Origin: Bacteroidota bacterium
GTDB lineage: Bacteria > Bacteroidota > Ignavibacteria > UBA10030 > SZUA-254
DNA length: 49,762 bases
Direction: 5' to 3'
Assembly (NCBI GenBank): GCA_020056225.1
Contig: JAGVIE010000020.1
Coordinates: 70,331 to 120,092 of the forward strand
How positions within the stretch are numbered: the first letter of the stretch is position 1; the number at the start of each line of letters is the position of its first letter. Below are positions 1 through 49,762 of this stretch, piece after piece. The position numbers and the translations under genes are program-made. Under the pieces are notes generated by a model. It did not search any database. It had not been told where the DNA came from and saw only the letters and a list, made by a program, of their open reading frames with translations.

Positions 1-2123
1 TGCGATTCCCACGGTGGTATCCAATTAGGATTGGTTGCGCCAAGTTTACGCTTGTAATCATAATCTCCATCGCCCAGAAGAAGTACATATTTGGGCGGTA
101 CGGACCAATTCTTATAGACATAACTGAGATAATTTCGGATTGCCATTGGCGAAAGCAGTCCACCGCCGAACTCGTTATATATTTGATTCACGTCGACTAT
201 CAGAGTTTTTAGATAGCCGTTTCCTGACTGCTCCCTAAATGTTTTTAACCGTTGTGCTGCTGTCAAAAAATCTGAATGAGTTATTATTATATATGATGCT
301 TCGGTCGGGTCGCCATGCAAGTTTTGATTTCTAACCGTTGTGAGCGTGGAAGGCGTTTTAAAACCATTCTGTCCAACCAAATAAAATTCCTTCACCGTAC
401 CGGATGTTAAAGTTGTCTGGAATGAACAGGTATCAACTGAGACATTTGGATTCGCAATCACCAAAACACTATCGAACTTAGTTACATCGAACACTAATAC
501 TTCACCACCGCTGAAACCTTTTATCGTATATTCTCCAGCCACCGTAGTATCATGAGTATGAAAACTAAATACATCGTTCTGTGCGTTGAGAAATCGCTGA
601 TAAAATATTTCATACCAATCGAGATAACCCGTGCCGCCGGATCCGGTCGTCGAAAACTTGAACCGCAGTCTGCTTTCCGCATCAGAAAAAGCAGGCGTGG
701 TGTTTATTTCTGAAGAAACAAACCTCAGATCACTACCGCTCGGTGCAATGTTGACAACCCGTAGGGAGCCATCATGTTCCTCAAGTGTGAACTGAGAATA
801 GGCAGAAGAACTTGCGCCAAGGTTATATCGATATTTCATAGATTGATTCAAATCTATGCCCGGCAGAAGTTGCCGGTAAACAATCTGGTCTCCCGAATTG
901 AACGATTCTCCAAGCCACTCAATCCCCGATGAAAATACGTTCACCTTATCATCTTCACGAAAGAATTTATTTACGGCAGTTGAGGGTTTATATGGATTCG
1001 GGTCGCTCAAAGAAGAAATAGATGTCATCAATTTTGACGGCTCCCCGCCATAAGTAAGCCAGTATACATTCGACTCGGCAAAATGATTGATATAATGATT
1101 GAATGATTTTGATGTACGGTTGTAAATCCACCCGCGCGTGCTCTTGCCATAAAAGGCGATGAAATCGGCGGCATCTAATTGTCCCGGTGTTCCAGCATCA
1201 TGTATATAAATTGCATCCTGAAGAAGATCGTCGTCAGCTTTCACCATAGGCGAATATGGCAGCTCAACACCGCCGTTACTGAATATTTTTATTGTCCGGA
1301 TATCGGTCGATGTTGGTATTCCCGCGTCCAGCAACGCCTGTCCGGTTAATTTATACATTCCATCTTCAGAGATAGTAAAACGATACCAGGAACCCGAGCT
1401 TAACACGCTGTTGTATATGGATACTATCCCCGCAGTTTGTATTTCAGACGGAAGTGATTCGAACGCGTCTTCATTCAAAGCTAATCCATTTACTGAAGCT
1501 GTATATTTGTGAGGTTTTTCGGCGGCACCAAAATTTATTCGCGCAACAATCCGGTTACATTTCCTCAATTGACGGCGGGAAGGATCATATTGAAGCGGAT
1601 TGAACCTTAACTCCCCGAGAAAAACACCCCGTGTTTCACCGATATTCATTAATGATCCGGCTTCCGCTGGAAAATAGCCCTGGACATTATAAGCTTCAGG
1701 ATTGAGAATATATTTCGGTACCGGATCGACATCGCCTCTTTCAAAATACGGTACGGGCGCCAGAGTAACATTCGAGATTTCTTCATAGTCAAGATTAATA
1801 ATCTCAATCGTATTATTTTGGGTTCCCGGAAATTTCAACAGCGCCGAGCGAACCGCCATTTCGGGTGATCCGGGAATATTGGGTCCCGCTATTTTTCCGT
1901 CCGCGAAATGATAGCGAATAAATTCATTTCCGTTCGAGGTGAACTTTTCGGGCGTCAAATACCGGGGAGTATACTCAACCACAACACCTTCTGATGTAGA
2001 CTGGAGGATTTTTATGTCAGTCTGCTGAGCGAATGTTGAGGCATAAATAATGAGCCATGTCAGCGGAAAGTATCGCAACAGAGCAGATAAAATATTTTTA
2101 TGGTTATAGATTTTTGATCTCAT
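1..2123 (-). CDS. porU: PorU-like C25 (gingipain-fold) protease of type IX secretion, 5' part
   Basis: Reading the minus strand from the ATG at 2123 gives about 707 uninterrupted codons that run off the left edge, so the C-terminus is missing. A basic N-terminus and hydrophobic stretch (residues about 12-32, ending STFA-QQ) form a signal peptide. After a long beta-rich prodomain, residues about 560-700 look like the start of a C25 peptidase: an ASYIIITHSDF strand, an LIVDVNQIYNEF helix region, and LLLGDGDYDYK near residue 685. In gingipains and PorU the catalytic His and Cys follow this motif, so they would lie outside the window. PorU is the cell-surface sortase that removes the C-terminal signal from type IX substrates. 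The size and long prodomain fit PorU better than a secreted gingipain, but another C25 surface protease is possible. Confidence 0.7.
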   Translation of the reverse strand, partial: MRSKIYNHKNILSALLRYFPLTWLIIYASTFAQQTDIKILQSTSEGVVVEYTPRYLTPEKFTSNGNEFIRYHFADGKIAGPNIPGSPEMAVRSALLKFPGTQNNTIEIINLDYEEISNVTLAPVPYFERGDVDPVPKYILNPEAYNVQGYFPAEAGSLMNIGETRGVFLGELRFNPLQYDPSRRQLRKCNRIVARINFGAAEKPHKYTASVNGLALNEDAFESLPSEIQTAGIVSIYNSVLSSGSWYRFTISEDGMYKLTGQALLDAGIPTSTDIRTIKIFSNGGVELPYSPMVKADDDLLQDAIYIHDAGTPGQLDAADFIAFYGKSTRGWIYNRTSKSFNHYINHFAESNVYWLTYGGEPSKLMTSISSLSDPNPYKPSTAVNKFFREDDKVNVFSSGIEWLGESFNSGDQIVYRQLLPGIDLNQSMKYRYNLGASSSAYSQFTLEEHDGSLRVVNIAPSGSDLRFVSSEINTTPAFSDAESRLRFKFSTTGSGGTGYLDWYEIFYQRFLNAQNDVFSFHTHDTTVAGEYTIKGFSGGEVLVFDVTKFDSVLVIANPNVSVDTCSFQTTLTSGTVKEFYLVGQNGFKTPSTLTTVRNQNLHGDPTEASYIIITHSDFLTAAQRLKTFREQSGNGYLKTLIVDVNQIYNEFGGGLLSPMAIRNYLSYVYKNWSVPPKYVLLLGDGDYDYKRKLGATNPNWIPPWES

Positions 2124-2221
2124 GAATAAAAAAATAAAAAACCGAATCTCGGAATAAACCTGACATTCGGTTCTAAATCCTGAAGAATAAAGTCCCTGTG
2201 TTTGTCAAAGGTTTTCCGCAT
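2120..2221 (-). other. Possible 33-codon leader ORF with terminator-like hairpin before porU
   Basis: On the minus strand an ATG at 2221 opens a 33-codon frame. Its TGA (2122-2120) overlaps the ATG of the PorU-like gene in an ATGA arrangement. Inside it, an 8-bp stem (AACCGAAT pairing with ATTCGGTT, loop 17) is followed on the minus strand by a T-rich run just upstream of the protease start. No convincing ribosome binding site precedes the small frame. It may be a leader peptide/attenuator or a chance frame over a structured 5' leader. Confidence 0.3.
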
Positions 2222-2253
2222 ACTTGTTCTTTTCAATTAGAAACTTACGCGTG

Positions 2254-2261
2254 CAAATCTA
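2254..2261 (-). promoter_or_regulatory. Candidate -7 box for the PorU-like gene
   Basis: The minus strand reads TAGATTTG, an exact match to the Bacteroidota -7 consensus TAnnTTTG. It lies about 130 bases before the protease ATG. No clear -33 TTTG is seen at the right distance, so the call rests on one box only. Confidence 0.35.
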
Positions 2262-2329
2262 ATTTACAACAACCTAAATAAACCTTTAACAAAAACGAAT
2301 GCTTTACTCCTGCATGGAACATAAATATT

Positions 2330-2356
2330 TATCTTTGGTCAATATAGTTAGTTTTG
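2330..2356 (+). promoter_or_regulatory. Candidate -7 boxes for the GT5-gmhB-lipoprotein-barrel operon
   Basis: Two exact TAnnTTTG boxes occur on the plus strand: TATCTTTG at 2330-2337 and TAGTTTTG at 2349-2356. They lie about 90-115 bases before the ATG at 2446. The rest of the 2124-2445 divergent spacer is AT-rich and holds no other gene that I can support. Confidence 0.35.
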
Positions 2357-2445
2357 GGATGATTGTCAAGATACCAGTTGATATTCTGGCATAAAATTCG
2401 TAAATTGTTTAGCAAATTGATAATTTCCTCACTATTTCGTGTAGC

Positions 2446-3309
2446 ATGCCAAAACCAATAGGTGTTCTCTTTGTAGCAAGCGAAGCGGATCCCTTTATAA
2501 AAACAGGTAGCATCGGAGACCTTGCGGGAAGTCTTCCTAAGACCGTTAAATCTCTTGGGCATGATATTCGGGTGATGCTTCCGGGTTACGGCTCAATCAG
2601 CAACCGACGTTTTCAAATCCATAATTTACTTCGTATGAAAGATATTGAAGTACCAATATCATCGGATACTGAGCACGCGCACATCAAATCATCCTATCTA
2701 TGCAGTGAGAACCAAAAAGTACTGGTATATTTTCTTGCCAACGATCGTTATTTCAATCGCGATGGTTTGTATTTTCATCCGGAAACAAAAAAATATTTTG
2801 CTGATAATGACGAGCGATTTATTTTTTTCTGCCGCGGAGTACTTGAGACATTAAAACGGCTGCACTGGCAGCCGCAAATTATTCATTGCAACGACTGGCA
2901 GTGCGGTCTCATACCTGCATATCTTAAAACAATTTACAAAGACGACCCCTATTACAAGGATATGAAGACTGTCTTTACTGTTTACAGCCTTGCATCGTAT
3001 GCTTCTTTTCCAAAAACCTCTATCGAAAAAACCGGATTACCTTCAAGCTTATTCAACGGTAACGGCGATGGTACTGATACAGAACGGTTAAATTTCCTCA
3101 AGATGGGTTTAACCTATGCCGATGTTATTACAACATTCGGGAACAAAGCTGAAAAAGGAATTCTCAAATCGCAAAATGATGGAATAGGAAAAGTTTTTCT
3201 CTCCCGCAAATCCGCAATTGTATCGATGAATTCCGATAATGGCACACGTCAGGATAATATTGCTCAAAAACTTGTCGATATCTATCGTGACCTGGCAAAG
3301 AGCAACTGA
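2446..3309 (+). CDS. Half-length GT5 glycogen/starch synthase-like protein
   Basis: The 287-residue product matches only the N-terminal Rossmann domain of GT5 glycogen/starch synthases. It has VLFVASEADPFIKTGSIGD at residues 7-25, HDIRVMLPGYG, an HCNDWQCGLIPAYL segment, and KTVFTVYSLASY. Full GT5 enzymes are about 480 residues and carry the KxGGLGD loop and a C-terminal nucleotide-sugar-binding domain; here the loop reads KTGSIGD and the second domain is absent. The frame closes normally and shares one base with the next start (TGATG), so this is not a recent truncation. Short GT5 proteins next to DUF4270 lipoproteins are a known arrangement in Bacteroidota, usually beside panC. The function is unknown; glycogen synthase activity is doubtful. 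Confidence 0.75.
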   Translation: MPKPIGVLFVASEADPFIKTGSIGDLAGSLPKTVKSLGHDIRVMLPGYGSISNRRFQIHNLLRMKDIEVPISSDTEHAHIKSSYLCSENQKVLVYFLANDRYFNRDGLYFHPETKKYFADNDERFIFFCRGVLETLKRLHWQPQIIHCNDWQCGLIPAYLKTIYKDDPYYKDMKTVFTVYSLASYASFPKTSIEKTGLPSSLFNGNGDGTDTERLNFLKMGLTYADVITTFGNKAEKGILKSQNDGIGKVFLSRKSAIVSMNSDNGTRQDNIAQKLVDIYRDLAKSN

Positions 3310-3896
3310 TGAAGCAAGTCGGTATTTTTATTGACCGGGACGGCACGATTAATAATGAAGTAGAATATCTTAACACATTGTCCGGTCTTAAACTCATTCC
3401 GGGATCCTCAGCAGCAATCAGAGAAGCGAACGAACTCGGTTGTAAAGTATTTGTCGTTACTAATCAATCGGGAATTGCGCGCGGAATTATAACCGAGGAT
3501 GATCTTGCAAAAATCCACCTAACACTTCAGGAAACTCTCCGGCAGGACGGAGCTTACCTCGATGCGATCTATTATTGCCCGCATCATCCGGAGATTGGAG
3601 AACAACCATACCGGATAGACTGTGATTGCCGCAAACCAAAAACCGGCATGATCCTCCGCGCGGTAAAAGAGTTCGATGTCGAGTTAAGTAAATCTTATAT
3701 CATCGGCGATAAAATGATCGACATCCTGACCGGAAACAACTGCGGGATTAAATCGATTCTTGTTCTAACCGGATATGGCAAAGAAGAATTAAAACTCTGC
3801 CGACAGAGTAATGTTAAAATTGATTTTATCGCTGATAATTTGTATGATGCGATACAGTTTATTAAGCGGAATTTACACCAGGAAATATCAACCTAA
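3309..3896 (+). CDS. gmhB: D-glycero-beta-D-manno-heptose-1,7-bisphosphate 7-phosphatase (HAD-IIIA)
   Basis: A HAD-family phosphatase of 195 residues, the usual size for GmhB. Motif I is FIDRDGTIN with nucleophile Asp9 and acid/base Asp11. Motif II is VVTNQSG. The Cys-His zinc loop typical of GmhB is present as CPHHP followed by CDCRKP. The last motif is IIGDKMIDI. GmhB removes the 7-phosphate of heptose bisphosphate in the cytoplasm during ADP-heptose synthesis for the lipopolysaccharide inner core. The zinc loop separates it from plain HAD-IIIA histidinol phosphatases, although the substrate could be another sugar bisphosphate. Its ATG overlaps the TGA of the GT5-like gene by one base, which implies translational coupling. 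Confidence 0.85.
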   Translation: MKQVGIFIDRDGTINNEVEYLNTLSGLKLIPGSSAAIREANELGCKVFVVTNQSGIARGIITEDDLAKIHLTLQETLRQDGAYLDAIYYCPHHPEIGEQPYRIDCDCRKPKTGMILRAVKEFDVELSKSYIIGDKMIDILTGNNCGIKSILVLTGYGKEELKLCRQSNVKIDFIADNLYDAIQFIKRNLHQEIST

Positions 3897-3916
3897 CACA
3901 AACTATCACTCTTTAG

Positions 3917-5065
3917 ATGAAATATCTCTTTTATTCAATCTTATTTTTTTCGCTAATTCTATCGATAATAACAGGCTGTAGCGATGATCCGAATATTCTG
4001 GGCATTGGCTTGATACCTTCACAGGATACACTAAAAATTTTTTCAACCACAGCCGAAGCGACTGCCGATAGCACCTTCTTATATCGCGTAATCGGAACTT
4101 CCGGTTCTATCGTCGGATTTTATCACGATGCTTTATCGAACACTTCACTAGAATCGAGAGGATTGGTTCAATTCCAGGGATTCACTGTTTTATCCGAGAC
4201 TACTCAGGTAATTTCTGCTATAGTGAAAATTCCCGTCGATTACAAATTCAAAAATTCTACCGGCAAGATAAAACTCAATGTCCATGAGATTTTAGTATCA
4301 TGGAGCGAGAATGCGTTAATATGGAACCACTGCACCCCCGATAGCTTCTACAAGCGTGTTCCGGATACAACGTTTTCCACAGATATCGACACATCAACTA
4401 GTGTTTTGACGGTCGATATCGCGCCCGTTGTTCGTCGATGGATTAAGGAACAAACAGATGTCCCTTACGGCATCCTTCTTATTCCGGATTCACTTATGAG
4501 CGATATAATCGTTGGAACAAGAAACAGTTTTGACACGTTAAAGGTAGAATATCGCAGCGCCGACACTACGGCATCATTCAGCGTAATTTCAACCCAGCAA
4601 TCATTCATTGCGAATGGAGCCGTTCCGCAGTCGGATTCGATCAGATACATTCAGGCAGGCATAGGTTACCGCGAGCTGATTCGTTTCGATATTTCGTCAT
4701 TGCCAAAACGAGCGGGAATTTCTCAGGCAACATTCGAAGTAACCTCCGATGAAAACTCTGCAATAAAAAACGGTTATATGCGAGACTCTCTTGTCGCCTA
4801 TCTCGTACTCGACGACACTTTCCCGTTCGCGTCTTTATCGCTCGGAACAATCTGCCCGAAATCCACCGATGGATCGCGGACGATTTACAGCGCCGATATT
4901 AGAGCAATAGTTCAGAAGTGGGTCGTTCGACAAACAAATTACGGTATCGTATTGCGTTCATACAGTGAAGGATCGAGCTTTGACAGGTTTGCCGTTTTCG
5001 GCGCATCGTCTCAAGATCCATCCCGTCGTCCAAAACTAAAAATCAAATATACTGAACTTCCTTGA
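3917..5065 (+). CDS. DUF4270-like outer-membrane lipoprotein
   Basis: The 382-residue product begins with a hydrophobic signal and a lipobox ending in TGC (Cys21), followed by SDDPNILGIGLIPSQD. This resembles the start of DUF4270 lipoproteins (CDDD...IG..LIP). The body is beta-rich, with two similar modules that each end in a W-x-x-x-Q-T...YGI-L-x pattern (WIKEQTDVPYGILL near residue 175 and WVVRQTNYGIVLRS near 335), reminiscent of DNRLRE/CBM96-type beta-sandwiches. No catalytic motif is visible. It lies between gmhB and a beta-barrel gene whose start is one base past this stop, so the two probably act together at the outer membrane. The role is unknown. Confidence 0.6.
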   Translation: MKYLFYSILFFSLILSIITGCSDDPNILGIGLIPSQDTLKIFSTTAEATADSTFLYRVIGTSGSIVGFYHDALSNTSLESRGLVQFQGFTVLSETTQVISAIVKIPVDYKFKNSTGKIKLNVHEILVSWSENALIWNHCTPDSFYKRVPDTTFSTDIDTSTSVLTVDIAPVVRRWIKEQTDVPYGILLIPDSLMSDIIVGTRNSFDTLKVEYRSADTTASFSVISTQQSFIANGAVPQSDSIRYIQAGIGYRELIRFDISSLPKRAGISQATFEVTSDENSAIKNGYMRDSLVAYLVLDDTFPFASLSLGTICPKSTDGSRTIYSADIRAIVQKWVVRQTNYGIVLRSYSEGSSFDRFAVFGASSQDPSRRPKLKIKYTELP

Positions 5066-5066
5066 T

Positions 5067-6338
5067 ATGAAAATCAAATCATCAAATAATCTTATTATAG
5101 TCTTGCTGATAATTTTTGTTGAACTATCGGCAACGGTTAATTCATTCGGTGGAAACGGCGGTTCCGGATATTCACGATATGGAATAGGAGATATTCGCTA
5201 CTTCCTGTCAAGCCGCGCGGCAGGAATGGGCGGTGGTGGAATCGGCGTTCTTGCAAATAATTCAATTAACAGAAACAATCCCGCCGGCTTGACGCCAATC
5301 GGTCAGACGAGTTATTCTCTAGGGTTTTTATACGAAGGTTTTTCTACGACCGATGGTGAAAAGTCGGGTTACTTCAGCGGCGCATCCTTCAACGGAATTC
5401 AATTGGCAATCCCAATCATGCCGACTGAAGGCATTGTATTAAGCGCCGGATTAGTCCCATATAGTAACATTAATTATCACGTTATCTCACCGGTAACTTC
5501 CCCCGACTTGAGCTATGATGTAGAATATTTGGGCAATGGCGGATTGAGTATGGCGCATATTGGTCTTTCTGGAACTCTCGTCAGCGATTTTCATGTTGGC
5601 GCGAAGATGAATTACTACCTCGGTACCTTGAACTATACAACACGGCAATCGTTCGGAAATTTGAATTATTCAGAAGTACTCCGTTCTATGGAGCTGAGCG
5701 GGTTTGGTCTCACGCTTGGAACAATTTATAGCGGATTGAATAAGGCGATCGGACTATCGAGCGCAAAGATGTTCACCATGGGCGCGGTATTTACAACGAC
5801 GTCATATCTGACAGCAACTGAAGAAAAGTTTTATACATACCGTATGCCTTCAGTGCTTACCCGCGATACGACCACAACGAACGAAACAAAAATTAAATTG
5901 CCGTTCTCTCTCGGTTTCGGGATCTCATATCTCACGGAGAGATTTTTATTCGCATGCGATGTGCATTACCAAAACTGGAAACAGATTACTGTTGATGTCA
6001 ACACTTTAGAGGAACTTCGGGATAGTTATCGAATAAGTGTCGGCGGTGAATTTTTAGCGAGGCGCGATCAGTCGATATCGTATTTTCAAAGAATACCTCT
6101 GCGTTTAGGATTCTTTTATAATTCAAGCTACTATCTGATCAAAGGAAATCCGATAAACGAGATAGGCATAACCGGCGGTTTCGGAATCCCAATTTTCGGC
6201 GACACCCGAATTGATATAGGCGCGGAATACAGCTTCCGTGGAACAACCGACCAACAGTTACAGAAAGACAAAATTCTTCGTTTATCGTTCACACTCAACG
6301 GCGGAGAGATTTGGTTCATCCGTCCACAACAAGAATAA
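5067..6338 (+). CDS. Outer-membrane beta-barrel protein (FadL/PorV-like)
   Basis: A 423-residue protein with an N-terminal hydrophobic signal (residues about 8-26) and then GNGGSGYSRYGIGD. The segment SSRAAGMGGGGIGVLANNSINRNNPAGL is the plug-like opening of FadL/PorV-type barrels in Bacteroidota. The rest alternates polar and hydrophobic residues with Gly/Tyr turns, as expected for about 14 membrane strands, and ends in a strand-like segment near the terminus. It is one base downstream of the DUF4270-like lipoprotein. It could transport hydrophobic compounds or hold a secretion partner; the substrate cannot be inferred. Confidence 0.65.
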   Translation: MKIKSSNNLIIVLLIIFVELSATVNSFGGNGGSGYSRYGIGDIRYFLSSRAAGMGGGGIGVLANNSINRNNPAGLTPIGQTSYSLGFLYEGFSTTDGEKSGYFSGASFNGIQLAIPIMPTEGIVLSAGLVPYSNINYHVISPVTSPDLSYDVEYLGNGGLSMAHIGLSGTLVSDFHVGAKMNYYLGTLNYTTRQSFGNLNYSEVLRSMELSGFGLTLGTIYSGLNKAIGLSSAKMFTMGAVFTTTSYLTATEEKFYTYRMPSVLTRDTTTTNETKIKLPFSLGFGISYLTERFLFACDVHYQNWKQITVDVNTLEELRDSYRISVGGEFLARRDQSISYFQRIPLRLGFFYNSSYYLIKGNPINEIGITGGFGIPIFGDTRIDIGAEYSFRGTTDQQLQKDKILRLSFTLNGGEIWFIRPQQE

Positions 6339-6352
6339 TTCAACATCAATCT

Positions 6353-6790
6353 ATGATTGCCCTTGGTGCAGACCACGCAGGATACGAGTACAAAGAAAAG
6401 ATAAAAAATCTGTTGCAATCGCTCGGAATGGAGTATAGGGATTGGGGCACCGATTCAACTGCGTCGACTGATTATCCCGATTATGCTCACAAAGTTGCCG
6501 AGATTGTCGCCTCAGGCAAAGCTGAGTTTGGAATTTTAGTTTGTGGAACAGGCATCGGCATGTCAATCGTCGCGAATAAACATAAAGGTGTTCGCGCAGG
6601 TAACGTCGAATCAATCGAGGCAGCAAAATATGCACGCCTACACAATAATGCTAATATTCTTGCAATCGGTGCCAGATTGATTTCGTGGGAACAGGCAAAA
6701 GAGATCGTCAAAATTTTTTTACAAACAAAGTTTGAGGGCGGCAGACATCAGCAAAGGGTAGAGAAAATACATTCATTGACTAATTTATAG
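6353..6790 (+). CDS. rpiB: Ribose-5-phosphate isomerase B
   Basis: From the ATG at 6353 the product is 145 residues, the normal length for RpiB. It starts MIALGADHAGYEYKEKI and carries the catalytic Cys64 in VCGTGIGMSI, followed by the substrate-loop region RAGNVESIEAAKYARLHNNANILAIGARLI. The enzyme interconverts ribose 5-phosphate and ribulose 5-phosphate in the pentose phosphate pathway, acting as a cytoplasmic dimer. A longer frame from a TTG at 6311 overlaps the preceding barrel gene and adds residues not found in the family, so the ATG at 6353 is preferred. It stops with TAG, showing that amber is an ordinary stop in this genome. Confidence 0.92.
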   Translation: MIALGADHAGYEYKEKIKNLLQSLGMEYRDWGTDSTASTDYPDYAHKVAEIVASGKAEFGILVCGTGIGMSIVANKHKGVRAGNVESIEAAKYARLHNNANILAIGARLISWEQAKEIVKIFLQTKFEGGRHQQRVEKIHSLTNL

Positions 6791-6823
6791 ATTTTAGAAA
6801 TTGTAAAACCTCAGAGAAGTATC

Positions 6824-8116
6824 ATGAATAACCTCAGCAAGCGCGATCCGGAAATTTACAGCACAATTCAAAATGAAACCAACCGTCAGAACACAAAATT
6901 AGAACTCATCGCATCGGAAAATTTCGTAAGCCGGGCTGTACTTGAAGCTCTTGGCTCGGTGATGACTAATAAATATGCCGAGGGTTACCCCGGCAAACGC
7001 TACTACGGGGGCTGTGAGTTCGTCGATATGGCGGAAGACATTGCACGCGACAGAGTTAAGAAATTGTTCGGCGCCGAGTATTCAAACGTTCAGCCGCATT
7101 CCGGTTCGCAGGCAAATATGGCTGTGTATTTCACATTCGTCAAACCGGGCGATAAGATTTTGGGGATGAATCTTTCTCACGGCGGGCATCTTACACACGG
7201 CTCACCTGTGAATTTCTCAGGACAGCTTTATAACTTCGTCGCTTACGGAGTCAAAAAAGAAACGGGTTATATCGACCTCGACGAAGTCGAAACAGTTGCA
7301 ACACGAGAAAGACCAAAAATGATTACCGTTGGCGCAAGCGCTTACTCGCGTAACATCGATTATAAAGCGTTTCGTGTTATCGCCGATAAAGTTGGTGCAT
7401 TTCTCTTCGCCGACATTGCACATCCGGCAGGATTGATCGCAAAGAAATTATTGAACGATCCTCTTCCCCATTGTCACGTGGTTACATCCACCACGCATAA
7501 AACACTTCGCGGACCTCGCGGCGGATTAATACTGATGGGAAAAGATTTCGAAAATCCTTTCGGTGTCGTCGCTCCAAAATCCGGCAGGAAGAAAATGATG
7601 TCGGAACTTATCGATTCGATGGTAATCCCCGGCATACAGGGTGGACCTCTGATGCACGTGATTGCCGCAAAAGCTGTCGGATTTCTTGAAAATCTCCAAC
7701 CCGATTTTGAAACTTACGCAAAGCAGGTAATCAAGAATGCACAAGCACTTGCCAAAAAGCTGACGGGGCTTGGCTATTACATTATCTCTGGTGGAACTGA
7801 CAATCATCTCATGTTGATTGATCTTCGGAATAAAAATCTCACAGGCAAAGCGGCACAGGAAGCTCTCGATCCGGCAGGAATTACGGTAAATAAAAACGGC
7901 GTTCCATTCGATGATAAGAGTCCGCTAATCACAAGCGGTATACGAGTAGGTACACCCGCACTGACAACACGCGGAATGAAAGAACCGGAGATGGAAATTG
8001 TTGGAAGTTTGATCGATGAAGTTCTGCGCAATATCGGGAACACGTCTGTATGCAAAGATGTTGAGAATAAAGTGAAAGAGTTGTGCATAAAATTTCCATT
8101 ATACGAAGGATTATAA
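6824..8116 (+). CDS. glyA: Serine hydroxymethyltransferase
   Basis: The 430-residue PLP enzyme shows all SHMT landmarks: [23 protein letters not shown], the PHSGSQAN loop, [10 protein letters not shown], and the Schiff-base lysine (Lys226) in [12 protein letters not shown]. It converts serine and tetrahydrofolate to glycine and methylene-tetrahydrofolate in the cytoplasm. It follows rpiB by 33 bases and probably shares its transcript. The serine-making genes of this window (serA and a serC-like gene) lie about 33 kb away on the other strand. Confidence 0.97.
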
Positions 8117-8133
8117 ACAACGGAGGTGATATC

Positions 8134-9228
8134 TTGAAAAAATTTGTACTGTTTATCTTATTGACTTGTTCATTCCATATTGGTTTTTCACAATCAAATT
8201 TTAATTCTTTAGATTCTCCCGTCGACGCCCGAAGTATCTCAATGGGTGAATCGTTTGTGGCTCTAAGTAATTCATCATCTGGTAGTTTCTATAATCCGGC
8301 AACATTAAATAGTATCAAGGGAATTACAACATCGTATAGTAAGAGATATTTCGATTGGATGGATTGGACGAATGGCATGTACTATTTTTCGCTGAATGGT
8401 ACCGTACATACTACATATGGAACTATAGGTTTATTTTACAACAGATTGAACTGGGGCGAGATGACCATCGCCAGTGATGGATATCCGGAAGAAGTTGGTA
8501 AAGCAAGAATTTATAATCATACTTATGGGATCAGCTACTCAAAAGAAATTGACTCCCATTTTCAGGCGGGCATTACTCTAAAAACTTACAATGATGTTAT
8601 CGATTACATCGTTCGTCCTTCGTGGTTAACTACATCTTTCAAGACTTCTCAACCCTATCTTTTCGATTTCGGAATTCTCTACCGGGAGATAGGATTTTTT
8701 TCATCCAATAACATTACCGATGAAATCTCGGTTGGTGCAGTTCTTCAAAATTTTGGAACAGATTATAAAGAAAATGATCATTACGTACGGATACCCCATT
8801 ATGCCCGCTTAGGATTTGCCTATACCTTCAATTTGATGAACGAAAGTGAAGATAAACTACCGCCATTCCGATTTACACTCACGGGCGAATACTGTAATCA
8901 TCTCAATCAGTGGAAAACTGCAAAATCGTATAGAGATTACTGGAAAGCAGGAATGGAAGCAACATTTTTTGATGTCGTTTCCCTTCGAATGGGAGGGGAT
9001 GCAAGACCTTATTCCAGTATTTACAGTGAAAAGGGATTACCATCGCTCCGTTACGGATTTGGATTAAATGCCCCACTTCACTCAATGGGAATAAACACAC
9101 CGATTGTTGTTTCATTTGACTTCGCGGCAATCCCACTCAATGAAATTAATTGGTTTTCAAATTCTTATTCGAAGCGCACCTTAACCGCATTTACTCTTGA
9201 GATAAAATATTCAAACGATTTATTCTAA
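8134..9228 (+). CDS. PorV/PorQ-like outer-membrane barrel (UPF0164-type)
   Basis: The start is taken as TTG at 8134 because a strong ribosome binding site (GGAGGTGAT at 8122-8130) sits just before it and a signal peptide begins at once (KKFVLFILLTCSFHIGFSQ). A frame from an ATG at 8083 would overlap glyA. The 364-residue mature region opens with DARSISMGESFVALSNSSSGSFYNPATL, the hallmark of the PorV/PorQ/UPF0164 barrel family, and continues as a regular beta-strand pattern. PorV proteins shuttle cargo in type IX secretion, but this paralog-rich family also contains transporters, so a secretion role is only a possibility. Confidence 0.65.
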   Translation: MKKFVLFILLTCSFHIGFSQSNFNSLDSPVDARSISMGESFVALSNSSSGSFYNPATLNSIKGITTSYSKRYFDWMDWTNGMYYFSLNGTVHTTYGTIGLFYNRLNWGEMTIASDGYPEEVGKARIYNHTYGISYSKEIDSHFQAGITLKTYNDVIDYIVRPSWLTTSFKTSQPYLFDFGILYREIGFFSSNNITDEISVGAVLQNFGTDYKENDHYVRIPHYARLGFAYTFNLMNESEDKLPPFRFTLTGEYCNHLNQWKTAKSYRDYWKAGMEATFFDVVSLRMGGDARPYSSIYSEKGLPSLRYGFGLNAPLHSMGINTPIVVSFDFAAIPLNEINWFSNSYSKRTLTAFTLEIKYSNDLF

Positions 9229-9233
9229 TTTTT

Positions 9234-10037
9234 GTGGATAAGGAAACTAATAATATAATTCCTCCGGATTTCGGAGAACCCATTCAAAGTGAACCTGTTG
9301 AAAAAGAGATGACCTTCCTCGATCACCTCGAAGAGTTGCGCTGGCGACTTGTGAAATCGGTGATCGGTCTCCTCGTTGCTACAATAGTCTGCGGAATATT
9401 TTCCGACTGGCTTGTCAACGAAGCTATATTGCGTCCGAGCCGGCTCACAAATCCGCCTCTCGTTCTTATCAACACAGTTCCGTACGGGCAAATTACATTT
9501 TATATGGTAGTAGTTCTTATGGCTGGTTTGATTCTTAGCTCGCCCTGGATACTTTACCAACTCTGGAAATTCATCCAGCCGGGGCTGATGCCGAAAGAAC
9601 GCAAATATATCTCCGGCATAGTAACTTTCACCACAATCTGTTTTCTTTCCGGTGTTGCATTTGCCTACTTTGTTATGCTTCCGTACATGCTGCAGTTCTT
9701 CTCGACATTCGGGACAACATCCATCCAGAACATGATCTCGGTCAGCGAATACGTTGGTTTTGTACTCCAGCTTATTCTGATATCGGGTTTGATCTTTGAG
9801 CTTCCAATGGTTTCTTATTTTCTCGCACGGCTTGGAATCCTTACGCCGAAATTCATGCGCCACTACCGCCGCCATGCAGTCGTGGTTATATTGATAATCG
9901 CCGCGATAGTCACACCGACCACCGACCCGTTCACGATGGGAGTGTTTTCTATTCCGATGCTGTTGTTGTATGAAATCAGCATCTGGATTGCCGGTCTGGC
10001 AAAACGGAGAAGAACAGCTTCTGAACTTGCAGGTTGA
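9234..10037 (+). CDS. tatC: Sec-independent protein translocase TatC
   Basis: The core MTFLDHLEELRWRLVKSVIG is the conserved N-terminus of TatC, which binds the twin-arginine signal. Six hydrophobic helices follow, and the conserved elements LYQLWKFIQPGLMPKERKY (with the family's F-x-x-P-G-L) and YFLARLGILTPKFMRHYRRHAVV are present. The protein acts in the inner membrane as the receptor of the Tat pathway for folded proteins. The GTG at 9234 adds 25 acidic residues before the core, while an ATG at 9309 would give a canonical 242-residue TatC; neither has a clear ribosome binding site. No tatA is visible nearby. Confidence 0.93.
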   Translation: MDKETNNIIPPDFGEPIQSEPVEKEMTFLDHLEELRWRLVKSVIGLLVATIVCGIFSDWLVNEAILRPSRLTNPPLVLINTVPYGQITFYMVVVLMAGLILSSPWILYQLWKFIQPGLMPKERKYISGIVTFTTICFLSGVAFAYFVMLPYMLQFFSTFGTTSIQNMISVSEYVGFVLQLILISGLIFELPMVSYFLARLGILTPKFMRHYRRHAVVVILIIAAIVTPTTDPFTMGVFSIPMLLLYEISIWIAGLAKRRRTASELAG

Positions 10038-10046
10038 TATTTGATT

Positions 10047-11018
10047 ATGAAACTACCGGAAATACTTGAACCGATAAAACAGGAACTCAATACCTTCGAC
10101 GACCAATTCCGCGATGCCATGCGCTCGAAGGTCGCATTCGTGGATATGGTTGCACGGTATATCGTGAAGCAGAAGGGGAAGCGGATCAGACCCGCGCTCG
10201 TACTCCTTTCTGCTAAAGCTTGCGGTGAAATCAACGCGAGCACTTATCGCGGTGCATCGCTCGTCGAGATACTGCATACCGCCACACTTATTCACGATGA
10301 TGTTGTGGATGAAGCGGATACGCGCCGTGGATTCCCTTCGATCAATGCGGTGTGGAAAAATAAAATCGCCGTGCTGATGGGCGATTACTTGCTTGCCAAA
10401 GGTTTATTACTCTCACTCGATAACAACGATTTCCAATTCCTGAAAATTACATCCGATGCTGTTCGCAGGATGAGTGAAGCGGAAATACTTCAGATAAAAA
10501 AGAGCCGCGACCTCGACATAGACGAAGAGACATATCTAAAAATCATATCCGATAAAACTGCATCGCTGTTTGCCACATGCTGTGAGATAGGCGCAACGAG
10601 TGCAATCTCTGATGAACAGTTTCATCGCCGGATGAAAATTTTTGGGGAAAACCTCGGAATGGTGTTCCAGATAAGAGATGATTTGCTGGATTATATCGGC
10701 AGAAAAAGCATTACCGGAAAGCCGACCGGTTTGGATGTGAAGGAAAAGAAACTCACACTGCCGCTTATTCATTCGCTCAGTAAAGCGCCGCGAAATCGCT
10801 CAAAAGAAATTCTCCACATCGTTAAGGATGGAGGAAAAAAGAAAGACCTTCAGCAGGTTGTAGATTTCGCACACGAGTTCGGCGGGATAGAATATACGGT
10901 GAAGAAAGCAGAGGAGTATTCTGCGATTGCACTTGATGCCTTGGAGCCGTTAGCCCCATCCACAGCGAAAGATTCTTTAGTACAATTTGTTGAGTTTGTT
11001 ATGGAGAGAAGTAAGTAA
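10047..11018 (+). CDS. Trans-isoprenyl (polyprenyl) diphosphate synthase
   Basis: A 323-residue all-helical prenyltransferase with both aspartate-rich motifs: DDVVD at residues 84-88 in LIHDDVVDEADTRRG, and DDLLD at about 211-215 in FQIRDDLLDYIG. KGKRIRPALVLLSAKA near residue 45 is the usual substrate-binding start. It elongates farnesyl or geranylgeranyl diphosphate with isopentenyl diphosphate to make the quinone side chain (IspB/HepT type); chain length cannot be read from sequence alone. The ATG at 10047 is chosen over a TTG six bases upstream. It follows tatC by nine bases. Confidence 0.9.
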   Translation: MKLPEILEPIKQELNTFDDQFRDAMRSKVAFVDMVARYIVKQKGKRIRPALVLLSAKACGEINASTYRGASLVEILHTATLIHDDVVDEADTRRGFPSINAVWKNKIAVLMGDYLLAKGLLLSLDNNDFQFLKITSDAVRRMSEAEILQIKKSRDLDIDEETYLKIISDKTASLFATCCEIGATSAISDEQFHRRMKIFGENLGMVFQIRDDLLDYIGRKSITGKPTGLDVKEKKLTLPLIHSLSKAPRNRSKEILHIVKDGGKKKDLQQVVDFAHEFGGIEYTVKKAEEYSAIALDALEPLAPSTAKDSLVQFVEFVMERSK

Positions 11019-11055
11019 AAAGTTCGAGTTATTTAAAATGTTGTCAGAACTTTTT
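11017..11055 (+). terminator. Hairpin terminator after the polyprenyl synthase
   Basis: AAAAAGTTC at 11017-11025 pairs with GAACTTTTT at 11047-11055 (9 bp, 21-base loop). The 3' arm ends in a T-run. It overlaps the stop codon of the synthase and lies before a convergent gene, so it could stop transcription from both sides. Confidence 0.5.
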
Positions 11056-11096
11056 CTTTGTTTCCAAATTCTTATTGGAAAATTTACTGAGCTAAG

Positions 11097-11489
11097 TTAC
11101 CTTGTAGGTCCCATTGATACTGCCAAGATAATCATTGTAAAAAAGGAAAATACGACATACAAAAAGAGGGCAACGTTTCCCCTTCTGATTTTAGACTCAT
11201 CGAACACAAGGTTAATAATCTTGTTCTTTCTGAATAATCGGCTCACAATTAAATAACCTGGTAAAAAATAGAGAACGCCGGCTTCCAAATATTGCAACCA
11301 TCTTGGGTCAGATGTACTTCCTGGGAGTAAATCTGTCGCATTAAATATACGAAGAAGAGTAATTAAGTTAAGAAAGATTAAAAACAGAAAAGCAAGAATT
11401 GCAGCCTCATATGCGATACGGTCTGTGTTTCTGCTCCTTTCATAATATTTATAGAAAAGATAGAGAATAAATTCGATTGCTTTTCTCAA
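11097..11489 (-). CDS. Small four-helix membrane protein, unknown function
   Basis: The 130-residue product has about four hydrophobic segments (roughly residues 28-50, 65-88 and 105-124, plus an amphipathic N-terminal stretch) and basic loops such as SRLFRKNK. The start is TTG at 11489, supported by an AAAGGAG ribosome binding site six bases before it. It lies convergent to the polyprenyl synthase and downstream of the universal stress gene. No known domain is recognised. Confidence 0.6.
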   Translation of the reverse strand: MRKAIEFILYLFYKYYERSRNTDRIAYEAAILAFLFLIFLNLITLLRIFNATDLLPGSTSDPRWLQYLEAGVLYFLPGYLIVSRLFRKNKIINLVFDESKIRRGNVALFLYVVFSFFTMIILAVSMGPTR

Positions 11490-11576
11490 AATTATCTCCT
11501 TTGTGTATCTTTACTAACCTGTAAGGGAATTACACCCCCGATAAGTTTTGTCTTTCCCTTTTTTTAGAAGTACGAC

Positions 11577-12089
11577 TCATTCCATCGGTCTTACAACCAG
11601 CACGGGACAAGGAGCTTTGCGTACAACTTTCTCCGCCGTCCCGCCGAAAAGAATATGCTCAACACCTGTGTGCCCGTGAGTTGCAATGATGATGAGATCG
11701 ACTTCCTCTTCAACCGCGGTATCAATTATTTCGAGGAACGGTTTGCCCGTCCGCACCATTGCACGAGCCGGAAGCGCGCCTGCGATTTGCGTCTCAACAA
11801 GCTGGTCTAATTCCACTTTCCCGCGCTCACGCAGTTCTTTCTCGATGCTCGGCACGGCAACCTGTCCGAAACTGAAATCGGCAGGATAGATTGTCGGTTC
11901 GACGACATAGACAAGTATCAGCTCGGATTGAAATTGCTTCGCAAAAGATACGGCATACTGGAGCGCGTTCTTGGAGTGCTCGGAAAAGTCTATCGGGACA
12001 AGTATCTTTTTGATAACTAGATTATCCGCAGATACCAAACGTTTCCTTGGAGCTGTTTGCTCTTTCTTCTTTTTCGATTTGAGTCTCAT
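11577..12089 (-). CDS. Universal stress protein (UspA family)
   Basis: A 170-residue single Usp domain after a basic 25-residue extension rich in Lys. It opens with KKILVPIDFSEHSKNALQYAVSFA and closes with the ATP-binding signature THGHTGVEHILFGGTAEKVVRKAPCPVLVVRP, which has the G-x2-G-x9-G-(S/T) spacing of ATP-binding Usp proteins. The ATG at 12089 is preferred because GGAGG lies about eight bases upstream; a TTG six bases earlier would be too close. It is a cytoplasmic stress-response protein whose partner is not evident here. Confidence 0.88.
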   Translation of the reverse strand: MRLKSKKKKEQTAPRKRLVSADNLVIKKILVPIDFSEHSKNALQYAVSFAKQFQSELILVYVVEPTIYPADFSFGQVAVPSIEKELRERGKVELDQLVETQIAGALPARAMVRTGKPFLEIIDTAVEEEVDLIIIATHGHTGVEHILFGGTAEKVVRKAPCPVLVVRPME

Positions 12090-12123
12090 ATTCAAACCTC
12101 CATTAAGTTAAGTTCTTAAATTA

Positions 12124-12160
12124 TTAATCCCTAAACTTACATAAAATTTAGGGATTAATA
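12124..12160. promoter_or_regulatory. Perfect 13-bp inverted repeat between ilvE and usp
   Basis: ATTAATCCCTAAA (12124-12136) and its exact complement TTTAGGGATTAAT (12148-12160) flank an 11-base loop. Neither strand has a T-run after the stem, so it is not a standard terminator. It sits 35 bases upstream of the universal stress gene start and 25 bases past the ilvE stop; an operator or RNA-processing hairpin are both possible. Confidence 0.5.
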
Positions 12161-12185
12161 TGCTGAATTCCAACATTTACTCTCT

Positions 12186-13103
12186 TTAAATAAATTTCAG
12201 CCAGCCGTGCTTATCGTTGCCGTTATGGACAATATCAAAAAACAGTTTCTGCATTTTCTTTGTAATAGGTCCGGGTTTTCCATTCCCGACTTGAATCCCG
12301 GCAACCGACCTGACCGGTGTAACTTCAGCGGCAGTGCCCGTAAAGAATACCTCATCTGCGATAGACAGAAGCTCGCGGGGAACAGATACTTCTTTGACCG
12401 TGTAACCGTTCTCCTGCAATAATGTAATTATTGAAGACCGCGTTATGCCGCCTAAGATGCTCGAAGTAAATGCCGGTGTATAAACAACTCCGTTCTTAAC
12501 CACAAAAATATTTTCACCGCTTCCCTCGCTCACCTGACCGTTGACATCGAGTGCGATACCTTCTGAGAATCCCATCTTCAATGCTTCGACTTTGATAAGC
12601 TGTGAGTTCGCATAGTTCGCGCCGCTCTTCGCCATAGTAGGTAGAGTATTTGGCGCAGGACGAAACCAAGACGACACACAAACATCGATTCCATTAGTCA
12701 AAGAATCATGACCAAGATACGATCCCCATTCCCACACAGCAATTGCAACATCGACAGGATTGTTGAGCGGAAAAACTCCAACATCACCATAACCGCGATA
12801 CACAACCGGTCTGATGTAGCACGCCTTCATTTTGTTCGCATGAATCGTTTCAATGATCGCTTTTTCCAATTCATTCTGTGAATAAGGTATTTCGGTATAA
12901 TACATTTTCGTGGAATCGTATAACCGCTGTAAATGTTCAGGAAGCCGGAAGATGGCAGAACCCTTTTTCGTTTCGTAACATCTGATTCCTTCAAACCAGC
13001 TCGAGCCGTAATGGACAACATGAGAAAGAACGTGAATGTTCGCGTCGTTCCAGTTAACGAGTTTACCATTCATCCATATTTTTTCAACCGGTTTTACAGG
13101 CAT
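12186..13103 (-). CDS. ilvE: Branched-chain amino acid aminotransferase
   Basis: A class IV PLP aminotransferase of 305 residues from the ATG at 13103. The catalytic lysine (Lys159) lies in TMAKSGANYANSQL. EGIALDVNGQVSEGSGENIFVVKNG, TSSILGGITRSSII and EVFFTGTAAEVTPVRSVAG match E. coli-type IlvE almost throughout. It transfers amino groups between glutamate and the keto acids of Leu, Ile and Val. A longer frame from 13184 would overlap the upstream gene by 65 bases and adds unrelated residues. It follows the GNAT-like gene by 16 bases and likely shares its transcript. Confidence 0.95.
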   Translation of the reverse strand: MPVKPVEKIWMNGKLVNWNDANIHVLSHVVHYGSSWFEGIRCYETKKGSAIFRLPEHLQRLYDSTKMYYTEIPYSQNELEKAIIETIHANKMKACYIRPVVYRGYGDVGVFPLNNPVDVAIAVWEWGSYLGHDSLTNGIDVCVSSWFRPAPNTLPTMAKSGANYANSQLIKVEALKMGFSEGIALDVNGQVSEGSGENIFVVKNGVVYTPAFTSSILGGITRSSIITLLQENGYTVKEVSVPRELLSIADEVFFTGTAAEVTPVRSVAGIQVGNGKPGPITKKMQKLFFDIVHNGNDKHGWLKFI

Positions 13104-13119
13104 TGAGATATTCCCGTCA

Positions 13120-14238
13120 TTATAGATTTGTTTGGTAGAGGCGGTATGTTTTGTAGCGATCGGCGTTGAGAAATTCAGCGGCACGGATCATCATGACGTT
13201 ATCTTCCAGAACCCAGCTTGCTTCTCCATCGGGATAACCGTTCTCGATACAGCGTCTTGCCGTTTCGTAGAATAACACGCTTGCCGCGCCTGTCTTCAGC
13301 CGCTCAGGCACTACACCCAAAACCAGTACACGCGCCCAATTAATTTTTTTCTTATGAATCAGCATCCGCACAATGGCTGGAAGCAAATAGCCGCCCTTGT
13401 TGTACTTCAATGCGATATTCAGATCGGGGATTGATAATGAAAACCCAACCGGCTCACCTTTATATTCAGCAAGAACTACCAGCTCGGGAACGATAATTTG
13501 TTTCAGATCAGCGGCGAGGTAATCGAACTCCTCGTCTGTCATCGGAACGGCGCCCCAGTTATACTGCCATGCTCTGTTGTAGAGACTTTTAATGGCGGCA
13601 ACTTCTTTATCGAACTCCTTCATATTGATCGTACGGAAAGTCAGTCCTTCACGCTGGCGAGCGCGCTCGGAGATGTTCGTCAGTCTTTCATTGAAAGATC
13701 TATCTCTCGAAACATGATAAGCATAGAGGTCTTTAATTTTCGTCAACCCTGCGCCCTCGATAAGTTTCGCATAGTATGGCGGATTGTACGGCATCAGAAT
13801 TACGGGAGATCGATTGAATCCATCGATCAGCAAACCATATTCATCGTTCACCGAAGGATTTGCCGGTCCGCGAACTGCCGTTACTCCGCGGGCTTTCAAC
13901 CAATCCTTCGCAGTTTGAAACAGTGAGGTTGCAACCTCTTGATCATTGATGCATTCAAAGAAACCGAAGAAGCCGATGTTCTCCTTGTGTTCCTTGTTGT
14001 GATTATGATTGATGATTGCCGCGATCCTGCCGACGATTTCATTGTTGCAGTACGCGAGGAAAAATTCCGCTTCTGAATGTTTGTAAAAAGGATTTTTTTC
14101 TTTGTCGATAAGCTTACGACGATCCATTAAAAGCGGTGGAACCCACATCGGATCATCTTTATAGATTATCCATGGAAACTTGACAAACCTTTCAAGATCG
14201 CGTTTAGATACTGCGGGTCGGATATCTATCGAGTTCAT
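13120..14238 (-). CDS. GNAT-like acyltransferase, candidate bacterial ceramide synthase
   Basis: A 372-residue soluble protein whose start (VSKRDLERFVKFPWIIYKDDPMWVPPLLMDRRKLID...NPFYKHSEAEFFLA) is typical of the large YghO-like GNAT proteins. The C-terminal part (VLGVVPERLKTGAASVLFYETARRCIENGY...SWVLEDNVMM) has the acyl-CoA-fold layout of GNAT domains. The bacterial ceramide synthase (bCerS) characterised in Caulobacter is a GNAT-fold protein. Here the gene lies 12 bases after serine palmitoyltransferase in the same direction, with a reductase-like gene divergent from both. N-acylation of the sphingoid base is therefore the likely job, as an inference from family and context. Confidence 0.65.
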   Translation of the reverse strand: MNSIDIRPAVSKRDLERFVKFPWIIYKDDPMWVPPLLMDRRKLIDKEKNPFYKHSEAEFFLAYCNNEIVGRIAAIINHNHNKEHKENIGFFGFFECINDQEVATSLFQTAKDWLKARGVTAVRGPANPSVNDEYGLLIDGFNRSPVILMPYNPPYYAKLIEGAGLTKIKDLYAYHVSRDRSFNERLTNISERARQREGLTFRTINMKEFDKEVAAIKSLYNRAWQYNWGAVPMTDEEFDYLAADLKQIIVPELVVLAEYKGEPVGFSLSIPDLNIALKYNKGGYLLPAIVRMLIHKKKINWARVLVLGVVPERLKTGAASVLFYETARRCIENGYPDGEASWVLEDNVMMIRAAEFLNADRYKTYRLYQTNL

Positions 14239-14250
14239 AGTTATATCCGA

Positions 14251-15486
14251 CTAAATGATACCGAGATTTTTACCGGCTTTCGAAAAGATTTCGAGTATTC
14301 GATCGAGATGATGATTTTCGTGGGTAGCCATATAACTGGTACGCATCATCTGTAAACCCGGCGGCACACCCGGACTGATAAATGCATTGACGAAAACTCC
14401 TGCATCAAATAATTCCCTCCAGAATTTGAACGCCAGCATATCGTCTCCCACGATCACGGGCACTACGGCAGATTGACCCTCGATGATTTTGAAACCTGCT
14501 TCTTTAAATCCTTTACGCATTCTATCGGCGTTATGGATTAATTTCGTAATACGCTCCGGCTCTTTTTCCAGGATGTCGAGCGCGGCTAATGCCGCGGCAA
14601 CCGAAGCCGGGGTTGGACTTGCGCTAAAGATGAGCGCGGGTGATTGATGTTTGAGATAATTGATTACTCTTTCGTTGCCAACCACGAAACCGCCAAGCGA
14701 TGCGAAAGTTTTACTGAAGGTTCCGAAAGTGAGATCGACTTCGTTCTCCAGACCATAATGACTCGCAGTGCCGCGTCCGCCTTTTCCGATAACTCCAATT
14801 GCATGAGCATCATCGACTACAACACGCGCGTTGTATTTCTTAGTGACCTTGATGAGATCGGGAAGATTTACAATCTCGCCGGATGTGCTGAAAACACCAT
14901 CGGTTACTAAAAGCTTACCGACATGAAGCGGCAGTTTTGAGATAACACGTTCCAGGTCTTCAATATCATTATGTTTATACCGAACGATCTCCGCAAATAA
15001 ACCTTTCGCCATCATATAACCTGCAACTATGCAGGCATGATTATCTTTATCGGTAATAAGATATTCGCCGCGTTGAACGATTGTAGGAATAATTCCCTGA
15101 GCAGTCTGATATCCTGTACTGAACAGCAGGCAAGACTCCTTCCCCATATACTTCGCGAGGCGGGATTCAAGTTCATTATGGAGATCAAGTGTACCTGTCA
15201 GGTAGCGAGAACCGGAACATCCCGTCCCATATTTTTCAACTGCTCGCACAGCAGCTTCTTTCACCTTGGGGTGAGCGGTCAGACCCAAATAATTATTCGA
15301 GCCAGCCATTATAACTTTTCTGCCTTCTATCTGAACTACCGGACCTTCATTTTCTTCGATAGCGCGAAAGTATGGATAAAACCCTGCCGCCTTTACTTCA
15401 TCGGCGCGGGTAAATTCATAACATTTCTGAAATATATCCATTATTGGTTTTGAAGCCTGCGAATCTTTATCAAGAGGTTGTGTCAT
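14251..15486 (-). CDS. spt: Serine palmitoyltransferase (alpha-oxoamine synthase family)
   Basis: A 411-residue PLP enzyme with the family features [27 protein letters not shown], the PLP-stacking His in DKDNHACIV (about residue 150), [16 protein letters not shown] (225-228), and the Schiff-base lysine near 259 in [13 protein letters not shown]. The N-terminal block [28 protein letters not shown] fits bacterial serine palmitoyltransferase better than KBL, BioF or HemA. It condenses serine with a fatty acyl thioester to 3-ketosphinganine. The ATG at 15486 is used, since the longer frame to 15591 adds residues unlike the family. The GNAT-like and reductase-like neighbours support sphingolipid synthesis. 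Confidence 0.82.
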
Positions 15487-15642
15487 AATTGGTAATTTGA
15501 GAATTGTCAATGTCTTCGGTATGGATGATAAAATGGTTAAATTGCATACCAAAATTTTTTTTAATATACTTGATTGGCGTTTAAAAAGCAATTACGTTTC
15601 CAAGACTAATAATTCTTCTTTTCAATATCAATATAAATAGAC

Positions 15643-16626
15643 ATGCAAGTTCTGATTACAGGATCAACGGGTTTTATCGGAAGTCATCTTACTGAAAGAC
15701 TTCATGAAAAAGGATATCGGCTAAAATGTCTCATCCGAAAATCCTCCGACATTGGATGGATAAAAAATCTTCCGGTCGAATATATATACGGTAACTATTC
15801 AGATATCAATTCGCTTAAAAGCGCTGTGTCGGGAATCGATTATATTTACCATACTGCGGGAGTCACAAAATCTAAAACCAAATCCGGTTATTTTGAAGGC
15901 AATCATATTGCTCTTCGTAATATGCTGCAAGCGGTGGTAGAGTCGAATAATAATCTCAAGCGGTTCATCCACATCAGCAGCGGGACCGCCACGGGACCAA
16001 GTCTTGACGGCAATCCCATCGAAGAAGAAGCTCCATTCCATCCTATCACAACCTACGGTGTCAGTAAAATGGAGGCAGAAAAAGAATGCCTGCGATTGAT
16101 GGATAAGATACCAATAACGATAGTTCGTCCACCGGCAGTTTACGGACCTCGGGACAAAGATGTTTTTGAATTTTTTAATACCATGAGCAAAGGTTTACAA
16201 CCGATGATCGGTTTCAAAGACACCTATGTAAGTCTGATCCACGTGAAGGACTTAGTTGACGGAATTATACTTGCGGGTGAAAGTCCGAAAGCAGTAGGGC
16301 AAACATATTTTATTTCAAGCGAGCGGTATTACAACTGGAAAGAGTTGGGCGAAATAACCGCGCACATCATGAACAAAAAAGTGCTGCGTGTCAGAATACC
16401 GAAATTTTTTATATATGTCATCGGGTTATTTGCGGAATTCTTATCTGTATTCAGCAGTAAACCGGCGCTGATAAATATAGAAAAAGCCAGAGACATGGTC
16501 CAAAATGCATGGACGTTTAGTGTCGAGAAAGCAAGGCGTGAATTAGGATTCCGGGAATTGATTACAATTGAAGATGGAATACGGGAAACAGTAAATTGGT
16601 ATCGCGAGCACGGTTGGTTGAAGTAG
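15643..16626 (+). CDS. NAD-dependent epimerase/dehydratase (extended SDR), candidate CerR-like reductase
   Basis: A 327-residue extended short-chain dehydrogenase with the nucleotide-binding TGSTGFIGSHL (residues 6-16), an HISSGTATGPS strand with the active Ser, YGVSK for the Tyr/Lys pair (about 139-143), and the RPPAVYGPRD motif. It is divergent from serine palmitoyltransferase with a 156-base spacer. In Caulobacter a protein of this superfamily (CerR) reduces the keto group in ceramide formation, so the same step is proposed here from context. A sugar-nucleotide epimerase or 3-beta-hydroxysteroid-type dehydrogenase cannot be excluded by motif alone. Confidence 0.75.
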   Translation: MQVLITGSTGFIGSHLTERLHEKGYRLKCLIRKSSDIGWIKNLPVEYIYGNYSDINSLKSAVSGIDYIYHTAGVTKSKTKSGYFEGNHIALRNMLQAVVESNNNLKRFIHISSGTATGPSLDGNPIEEEAPFHPITTYGVSKMEAEKECLRLMDKIPITIVRPPAVYGPRDKDVFEFFNTMSKGLQPMIGFKDTYVSLIHVKDLVDGIILAGESPKAVGQTYFISSERYYNWKELGEITAHIMNKKVLRVRIPKFFIYVIGLFAEFLSVFSSKPALINIEKARDMVQNAWTFSVEKARRELGFRELITIEDGIRETVNWYREHGWLK

Positions 16627-16682
16627 ATTCACCGATTGTTTGCTTTGCCTGTGGTATTTATGTATATTGATATACAAATGAT

Positions 16683-16755
16683 CGCGGGGTGGAGCAATTG
16701 GTAGCTCGTTGGGCTCATAACCCAAAGGCTGTAGGTTCAAGTCCTGCCCCCGCTA
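16683..16755 (+). tRNA. Initiator tRNA-Met (CAT anticodon)
   Basis: A full cloverleaf can be drawn. The acceptor 5' strand is CGCGGGG, the D arm GAGC/GCTC, the anticodon loop CTCATAA with CAT at 16716-16718, and the T arm GTAGG-TTCAAGT-CCTGC. Three consecutive G:C pairs (GGG/CCC) in the anticodon stem and an unpaired C1-U72 position mark it as the initiator tRNA. The 3' CCA is not encoded right after the discriminator base. A terminator follows closely. Confidence 0.95.
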
Positions 16756-16770
16756 CTCCAACTACAGAAA

Positions 16771-16804
16771 AATCCTAATCATCAAAAGATGGTTGGGATT
16801 TTTT
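16771..16804 (+). terminator. Rho-independent terminator after tRNA-Met
   Basis: AATCCTAATCATC pairs with GATGGTTGGGATT (13 positions including G:U pairs) across an AAAA loop. A run of six T begins at the base of the stem. It ends the tRNA transcript on the plus strand. Confidence 0.85.
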
Positions 16805-16888
16805 GTTGTACAGATTAATTCTGTTGTATTATTTTACCTAATTATTTTGGGAATAGATTAATTATCTTGCATAAGAATAATGAATTCC

Positions 16889-18193
16889 TTATTTCTCCAA
16901 TTCGTCTGTTCTAAGTTTAACTCCGATAAGTTTTAAAAATTCTGAGGGCAACTCTCCCCCTGCAAAAACAAATACAAAATCGTTCGTAATCACTTTTTGT
17001 TCATGGTTTGCTTCCTGTAAAACAACACTATCAGTCTGAATCTGAGTGACTTGCGATTTAAATAACATGCTTAGTTTTCCCTCTTTTTTCATTTCCAGAA
17101 TGTTTTTTTCATTACGCTCCTTCAAACGGAAAAATTCTTCTTTACGATAACTTATTATCACTTTATTGCCGGGTTGACGCGCAAGTCCAACTGCTGCCTC
17201 GATTGCACTATCGCCGCCACCCACAACTAAAATATGCTTACCGGTAAAAGATTCCGCATCAAAGAGTCGATAAAATACTTTGGGCAGATTTTCACCCGGT
17301 ACATTCAACTTGCGCGGAGTCCCGCGCCTCCCCATCGCAAGAACTATACTGGATGCGGTATACTGCCCGCTATTAGCCAATATCTGAAACTTATTTCCAT
17401 CTTTCTGTATTGAAAGAACTCTGTCTCCGGTACGAACGTCAAGTTGATACTTTTGAACAAGTCCGTGAAAAAGATCGAGTAATTTTTCCTTACTGATTTC
17501 TGAAATCTGCAATTTTCCAAAGAGAGGCAACTCTACAGGGGAAGTTAGAACGAGTTTCTGTCGCGGGTAATGAAGTATCGATCCGCCAAGATCATCCTGT
17601 TCAAAAATGATAGAGCGGAGTTGATGATACTTAGCACTAAGACCGGCAGAAATACCTGCTGGTCCGGCACCTATGATAGCGATATCTGCATCAATATTTT
17701 TGTTCGGCTGAATATTTGAAGCGATATGACTAACCGCTTTTATACTGTGTGAGAAAGCATTTCTAATAAGTCCCACACCGCCGAGTTCACCAACAATGTA
17801 GAGACCTTCTATGTTCGACTGATAATGTTCATTGTAGAATGGAATTTCCATCCCCTGTTTTGGTTTTCCAAAACCCATCGTGATACCGCCAACAGGGCAA
17901 GCATCTGCACATAGAGCATGTCCAATGCACCTTGCACCGTTAATAATTGCCGGCTTTCCATTGACCATGCCGAGTACATTCTCGGGACAAGCTTGTACGC
18001 ATCCACCACATCCAATACATGATAACATGTCTATCCGAGGATGAAGAGTTGCCGGTTCTGTCATACCGGCATTAACATTTTTTTCATGCATCTTTCTTAT
18101 CAGCTTCTTCTTTTTCCCCACGATCAGCCAGTACGGTACGGCTATAACAAGAACGAGAAAAATAAATATGAGAAGAGAGAATACAGTTTCCAT
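16889..18193 (-). CDS. Membrane-anchored ferredoxin/FAD NAD(P)H oxidoreductase
   Basis: The 434-residue product has one N-terminal membrane helix (residues 4-26) and a basic stop. A two-cluster ferredoxin domain follows: C59-x2-C62-x2-C65-x3-C69, then C89-x2-H92-x2-C95-x3-C99, where His replaces the second Cys. A thioredoxin-reductase-like part comes next, with IIGAGPAGISAG (173-184) for FAD and VVGGGDSAIEAA (about 323) for NAD(P)H. The redox CxxC of thioredoxin reductases is missing. It probably moves electrons between NAD(P)H, flavin and Fe-S clusters at the inner face of the membrane. It is the last gene of the cytochrome operon; its ATG shares one base with the barrel stop (TGATG). Confidence 0.8.
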   Translation of the reverse strand: METVFSLLIFIFLVLVIAVPYWLIVGKKKKLIRKMHEKNVNAGMTEPATLHPRIDMLSCIGCGGCVQACPENVLGMVNGKPAIINGARCIGHALCADACPVGGITMGFGKPKQGMEIPFYNEHYQSNIEGLYIVGELGGVGLIRNAFSHSIKAVSHIASNIQPNKNIDADIAIIGAGPAGISAGLSAKYHQLRSIIFEQDDLGGSILHYPRQKLVLTSPVELPLFGKLQISEISKEKLLDLFHGLVQKYQLDVRTGDRVLSIQKDGNKFQILANSGQYTASSIVLAMGRRGTPRKLNVPGENLPKVFYRLFDAESFTGKHILVVGGGDSAIEAAVGLARQPGNKVIISYRKEEFFRLKERNEKNILEMKKEGKLSMLFKSQVTQIQTDSVVLQEANHEQKVITNDFVFVFAGGELPSEFLKLIGVKLRTDELEK

Positions 18194-19281
18194 CAGAATT
18201 TTTTGCGGATTTCGGCGAGAAAAATATAACCATCAGAGGCATGCCCAATAAAACGTTCCACACTTCCCCACAAGGTTATGGACTTGAATATGTTTGTAAA
18301 GATATCGAGTGAATACGATGTGTAAACCAATAAGTCACCGGTTCGTGATATCGTATTGCGATTCACCTGATATCGTAGTGATGCATCGAGCAAATTGAAA
18401 ATATTTTTCTGCACACTCAATCCATAAATTTTTGACTTAGCGTATTCGGTCGAGTTCAATGACACAGAAAACCGTGATGTGAACCCAGAATTAAAAGCAT
18501 TAGAAAAATTGACTGAAGAATAATTTAGATATTCTTTACCAAGTTGACCGGAGACCAGGCGGGGCGAGTAATTGTTATAGATTGATATGCCATAAGGTAA
18601 CCACACGTTAATATTAACATTCGGTGTAGTACGAATTCTTAAATCGAGAAGAGAATCCGGGATTGTTCGGATTGAAGCGAATGAATAGGACGGTCTCCAC
18701 ATAACTAAACCTGCACCTATTACAATTGTAGATGGAAAGCGATAATCAACATTCGCATTGAAAAGAGCGGGTTTTGGTGATAGAATGTATTCAGTTTCAG
18801 ATTTCATTCGCAAATCAAGATCGCACAGCGCGCTAATGCTCAATCGTTCAAGAGGAAATATTCTGAAGGATCCGCTTAAAGACTCACGATTAAGAAGAGA
18901 GCCGTAATATGATCGAGCATAAGAAATACTTAACGATGGATGCAGTATACTGTTTGTGGAATATGATCCAAATACAGCCGCTTTTTTAATGTTTGAGGAA
19001 AATGTTCGTTGTGTATATCCCGGTTCAAATCCGGCGACTAAACCAAACGTCAAACCATCAGAAGTTCTGAGAGCCATTAAACCGTCAACGTATCCGATCC
19101 CCGGAGAATATGTTGGTACAATTCGTCCTATGGAAATAATATTTGTTCCATCATTGAATGAAAGTGAAAATCTATAAATCCTCGAACGGTCGATACCTTT
19201 GGAGGAAAAAGGACTTAAATTACCTTGGTATAACTGTCTAAGGTTAGCGTAGATTTCAAAGCTAGCCGGTATCCCGGTCAA
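18193..19281 (-). pseudogene. Outer-membrane barrel, downstream part after an in-frame amber codon
   Basis: This 362-codon frame encodes alternating amphipathic strands with Gly/Tyr/Asn turns and ends in a strand finishing with Phe (EIRKKF), as outer-membrane barrels do. Its nominal start is a TTG inside a continuous strand (GRL-TGIPASFEIYANL). There is no signal peptide or ribosome binding site, and the 23 codons before it back to the TAG at 19353 also read as barrel strands. It is in the same frame as the upstream 148-codon piece. It is therefore best read as the main part of one roughly 534-codon gene, 19797-18193, interrupted by TAG. The predicted role is the outer-membrane sleeve for the multiheme cytochromes. 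Confidence 0.7.
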
Positions 19282-19350
19282 CCTGCCGGTGAGATTAATG
19301 ATGCCACCAGATTGTGAATATTTAAAATTAGTTACTGAGGAGGTAGTACC

Positions 19351-19353
19351 CTA
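19351..19353 (-). other. In-frame TAG codon splitting the barrel gene
   Basis: The minus strand reads ...GGATTGCAATAT-TAG-GGTACTACC.... Both sides are in one frame and both encode barrel-like strands. TAG ends other genes here (rpiB, the SDR gene), so general amber recoding is unlikely. A point mutation, an assembly error or local readthrough remain. Confidence 0.75.
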
Positions 19354-19797
19354 ATATTGCAATCCGACTGAGCCATGGATTAATAACCAGCTATAAGATG
19401 ATGATTGGATGCTGTCTTTACCGACAGAGTCCGTTACAACAATTATTGGTTTGGAATCAATTACGGTTTCTATGGGATAATCGATTGATGAACTTTTGGT
19501 TTCACTGATGAGCGGAATAAAAATCAATGCATCTCCAACCTTCAAATCTCTTTTCTTATCAAGAATAGTGCAGACTGATGTTTTTGAACTCGTGGCAAAA
19601 ACTTTCAGAACTGCAATAGTATCATTACCTGAAAAAGCAATAATTAAGCTCGAGTCAATAACACCGGCATCTCTTCCCAAAGATGTATATACAACACCTG
19701 ATGAAATGTAAGTAATGCGACCAGTGATAACGGATTTCTGCCCGTAGGCAGATAATGCGAAAACAAAAAAGATGAGTATGAATGTAATACTTTTCAT
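19351..19797 (-). CDS. Outer-membrane barrel, signal peptide and N-terminal domain (split by amber)
   Basis: A 148-residue frame with a clear signal peptide (MKSITFILIFFVFALSAYG-Q) and a small beta domain (VITGRITYISSGVVYTSLGRDAGVIDSSLI...TSVCTILDKKRDLKVGDAL), similar in layout to the SH3-like N-terminal domains of some Bacteroidota surface proteins. The final residues SSYSWLLIHGSVGLQY look like the first barrel strand, cut by TAG at 19353-19351. The same frame then continues for 386 sense codons. The start overlaps the 22-heme cytochrome stop in ATGA, fixing it within the operon. As it stands the product would be a free periplasmic domain; an intact gene is expected in relatives. Confidence 0.7.
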   Translation of the reverse strand: MKSITFILIFFVFALSAYGQKSVITGRITYISSGVVYTSLGRDAGVIDSSLIIAFSGNDTIAVLKVFATSSKTSVCTILDKKRDLKVGDALIFIPLISETKSSSIDYPIETVIDSKPIIVVTDSVGKDSIQSSSYSWLLIHGSVGLQY

Positions 19798-21464
19798 TTT
19801 ACGTTTTCATGGCATCTAAAACACTCGGAACTCAAGTAAACATAATTTCCAACATCAGTATGTTTTGCATTCATGTCTGTTTGATTGTGCTCATGGCAAT
19901 CAACACATGAATACTGTTTATAATCGGACTGAGTAGTGTGGCAATCCGTACATAGTGTCCATCTCCCCTGATGCGCTCCTGAATAGATTCTGAAATATTG
20001 CTGATCATGATTAAAGGTTGAAGGAGACCAGGCAGAAGTTGAATGACAGGGTGAACAATCATGCGGGAAATTGGCAACTGCATGATTAGGATCCGTCGGT
20101 CGAATGTAATCATCCTGATGACAGGCATAACAGTCAGAGTACGTGAGCTGATAATTGTCGCCTGTGTGGCAGGACAGACATTGTGTAGTGGTATGCTGAC
20201 CGGTTAATGGAAATTTCGTTATCGAATGATCAAACGTTGCCGGACTCCATGAATCAGTAGAATGACATTTAGAACAATCTGTATCATAGTTTCCGGCAAG
20301 ATGATTTGGATTATTCGTATTCTGATAATCGTTTTGATGACATGAATAGCAACCGCTGTAAACAAGCTGATAATTACCGTTTAAATGGCAAGATTGGCAT
20401 GTAATTGTTTTGTGTTTACCTGTCAAATCGAATTTTGTAGTAGAATGATCGAATGTTGCAGGCTCCCAAGAATCTGTAGAGTGACACTGGGAACAATCGG
20501 TACTGAACCCTCCGGTAAGATGGTTCGGATTGATCACATTCTGATAATCGGTCTGATGGCATGTATAACAGCCGCTATAGACAAGCAGATAATTGCCATT
20601 AATGTGACAAGATTGGCATGAAATTGTTCTATGTTTACCGGTTAGATTAAATTTTGTTGAAGCATGATTAAACGTTGATGGAGTCCAAGCAGCGGTTGAA
20701 TGACACATCTGGCAAGCATGACTCACTCCTGCAGAAACATGATCAAATGAAACAGCGGTTGTGAAATCTGCTGAGTGGCAGTTGAAACACTCACTTGAAA
20801 GATTCCTGAATTGATTGTTCTTATGGCATTGTATACAAATAATTGCACGATGAGCACCGGTTAACGGAAATGCAGTCAGCGAATGATCGAAGCTTCCACC
20901 CCAACTTAAAGCTGTAAAATTATGACAATTCCGGCAGTCAACAGGGAATAGTTCTTTGACATGACTTGGATTTAAAGTCGCTCTATAATCATGCTCATGA
21001 CAACCTATACAAGTGATCGGTGTTCCTGCGAAGCGATAGGTTGATGCACGCTCATGACAGGCACTGCAATCCAACTGGGCATGCTTACCAAGCAGTGGAA
21101 ATCTAGTTTGCTGATGCTTTTGTTTCATATCCGTGATTATCCATGAATTCATATCATGGCAACGTTTACACTCATTACCGAGTTCCGATCGGTGAACATC
21201 AATATGACAAGCGGTACATTCGGAATTTTGCCGTACGAACTTTAAATCATTGTGGCAAGATTTACATGGAACATTCTTGTGGTATCCTATGAGAGAAAAA
21301 CCGGTCGAATTATGATTGAATATTGTACTATCACTCAGCTTCCAGGATGTTGTTGAATGACATTCCCCACAAGGTCGATTTAGTTTCCCGTGAGGAGATT
21401 GCGACTTTTGTGCGTTGATGTTTGTAACGCCTACTAATATGGCGAATATAATAAATCGTATCAT
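19794..21464 (-). CDS. Exported 22-heme cytochrome c
   Basis: From the ATG at 21464, which overlaps the upstream stop in ATGA, the product is 556 residues with a signal peptide (MIRFIIFAILVGVTNINA). I count 22 CxxCH heme-binding sites across its whole length, about one per 25 residues, with many extra His (FDHS, TGKH, NPNH) placed to serve as second axial ligands. No catalytic domain is visible, so electron transfer along a heme wire is the likely function. The middle contains three tandem 73-residue units with three hemes each. It lies between the 20-heme cytochrome and the barrel gene. A longer start at 21488 is possible but overlaps more. Confidence 0.9.
   Translation of the reverse strand: MIRFIIFAILVGVTNINAQKSQSPHGKLNRPCGECHSTTSWKLSDSTIFNHNSTGFSLIGYHKNVPCKSCHNDLKFVRQNSECTACHIDVHRSELGNECKRCHDMNSWIITDMKQKHQQTRFPLLGKHAQLDCSACHERASTYRFAGTPITCIGCHEHDYRATLNPSHVKELFPVDCRNCHNFTALSWGGSFDHSLTAFPLTGAHRAIICIQCHKNNQFRNLSSECFNCHSADFTTAVSFDHVSAGVSHACQMCHSTAAWTPSTFNHASTKFNLTGKHRTISCQSCHINGNYLLVYSGCYTCHQTDYQNVINPNHLTGGFSTDCSQCHSTDSWEPATFDHSTTKFDLTGKHKTITCQSCHLNGNYQLVYSGCYSCHQNDYQNTNNPNHLAGNYDTDCSKCHSTDSWSPATFDHSITKFPLTGQHTTTQCLSCHTGDNYQLTYSDCYACHQDDYIRPTDPNHAVANFPHDCSPCHSTSAWSPSTFNHDQQYFRIYSGAHQGRWTLCTDCHTTQSDYKQYSCVDCHEHNQTDMNAKHTDVGNYVYLSSECFRCHENVK
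20049..20705 (-). repeat. Three tandem 219-bp units in the 22-heme cytochrome
   Basis: Three in-frame units of exactly 73 codons run CHST(A/D)(A/S)W...TKF.LTG.H...C.SCH...NY.L.YS.CY.CHQ.DY...NPNH...DCS. Each carries three heme sites. The first two units are the most alike and the third has diverged. The array looks like growth of a heme wire by internal duplication. Confidence 0.85.
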
Positions 21465-23131
21465 TGGACGATTCCTTTTTGATGACATGATTCGCAGGAA
21501 ATTTCCAAAGGTTTGAAGCGAATAAACTGCAATTTCCCGTCTTTTTCAGATTTATGACATGATGAACACGATACATTCAAATGCTTACCGGTGAGTTTAA
21601 ATTTACTCTGTGTTTCGTGATTGAAGATTAGCGATCTCCAACCTTCAGCCGTATGGCATTTGAAGCAGTTTGTTTTACCAGACTCGCTAAACTGCCCTAT
21701 ATGCGGATCAACATGGCACGATTCACAATCGGATGGTATTTTTTTAAAAACAACTTTACCAGATAAAATATCGGCAGCTTTATGACATTTAGCACATCCA
21801 ACATTTTTGTGACGACCTGTGAGCGAAAATGCGGTGATTGAATGATCAAACGATGCGTTCCTCCATCCTGTTGTGACATGACAATTCCCACAACTTTTTT
21901 CTTTCATAATCGAAGTGAAAGCACCGCCATGAATATCCTTGTGGCACGATTCACACAAAATATTTGTAAAACGAAATATTGGAATCTCAGATTCTTTTTT
22001 ACGATGACAACTATTACATGGTATAGCCGCGTGCGCCCCATTAAGCGGGAAACGTGTGGTCGTGTGTTTTTCCAGTGAATAAGTGCTTAGCTTAAATCCA
22101 CTAAGAGAATGACATACCGAGCAATCGTTTTTATAAGAGCGCATGAATACTCCATCGTGCTTATCAGAATGGCAATCTGTACAATTATTATGATCTCGTT
22201 TAAAGCGGGCTTTAAAATCCTGTTTATCAGTCTTCGAATGACATTTCTCGCATTTTATTTCTTTATGCATGCCCGTAAGTTTATATCTGGTCATATCATG
22301 ATTGAACTGATTATTCGATGCTTCTCCCCATCCCACCGGTGAATGACAGCTTGAACAAATTTTCTCATTCAAAAATGAGTTGTGTGGAGATTGATGGCAC
22401 GGTTTGCAATCTGTAAAATCATTTTTTATTAAAGTGATTTTACCATCGTGGCTATTCTCATTCATTGATGGATGACATTTACTGCATTTGGTTTGCAGAT
22501 GTTTTCCAATTAATGGGAATTTTGTACGAGTATGATCTAAGCGGCTTACTTTTTTCCATCCGTCTGGAGTGTGGCAAGAAGAACACTCCTGACCGAATTT
22601 GTTTTTATGAGGATCAGGATGGCAAGATATACAAGCATGAGTTAATCCGAGATACGTCTTGCGTTTACTTTTTTCCAAAATTTTCTTTATGGTCATATCT
22701 TTGCGATATATCGAAGAATGACACTTCTCGCAACTGATAGAAGAATGTTTCCCAGACAGATTAAATCCAGTTTTAATGTGATCAAATTTATTCTCTTCGA
22801 AAAGGACTGTTTTCGATTCACGACCTAAATGTTCTTTATGACATTTTACGCAAGACTCCGTGGCTGTAACACCGTGATACCCGTGTTTTTCTTTCCTAAG
22901 AATTTGAATTTCCTCGTGGCAGGTGAGGCATTTCGCTCCACTGATTTCCGAACCCACTTCATGGCAGTTTGTGCAATTCTGTGAACCATCAAGATGCTGG
23001 TGAGAATTCGAAAGATCACCTGGAGAAAACTGAGCAAAAAGATTTATAGTAATGAATCCCAAGAAAAATAGTTGATAAAAAAATAGAGAACAAGATATCC
23101 TTGACAAAAACATTTTATTCATTTGTGGCAT
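21461..23131 (-). CDS. Exported 20-heme cytochrome c
   Basis: The 556-residue product from the ATG at 23131 starts with a signal region (LSRISCSLFFYQLFFLGFITINLFA). It holds 20 CxxCH sites and abundant spaced His, in repeated blocks of the form SCH...GW...FDH..T.F.LTGKH...C.KCH. The blocks resemble those of its 22-heme neighbour but are less regular, so the two are distant paralogs. The start is chosen because its ATG shares one base with the stop of the cytochrome b gene (TGATG); codons 4, 7 or upstream 23143 are alternatives. It is probably a periplasmic or surface electron carrier fed by the membrane cytochrome b. Confidence 0.9.
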   Translation of the reverse strand: MPQMNKMFLSRISCSLFFYQLFFLGFITINLFAQFSPGDLSNSHQHLDGSQNCTNCHEVGSEISGAKCLTCHEEIQILRKEKHGYHGVTATESCVKCHKEHLGRESKTVLFEENKFDHIKTGFNLSGKHSSISCEKCHSSIYRKDMTIKKILEKSKRKTYLGLTHACISCHPDPHKNKFGQECSSCHTPDGWKKVSRLDHTRTKFPLIGKHLQTKCSKCHPSMNENSHDGKITLIKNDFTDCKPCHQSPHNSFLNEKICSSCHSPVGWGEASNNQFNHDMTRYKLTGMHKEIKCEKCHSKTDKQDFKARFKRDHNNCTDCHSDKHDGVFMRSYKNDCSVCHSLSGFKLSTYSLEKHTTTRFPLNGAHAAIPCNSCHRKKESEIPIFRFTNILCESCHKDIHGGAFTSIMKEKSCGNCHVTTGWRNASFDHSITAFSLTGRHKNVGCAKCHKAADILSGKVVFKKIPSDCESCHVDPHIGQFSESGKTNCFKCHTAEGWRSLIFNHETQSKFKLTGKHLNVSCSSCHKSEKDGKLQFIRFKPLEISCESCHQKGIVQ

Positions 23132-24000
23132 CAAAATATCCATCTATACCCAAGTAAAATTACAACAACAACATGAACGATGAGGGTGACAAACATAATA
23201 ATGGTAAACGGTAAATGAATAAGATGCCAATTATGAAAGAACCGCTCGACCTGTCCAAGCACAAACGTTTTTTGAGTCAAAGCTGCTCTTGCAAGAGCAG
23301 CATGTTTAAGAGGCAGGGCGGCCTCGGGTGCAATTTTATTCCATGATAAGATTTCATGAATTTTACCCCGCACTTGAATCTTAGATTTTTCAAGTCTAAT
23401 GATCGTTACTATGGTTTGCCAGAAAGTTTGAGGGGGTTGAAATCCAGTAAAAGATCTGTCAATCGTTTGCCTTAAAAATATTCCAACAGGATATTCCTGC
23501 AGAACTTCAGCAATATTTTTCATTTCCGATTCAATCTCTTCCATTGTCAGTTGTGTGCCATTGAGATTGCGCGGGATAAGGACATACAAAAATCGACCAA
23601 TTATTCCGCTCATTGTCACTGAAAGCATAGTCCAGAGAGTAATCGCCGCAATACCACCCGACTTGAACGTAGTATGATAGATGATAAATATCGGACCAAG
23701 TAAACATAGGATGATATGAAAATGCAACCAGTTGGCTAACAAACCAAAAGAGCGAAGTCTATTAATTCTCTTGCGAAATGAATAAGAACCTACACCGATA
23801 ATTATCATGAGCGAACCCGCTATTCCAAGTCCATGGCTAAAAACACCCGAAGGTTTCATTGTTTGATAATCTGGACGAAATGCCCTTAACGCAATTGGTG
23901 TATCGTAATAATTCCAGCCATTAAATGTCAAGAGAACTATCATAAAACCGCATAAGGCAAGAAGAATAATTGGGAAATAGTTTCCTATAACTCGTTTCAT
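23131..24000 (-). CDS. Integral membrane di-heme b-type cytochrome
   Basis: The 289-residue protein has about five hydrophobic helices (near residues 10-28, 54-74, 90-110, 118-140 and 260-284). Two helices carry His pairs 14 positions apart: His95/His109 and His262/His276. This is the bis-His, two-heme spacing of bc1-type four-helix bundles. The loop between residues 150 and 250 is cytoplasmic-looking and charged. It would pass electrons between the quinone or flavoprotein side and the exported multiheme cytochromes. It is the first gene of the operon; ATG at 24000 is preferred over a TTG at 24015. No quinone-site motif can be named with confidence. Confidence 0.75.
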   Translation of the reverse strand: MKRVIGNYFPIILLALCGFMIVLLTFNGWNYYDTPIALRAFRPDYQTMKPSGVFSHGLGIAGSLMIIIGVGSYSFRKRINRLRSFGLLANWLHFHIILCLLGPIFIIYHTTFKSGGIAAITLWTMLSVTMSGIIGRFLYVLIPRNLNGTQLTMEEIESEMKNIAEVLQEYPVGIFLRQTIDRSFTGFQPPQTFWQTIVTIIRLEKSKIQVRGKIHEILSWNKIAPEAALPLKHAALARAALTQKTFVLGQVERFFHNWHLIHLPFTIIMFVTLIVHVVVVILLGYRWIF

Positions 24001-24392
24001 CGGCCGTTTACACAATCGATATTAAATAACTTAAATATGACCTATCAACAATAGATGAGTTTACTTCATTTAAAATATGAATTTTTATTGATTCCTCAAA
24101 CGTTTTTGTGATAGAATTCACTAATGTATTGAAATTGATATTTTTGAAAAGTATAAGATATTCTATACAATATAGTAAGAAGAATGAATGACAAAGCAAA
24201 AGCAATAACCTCTGTTTATCTTATCAGTAGTTTTATTCTCACACATCGAATAAAAATTTTTATATCAATAAATTTTTCAGAACCAGAGAATTTGCCAACT
24301 TCACTTTGCTACATAAACTGAATATATCTCATGTCATTTAAGAAGGGAACTCGATTTACTGAAATACTGTTGGTTCTATCAACCATCATTTT
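24001..24392. other. Divergent AT-rich spacer between the cytochrome and phosphatase operons
   Basis: The spacer should hold promoters in both directions. A plus-strand TTGAAA (24144-24149) and TACAAT (24166-24171), 16 bases apart, are the best sigma70-like pair seen, but in such AT-rich sequence the support is weak. A 65-codon minus-strand frame here (24205-24008) has no ribosome binding site and is low in complexity, so it is not called. Confidence 0.4.
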
Positions 24393-25679
24393 ATGATTAC
24401 AGATCCAAATACCATCCTTCGCGATGAGAATCAGCGTCTGCGCAAAGCAATTGACGAACTTTCCGTTCTCAATGATTTGGCTCGCGTTATCAGCTCGGCG
24501 ATGACTCTAGACGCCGTTATCGAAAATGTGGTCAAAAAGTCTGTAAAAGCTGTTCGCGGACAACAGGGCATGATCACGCTCGTTGACGAGGATATTCCTA
24601 CCGAAATGAAGACATTGATCAGGACTCAGAACTCCACATCGGACCATCAACAATTTCACCTCAACCAAAATATACTTGGCTGGATGATGATCAACAAAAA
24701 ACCAATGATGACAAACGACCTATTGTCAGACCCGCGATTTACCGGTGTTAAGACAGATGGAGAGATACGATCGATTCTATGTGTTCCACTTCTTGCAAAA
24801 AATAAGTTGATTGGGATTCTCGCTGTTTTTAATAAAAGTGAAGGTAACGGATTTACTGAGGATGATAAAAGGTTACTTTCAATTCTGGCGATACAATCCG
24901 CTCAGGTCTTGGAAACTACTCGCCTCTATCAGCAGGAGCAGTCGTTGAAAGTGATTCAGGAACAAGTTCGTCTTGCGGCAGTAATTCAAAATGATCTTTT
25001 GCCAAAAAAGTTTCCAACAGTTCCGGGGTACGAAATTGTTGGCAGAAGCATCCCGGCACAACTTGTGGGAGGTGATTATTTTGATTTCATTCCTCTGAAT
25101 AACACGAAGATGGCGATTTGTGTCGGAGACGTATCAGGGAAAGGTTTTCCTGCTTCGCTGCTCATGGCAAATCTGCAAGCGACATTACGGGGACAAACCA
25201 TGGTAACAACCTCAGCCCGACAATGCATCAATCATTCAAACAAGCTTTTATTCGAAAGTACAAGTTCGGAAAAATTTGCAACCGTCTTCTATGGTTTGTT
25301 AGACTGGGAACAGCACAAATTCCAGTTTTGCAATGCCGGCCATGATCCCCCCTTTCATATTTCCCATCATAATGAGCCAAAACGATTATCGACAGGTGGA
25401 ATTGTTCTCGGAATTATGGATTCATTCCCATACGAAGAGGAAGCTGTACTTGTATCCCAAAATGATATGATTATCATCTATACAGACGGAATTACTGAGG
25501 CAATGAATAATCGACAGGAAATGTTTGGCGAGGAAAATCTAACTTCGTTTTTAATGCAGCACCGCGATCTTTCAGCCGGTGAAGTTATGAATTTAATAAC
25601 CGCAAGAATTAAATCTCATATCGGTGATCATCCCCAATCCGATGATATTACGATTGTCGTTATTAAAAGAAAACTCTAA
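24393..25679 (+). CDS. GAF-domain SpoIIE/RsbU-type protein phosphatase
   Basis: A 428-residue cytoplasmic signalling protein. Residues 1-25 form a short coiled coil. A GAF sensor domain spans about 25-175, with typical NQNILGWMMINKKPMMTNDL and IRSILCVPLLAKNKLIGILAVFNK segments. A linker helix precedes a PP2C-like SpoIIE domain at about 195-428. Metal-binding residues are visible in GRSIPAQLVGGDYFDF, VGDVSGKGFPASLLMA, YTDGITEAMN and SDDITIVVIK. Such enzymes dephosphorylate Ser/Thr on anti-sigma antagonists or other proteins. The three kinases downstream on the same strand make it their natural counterpart, though no anti-sigma factor or antagonist gene is seen here. Confidence 0.88.
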   Translation: MITDPNTILRDENQRLRKAIDELSVLNDLARVISSAMTLDAVIENVVKKSVKAVRGQQGMITLVDEDIPTEMKTLIRTQNSTSDHQQFHLNQNILGWMMINKKPMMTNDLLSDPRFTGVKTDGEIRSILCVPLLAKNKLIGILAVFNKSEGNGFTEDDKRLLSILAIQSAQVLETTRLYQQEQSLKVIQEQVRLAAVIQNDLLPKKFPTVPGYEIVGRSIPAQLVGGDYFDFIPLNNTKMAICVGDVSGKGFPASLLMANLQATLRGQTMVTTSARQCINHSNKLLFESTSSEKFATVFYGLLDWEQHKFQFCNAGHDPPFHISHHNEPKRLSTGGIVLGIMDSFPYEEEAVLVSQNDMIIIYTDGITEAMNNRQEMFGEENLTSFLMQHRDLSAGEVMNLITARIKSHIGDHPQSDDITIVVIKRKL

Positions 25680-25775
25680 GTCATGTTTAGATCTATCTTC
25701 CATGTAAGAGGCTCTCACATATGTTCATTATTATTTTACATTTGCCTACAGATCGGACAGAAAGGAGTATAGATT

Positions 25776-26540
25776 ATGCACCTTCGCTTTGTACAAGTTA
25801 GAATCAAACCAGACAATATCCATAGTCTGCGCAGTGTATATGAAGAAAAAATCATTCCAACCATGCAAACAGTAGACGGATGTTTGTATATCGGATTGTT
25901 TCATAACATCCAACATCCCGACGAGTGCATTTCCATATCACTATGGTCAGACAGGGATAAAATTGACTCCTATGAGAAAAGCGGTGTCTTTGCAGAATTG
26001 CTCAACGCGAGTAATAAATATTTTGACGAGTCTTCGGAGTGGCAAATGAACCTCTCCGACGATCTTACACTGACGTATACCCAAATCCCTCAGGAAGCCG
26101 TTGTTAAAGATTTTATTATTTCCTCCTCCGATCAGCGACCTATTATCTACGGTAAAACACTCTATGTACGCATTGTGTCACATCAGGTCCATTCCGGGAT
26201 GAAAGATGAATTTAAGCGAATCTATAACAATGAGGTTTTACCTATACTCACAAAGGTCTATGGTTGCCGTTCTGCTTACCTTACAGAAAATCCCGAAGAC
26301 GAAGGAAAATTATTTTCAATTTCAATATGGGACACACATGCTGATGCAGATAAATACGAACAAAGCGGTTTGTTCGATACTTTGCTTAATAAATTAAAGC
26401 CCGCTTTATCGGGTGTATATCAGTGGAAAATGCGACTTGAGCGGGAAACAGGTGCTCAGGTTGTGACAACTGATGACATTACGGTTGAAGGATATTCCAT
26501 ACTCACTGGAAAGAGTTTTCAATTGAAAGGATCAATATAG
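25776..26540 (+). CDS. Tandem ABM-like (dimeric alpha/beta barrel) protein
   Basis: The 254-residue product contains two copies of a roughly 90-residue ferredoxin-like fold. Residues 1-95 (MHLRFVQVRIKP...GCLYIGLFHN...CISISLWSDRDKIDSYEKSGVFAELL) and 125-220 (LYVRIVSHQVHSG...GCRSAYLTEN...LFSISIWDTHADADKYEQSGLFDTLL) align well with each other and with ABM/YgiN-type domains. Fused copies could form an internal pseudodimer. No cofactor motif is visible. A good ribosome binding site (AAAGGAG at 25761-25767) precedes the ATG. The gene ends six bases before the first kinase, so it may be a ligand sensor or modulator in the phospho-signalling operon; this is inference. Confidence 0.7.
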   Translation: MHLRFVQVRIKPDNIHSLRSVYEEKIIPTMQTVDGCLYIGLFHNIQHPDECISISLWSDRDKIDSYEKSGVFAELLNASNKYFDESSEWQMNLSDDLTLTYTQIPQEAVVKDFIISSSDQRPIIYGKTLYVRIVSHQVHSGMKDEFKRIYNNEVLPILTKVYGCRSAYLTENPEDEGKLFSISIWDTHADADKYEQSGLFDTLLNKLKPALSGVYQWKMRLERETGAQVVTTDDITVEGYSILTGKSFQLKGSI

Positions 26541-26545
26541 AACAG

Positions 26546-28675
26546 ATGATTAATCAAACAGTTTCTCATTATAAAATACTAGAAAAGCTCGGCGAGGGCG
26601 GGATGGGTGTCGTATATAAGGCACAGGATCTCAAACTCGATCGTTACGTAGCCATTAAGTTTCTCCCAGCCCATCTGTCTTCCTCAGAAGAAAACAAATC
26701 TCGCTTTCTCCAGGAAGCAAGAGCCGCCGCCGCCCTGAACCATCCCAATATTCTCGGGGTGTATGAAATTGATGAGCCGGACGGAAAGATATTCTTCGCA
26801 ATGGAGTATGTCGAGGGAATGACGCTTAAGAAATATATTACGAATCTGAAATCAGGAAAAGGCATACCGATCATCCAGGCATTGGAGTGGACAATTCAAA
26901 TAACACAAGGACTCAAAGCCGCCCACGGCAAGGATATTGTACACAGGGATATCAAGCCGGAAAATATCATGGTAGCAAACGATGGCAAGTTAAAGATTAT
27001 GGATTTCGGAATTGCGAAGCTCAAGAGCAGCTCCGGATTTACGAAAATAGGGACATCGATGGGAACACTTTCGTATATGTCGCCGGAACAAGCGCAGGGT
27101 GAGGCGGCTGATCAGAGATCAGACATTTGGGCTCTCGGTGTGGTGCTTTATGAAATGTTAACCGCAGATCTGCCATTCAAGTCCGAACACGAGGCGGGTC
27201 TTTTGTACTTGATTGTGAATGAGGAGCCACCCGTACCCAGTCTAATGGACAGAAAAATTCCTCACCAGATAGATACGCTCACTAAGAAAATGTTGGCAAA
27301 GGAAAGATCACAGAGATATCAAAATATGGATGAAGTTCTCCAAGCACTTCAGGATACCAGACGAGCAGTTGAAACCGCCACGGTGCAGCCGCAGATAAAA
27401 GCAATTGCCGTACTTCCGTTTGGAAACATTAGTCCCGACAAGGAAAGCGATTACTTCAGCGATGGTCTTACGGAAGAACTTATCATCAATTTGTCGAGGT
27501 TGAAAGATATCCGTGTTGTTCCTCGAACAACATCAATGCAGTACAAAGGAACAACGAAAGAAGTCAAGGCGATCGGGAGGGAACTTGCAACTCGGTATAT
27601 TTTGGCAGGAAGCGTTAGAAAATTTCAGGATAATCTTCGTATTGCAGTTGAGTTGGTCGACATTGAAGCCGATGCTCAACTTTGGGCAGAGACCTACAAG
27701 GGCAAGCTTGCGGATGTCTTTGACATTCAGGAACAAGTATCGAAGCAAATTGTCGATGCACTGATGGTGAAACTCACACCGAAAGAGCAAGTTGAGCTTA
27801 CAAAACGTTCCACGTTAAACACTCAAGCGTTCGATTGCAATCTTCGGGCGAGAGATTCATTGTACCGATTTACTAAAACCAGCGTGCAAACAGCGATCGA
27901 ACTTTTTCGCAAAGCAATTGAATACGACGGACGTTATGCAGACGCTTATGCAGGTATGAGTGAAGCGTATGCTCACCTCTACCAGCAGTTCGACAGAAAT
28001 GATGCATGGCTGGATAAGGCGTTGGAGGCTGGTCTGAAAGCATTGATGTACGACCCTTCGTTATCAGAAGCGTATTCTGCTCTAGGGCTGGTATATCTTT
28101 ATAAAAAATCACATGATGAAGCTTTAGAATCGAGCAAAAAAGCGATCGAGTTAAATCCGAGTAACCATATCGCATACTGGATTCTGGGCAGAACCCACAG
28201 AACAACGGATCACAATCGTGAAGCCGCTGAACTCTTTAAGAAAGTGATAGAACTTAGCCCGGATTTCTATGCAGCATACGGTGATCTTATCCTGTGTTAT
28301 GATGTTCTGAGAGAAAAAGAAGAATTGAACAAGTGGGTTGTAATTTCAAATCAGATGTTTCCTCGATACCTGTCTCTCCATCCTGATGACGCGCGCGCCC
28401 ACATCTTTTTTGCTATTTCGTTGGTTCGAGCTGGACGGATTGAAGACGCGAAAATTAAAGCAGCTCGCGCAATTGAATTAAGTCCAAACGATCCACTGAT
28501 GTTTTATAATGCGGCTTGTTTTTATTCGAGTGTGGGCGATAAACCTCTTGCACTGCAATCTCTCAAAGATGCTATTTCCGCAGGGTATGGTTTTTATGAA
28601 TGGATCAAACGAGATCCGGATCTCGACAACATCCACGATGAACCGGAGTATATTGAAATGATGAAAGGGAAATAA
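26546..28675 (+). CDS. Soluble Ser/Thr protein kinase with FlgO-like and TPR domains
   Basis: Residues 8-270 are a Hanks-type kinase: GEGGMGVVYKA (16-26), Lys38 in VAIKFL, catalytic Asp135 in HRDIKPEN, DFG at 153-155, and GTLSYMSPEQ in the activation region. Residues about 287-400 form a FlgO/TolB-N-like domain (IAVLPFGNISPDKESDYFSDGLTEELI...YILAGSVRKF), as found in bacterial TPR-adenylate cyclases. The remainder holds TPR helices (ALEAGLKALMYDPSLSEAYSALGLVYL and similar). Unlike the next two kinases, no membrane helix separates kinase from effector half, so this one should be cytoplasmic. It is probably cotranscribed with the ABM-like gene. Confidence 0.9.
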   Translation: MINQTVSHYKILEKLGEGGMGVVYKAQDLKLDRYVAIKFLPAHLSSSEENKSRFLQEARAAAALNHPNILGVYEIDEPDGKIFFAMEYVEGMTLKKYITNLKSGKGIPIIQALEWTIQITQGLKAAHGKDIVHRDIKPENIMVANDGKLKIMDFGIAKLKSSSGFTKIGTSMGTLSYMSPEQAQGEAADQRSDIWALGVVLYEMLTADLPFKSEHEAGLLYLIVNEEPPVPSLMDRKIPHQIDTLTKKMLAKERSQRYQNMDEVLQALQDTRRAVETATVQPQIKAIAVLPFGNISPDKESDYFSDGLTEELIINLSRLKDIRVVPRTTSMQYKGTTKEVKAIGRELATRYILAGSVRKFQDNLRIAVELVDIEADAQLWAETYKGKLADVFDIQEQVSKQIVDALMVKLTPKEQVELTKRSTLNTQAFDCNLRARDSLYRFTKTSVQTAIELFRKAIEYDGRYADAYAGMSEAYAHLYQQFDRNDAWLDKALEAGLKALMYDPSLSEAYSALGLVYLYKKSHDEALESSKKAIELNPSNHIAYWILGRTHRTTDHNREAAELFKKVIELSPDFYAAYGDLILCYDVLREKEELNKWVVISNQMFPRYLSLHPDDARAHIFFAISLVRAGRIEDAKIKAARAIELSPNDPLMFYNAACFYSSVGDKPLALQSLKDAISAGYGFYEWIKRDPDLDNIHDEPEYIEMMKGK

Positions 28676-28679
28676 ATAA

Positions 28680-31343
28680 TTGGTCGGACAAACAATTTCT
28701 CATTACAAGATTCTCGAAAAGTTAGGCGAGGGTGGTATGGGTGTTGTGTACAAAGCGGAAGATACAAAATTAGACCGCTATGTTGCCCTCAAGTTTCTTC
28801 CAGTCCAATTGAATACCTCAGAGCAAGATAAAGCCAGATTTCTCCAGGAAGCAAAATCTGCCTCTGCATTGAATCATCCGAATGTTTGTACCATTTATGG
28901 AATTGATGAATTTGAAAATCAGCAATTCATCGAAATGGAGTTGGTGGACGGTGTTACACTGCGTGACAAAGTCGCTGAATTTCAGGTATTAAACATAAAG
29001 CAAGTTATTGAGTATGGCGTTCAAATTGCTGAAGCGCTGCAAGAAGCCCACAGCAAAGGAATCATTCACCGTGATATCAAATCAGAGAATATCATGGTGA
29101 ATTCCAAAAACCAAATTAAAGTGATGGATTTTGGTTTGGCAAAGTTGAAAGGTTCTTTGAAACTGACAAGAACGTCCAGCACGATTGGAACACTTGCGTA
29201 TATGTCGCCGGAGCAGATACAAGGAATTGAAGCAGATATGCGGTCTGATATCTTTTCCTACGGAGTGGTATTATTCGAAGTGACAACTGGAAAGATGCCG
29301 TTTCGAGGTGAACACGAAGCGGCGATCATGTATTCCATTGTGAATGAAGAACTTGAAGATGCATTAATGTATCGAGAAGATATTCCGTCAGAGTTGCTTC
29401 ATATTTTGAAAAAATCTCTTGAAAAAGATCCTGAAGATCGCTACCAATCGATGGCTGAGATTATTGTTGATCTTCGACGCCTGAAGAAAGAATCGACAAG
29501 AGTAGTTAGAACTCAAGAGTTTCAACGACCGGAACAAAACAGATCGAATATTTTATCACCGACACCGCAAGCACCAAAAAATACATTCCTCTCAAAAAAA
29601 TATTTGGCAGGCTTTGGTATCGCAATTGTTCTTGTAATTGGTGTTTTTCTTTTTAAAGATTCGATCACATCGAGTATTGCCGGGAGTAATGATAAAAAAA
29701 TAATCGTCGTTCTCCCGTTTGAGAATCTCGGACCAAACGATAAGGATTATTTTGTTGATGGAATGACCGACGAGATAACGAGCAGGTTATCAGGACTTTC
29801 TGGGTTAAAGGTTATCGCACGATCGAGCGCAGTACAATATAAGGGCACAACAAAAACCATAAAGCAGATCGGAGCAGAGCTTGGCGTGAACTATGTGTTA
29901 CAGGGAACGGTTCGGTGGGAAGCAACTGGGGGTCAGACAAACGTCCGTGTGAATCCGACGCTAATCAGAGTGGATGATGGAACACAAGCATGGTCGGAAT
30001 CAATGGAATCGGTGCTTTCAAGCGCATTCAAACTGCAATCCGATATTGCCAGCAGGGTTGCCGGTGCTATGGATATTGCTTTGGCTACGACAGAACAGAA
30101 ATTGCTGGAAACTTCTCTTACTGAAAATTCGGAAGCATACGATTATTATCTTCAAGCCATTGAGTATTCAAATAGAAGTGTTTCGAAATCCGACCAAGAA
30201 ATTGCCATCCAATTATTAGACCGTGCAATACGACTTGATCCATCATTTGCTGCTGCCTTTGCTAAACTTGCAAAGATACATGCAAGTATCTATTGGTTTT
30301 TCTACGATCGGTCTGAGCGTCGTGTTGAACAATCACGTTTAGCCGGAGAAAAAGCAATTCAACTTACCCCGCAGCTTTCCGAAACCCATGAAGCTATGGG
30401 ATGGTATTTTTATCATACAAAACTTGATTATTCAAAAGCATTGGGAGAGTTCTCTCTCGCCCTTTCGTATAGACCAAGTAATTCTACTGTTTATTACGGC
30501 ATTGCAGCGGTCATGCGTCGTCAGGGAAACATACGCGGCTCAATTGAAGCGTTTGAGAAATCAATAGAAAGCAATCCCCGCGCATCGGATATTATTCGAC
30601 AACTTGGAGAAACACAAACGTTGTCGCGAGAGTACGAAAAAGCTGAGCGTAATTTTGATAAATCACTTGAACTGACCCCTGATATCACAGCGACCTATTG
30701 GGATAAGGCGAGGAATCTTTTGTTATGGAAAGGTGATATCGATGGTTCACGATGCATTTTTGAAGAGGCTCGAAGAGTGGGAAAAATTAACGAATCAGAA
30801 TTTATTGTTGACTATATGAGCTATTTTATTGAATTGATGGATCGGAATTTCCAAGCCGCTGAGAACGCAATAGACCGCGCAAATACGAAGGAATTGTTGA
30901 ATGATCAATTCAGTTATGCTCCTACAAGTCTCCTTCGTGCACAGATGGAAAGTATTTGTGGGAACGAATTGCAGGCAAAAAAATATTATGACAGTGCAAG
31001 AGTATTTCTGGAATTGAAGCAAAAAGCTAATCCAGCCGACGAACGACTCTCTAGTGCTCTTGGCCTTGCATACGCAGGATTGGGTCGCAACAAAGAGGCG
31101 GTGATTGCAGGAGCACACGGTGTTGAAATGCTTCCCGTTGAAAAAGAGGCGTGGCGCGGATCATTCCGTCTCCATGATCTTGCAAAGATTTATGCTATGG
31201 TTGGTGAACATGAAAAAGCTATTGATATACTTGAGCGGCTGTTATCGATCCCATGTGAAGTGTCCGTTTCATTATTGAAGATTGAACCGTGGTGGCAATC
31301 GCTGCACAATAATGAACGATTTCAAAAATTAGTGGCGGGATAA
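28680..31343 (+). CDS. Membrane Ser/Thr protein kinase with FlgO-like and TPR domains
   Basis: The 887-residue product starts at TTG 28680, five bases after the previous stop; the alignment with its two paralogs from the second residue on supports this start. The kinase domain (8-270) has GEGGMGVVYKA, Lys38 and catalytic Asp132, but the catalytic loop reads HRDIKSEN with Ser in place of the usual Pro. One membrane helix at about 307-326 leads to a FlgO-like domain (340-460: IIVVLPFENLGPNDKDYFVDGMTDEIT) and a long TPR array to the end. The TPR half should lie outside the inner membrane as a sensor or scaffold. It is a paralog of the preceding kinase. Confidence 0.9.
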   Translation: MVGQTISHYKILEKLGEGGMGVVYKAEDTKLDRYVALKFLPVQLNTSEQDKARFLQEAKSASALNHPNVCTIYGIDEFENQQFIEMELVDGVTLRDKVAEFQVLNIKQVIEYGVQIAEALQEAHSKGIIHRDIKSENIMVNSKNQIKVMDFGLAKLKGSLKLTRTSSTIGTLAYMSPEQIQGIEADMRSDIFSYGVVLFEVTTGKMPFRGEHEAAIMYSIVNEELEDALMYREDIPSELLHILKKSLEKDPEDRYQSMAEIIVDLRRLKKESTRVVRTQEFQRPEQNRSNILSPTPQAPKNTFLSKKYLAGFGIAIVLVIGVFLFKDSITSSIAGSNDKKIIVVLPFENLGPNDKDYFVDGMTDEITSRLSGLSGLKVIARSSAVQYKGTTKTIKQIGAELGVNYVLQGTVRWEATGGQTNVRVNPTLIRVDDGTQAWSESMESVLSSAFKLQSDIASRVAGAMDIALATTEQKLLETSLTENSEAYDYYLQAIEYSNRSVSKSDQEIAIQLLDRAIRLDPSFAAAFAKLAKIHASIYWFFYDRSERRVEQSRLAGEKAIQLTPQLSETHEAMGWYFYHTKLDYSKALGEFSLALSYRPSNSTVYYGIAAVMRRQGNIRGSIEAFEKSIESNPRASDIIRQLGETQTLSREYEKAERNFDKSLELTPDITATYWDKARNLLLWKGDIDGSRCIFEEARRVGKINESEFIVDYMSYFIELMDRNFQAAENAIDRANTKELLNDQFSYAPTSLLRAQMESICGNELQAKKYYDSARVFLELKQKANPADERLSSALGLAYAGLGRNKEAVIAGAHGVEMLPVEKEAWRGSFRLHDLAKIYAMVGEHEKAIDILERLLSIPCEVSVSLLKIEPWWQSLHNNERFQKLVAG

Positions 31344-31347
31344 ATTT

Positions 31348-34056
31348 ATGATTGGGCAGATGATATCTCATTATAAAGTTCTTGAAAAATTAGGCGAAGG
31401 CGGCATGGGCGTGGTGTATAAAGCTGAAGACACCAAGCTTGACCGCACCGTCGCACTGAAGTTTCTTCCAACCCAATTGAATGCCTCAGAGCAAGATAAA
31501 GCCAGATTTCTCCAGGAAGCAAAAGCTGCCGCGGCACTGAATCATCCCAATGTATGCTCAGTGATGGATATTCAAGAGCATAATGGACAAGTTTTTATAG
31601 TCATGGAGTTTGTAGATGGACAAACGTTGCGGGAGAAGGAAGGCACTTTCACATTTAAACAAGCGATCGATATTGGGATTCAAATTGCAGATGGACTTGC
31701 TGCTGCACACGAAAAAGGCATAGTCCACCGCGACATCAAACCAGAAAATATCATGATCCGCAAAGATGGCATTGTACAGATCATGGATTTTGGGTTGGCT
31801 AAACTTCGTGATGCCGGAAGCAAGATTAATCGTCTTACCAAAGAAGGTTCTACAGTTGGCACAGCGGGTTACATGAGCCCCGAGCAAGTTCTGGGACAGG
31901 ATGTTGACCACAGAAGCGATATTTTCTCACTCGGAGTTGTTCTTTATGAATTATTCACCGGACAGCTTCCTTTCAAAGGGGTACATGAAACGGCAATGGC
32001 GTATGAAATTGTTAATATTGATCCAGCCCCAATGTCGTCCATTAAACCTGAAATTGATCCTGGTTTTGATGAGATTGTGCTTGAATGTTTAGAGAAAGAT
32101 ATTAATGAACGGATGCAATCGGTTAAGCAGGTCTCGATCAATCTCAAACGATTCCGAAGAGAATCCAGTAAGCAGCGCCTCAGCCGTGTTACCACATCCC
32201 GTTCAATTCCTAAAATTGCCAGTGTTGAGCCAATTGAAACCGCGTCAAGAACCTCTCGTTTACAACCGTGGAAGTGGTTAACAATTCTTTTCATCATTAC
32301 AACAATCAGTTCTATTTTCTATTATTACTATTTCGCAGACACGCGAGTACACAAACAGGTAATCCGGGCATCTATTCCTTTGCCTGAAAAATCTTCACTG
32401 AGCAATGAACGTGGAGGCGGTCATATTGCATTGTCACCGGATGGGCGGAAGTTAGCATTTGTAGCTGTAGACTCTTCCGGAATAAATAATCTATGGCTCC
32501 AGTCACTTAATGCTTTGTCGGCTCAGATGTTGTCGGGAACAGAAACTGCTCAGTTTCCTTTCTGGTCTCCGGATTGTAAAACAATCGGTTTTTTTGCCGA
32601 CGGAAAACTCAAAAAGATTGACGCTGCCGGAGGAACGCCGTTTACAATCTGCGATGCGGCAGATCCGCGGGTTGGTACATGGAGTCAGGCAGGAGTCATT
32701 GTTTTCGGACTCGGTTCCACCGGCGCAATGTATCAGGTCTCTGCCGCCGGCGGCACATCATCGCCTGTGACTAAATTGGATAGCACACGAAATGAACAAA
32801 CACATCGCTGGCCCTACTTCTTACCTGACGGCAAACATTTTTTGTTTTTCATTCGCACAACCGCTGCCGGCAGTGGAAGCGGGAACGATTCAATTTGTGT
32901 CGGGTCGATAGAATCGAGGGAAGTCAAACACCTCTTCAATGGCGCTTCGGACGCGGCATACGCGCAAGGGTATCTACTTTTCATACGCGAATCAGCTCTT
33001 ATGGCTCAGCTGTTCGATCTCAAGACGCTTGACGTTTCCGGTGAACCCATCCCAATCGTACAGCAAATTCAATACGATGCCCGGTTCAGTAAAGCTACCT
33101 TTTCTGTTTCTCAGAACGGACTTCTTGTATATCAATCTTACGGCACAAGGTGGAAACGTGAACTTGCCCTCTTTGACAGCAGTGGAGTAAAACTTATTTC
33201 CTTTGGTCAACCCGAAATTTTTCAAAGCGCCAGTCTCTCGCATGACGGAAAACGAATCGCAATGGAAGTAGTCGATCTCCAATCGCATAACATTGATCTC
33301 TGGTTATATGAAATTGAGCGAGGCATTCAAACCAGATTCACATTTGATCTAGCGCCTGACATGGCTCCACTTTGGTCGCCAAACGGTGACCGTATTGTCT
33401 TCAGTTCTAAACGGAAAACTCATCATGATCTTTACCTGAAAACTACCACAGGTTCAGTCCCCGAAGAATTGCTGAGTGATTTTGGCGACGGAGACAAATA
33501 TGCCGATGACTGGTCATCCGATGGCAACTATATTCTATTGGAGATAACGAATGATCCAAAAACAAAAAATGATTTATGGATTCTACCGATGACAGGTGAC
33601 CGAAAACCGATTCCTTTTCTTCAAACAGAATTCAATGAACAGAGCGGAGTTTTTTCTCCAGACATGCACTGGGTAGCATATGTCTCTAATGAATCAGGGA
33701 AAGACGAGGTCTATGTTAGGCCATTCATCGAACCGGGCTTACAACAAGCTTCGGCTTCATCAGGCAAGTGGCAGATATCGGCAAATGGCGGTCTCAGACC
33801 CAGTTGGAGATCTGATGGAAAGGCAATTTTTTATGGCGCAGATAATAAAATTATGACGGCAGAAATCAGAGCGATCGGTTCGACCTTTGAGGTTCTTAAG
33901 GTTACTCAGCACATGGATTTACAGGCAAAGCGTCAAATTGCCGCATCAGACATTTCGTCAGACGGTAAGAGAATTCTCGGCTCAATTATTCCCTCTCAAG
34001 AAAAATCAACTCCGCTTACACTCGTCGTGAATTGGGATGAAGAGTTGAAGAAATAA
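31348..34056 (+). CDS. Membrane Ser/Thr protein kinase with WD40-like (PD40) beta-propeller
   Basis: Residues 8-270 form a kinase with GEGGMGVVYKA, Lys38, catalytic Asp129 in HRDIKPEN, and DFG near 147. A membrane helix follows at about 310-330. The extracytoplasmic part (340-902) is a TolB/PD40-type beta-propeller with repeated LSPDGRKLAF, WSPDCKTIGF, SHDGKRIAM, WSPNGDRIVF and SSDGKRIL blades. Such kinases are thought to sense ligands through the propeller. The first 70 residues are nearly identical to the previous kinase, while the outer half is unrelated, which shows a domain-swap history. It lies five bases downstream of the second kinase, in one transcription unit. Confidence 0.92.
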   Translation: MIGQMISHYKVLEKLGEGGMGVVYKAEDTKLDRTVALKFLPTQLNASEQDKARFLQEAKAAAALNHPNVCSVMDIQEHNGQVFIVMEFVDGQTLREKEGTFTFKQAIDIGIQIADGLAAAHEKGIVHRDIKPENIMIRKDGIVQIMDFGLAKLRDAGSKINRLTKEGSTVGTAGYMSPEQVLGQDVDHRSDIFSLGVVLYELFTGQLPFKGVHETAMAYEIVNIDPAPMSSIKPEIDPGFDEIVLECLEKDINERMQSVKQVSINLKRFRRESSKQRLSRVTTSRSIPKIASVEPIETASRTSRLQPWKWLTILFIITTISSIFYYYYFADTRVHKQVIRASIPLPEKSSLSNERGGGHIALSPDGRKLAFVAVDSSGINNLWLQSLNALSAQMLSGTETAQFPFWSPDCKTIGFFADGKLKKIDAAGGTPFTICDAADPRVGTWSQAGVIVFGLGSTGAMYQVSAAGGTSSPVTKLDSTRNEQTHRWPYFLPDGKHFLFFIRTTAAGSGSGNDSICVGSIESREVKHLFNGASDAAYAQGYLLFIRESALMAQLFDLKTLDVSGEPIPIVQQIQYDARFSKATFSVSQNGLLVYQSYGTRWKRELALFDSSGVKLISFGQPEIFQSASLSHDGKRIAMEVVDLQSHNIDLWLYEIERGIQTRFTFDLAPDMAPLWSPNGDRIVFSSKRKTHHDLYLKTTTGSVPEELLSDFGDGDKYADDWSSDGNYILLEITNDPKTKNDLWILPMTGDRKPIPFLQTEFNEQSGVFSPDMHWVAYVSNESGKDEVYVRPFIEPGLQQASASSGKWQISANGGLRPSWRSDGKAIFYGADNKIMTAEIRAIGSTFEVLKVTQHMDLQAKRQIAASDISSDGKRILGSIIPSQEKSTPLTLVVNWDEELKK

Positions 34057-34256
34057 TATTCAAGCAGGCAGTATCACATTACGATACTCTCGGAAATACT
34101 TGGCATAGTATCGCTCACCTGGAATTATAGGTAAATTAGACCAAAGAATGAAGGTTTTGATTCATAGGATAGGATTTTTTATTTTTCACAAAATCGGAAC
34201 TAGAGCCTAAAGCCAAACAAATTTACTTAGGTCTAGATCACTTTTGGGAGGACAGG

Positions 34257-34284
34257 TCATCAGAAGATGATTAGGATTTTTTTT
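34257..34284 (+). terminator. Weak terminator resembling the tRNA-Met trailer
   Basis: TCATC-AGAA-GATGA forms a short stem (7 pairs with two G:U), followed by TTAGGA and eight T. The sequence matches the tRNA-Met terminator at 16779-16804 at 23 of 26 positions in the same orientation. It may end the kinase transcript. Confidence 0.45.
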
Positions 34285-34550
34285 GACGGTTTCGCTGATA
34301 TGTTATTTTATCGTGAACCCCATTTAGAACCTACTGATGCGATTTGTTTTATCTTATCGAGCGGGTTACTAACGACTAAACTCAAGCCGAATTTTTAACA
34401 GGGTAAAATATTGTGAATGATGAGATGAGTTACGATGTATCACGTTAGACAATTCACACTATCATCAAAAAAAACGAGGAATTTGCGTAAGCCGATTGTG
34501 TTATTTACAAGTCAAACAGCAAGAGAACAATTCATGGTGAATCTGAAGCA

Positions 34551-34580
34551 TTGACAATATTGAATATAGTTTGTACTTTG
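34551..34580 (+). promoter_or_regulatory. Candidate promoter upstream of the DUF362 gene
   Basis: TTGACA at 34551-34556 is followed 17 bases later by TACTTT (34574-34579, within TACTTTG). This fits both the general -35/-10 layout and, loosely, the Bacteroidota TAnnTTTG box. It would give a leader of about 200 bases to the ATG at 34791. Confidence 0.35.
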
Positions 34581-34790
34581 TAATAATAACAAATAAAGAT
34601 TACGGTATCTATACTTAAATTTTCGGTTTAATAGATATATATGCTTGATACTGTAAATGAATATGATGTCAGATTAAGACAGGATTTTATGGTTATTATT
34701 TCTTTCAACGATATCATACCGGTTTTCGTAAGCCATCTCCAACATCTAATTTATATGTAGTTTCAATAATCATAACTAATAGAATACACG

Positions 34791-36986
34791 ATGCGAGCAG
34801 ATGAACATTCAGATAAGAAAGACAGAAGATATTGGCACTATGTTGGTTTAATTTCTTTTCTTTGGCTTATTCTCCGCAGTGTAGAGAATCCAAAACGGCT
34901 TACATATCCATGCCAGAGAGCGGCGCTTCCCCTTGCTATTAATTGGATTATTTCATTGCTGGTATTCATTACGGGAAGTATTTTAATACGAAAATTTATA
35001 AAAACATCTGCCGTCATAATTCTTGCAGCAGGGATTGTTTGGTTTACAGTTACATTAACGGATAATTCCAATGCCGAATTATTCGGCGCATCCGATCTGC
35101 CTGTTTGGGAAGTTTCAAATCCAATTTCAAAAGTTTTTGTGTTAGATTCCATACCACCCACAAAAGGTTCGCTTGCCGCCGGCGATGCTACCGTACCCGA
35201 CTCGTGCTTAAGTGACCCTGCTATAGACACCCTCTGTCTAATGCTTGCATCAAAAGGAACTTATATCCATAAAACTTTAGCGCATCCGGGTGGAATTGTA
35301 GGAGCGGACAATATTGTAATCATCAAGGGAAATTTTCAATGGACAGGAAAGGTCAGTACGAGCACAGATCGCATCAAGGGATTGATATGGCAAATACTAA
35401 GCCATCCCAACAGCTTCAACGGTGAAATACTAGTTTGTGATAATACGCAATACTATTCAAACACGATAGATCAAAACGACAATAATTCTGAAGATACAAG
35501 CCAGTCGATCATCGACGTCGTGAATACGTTTCACGCAAAGGGATACCCTGTTTACACGATGGACTGGAAATATTTAAATCCGGTTGATGGATTGGAATAC
35601 TCACAGGGCGATTACAAAAGTTGCTACATGTATGATGCGTCAACGAAAGTTTCATATCCGAAATTTCGTTCACCATCCGGCAAACATCTCATTTCCCTGC
35701 GATACGGTATATGGGATTCTCTTGCCGCACGATACGATTCCTCGCGACTCTGTATAATCAATTTTCCCGTTCTAAAACACCATAGTATGGCAGGCGCAAC
35801 GATTGCCGTTAAGAATTGGATAGGCGTTATGTCAACCGATAGACCCGATCTGCGGTATGGAGGTTGGGATGCGATGCATTACACATACTTGTTTTCTCAA
35901 TATGCTCTCGTTACAAGAATTATGGCAGTAACCTATCCACGACTTTCTATAGTTGATGCGGCATGGACTTCGAGGTGGGGAAATATTTCTCCCGATCTTG
36001 TGTCCAACACAAAAGTTTTGCTCGCCTCAACTGATCCCGTTTCTGTTTCATGGTACGCCGCAAAATATATTCTCACACCTATCGCCGCCAGACCATTAGA
36101 AACCGATCCCGACTTACCGGATGGTAAATACCATAACTCGTTGACAAACTGGACAACTTTCCTGCATGACTCTGCTGGACTACCTTGTACGATGGATTCA
36201 AACAATATTTCCGTATACGGACGGGAAACTTTACTCCAAACAAATTTTCCTGCAATGCCTGTATTATCTTCACCTATAAGTGGCGCTGCAAACCAATTAA
36301 CGGTCTTGAATTTGAATTGGAACACATCATCATACGCTATATACTACCATTTACAGGTATCTCTTGATACTCTTTTTTCGAATCTGCTTGTCAACGATTC
36401 GACGTTGACCGTGCCGACCTATAACCTGGAACAATTGCTCAATTCTACAACTTATTATTGGCGCGTGAGGGCAATAAATAGTGTGGGATCGAGCGACTTC
36501 TCAGTTAGTTGGAACTTCACAACCGGTAATTCAATAACAAGAACGATTCAGATGAATGCCGGCTGGAACATGATTTCACTACCCTTTACAGATGGTGATA
36601 GTCTTCTGACCAATATATTCCCGACGGCAATTTCCGATGCCTTTGCATATAGTTCGGGAAATTATCAGTTCAAGGATACACTGCAAAATGGTGTAGGTTA
36701 TTGGGTAAAATTTAGTGATGCACAATCGATCATGATTGCCGGTACACCCAATATTATTGATAGTATTGAAGTAACAACCGGATGGAATTTAATCGGATCG
36801 ATTAGCAATCCGGTTCTGGTGAGTGGCATCATATCCATTCCAACCGGAATAATTAGCGGCGATTTCTTCGGTTATCAGAATGGTTATGCCGCCGCCGATA
36901 CCATTGAGCCTGGTAAGGCATACTGGGTGAAGGTAAGTGATAATGGTATGATAATTTTGGATGGATCGAATCTAATCAAGAAGTAG
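34791..36986 (+). CDS. Membrane-anchored DUF362 protein with FN3 and C-terminal beta repeats
   Basis: The 731-residue product begins with an ENPKRLTYPCQRAALPLAINW segment and two membrane helices (about 48-64 and 69-88), an N-terminus seen in large DUF362 proteins. A DUF362 core follows (DNIVIIKGNFQW near 180; CIINFPVLKHHSMAGATIAVKNWIGVM near 335; VLLASTDPVSVSWYAAKYIL near 410). It continues with an FN3-like domain (about 490-585, TTYYWRVRAINSVG) and two copies of a GWN(M/L)I...G.(G/A)YWVK repeat at the end. No ferredoxin Cys clusters, often fused to DUF362, are present. It is probably anchored in the inner membrane with its bulk outside; the function is unknown. Confidence 0.7.
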   Translation: MRADEHSDKKDRRYWHYVGLISFLWLILRSVENPKRLTYPCQRAALPLAINWIISLLVFITGSILIRKFIKTSAVIILAAGIVWFTVTLTDNSNAELFGASDLPVWEVSNPISKVFVLDSIPPTKGSLAAGDATVPDSCLSDPAIDTLCLMLASKGTYIHKTLAHPGGIVGADNIVIIKGNFQWTGKVSTSTDRIKGLIWQILSHPNSFNGEILVCDNTQYYSNTIDQNDNNSEDTSQSIIDVVNTFHAKGYPVYTMDWKYLNPVDGLEYSQGDYKSCYMYDASTKVSYPKFRSPSGKHLISLRYGIWDSLAARYDSSRLCIINFPVLKHHSMAGATIAVKNWIGVMSTDRPDLRYGGWDAMHYTYLFSQYALVTRIMAVTYPRLSIVDAAWTSRWGNISPDLVSNTKVLLASTDPVSVSWYAAKYILTPIAARPLETDPDLPDGKYHNSLTNWTTFLHDSAGLPCTMDSNNISVYGRETLLQTNFPAMPVLSSPISGAANQLTVLNLNWNTSSYAIYYHLQVSLDTLFSNLLVNDSTLTVPTYNLEQLLNSTTYYWRVRAINSVGSSDFSVSWNFTTGNSITRTIQMNAGWNMISLPFTDGDSLLTNIFPTAISDAFAYSSGNYQFKDTLQNGVGYWVKFSDAQSIMIAGTPNIIDSIEVTTGWNLIGSISNPVLVSGIISIPTGIISGDFFGYQNGYAAADTIEPGKAYWVKVSDNGMIILDGSNLIKK

Positions 36987-37018
36987 ATAATTATATACTA
37001 ATACAGAATACTGTTTAT

Positions 37019-38578
37019 TTATTCTTCCACCCGGAATTCCGCATCGTTCGGACGAATATCATCGTAAGATTTTCTGAGTGCATCATATGCGGCTCTACTC
37101 CCTCGTTGAGCTGCCTCGCGGTATAAGCGAATCGATTCGGCTTTATTTGGTTTGACGCCAATCCCCTTCTCATAACAGTAGCCAAGTGTAGATTGTGCAA
37201 GAATTGATCCATCAAGTATGAATTCCCGAAGCATTTTTATAATATCATTTACTTTTTCGGTATGCTCACTATTTTTCAGTCTGATGGCGTAAACTCGAAC
37301 TTTTGCATCGCGGCTTCCCAACTGCTCGGCATGCAGTAACAGCTCTATCGCTTTCTCACGATCCTGCTTCACCCAATGTCCGGTGTAATAACAAACAGCA
37401 AGCTGAACTATCGCCTCTCTGTATCCCTGTTGTGAAGCATTTTCGAGAAGTTTTAGAGCTTGCGTTTCAGTTAATTGATGATCAAAACCAATATCGATCA
37501 AACCAGACCAAACAAACTTTGCGGCTGGATCGCCCGAATCGACCCGATCGTTAAGCTGTCGGAAATAATCTTCTTTTCGTACTATACTCCACAACAGCAT
37601 CGGCGACCAGGGTGAATCGAACCGCATGGCGCGAAGATAGTAAACAGATGCCTGAATGAGATTCATCTTAACTCCAATGCCCTGCTCATATAATCTGCCG
37701 AGCATAGTAAGCGCTTCAGGACTTTCGGCTTCGCCGGCATCGTATAATGATTGCAGTGTATTCCTATCATGCGTGCCAAAAGAGATAAATGACATCAAGC
37801 TATCGGAAATTAACTTATAACGATTACCTACTTCATTAACAATTTCTTTCAATAAAGTCTTGTTATCCGGGTCCGGTATTGAATCATCCTTGAAATCCAA
37901 AAAAATTGGCTGCAATGCCGGCTTTTGATATTGGGGGATATTCGATTGGGCTGATTGCCGGGTATTCTGTGATTCATCTGTACGCAGATTTATTTTCGTC
38001 ATGATACCTTTAGCGGCAAATTCCTTTAACACTTCCTTTGCCGGAGAGAACCCTGAATCAGCCGCCATCTTAATCCAGCGATATGCTTCATCATAGTTCC
38101 TCTCAACAACTAAATTATCTGTCCGGAATAATCCATAGACACATTCGGCTTCTACCAAACCGCGTACCGCGGCATATTCGAAATGCTTATACGCTTCAAA
38201 GGGGTTCCATGGAACACCCCATCCGTTATTGAGAAGCAATCCAAAATTATACTCGGCAGTTATCAGGTGCTGGTCGGCTGCCTTGCCGATCCAGTATGCC
38301 GCTTTCACTGTATCGGGGGAGAAATCTTTTCCAATAAGATAACGCAGTCCAAGTTCATGCTGGGCGACAGGATCTCCGGAGTTTGCTTTCTTCATTGTCA
38401 TGAAAGCATCCCAGAGCACCTCAGCTGAATTATTCTCTTGAAGGCGAAACGGATTACGCTCGGGAGCGAAGTTCTTCAAGACTAGACTCTTTGTACTGTC
38501 AGCTCCGTGACTGTATATACCCGGAACGATTGATAAAGCTAAAACCATTATACAATTGCAGATTATTTTTTTAGACAT
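37019..38578 (-). CDS. Exported Sel1-repeat protein
   Basis: A 519-residue protein with a signal peptide (IICNCIMVLALSIVPGIYSHG) and about six or seven Sel1-like repeats in two blocks. Examples are AQHELGLRYLIGKDFSPDTVKAAYWIGKAAD near 70, ALTMLGRLYEQGIGVKMNLIQASVYYLRAM near 290, and AQSTLGYCYEKGIGVKPNKAESIRLYREAA near 475. Sel1 repeats are alpha/alpha solenoids for protein-protein contacts, often in periplasmic or envelope complexes. It converges on the DUF362 gene with only 32 bases between the stops. No partner can be named. Confidence 0.85.
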   Translation of the reverse strand: MSKKIICNCIMVLALSIVPGIYSHGADSTKSLVLKNFAPERNPFRLQENNSAEVLWDAFMTMKKANSGDPVAQHELGLRYLIGKDFSPDTVKAAYWIGKAADQHLITAEYNFGLLLNNGWGVPWNPFEAYKHFEYAAVRGLVEAECVYGLFRTDNLVVERNYDEAYRWIKMAADSGFSPAKEVLKEFAAKGIMTKINLRTDESQNTRQSAQSNIPQYQKPALQPIFLDFKDDSIPDPDNKTLLKEIVNEVGNRYKLISDSLMSFISFGTHDRNTLQSLYDAGEAESPEALTMLGRLYEQGIGVKMNLIQASVYYLRAMRFDSPWSPMLLWSIVRKEDYFRQLNDRVDSGDPAAKFVWSGLIDIGFDHQLTETQALKLLENASQQGYREAIVQLAVCYYTGHWVKQDREKAIELLLHAEQLGSRDAKVRVYAIRLKNSEHTEKVNDIIKMLREFILDGSILAQSTLGYCYEKGIGVKPNKAESIRLYREAAQRGSRAAYDALRKSYDDIRPNDAEFRVEE

Positions 38579-38865
38579 TTTTAACCTGCAGATTTATGAT
38601 GTGGAATTTTGATGAAGATAATGATATGTTTACCTGAACGATCGAATATGTATTACATAGCGGCAAAATTGTTTTCAAATGAAACCTTTCGCGCCCATGA
38701 AGCAATAGAAAGAAAATGAACCAACATTATCCCTATAATTCATATTAAGAATGAGTGAAATGGACATATATGTAATGTTTTGACAGAAACGAGATGCTAA
38801 AGTTTAAAGGGAGTGTAAGATCGCCATTGAAATAATTTTATTCATCTTAAGATTTTGCGGCGCGT

Positions 38866-40107
38866 TCAACTCAAAAAATGCACTACCATTCCATCTCTCA
38901 GCTTCGGCTCGAACCATGTCGACTTTGGAGGCATAATTTTTCCGGCATCGGCAATGGACATCAACTCTTCGATAGATGTCGGGTATAGCGCAAACGCCAC
39001 AGCCATCTCACCCGAATTTACACGGCGTTCCAGCTCATCCAAACCGCGTATTCCTCCGACGAAATCAATTCGTTTGTTTGTGCGGGGATCATCGATACCA
39101 AGAACAGGAGATAAAAAGTATTTCTGCAGAATGGAAACATCCAATCGTTCAACGGGATCAGGATTATTAAGAAGCCGGGAAGTAATCTTCAAACTGTACC
39201 AGCGATGGTCGAGATACATGCCAATCTCGCTTTTTGATGTCGGGCGGTATTGTGCCGGATTTTCTTTCACTTCAAAAACCTTTTTTAATTCTACAAAAAA
39301 ATCATCCGCGTTGCGTCCGTTTAAATCTTTCACTACACGGTTATAATCCATGATCCGCAGTTGATTATGCGGAAAGAGGACTGCGAGGAAATAGTTGTAC
39401 TCTTCCGTTCCCGTATGATGCGGATTAGCCTCGGCACGTTCCTTGCCAACCCTTGCCGCAGCCGCGGAACGGTGATGTCCATCGGCAACGTACAGGCAAT
39501 TCACACGTCGAAATGCGTCATTAATCTTTTCGATTGTACGTTTATCGCTTACTACCCATAACCGGTGACGTATACCGTCATCTGCAATAAAATCGTTTTC
39601 CGCAGGCGCAAGACGAATGCCATCCACTATTGCATCGATTGAGTTCTGTGCTTTATATGTAAGAAAGATAGGACCTGAATGTGCGTTTGTTACCTTCACA
39701 TGCTTCGTCCGATCGTCTTCCTTATCCTTCCTCGTTAATTCATGCTTCTTGATCGTATTATTCAAATACTCTTCAACAGAAGCACATCCAACAATTCCAA
39801 ACTGTGTATGATCGCTCATCGTTTGAGCGTAAAGATAGTAGCAGGGCAATTCATCTTCCTTAAGTATACCATCGGTGATGAGCTTATTCAGATTTTCCTT
39901 TCCCCTTTGATAGACACATTCATCGTATAGATTTGTGCCGGGGGGAAGATCGATCTCCGGTTTTCCGACATGAAGGAAGGATATCGGGTTGCCGGCGGCT
40001 TCAGCGCGCGCTTCTTCCGAATTTAAAACATCGTAAGGCTTTGCCGCTACAGCTTTAGCGTACTTTGGCAGAGGTCTGTATCCTCTAAATGGTCTGACGG
40101 TTGCCAC
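38866..40107 (-). CDS. DUF1015 family protein
   Basis: A 413-residue protein with the DUF1015 opening VRPFRGYRPLPKYAKAVAAKPYDVLNSEEA, the conserved LYVADGHHRSAAA (about residues 210-222) and a closing GKIMPPKSTWFEPKLRDGMVVHFL. The family has no settled biochemical role; the ADGHHR motif suggests a nucleotide- or metal-dependent enzyme, as inference. It starts with GTG at 40107 downstream of serA. The order serC, serA, DUF1015 recurs in Bacteroidota, so a link to serine or one-carbon metabolism is plausible. Confidence 0.88.
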   Translation of the reverse strand: MATVRPFRGYRPLPKYAKAVAAKPYDVLNSEEARAEAAGNPISFLHVGKPEIDLPPGTNLYDECVYQRGKENLNKLITDGILKEDELPCYYLYAQTMSDHTQFGIVGCASVEEYLNNTIKKHELTRKDKEDDRTKHVKVTNAHSGPIFLTYKAQNSIDAIVDGIRLAPAENDFIADDGIRHRLWVVSDKRTIEKINDAFRRVNCLYVADGHHRSAAAARVGKERAEANPHHTGTEEYNYFLAVLFPHNQLRIMDYNRVVKDLNGRNADDFFVELKKVFEVKENPAQYRPTSKSEIGMYLDHRWYSLKITSRLLNNPDPVERLDVSILQKYFLSPVLGIDDPRTNKRIDFVGGIRGLDELERRVNSGEMAVAFALYPTSIEELMSIADAGKIMPPKSTWFEPKLRDGMVVHFLS

Positions 40108-40145
40108 GGTAGTTCTTTCTTAAAATACATTAAAATAATAAAATT

Positions 40146-40190
40146 AGGACGCGCTTGCCGACAATCGTTTCACGATGCAAAACGCGTCCT
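40146..40190 (-). terminator. Nested hairpin between serA and the DUF1015 gene
   Basis: AGGACGCG (40146-40153) pairs with CGCGTCCT (40183-40190), enclosing a second small hairpin (ATCGT-TTC-ACGAT). On the minus strand a T-rich run follows the outer stem. It reads as a terminator or attenuator in the serC-serA-DUF1015 direction, ending only about 40 bases before the DUF1015 start. Confidence 0.55.
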
Positions 40191-40253
40191 TTAAGTTGTT
40201 TAATCTGCTGTTGAAGATGCCGTAGTATTTTTGAGTGATCTCTTTTGAGATAA

Positions 40254-41159
40254 TTATTTCAAAGCTTCAACGACTTTCTTCGCAATTTCTTCACCGACAC
40301 GTTCTTGCGCTTCAACAGTCGATGCGCCGATGTGCGGTGTTACCGAGACATTCGGATGTTTTATCAACTCATATTCTTCCGGTGTAGGCGGTTCAGTCTC
40401 GAACACATCCATCGCTGCACGTGCAACTTTGCCGCTCTTCAATGCTTCAAGGAGGTCTTTTTCCGATACCACACCGCCTCGTGCGCAATTGATAAGAACA
40501 ACGCCCTTCTTCATCATATCGAATTCTTTTTTAGTAATTGTCGCACCGGCTTTTTTATCCAGAGGGATGTGCAGAGATATATAATCTGAGTTTTTCAAAA
40601 CTTCACCCGGGGTTACAAATTTGATATTCAAGCCGGATTGTTTTACTGCGGTGTCGTAGGCAATAACATTCATACCCAGACCAATCGCACGTTTTGCCAC
40701 TTCACTGCCTATATTTCCAAATCCAAAAAGTCCGAGAGTTTTACCGGTTAGTTCTATACCTTTGCTGTATTCCTTCTTGGGCCATTTACCCTCGCGCATT
40801 TCGATGTTTGATTGATGAAGGAATCTGCTGAGCGCAAACATATGTCCTATCGCAAGCTCTGCAACGGATATAGAGGATGCACCCGGCGTATTCAGTACTT
40901 TTATGCCTTTGGTTTTGGCGTACTGTACATCGATATTATCAAGCCCGACACCGCCGCGGGCAATAACTTTTAAATTTTTGCCGGCATCGATTACATCCTT
41001 TGTAACTTTTGTGGCTGAACGTACTATTATCGCGTTGTAACTTGGTATCTCGTTCAATAATTCATCCGGAGTTAGTTTCTTGTCGACGATTTCGAAACCC
41101 GATTCAGTAAGAATCTTTTTTCCAATATCTTCAATTCCGTCGGAAATTAATATTTTCAT
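40254..41159 (-). CDS. serA: D-3-phosphoglycerate dehydrogenase, short form
   Basis: A 301-residue D-2-hydroxyacid dehydrogenase without the C-terminal ACT or ASB regulatory domains. Substrate and catalytic residues sit in NAIIVRSATKVT, NCARGGVVSEKDLL (Arg), FETEPPTPEE (Glu) and TPHIGAST (His). The NAD-binding loop is GLFGFGNIGSEVAKRA. It oxidises 3-phosphoglycerate to 3-phosphohydroxypyruvate, the first step of serine synthesis. The lack of an ACT domain implies no serine feedback through that route. It follows the serC-like gene by nine bases. Confidence 0.92.
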   Translation of the reverse strand: MKILISDGIEDIGKKILTESGFEIVDKKLTPDELLNEIPSYNAIIVRSATKVTKDVIDAGKNLKVIARGGVGLDNIDVQYAKTKGIKVLNTPGASSISVAELAIGHMFALSRFLHQSNIEMREGKWPKKEYSKGIELTGKTLGLFGFGNIGSEVAKRAIGLGMNVIAYDTAVKQSGLNIKFVTPGEVLKNSDYISLHIPLDKKAGATITKKEFDMMKKGVVLINCARGGVVSEKDLLEALKSGKVARAAMDVFETEPPTPEEYELIKHPNVSVTPHIGASTVEAQERVGEEIAKKVVEALK

Positions 41160-41168
41160 ATTTAATCC

Positions 41169-42242
41169 TTATTTAAGTTGTAAGATTTTTTCTATTGCCG
41201 AAGTAACTTCTTGTATGTCGCTCATGGTCAGCTCACCCATATGAGCGATGCGGAAAGTTTTCTCCTTTAAGTCGCCGTAACCGTTCGATATTTGCAATCC
41301 CACTTTACCCAAAGCGGAATTAAGGTCGCCTACGCTGATATTTCTAGTATTGGTTATTGTTGTGAGCGTCTGCGATGAAAATTTTTCGACGGGGAACAAC
41401 GCAAAATATTTCTTTGCCCACGCGCGCGTGTACTCTGCCATCTCGAAATGTCTTTTATATCTGTTATCCAATCCTTCAGCTAATATTCTGTCAAGTTGAT
41501 AATTCAATGCGAACATGTGCGACAACGAAGGCGTAGAAGGATATTGATGATCTTTTTTCTCGATATAACTGTAAAGATCAACAAGGTCGAGATACAATCC
41601 ACGGTTCTTAACAGTCTTAGCATGTTCAAGCGACCGCATTGTAACTGATGCAATCGACATACCCGGAGGAAGAGCAAGCGCTTTTTGCGTGGAAGTGATG
41701 CACACATCTATTCCTAACGCATCGACATCAATTTTCACACCGCTGAGGGAACTGACCGTATCGACAAGCCAATACACATCGGGATATTTTTTCTTTAATT
41801 CTGCAAATGGCTGCAGGTCATGCATAATGCCGGTGCTCGTTTCATTATGAGTTATAGTAAAGACATCGTACTTTCCTGTTGACAAATATTGATCGACAAC
41901 CTCGGGGGTTGTAGGTTTCCCAAGTTCCGCTGAATGTTTGTCTGCCGGAACTCCGTTCGCTTCCGCCATTTTAAACCACCTGTCTCCGAACGCGCCAACG
42001 GAGAATACGACTGCGCGTTTCGCTGTAAGTGAACGTATAGAACCCTCCATCAAGCCAGAGCCGGATGTTGTTGACAGCAAAATAGGATTTTGTGTGTACA
42101 TAACCTTACGCAGTTTTTCTGTAATTTCGCGCTGAAGGTTAGACGCATCTTTCGATCTGTGTCCGATCATCGGTGTTGCCATTTTCTGAAGAACATCGGG
42201 CGCAACTTCAGTAGGTCCCGGGATAAACAATTTTTTTCTCAT
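41169..42242 (-). CDS. Class V aminotransferase, SerC-like phosphoserine aminotransferase
   Basis: A 357-residue PLP enzyme opening with KLFIPGPTEVAPDVLQKMATPMIGHRS and carrying the Schiff-base lysine in CITSTQKALALPPGMS. It resembles the alanine-glyoxylate/serine-pyruvate aminotransferase branch rather than canonical E. coli SerC. Its position nine bases before serA makes phosphoserine formation from phosphohydroxypyruvate the likely reaction, and archaeal and bacterial members of this branch are known to do this. AGGAG about ten bases before the ATG is the ribosome binding site. Confidence 0.85.
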   Translation of the reverse strand: MRKKLFIPGPTEVAPDVLQKMATPMIGHRSKDASNLQREITEKLRKVMYTQNPILLSTTSGSGLMEGSIRSLTAKRAVVFSVGAFGDRWFKMAEANGVPADKHSAELGKPTTPEVVDQYLSTGKYDVFTITHNETSTGIMHDLQPFAELKKKYPDVYWLVDTVSSLSGVKIDVDALGIDVCITSTQKALALPPGMSIASVTMRSLEHAKTVKNRGLYLDLVDLYSYIEKKDHQYPSTPSLSHMFALNYQLDRILAEGLDNRYKRHFEMAEYTRAWAKKYFALFPVEKFSSQTLTTITNTRNISVGDLNSALGKVGLQISNGYGDLKEKTFRIAHMGELTMSDIQEVTSAIEKILQLK

Positions 42243-42578
42243 ATTTGTACGAACTCCTGGTTAGTGAATTTTTTATTCAAATATAATTTCTTTTATAGAT
42301 ATTAATTTTCAATCGAATTCTATCTATTGTGTTGACCACTATCCTGCAAATTTGGCTTTTTTATTAAAAAGGAGCAATATGCATGTTCGGCGGTACCGGA
42401 TCAAAAGATAACAATAGATAGGGATTATATCAAGATTTGCATAATTAACTATTTTACTTTTTTCAGGAATAATTATTCGTTAGTCGCGATTTCTTATGCT
42501 ACACAGTAAAGCGGTATTACATTTTTTAAAGATCAATAATTCTCCTTGTCATTGAAATATCGAATAGACCATAGGCAT
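42243..42578. other. Spacer between the RND operon and the serine genes
   Basis: It carries the serC-like promoter candidate at its left side and otherwise AT-rich sequence. A ten-codon plus-strand frame at 42379 has a good AAAAAGGAG site, but it is too short and lacks any other support, so it is not called. Confidence 0.4.
42278..42285 (-). promoter_or_regulatory. Candidate -7 box for the serC-like/serA operon
   Basis: The minus strand reads TATATTTG, an exact TAnnTTTG, about 36 bases before the start codon. A TTGAAA lies 24 bases upstream, somewhat further than the usual spacing. Confidence 0.4.
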
Positions 42579-45500
42579 CTAATCTAATACATTGTTTTCT
42601 TTTTTAAAATAACGGAAGACTTTCGTTTTAATTTTTTCTGTCCATTCATCAAGCAAAGAATAAGCCGTAGGCATCACCACCAGAGTTAAGAAAGTCGAGA
42701 TGGTCAAGCCGAATATGATAGCTACTGCCAGCGGTCGCCAGAATCCCGCGCTCTCGGCACCAATAACAAAATGGAATTCACGCCAATCGAAATCAAACCC
42801 GGTAGCCATTGGCAGAACCCCGAGAACCGTTGCAGCGGCAGTAAGCATCACCGGACGCAAACGAATCCTGCCAGCTTCAAGCAGCGCTTCCTCAAGAGAT
42901 AATCCGCCTTCATTATGTTTATGTTTAACGAAGTCAAGCAACACAATTCCATTGCGAACAACTATGCCGGCTAAAGCTACGACTCCAACACCGGTCATTA
43001 TAACACTCGCCGGAGTCTGTGTGACGAGCAATCCGAGCATAACGCCGATCAGCGATAGAAAAACCGACAGCATGATTACAAACGGGACTTTTAATGAATT
43101 AAATTCAGCCACCATTATCAAGAAAACCAGCAGTAAAGTTATAATAAACGCGTTGGTGAGGAAATCTGCCGCCTGTTGTTGTTCTTCTTCCGATCCGGTT
43201 AGTTTCATGATGTACCCCGGCGGCAGGCTTACACCTGCAAGTCGTGCCTTAATATCGCCAATGACTTCTGATTGCACTCGTCCTTCAACATCTCCCGATA
43301 CTGTGATTACTCTTTTCTGATCTTTGCGACGAATATCGGTGACAGCGGTGGTACGATTTATTTTCGCGACCGATGTCAAGGGGATAGATAATAGCTGTCC
43401 GCTTTGATTCATGAAGTTAACGCGCAAATTTTCAAGATCCGCCTGCGATGTACGCTGATCCTCTCTCAGTCTTACGCGAATTTTATATTCATCTTCACCG
43501 AGTCTATACTTTGACGCTTCAACTCCAGCGATTGCTGCACGAACGGTAGATGCAATCTGAGCTGTACTTGTCCAGAGAAGTCCGGCTTTCTCCCGATCTA
43601 TAATGATTTCGACTTCTGGTCGACCGGTATTATAATCATCCTTAAGATCAACAAGTCCCTTAACATCTTTTATTTTTTCTCTGATCATTTTACTTAGCGA
43701 AGCGAGTTGAGTATAGTCCTCACCCGATACTTCGACGCTGACCGGCGCCCCAACAGGAGGTCCCATTTCTTCTTTGGCAACCCTAAGATCAGCTCCGGCG
43801 ATTCCAACAGTCGATTTTCTAACCTCTTCGAGTGTTTGAAAAGTACTTTGGCTACGATTTGACTTTTCATAGAAATTGATCGCAACCTGCCCTTTATTGG
43901 ATGTACCCTGACCGCCGAAATCAAACGGATCATCAGATGTTCCGATACTGGTTGCTATAAACTCAATATCTTTCTTACCGGGAATTTCGTTCAGACGATT
44001 CTCGATCAATTTCGATATCGCGTTAGTTATATCCAACGATGTGCCGGAGGGCGTTTCAATACTTACGCTTACCTGCTGCGGCTCGGTGGCAGGGAAGAAA
44101 TCGACTCCTTTATTGAATAACGCAAAAAGTATTACCACGAACACAAGCAAGCTAAACGAAATCCAGAGGGTCTGCGCTTTATTTTTTAATGTCCATCGAA
44201 GCGTTCGAACATATTCCCTCTGCATCCACGGAAAAAAGATTTCATCTACCTTATGGTATAATATGGTAAATGGATTGTATTTCCTGTACCAGTGCGGATG
44301 CTCAAGATTCTGTTTTGCCCTGCGAATATCTTTTTTATAATTGATCCACTGCGCACTTTGTACCGGACTTATAACATAAGCGACGAAAAGCGAAGCGGTC
44401 AAAGTGATTATTAGTGTGAACGGAAAATACTTCATGAAATCGCCGACGATGCCGGGCCAAAACGCCAGCGGGAGAAACGCCGACAGCGTTGTTATCGTCG
44501 ATGTGAAAACCGGCACAAACACTTCGCCTGCCGCCGTTTTGGCGGCTACAACCGGATGTTCGTTGTATTCCTGCTGGTGCCGGTAAGTGTTCTCAATTAC
44601 TACGATCGCATCATCGACTAAAATACCCAGAACAAGAACCAACGAAAATAAAACTACCATATTCAATGTGAAGCCCAGGGCTGACAGGATAACGAACCCG
44701 ATAAACATTGAAAGCGGAATCGCGGTTGATATGAGAAGCGAATTTTTAAAACCAAAAAACATGAATAACGACATCACGACCAGGAACATTCCTGTCATAA
44801 TACTGTTCTCTAATTCCTTGACCATACGCTTTACAAACGTCGACTGATCATTGGAAATATCGAGCTTGATACCAGAGGGCAATTGTGTTTGTTCTTCCTC
44901 TACTATTCTTTTTACTTCATCTGTAATTCGGAGCAGATTTTCACCGGCACGCTTTCTAACAGCCAGAGACACGACCTCAGTACTATTCAACCTTGCAAAG
45001 GTTTGACGATCTTCGAAAGAAAAATTAACTGCCGCTACATCCCGCAAAAATATCGGTTTATCGTTCTGAATCTTAAGCACAATATCTTCAAGCGGTTTAA
45101 CTTCCTTGAATTCTCCGGGAACGCGTATCGTCAGGCTTTTTTCCTTCGTATCAATTGATCCTCCGGGAATCGAAAGATTTTCACTGCGGATTGCGTTCGC
45201 AACATCATCAAAACTGATCTGATAAGCATTCATCCTGTAAACATCGACGTTTACCTGAACTTCCGGTTGCAAACCGCCGGTAACATCTGCACGAAGCACA
45301 CCGGGGATACCTTCAATTTTATCCTGAAGGCTTTCTGCTATTTTTTTCAATCGCGCCAATCCGACATCGCCCCCAACATTGACAAACATGATTGGAAATT
45401 CGCTTATGTTGATCTCGGAAATTATAGGATCGAGAATATCGTCCGGAAGTTGCGCACGCGTAGAGTTAACCTTATCGCGGACACGGCGCAGGGCTTCATC

Positions 45501-45803
45501 TATGTCTACACCGGTATTGAATTCGACCCTGACAGTGGATAATCCTTCCTTAGAAACAGAAGTAATTTGTTTAAGATCCTTCAACCCTTTGAGCGCGCGT
45601 TCAAGCGGCTGTGTTATTAATCCCTCTATATCTACCGGTGATACGCCCACATACGGTGTCGCTACTATAACGAGCGGAATAATTACCTCGGGTGTAGCTT
45701 CACGCGGTAAACGATCGTAGGAGATATAACCGAATACAACTATGAGCGCCATCAAAATATAGACGGTTACTTTATTATCAACTGCTATGTTCCAAATTTT
45801 CAT
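42579..45803 (-). CDS. RND efflux transporter permease (AcrB/HAE1-like)
   Basis: A 1074-residue inner-membrane pump with the duplicated RND layout: one helix at the start (YILMALIVVFGYISY), a large periplasmic porter loop, and clusters of helices near 340-480 and 880-1060. The proton-relay pair is visible in LGILVDDAIVVIENTYRH (about residue 400). The second half has GVVALAGIVVRNGIVLLDF and RIRLRPVMLTAAATVLGVLPMA. It uses proton flow to export drugs or other hydrophobic compounds. The MFP gene ends 14 bases upstream and tolC precedes that, so the whole tripartite pump is one operon. No regulator is adjacent; the substrate is unknown. Confidence 0.93.
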   Translation of the reverse strand: MKIWNIAVDNKVTVYILMALIVVFGYISYDRLPREATPEVIIPLVIVATPYVGVSPVDIEGLITQPLERALKGLKDLKQITSVSKEGLSTVRVEFNTGVDIDEALRRVRDKVNSTRAQLPDDILDPIISEINISEFPIMFVNVGGDVGLARLKKIAESLQDKIEGIPGVLRADVTGGLQPEVQVNVDVYRMNAYQISFDDVANAIRSENLSIPGGSIDTKEKSLTIRVPGEFKEVKPLEDIVLKIQNDKPIFLRDVAAVNFSFEDRQTFARLNSTEVVSLAVRKRAGENLLRITDEVKRIVEEEQTQLPSGIKLDISNDQSTFVKRMVKELENSIMTGMFLVVMSLFMFFGFKNSLLISTAIPLSMFIGFVILSALGFTLNMVVLFSLVLVLGILVDDAIVVIENTYRHQQEYNEHPVVAAKTAAGEVFVPVFTSTITTLSAFLPLAFWPGIVGDFMKYFPFTLIITLTASLFVAYVISPVQSAQWINYKKDIRRAKQNLEHPHWYRKYNPFTILYHKVDEIFFPWMQREYVRTLRWTLKNKAQTLWISFSLLVFVVILFALFNKGVDFFPATEPQQVSVSIETPSGTSLDITNAISKLIENRLNEIPGKKDIEFIATSIGTSDDPFDFGGQGTSNKGQVAINFYEKSNRSQSTFQTLEEVRKSTVGIAGADLRVAKEEMGPPVGAPVSVEVSGEDYTQLASLSKMIREKIKDVKGLVDLKDDYNTGRPEVEIIIDREKAGLLWTSTAQIASTVRAAIAGVEASKYRLGEDEYKIRVRLREDQRTSQADLENLRVNFMNQSGQLLSIPLTSVAKINRTTAVTDIRRKDQKRVITVSGDVEGRVQSEVIGDIKARLAGVSLPPGYIMKLTGSEEEQQQAADFLTNAFIITLLLVFLIMVAEFNSLKVPFVIMLSVFLSLIGVMLGLLVTQTPASVIMTGVGVVALAGIVVRNGIVLLDFVKHKHNEGGLSLEEALLEAGRIRLRPVMLTAAATVLGVLPMATGFDFDWREFHFVIGAESAGFWRPLAVAIIFGLTISTFLTLVVMPTAYSLLDEWTEKIKTKVFRYFKKENNVLD

Positions 45804-45817
45804 AATAGGTTCTCCGT

Positions 45818-46864
45818 CTATTGAGACACGCTGACTAGCGTACCATTAACAAGTTTTTGGAATCCGGTCACGATAAGACGATCCCCCGGCTTCAATCCAT
45901 CGAGAATTTCAACCATATTTCCCTGCCTTCCGCCCAGTTTTAAAGTACGTTCTTCTGCCTTGCCGCCGTTCTCTACATACACAATTGCCCGATCGCGATC
46001 TACTAGCTGAACGACATTTTCACTAACCAGAATAGCGTTTGATTTAGTTTCGCGAAGGAGTTTTACTTTTGCAATCATTTCGGGTTTAAGTTTTTGTTGT
46101 ATATTATGCAAAACTATTTCTACCATAAGCGATCTATTCGCTGAAGAAAGGGTTGAGCCAACAAACGCCACATTTCCTTTTAAAGTAATTCCAGACAATA
46201 CATCGATCGTAACGATAGCATGGGATCCAACCGGAATAGCGCCTGAGTATAGTTCTGATACTTCTGCCTGAATTTTTATCTTAGTCGTGTTCACGATGCG
46301 TGCAACCGGCACACCCGGCGGAGCGTATTCGCCGACATTGGGAATGATATTATCGACGATTCCATCAAACGGACTGCGGATCTGCGTTCGATCCCAGCGA
46401 GCTTTCATTAAATCACTGTTCGCCCGGGCAGCATCACGCGAATATTCAAGATTTTTATATTGAAGCTCGCTGATGCCTTGCTGATCATATACTTCCTTCT
46501 GCTTTTCAAGATTTAATTCTGCCATTTTATATTGAGCATCTGCGGCATCATATCCTGCTTTGATGACATCATCATTAAGCGACACAATAACATCGCCTTT
46601 TTTTACCGACTGACCTTTCTTTACTTTCCATTCTTGAATAATACCGCCTTCTTCGGTAGAGATGTTGGCATCCTCATATGCTTTAACCGTTCCCGAAACT
46701 TGAATGGCATCCATTAATCGCGCCGGTTTGATCGTTTCTATACCGACATTAACAAGCTGGATCTTCTGCTCATTGTTTTCTCCATCAGATTTCTTGCACG
46801 AAGAAAATATCAAAAACATCATGATATAAATAATTACTATATAGATCCGTTTCGATAAAATCAT
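45818..46864 (-). CDS. RND efflux periplasmic adaptor lipoprotein (MFP)
   Basis: A 348-residue membrane-fusion protein. A signal with lipobox IFSSC puts the mature Cys near residue 23, so it is a lipoprotein. The lipoyl-like halves appear in VSGTVKAYEDANISTEEGGIIQEWKVKKGQSVKKGDVIVSL and RSPFDGIVDNIIPNVGEYAPPGVPVARI, split by a coiled-coil hairpin (about 85-145). A beta-barrel and membrane-proximal domain end with DGLKPGDRLIVTGFQKLVNGTLV. It bridges the RND permease and TolC. AAGGAAAA before the ATG is the likely ribosome binding site. Confidence 0.92.
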   Translation of the reverse strand: MILSKRIYIVIIYIMMFLIFSSCKKSDGENNEQKIQLVNVGIETIKPARLMDAIQVSGTVKAYEDANISTEEGGIIQEWKVKKGQSVKKGDVIVSLNDDVIKAGYDAADAQYKMAELNLEKQKEVYDQQGISELQYKNLEYSRDAARANSDLMKARWDRTQIRSPFDGIVDNIIPNVGEYAPPGVPVARIVNTTKIKIQAEVSELYSGAIPVGSHAIVTIDVLSGITLKGNVAFVGSTLSSANRSLMVEIVLHNIQQKLKPEMIAKVKLLRETKSNAILVSENVVQLVDRDRAIVYVENGGKAEERTLKLGGRQGNMVEILDGLKPGDRLIVTGFQKLVNGTLVSVSQ

Positions 46865-46890
46865 TGAAATTTTCCTTCTAATTAAGATTG

Positions 46891-48249
46891 TCAGTTGTTC
46901 TCTTCCATAGCATAATCAGGCACATAGCCGATGAGTTGATCTAAATCTGCGGCGGCAACTAAATAATCGTATACCGCTTGAACTCGGTTAACCTCTGCCT
47001 GGGTAAGCGCTAATTGTGCGTCATTCACTTCAAGCTGGGTGGCGGCATTGGCGCGAAATCGAGCCGATGCAATACTATATCCGCGCCTTGCAGTTTCAAC
47101 AGTTTTTTGCTGTGCTTCTACACGCTTCTGTGCTTGTTTCAGATTTCCTATAACTGAATGAACCCCGGTTTTTAATGAGCGTTCCAGGCTGACCTTTTGC
47201 TCTTCGCTTTTCAATTGCTCAACCTGTGCTTGCTCAACGCGCGCGCGGGTCTGCAATCCCTGAAAAATATTAAGAGAGAACGTCAGACCTATCTGAGTGC
47301 TTGCAATCAAATCATTGCTTGAAAATTTTAATTCATTTTTAGCTCCCTGGTATTGGTACTGCCCGAATGCGGCAATAGTAGGAAGATAATTCGATTTTTC
47401 GACGAATACTGCGGCATGGTTAAGTTCAATTTGATGATTGATTGCCTGTAAATTCGGATTAGAATTCAGCATATAATCTTCCGCACGCTCAATGAGTGAG
47501 TCATTAACAGCACGGAATACAAGCGAATCGACAATGCTTATTTGTTCCTCCTTATCTGAACCAATTTCGTTGCGGAGAGCATCAACGGCTAATTCATAAT
47601 TATTCTCACATTGTATCAGCGATGGACGAAGGTTCTCAACCTGCACAGATGCGCGAAGTTCATCATACTCTGATACAATACCCTGCTTGCGCATTAGTAG
47701 AACATTTTTCATGTTATCTTCAGCGTTTTGCAAACTCGAACGCATCATATAAACAACCTCACGGGCGAGCAGTGCGCCATAGTAGGCTTTTCGCACTTTG
47801 TTTATCGTTTCAACTTGTTTACTATGATGAATATCTTTTGCGATATTCGTATAAACTTTTGCCGCTCCTACGCCAACAATAACAGCTCCATTGAACAATA
47901 TTTGTTTTCCGGTTAACGCCATATTCAAAGAATGAGGAAGCCCCATTTCGATTTTTTGCTCCTCGCCATTGAAGTTTGCAAAAAAAATCGGAGCCTTGAG
48001 TGTACGTGTATATGTACCTGAGAAATCGATGGAGGGAAGAGCGTTTCCCCATGCTTCTGTCACTTTTGCATCGGAGCGTTCAACTTCCAGCCGGGCTGTT
48101 TTCAATTCAGGATTGTATTTCATTGCAAGCCGAATAGCGTCTTCTATGCCCAGTTGCCGAATGCCAATATCCTGCGGTCGCACTGGTAAGATTATTAAGA
48201 ATGATAAAATAAGAATAATGACTATGGGGGATTTATAATTTCTCTTCAT
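46891..48249 (-). CDS. TolC-family outer-membrane efflux protein
   Basis: A 452-residue protein with a signal peptide (IVIILILSFLIILPVRPQ) and two OEP repeats: LGIEDAIRLAMKYNPELKTARLEVERSDAKVTEAWGNALPSIDFSG at 33-78, and a second half starting near SNPNLQAINHQIELNHAAV. Long coiled-coil helices and short strands predict the TolC trimer channel. It is first in the efflux operon, 26 bases before the adaptor gene. A SD-like AGAGGTTGGT lies before the ATG. Confidence 0.92.
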   Translation of the reverse strand: MKRNYKSPIVIILILSFLIILPVRPQDIGIRQLGIEDAIRLAMKYNPELKTARLEVERSDAKVTEAWGNALPSIDFSGTYTRTLKAPIFFANFNGEEQKIEMGLPHSLNMALTGKQILFNGAVIVGVGAAKVYTNIAKDIHHSKQVETINKVRKAYYGALLAREVVYMMRSSLQNAEDNMKNVLLMRKQGIVSEYDELRASVQVENLRPSLIQCENNYELAVDALRNEIGSDKEEQISIVDSLVFRAVNDSLIERAEDYMLNSNPNLQAINHQIELNHAAVFVEKSNYLPTIAAFGQYQYQGAKNELKFSSNDLIASTQIGLTFSLNIFQGLQTRARVEQAQVEQLKSEEQKVSLERSLKTGVHSVIGNLKQAQKRVEAQQKTVETARRGYSIASARFRANAATQLEVNDAQLALTQAEVNRVQAVYDYLVAAADLDQLIGYVPDYAMEENN

Positions 48250-48623
48250 ACCAACCTCTATATTGGAATATTAACATCCACGATGAAATACATTCAAAAT
48301 AGTATTAAAATTAACAAGTGTACTAAACTATGATGGATTTTACGGTTTTGGATTCACTATGTTGCCCACCTTATAGTAATGTAATAAAAAAAACATTGCG
48401 ATAATTATATCTCTATTTACATTTTGAGTGAATCAGGATTTTAAATTAGTAGATACTTCAGAACAATGTTTTATTCAAACTCTTCTTTTCGGTTATATTT
48501 AGGGAAATCTATCTGTTAAGTGTGGCGGCGCTCAACCAGCTTGCTCCCCATCAATTCGTAGATTATATCGAACTACTATCTTGCAGTTGTTAAATATTAA
48601 CATAAACTATAAATCAATAGATA
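48250..48623. other. Divergent spacer upstream of the efflux operon
   Basis: This region should contain the efflux promoter on the minus strand, but I cannot point to one. On the plus strand TTGGAT (48348-48353) and TATAGT (48372-48377), 18 bases apart, could drive the membrane-protein gene 250 bases further on. No additional gene is seen. Confidence 0.35.
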
Positions 48624-49352
48624 ATGCAAGCTCCCGAATATCAATACGCGTTCTTTCAAGACCTTGAACGATCTACTAAATCTGGATTAATTGCTTATCT
48701 ATTTATTCTCACATTAGGATTAACTATTGCAATCGCAGGTGTTGAAAAAACCTTTTATTTCATGGCAAATATCAAAATTTGTGAATCTCTCTTTTTAACT
48801 CTACTTACTATAAATCTTCTTCAACTCTTTATTCGCGGGATAAATAAAATTCATTGGCTGGGGAATGCTCATATTTTCCTGGATAAAACATTGTTTAAAT
48901 TTCTCTTTAGGTCTAATGAGATAATATTGAGAGAACTTCTTACACTTTTAGAACCCCACGAGCGTTCGGTACTTGATACTTTAGCGGCACATGAACGAGA
49001 TACTATTGCCCGCTCAATTTTTTCGCGCCTTGCTGATGATCAATCTATTTTTGAAAGTCTTCTTAAACGCGGCATATTCCGTTCATGGGTATGGTATTGG
49101 ATTACAATTTACGGAGTATTCGTATTTATTATTTTAACAGTATTTTCTTTTTCAAAATCCATTCTTATCCCAACAATATACTCTCAGGCGTTTTCTACAT
49201 CGATTGGGATTGTTGCCGTACTGCATCTAATTTTCATCATGGCTTTGGGATATAACCTCATATTGGTCACAAAACGAATAATGCGAGAGATTGTCAATGT
49301 TTACGATGTTGAAATTTTGTCTTTGCTCCGCTCTTACGTTAGTAAAACTTAA
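48624..49352 (+). CDS. Hypothetical four-helix membrane protein
   Basis: A 242-residue protein with two N-terminal helices (about 20-40 and 50-70), a soluble charged middle with LLEPHERSVLDTLAAHERDTIARSIFSRLADDQSIFESLLKRG, and two C-terminal helices (about 160-180 and 190-215). The middle could be a small helical cytoplasmic domain. No family is recognised. It stands alone between the efflux operon and the insertion-sequence end. Confidence 0.6.
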   Translation: MQAPEYQYAFFQDLERSTKSGLIAYLFILTLGLTIAIAGVEKTFYFMANIKICESLFLTLLTINLLQLFIRGINKIHWLGNAHIFLDKTLFKFLFRSNEIILRELLTLLEPHERSVLDTLAAHERDTIARSIFSRLADDQSIFESLLKRGIFRSWVWYWITIYGVFVFIILTVFSFSKSILIPTIYSQAFSTSIGIVAVLHLIFIMALGYNLILVTKRIMREIVNVYDVEILSLLRSYVSKT

Positions 49353-49667
49353 ATATTTACACCCACCGTATATTCACAATTTTATTCTTGAATTTTCCTC
49401 TCATGAGAGTTAATATGCTGCATTTAAAGTGTTAACTTCCGGGTTTTTGAATCAAGCTGGTTACACTAGAGTTATAAAGAACATTGTAACGGTTAAGAAC
49501 CTATTGTACTAAAGAGGATTGGAACTTCTGACGGTCTATAAAAAAAGGTGCTAAGGCAGTTAAGGATTTGATTGGTTATAAATTAGCGATTGTTTTCTAT
49601 TTTCTTTATGATTGATTTCCTTATTGGAATATATGTAGTATCTGACAATTGTTTTAGAACATAATAT
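49353..49667. other. Spacer before the right-edge insertion sequence
   Basis: AT-rich sequence without a supportable gene. It contains one short perfect palindrome (CTCTCATGAGAG near 49413). A 62-codon minus-strand frame overlapping the insertion-sequence end (49748-49560) has no supporting features. Confidence 0.4.
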
Positions 49668-49762
49668 TGATCTTCCCCCTAATTTTCGGACAGAGAGAAA
49701 AGCCAGTATATTAGAGAAAAGGAGAAGTCCGAAATGGAAGCAGAACAAGTCAGAAGAAGAAG
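49668..49762 (+). mobile_element. Left end of an IS3-like insertion sequence, cut by the window edge
   Basis: From 49668 the sequence TGATCTTCCCCCTAATTTTC has the look of an IS3-family terminal inverted repeat (TGA...CCCC...TTTTC-GGA). A strong ribosome binding site (AAAAGGAG, 49717-49724) and an ATG at 49734 follow, with codons for MEAEQVRRRR as in the short OrfA of such elements. The rest lies outside, so the family call rests on the end and the first ten codons only. Confidence 0.5.

Follow-up and report, generated by a model that had tools for sequence, protein, structure and literature searches.

The DNA analysed here (the window) is a stretch of 49,762 nucleotides from an Ignavibacteria-side Bacteroidota assembly (GCA_020056225.1, contig JAGVIE010000020.1, positions 70,331 to 120,092), and its reverse strand carries the following features:

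16889-24000, (-) strand: five-gene cassette encoding a cytochrome b, a 20-heme and a 22-heme exported cytochrome, a barrel and a membrane-anchored Fe-S flavoprotein (FP)
23131-24000, (-) strand: cytochrome b, putative PCC3-type inner-membrane protein of 289 aa, with two WX3HX13H motifs and SGXXG
21461-23143, (-) strand: 20-heme exported cytochrome c, with 20 CXXCH and 45 His (PF14522/PF14537)
19794-21464, (-) strand: 22-heme exported cytochrome c with start ATG at 21464 (556 aa), 22 CXXCH and 48 His
18193-19797, (-) strand: outer-membrane beta-barrel gene of 534 codons, interrupted (barrel assigned by AF2 model and PDB fold matches)
19351-19353, (-) strand: in-frame TAG at barrel codon 149, within the first predicted barrel strand
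16889-18193, (-) strand: FP, 434 aa, with Fer4 and Pyr_redox_3 domains
18119-18175, (-) strand: FP transmembrane helix, residues 7-25 by hydropathy scan (helix 2-42 in the model), followed by GKKKK
17876-18037, (-) strand: FP two-cluster ferredoxin-like domain, C59-x2-[C/S/T]-x2-C65-x3-C69 and C89-x2-H92-x2-C95-x3-C99
17714-17812, (-) strand: FP GELGG segment, C-terminal in TrxR-like enzymes and here ahead of the FAD-binding GxGxxG
16904-17692, (-) strand: FP core predicted to bind FAD and NAD(P)H (PF13738/PF07992)

Inspection of the sequence shows overlapping start and stop codons at all four junctions, as claimed in the first-pass annotation of this DNA: TGATG between the genes of the cytochrome b and the 20-heme cytochrome (given the alternative start of the latter at 23131), ATGA between the two cytochrome c genes, ATGA between 22-heme cytochrome and barrel, and TGATG between barrel and FP. 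Its 42 c-type heme sites are likewise found, as the sum of the 20 and 22 CXXCH motifs, of which chance would yield at most three per protein (1000 residue shuffles of each cytochrome). The description as five coupled genes is true of the layout only, since the barrel gene carries an in-frame TAG and is interrupted in this assembly. Scattering of these genes in relatives had been named as evidence against the grouping; in the relatives checked they are not scattered. Compared with genome G172, FP shows a synonymous divergence at the level of the background (dS 0.68), against much lower values of 0.36-0.41 for the rest of the cassette, which indicates that the history of FP is partly separate.

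PCC3 is described in the available text of He et al. (2017, PMC5566968) as a putative porin-cytochrome c complex that occurs in Alpha-, Beta- and Gammaproteobacteria and comprises four proteins; the signature of its inner-membrane protein is SGXXG together with a pair of WX3HX13H motifs. PCC3 is known from iron-oxidising bacteria, is also covered by a survey of Gallionellaceae (PMC10734462) and is termed functionally unverified in the literature available to us; the two PCC3 clusters of Sideroxydans lithotrophicus ES-1 are reported to decrease rather than increase on Fe(II) (PMC8788666). The cytochrome b of the window has WX3HX13H at residues 91 and 258, SGXXG at residue 131 and five hydrophobic stretches, in agreement with the approximately 300 aa and five transmembrane helices of the PCC3 protein; Pfam and NCBIfam searched at E 0.01 gave no match. 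Judging from these motifs, His95, His109, His262 and His276 are likely the ligands of two b-hemes, and all four are invariant in 42/42 aligned sequences, while the full motif set occurs in 63 of 72 sequences and a partial one in nine (window included in both). A cytochrome b profile built from the window's phylum alone matches the Gallionella protein L057 with 118 bits, and the gene order there (cytochrome b, a cytochrome of about 20 hemes, one of variable heme number and a porin-sized ORF) is that of the cassette.

Both cytochromes c, with 28.0 and 25.3 residues per heme, fall within the 22-39 reported for PCC3, whose median heme counts are 21 and 34 (PMC5566968). The 20-heme protein corresponds to the PCC3 member of about 21 hemes, begins with a signal-like N-terminus (assessed by eye) and is likely a periplasmic wire; its counterpart has 20 hemes in 15 of the 16 listed relatives and 23 in the other. 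A single-sequence search at E 0.001 found no related solved structure for it. The counterpart of the 22-heme protein, which we consider likely to be surface-side, ranges from 22 to 58 hemes among 15 listed relatives.

The annotation treated the barrel as a single protein and overlooked the stop codon; in this assembly the barrel is not one ORF, since two ORFs lie in one frame with the TAG between them. The upstream part (19351-19797, 148 aa) has a signal-peptide-like start (by eye), and the downstream part (18193-19281, 362 aa from a TTG) has a start that is not signal-like. That both could be working genes was considered and rejected, as the gene is continuous in relatives, the second part is without a signal-like start, and no in-frame ATG, GTG or TTG is present from the TAG to 19281. 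The nearest relative has an intact barrel gene with CAA (Gln) at the TAG position. With the TAG read as Gln, the AF2 model (pLDDT 78.7) contains 22 strands from residue 141 onward, and two structure searches, with 50 PDB matches listed for each, gave outer-membrane barrels. The protein is thus predicted to be a barrel, contrary to the outcome that the annotation had named as damaging. The 50 structural matches listed for the barrel include none named as a conduit porin (MtrB, for example), which is no evidence against kinship; a barrel profile did not match the porin-sized ORF at L057.

If the TAG is real, the barrel copy of this genome is broken, and the cassette might be decaying here, with the TAG as a genuine nonsense mutation and no conduit formed across the outer membrane. 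We regard this as a serious possibility, if a somewhat less probable one than its opposite. The stop is in frame in the only barrel copy found (a second one was sought across the genome and a single match, with one TAG, was obtained), and a decayed cassette is present in genome G140. Against decay, the other four cassette genes are open, and the barrel dN/dS relative to G172 is lower after the TAG (0.18) than before it (0.35), even if the age of a recent stop cannot be read from dN/dS over such a distance; for these reasons, the TAG appears to be recent or an assembly error. A PCC3 porin of Leptothrix is reported to be split by a sequencing error in the available text of PMC5566968.

FP represents a circularly permuted TrxR/YpdA fold: its model (AF2, pLDDT 90.3) has YpdA/TrxR as the best listed folds, and residues 166-432 match YpdA 1-269 in structural comparison. 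The GKKKK behind the transmembrane helix suggests that the remainder of the protein is cytoplasmic. C59, C65, C69, C89, H92, C95 and C99 are kept in 69/69 aligned rows (window included), position 62 being Cys in 31, Ser in 29, Thr in seven and another residue in two, and all seven Cys of the window's FP lie inside the Fe-S motifs. The GPAG position, which we take to be the site of the YpdA redox cysteine (GPCG in YpdA), is Ala in 64 rows and Ser in five. Since a cysteine is missing from that position, no Cys exists outside the Fe-S motifs and such motifs are present, a disulfide substrate is unlikely. Membership of FP in the YpdA or TrxR families was rejected, with the scores (NCBIfam) far below the cut-offs (TIGR04018, 174 against 339.9; TIGR01292, 91.7 against 343.45) and the redox cysteine absent from its presumed position. 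YpdA/Bdr and the thioredoxin reductases thus share the FAD/NAD(P)H fold with FP (residues 166-432), but the permutation, the transmembrane helix, the two Fe-S motifs and the lack of a redox cysteine set it apart; our literature search found no circularly permuted TrxR with Fe-S.

Across the phylum (198 genomes, that of the window among them), all 18 with a short FP have a full-length cytochrome b (Fisher p 1e-24, shared ancestry ignored). One further genome with a full-length cytochrome b (G140) holds the remnant of a decayed cassette, and 36 others give weak partial matches only (best 1.7e-16, mostly frames of about 200 aa), which are a shorter kind of cytochrome b without the short FP. In the Gallionella family to which L057 belongs (80 genomes), FP is found in 33/33 genomes with the cytochrome b (p 2e-20, same test, again ignoring shared ancestry), the two being at most 1.5 kb apart in 29; two of the 35 FP-positive genomes are without the cytochrome b, and in one of these (G229) a contig end cuts FP. 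One scan yielded 539 loci encoding some FP relative, the best 80 of which were retained for locus counts. Of these 80, 66 have the cytochrome b within the locus, five of them (planctomycete) with FP and cytochrome b as a single ORF; in the 61 unfused loci FP lies on the cytochrome b strand in 37, divergently in 19 and is otherwise placed in five. As the strand is shared in only 37, the two do not form one operon everywhere. Six of the 14 loci without cytochrome b belong to genomes in which none was found (MAG completeness not given), and 10 of the 80 have neither cytochrome b nor a protein of at least eight hemes. A cultured strain, Emticicia oligotrophica DSM 17448, has a plasmid-borne whole cassette with 23- and 40-heme cytochromes, in which FP is WP_015031197.1 and the neighbouring cytochrome b WP_015031196.1; this opens the cassette to testing. 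A ccsA gene (cytochrome c biogenesis) adjoins it there. The survey shows FP to be a regular fifth partner of the PCC3-type conduit, new relative to the published four-protein set. FP as a part of PCC3 is not mentioned in the available text of PMC5566968, PMC10734462, PMC12442390, PMC8788666, PMC13386937, PMC12016527, PMC9634551, PMC7399161, PMC6295460, PMC11475568 and PMC13322032.

We consider it probable that the cassette encodes a PCC3-type trans-envelope conduit with FP as its cytoplasmic point of electron entry (or exit). This reading draws on which genes are present and in what order, on their motifs and predicted folds, and on the co-occurrence and fusion of FP and cytochrome b; from these we infer cofactor occupancy, complex formation and electron flow. 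Within membrane-anchored FP, electrons would pass from NAD(P)H over FAD to the Fe-S clusters, from there to the inner-side b-heme (His95/His262) and the outer-side b-heme (His109/His276), then to the 20-heme wire across the periplasm, and finally through the barrel with the 22-heme cytochrome to an acceptor or donor outside. NAD(P)H is a strong electron donor, and electrons exiting the cytoplasm follow the membrane potential, which inclines us slightly towards an outward flow. The annotation's proposal of a trans-envelope conduit is thus backed by homology and shared gene order with PCC3, and its proposed link to NAD(P)H gains from the co-occurrence, adjacency and fusion of FP and cytochrome b, from which such coupling may be read.

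An alternative is the quinone-linked conduit proposed for PCC3 in 2017, in which the cytochrome b would work on the quinone pool and FP would be an accessory, serving another pool or tuning the cytochrome. The cytochrome b was proposed to be quinone-active by He et al., who drew an analogy to subunits of bc1 and hydrogenase (available text, PMC5566968), and the divergent orientation of FP at 19 of the 61 unfused loci would suit an accessory; the planctomycete fusions and the near-complete co-occurrence in two genome sets argue instead for direct coupling of FP and cytochrome b, and we find the quinone-linked version improbable. That FP is a TrxR-like enzyme working in thiol redox or in the maturation of cytochromes c and not in the conduit itself, as its best sequence and fold match (YpdA/TrxR) and the ccsA gene beside the Emticicia cassette might suggest, is very improbable in view of the Ala or Ser at the presumed cysteine position, the two Fe-S motifs and the fusion to the conduit's own cytochrome b.

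Under the preferred reading of FP as the cytoplasmic end of the conduit, a flavoprotein of the NAD(P)H type as regular partner offers a concrete and testable point where PCC3 meets metabolism, predicts an electron path without need for quinone and, given the 66 of the best 80 of 539 FP-relative loci with cytochrome b, provides a marker gene for PCC3. In its broadest form, for and against which we see the arguments evenly balanced, PCC3 would be a five-component machine across many phyla with NAD(P)H as source or sink and the quinone pool bypassed, in which a permuted FP with a His-ligated Fe-S cluster feeds a diheme cytochrome b and a wire of at least 40 hemes; its plan would be NOX-like, with an extension across the outer membrane.

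Since four genes of the cassette, all but that of FP, agree with PCC3 as published, the cassette is, on present sequence evidence, PCC3-type and not a new kind of conduit, an idea that was considered and set aside. Common to both are the WX3HX13H/SGXXG protein, a cytochrome of about 21 hemes and the gene order (as at L057), and the likely surface-side cytochrome and the predicted barrel of the interrupted gene would be the counterparts of the second PCC3 cytochrome, of variable heme number, and of the porin; the cassette differs in its origin on the Ignavibacteria side of Bacteroidota, in a predicted barrel of 22 strands, and in FP as the fifth member. PCC3 porins are described with up to 42 transmembrane regions (available text, PMC5566968). 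The annotation's statement that no standard Mtr or Pcc operon is matched therefore holds for Mtr and the Geobacter Pcc, but not for PCC3. MtrCAB/MtoAB and the Geobacter OmbB-OmaB-OmcB likewise combine a porin with multiheme cytochromes across the outer membrane. The former have decaheme cytochromes and the latter 8- and 12-heme ones, in contrast to the 20 and 22 hemes here, and the decaheme MtrA-type profile TIGR03508 gives 43.2 bits, its cut-off being 192.2. We know of no flavoprotein/cytochrome b pair of the FP kind in either system. In the NOX/FRD plan, as proposed for the cassette, an NAD(P)H flavoprotein supplies electrons to a cytochrome b that has two HX13H pairs, and the FRD likeness of the PCC3 cytochrome b was pointed out by He et al. 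(PMC5566968); the flavoprotein there is of another family and the cassette adds an Fe-S relay and a multiheme output, so that the two are alike in plan and not in membership.

The cassette consists of five minus-strand genes; these are listed below from 24000 down to 16889, followed by a cassette from a cultured strain.

Genes of the cassette at 16889-24000 in order, and the Emticicia cassette
Membrane protein (cytochrome b, cytb), minus strand, 289 aa
20-heme cytochrome, minus strand, 560 aa, 20 CXXCH
22-heme cytochrome, minus strand, 556 aa, 22 CXXCH
Barrel gene, minus strand
Flavoprotein (FP), minus strand, 434 aa
Emticicia cassette (L146), NC_018749.1 73215-92432, plasmid of a cultured Bacteroidota strain

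The layout, the 20 and 22 CXXCH motifs and the overlaps at the four junctions (in order TGATG, ATGA, ATGA and TGATG) uphold the first-pass description of five coupled genes with 42 hemes, except that the barrel gene is cut by a TAG. Shuffling the residues of each cytochrome gave at most three CXXCH (1000 trials). Upstream of the cassette, on the opposite strand, lie three tandem serine/threonine-kinase-like genes (26546-34056), whose C-terminal parts, judged by eye, are TPR or WD40-like.

The TAG stands in frame at 19351-19353 and interrupts the barrel gene past codon 148. The first ATG, GTG or TTG of the second part is a TTG at 19281, with a start that is not signal-like, and a barrel profile search found no second copy in the window's genome. 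In the nearest relative (G172, cassette L029) the gene is intact, with CAA at the TAG codon; dN/dS between the two is 0.35 upstream of the TAG and 0.18 downstream, which argues that the stretch past the stop was constrained until recently. The TAG itself either arose recently by mutation or reflects an error in the assembly. Modelling the frame with TAG read as Gln, from an alignment with 27 relatives, gave 22 predicted strands over residues 141-533 (pLDDT 78.7, pTM 0.63), and the structural matches listed are outer-membrane barrels, namely Occ porins (best Z 20.1), TonB-dependent receptors and ushers, in agreement with the earlier proposal of a barrel at 18-19 kb.

Searching 198 genomes of the phylum, the window's own included, for FP (E 1e-40) returned matches in 24, of which 18 contain the short form and six only a protein of about 830 aa; one genome (G066) has both. 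A cassette surrounds FP in all 17 short-form relatives, incomplete in some. Both cytb (in G014 visible by cytb profile search alone) and the 20-heme protein (split into 5 + 14 motifs in L034) occur in 17/17, the latter with 20 hemes in 15 of 16 listed relatives and 23 in the other one. In 15 relatives the second cytochrome carries 22-58 hemes; L032 has only a 10-heme protein, and in L035 it falls beyond the contig end. The barrel was recognised by BLAST in 11 relatives and assigned from its position in five, and lies beyond the contig end in one. Two gene orders occur, the window's (cytb, 20-heme, second cytochrome, barrel, FP) and one with FP moved forward (cytb, FP, 20-heme, second cytochrome, barrel), and in either a TPR protein may follow cytb. 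This protein of about 200 aa, which combines a hydrophobic stretch at its N-terminus with TPR repeats (Pfam on L038 only), is found in eight relatives (L031, L034, L037, L038, L040, L043-L045) and is absent from the window. Second cytochromes adjoining FP or cytb elsewhere reach 75 CXXCH (L081 1-5950, ORF reaching the stretch edge), 70 (L111 from 13122) and 67 (L122 2214-7307; L129 from 2208).

The association of FP with cytb extends beyond gene order. Full-length cytb was found in the same 18 short-FP genomes, matches that arise by construction since the profile was built with sequences from these cassettes, and in G140, where a remnant (L140 8014-9136) retains a cytb fragment followed by a barrel tail, FP and the cytochromes being lost; 36 further genomes of the 198 gave weak partial matches (best 1.7e-16). 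Among 80 genomes of the Gallionella family (FP E 1e-60, cytb E 1e-20; a Gallionella MAG, L057/G223, contributed to both profiles), FP occurs in 35 and cytb in 33, all 33 of which have FP, at 1.5 kb or less in 29, at 5.6 kb and 821 kb in one each and on separate contigs in two. Fisher p values for co-occurrence, which ignore shared ancestry, are 1e-24 (phylum) and 2e-20 (Gallionella family). Named genomes hold at least 539 loci encoding some FP relative; in the best 80 of these, some cut by contig ends, cytb is present at 66, a protein with at least eight hemes at 64, both at 60 and neither at 10. The 14 loci without local cytb have it elsewhere in the genome in eight cases and nowhere found in six (the genome-wide search covered 26 of the 80 genomes). 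At five planctomycete loci (L094, L110, L119, L124, L125) FP and cytb form a single ORF of 743-866 aa, and at the 61 unfused cytb-bearing loci of these 80 FP lies on the same strand as cytb in 37, divergently in 19 and otherwise in five. By title, the matches listed come from Bacteroidota and relatives, Proteobacteria, Acidobacteria, Planctomycetota, Nitrospirae, Gemmatimonadota, Calditrichota, Neomarinimicrobiota and others.

FP has an N-terminal TM helix (segment scan) with lysines behind it, and next to these a two-cluster ferredoxin-like domain. Across 69 aligned sequences C59, C65, C69, C89, H92, C95 and C99 are invariant, and position 62 is Cys in 31, Ser in 29, Thr in seven and other in two; H92 occupies the second Cys position of the second motif, which suggests that one cluster has a His ligand. 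Residues 166-432 of the structure model (pLDDT 90.3), the FAD/NAD(P)H core, superpose on residues 1-269 of YpdA/Bdr (Z 23.4, rmsd 4.8, 264 aligned), but the GELGG segment, which is C-terminal in TrxR-like enzymes, precedes the core. With this segment placed after the core, the match to the YpdA profile (316 positions) grows from 1-265 to 1-289 and its score from 170.5 to 182.5 bits, a small improvement in favour of circular permutation. The column which we take to be the YpdA cysteine site is Ala or Ser in 69/69, making a disulfide reductase role unlikely. The protein of about 830 aa (L022-L028; e.g. L046 5932-8412) joins the permuted FP domain to a NapH-like Fe-S membrane part (Fer4_5 and Fer4, domains examined in L046), a second membrane use of this module.

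A whole cassette (cytb, FP, 23-heme, 40-heme, barrel) with ccsA adjoining sits on pEMTOL02, a plasmid of Emticicia oligotrophica DSM 17448 and the sole plasmid record matched at 1e-50; the FP there is annotated simply as having an NAD(P)-binding domain. The cassette's neighbours differ between the window's genome and G172. Uncorrected synonymous differences between the window (16889-24000) and L029, two genera, are 0.36-0.41 for the core, that is, the four genes other than FP, about half of those for FP (0.68) and two housekeeping control genes (0.70 and 0.75); judged against these two controls, exchange of the core seems to postdate that of FP and to have left FP out.

By the positive-inside rule applied to hydrophobic segments, the long loop of cytb and FP would face the cytoplasm, which would place His95/His262 towards the inner side and His109/His276 towards the outer side; that FP precedes the first TM helix of cytb in the fusions fits a cytoplasmic FP. 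Electrons may then pass from NAD(P)H via FAD, Fe-S and the b-hemes to the 20-heme wire and through the barrel to the second cytochrome. On energetic grounds outward flow is somewhat more probable than uptake. A gene for a haem-copper oxidase is present in the window's genome, as is another multiheme cluster (L141, G000:C18:5000-24000) with a 13-heme protein fused to cytochrome b561, a 19-heme protein, NapC-like 6-heme and 8-heme proteins and genes that, judged by eye, probably encode Fe-S, NrfD-like, Rieske and cytochrome b proteins.

Porin-cytochrome c complexes of type PCC3, whose functional role is putative, are described as comprising a porin, two cytochromes, one extracellular with a median of 34 hemes and one periplasmic with a median of 21, and in the inner membrane a protein of some 300 aa that has five TM helices and bears SGXXG and two WX3HX13H motifs (He et al. 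2017; PMC5566968). The window's cytb shares these motifs (WX3HX13H at residues 91 and 258, SGXXG at 131), its four histidines being invariant in 42/42 aligned sequences; a cytb profile from the window's phylum alone matches the Gallionella protein of L057, and that locus runs cytb, 21-heme, 27-heme and porin-sized ORF, with FP adjoining divergently. For these reasons we assign the core, from sequence and order, to the PCC3 type, with the barrel as a putative relative of the larger Proteobacterial porins; the porin counterpart in L057 is recognised by size. PCC3 clusters are reported to be down on Fe(II) in Sideroxydans ES-1 (PMC8788666), a response that argues against a simple role as Fe(II) oxidase in that strain, and to be expressed above the mean in Sideroxydans CL21. 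The first-pass view was that the combination does not match a standard Mtr or Pcc operon; the core belongs to a published type, PCC3. Against the texts searched, the extension of PCC3 to the window's branch of Bacteroidota looks new, as does FP as its regular fifth member, fused to cytb in planctomycetes.
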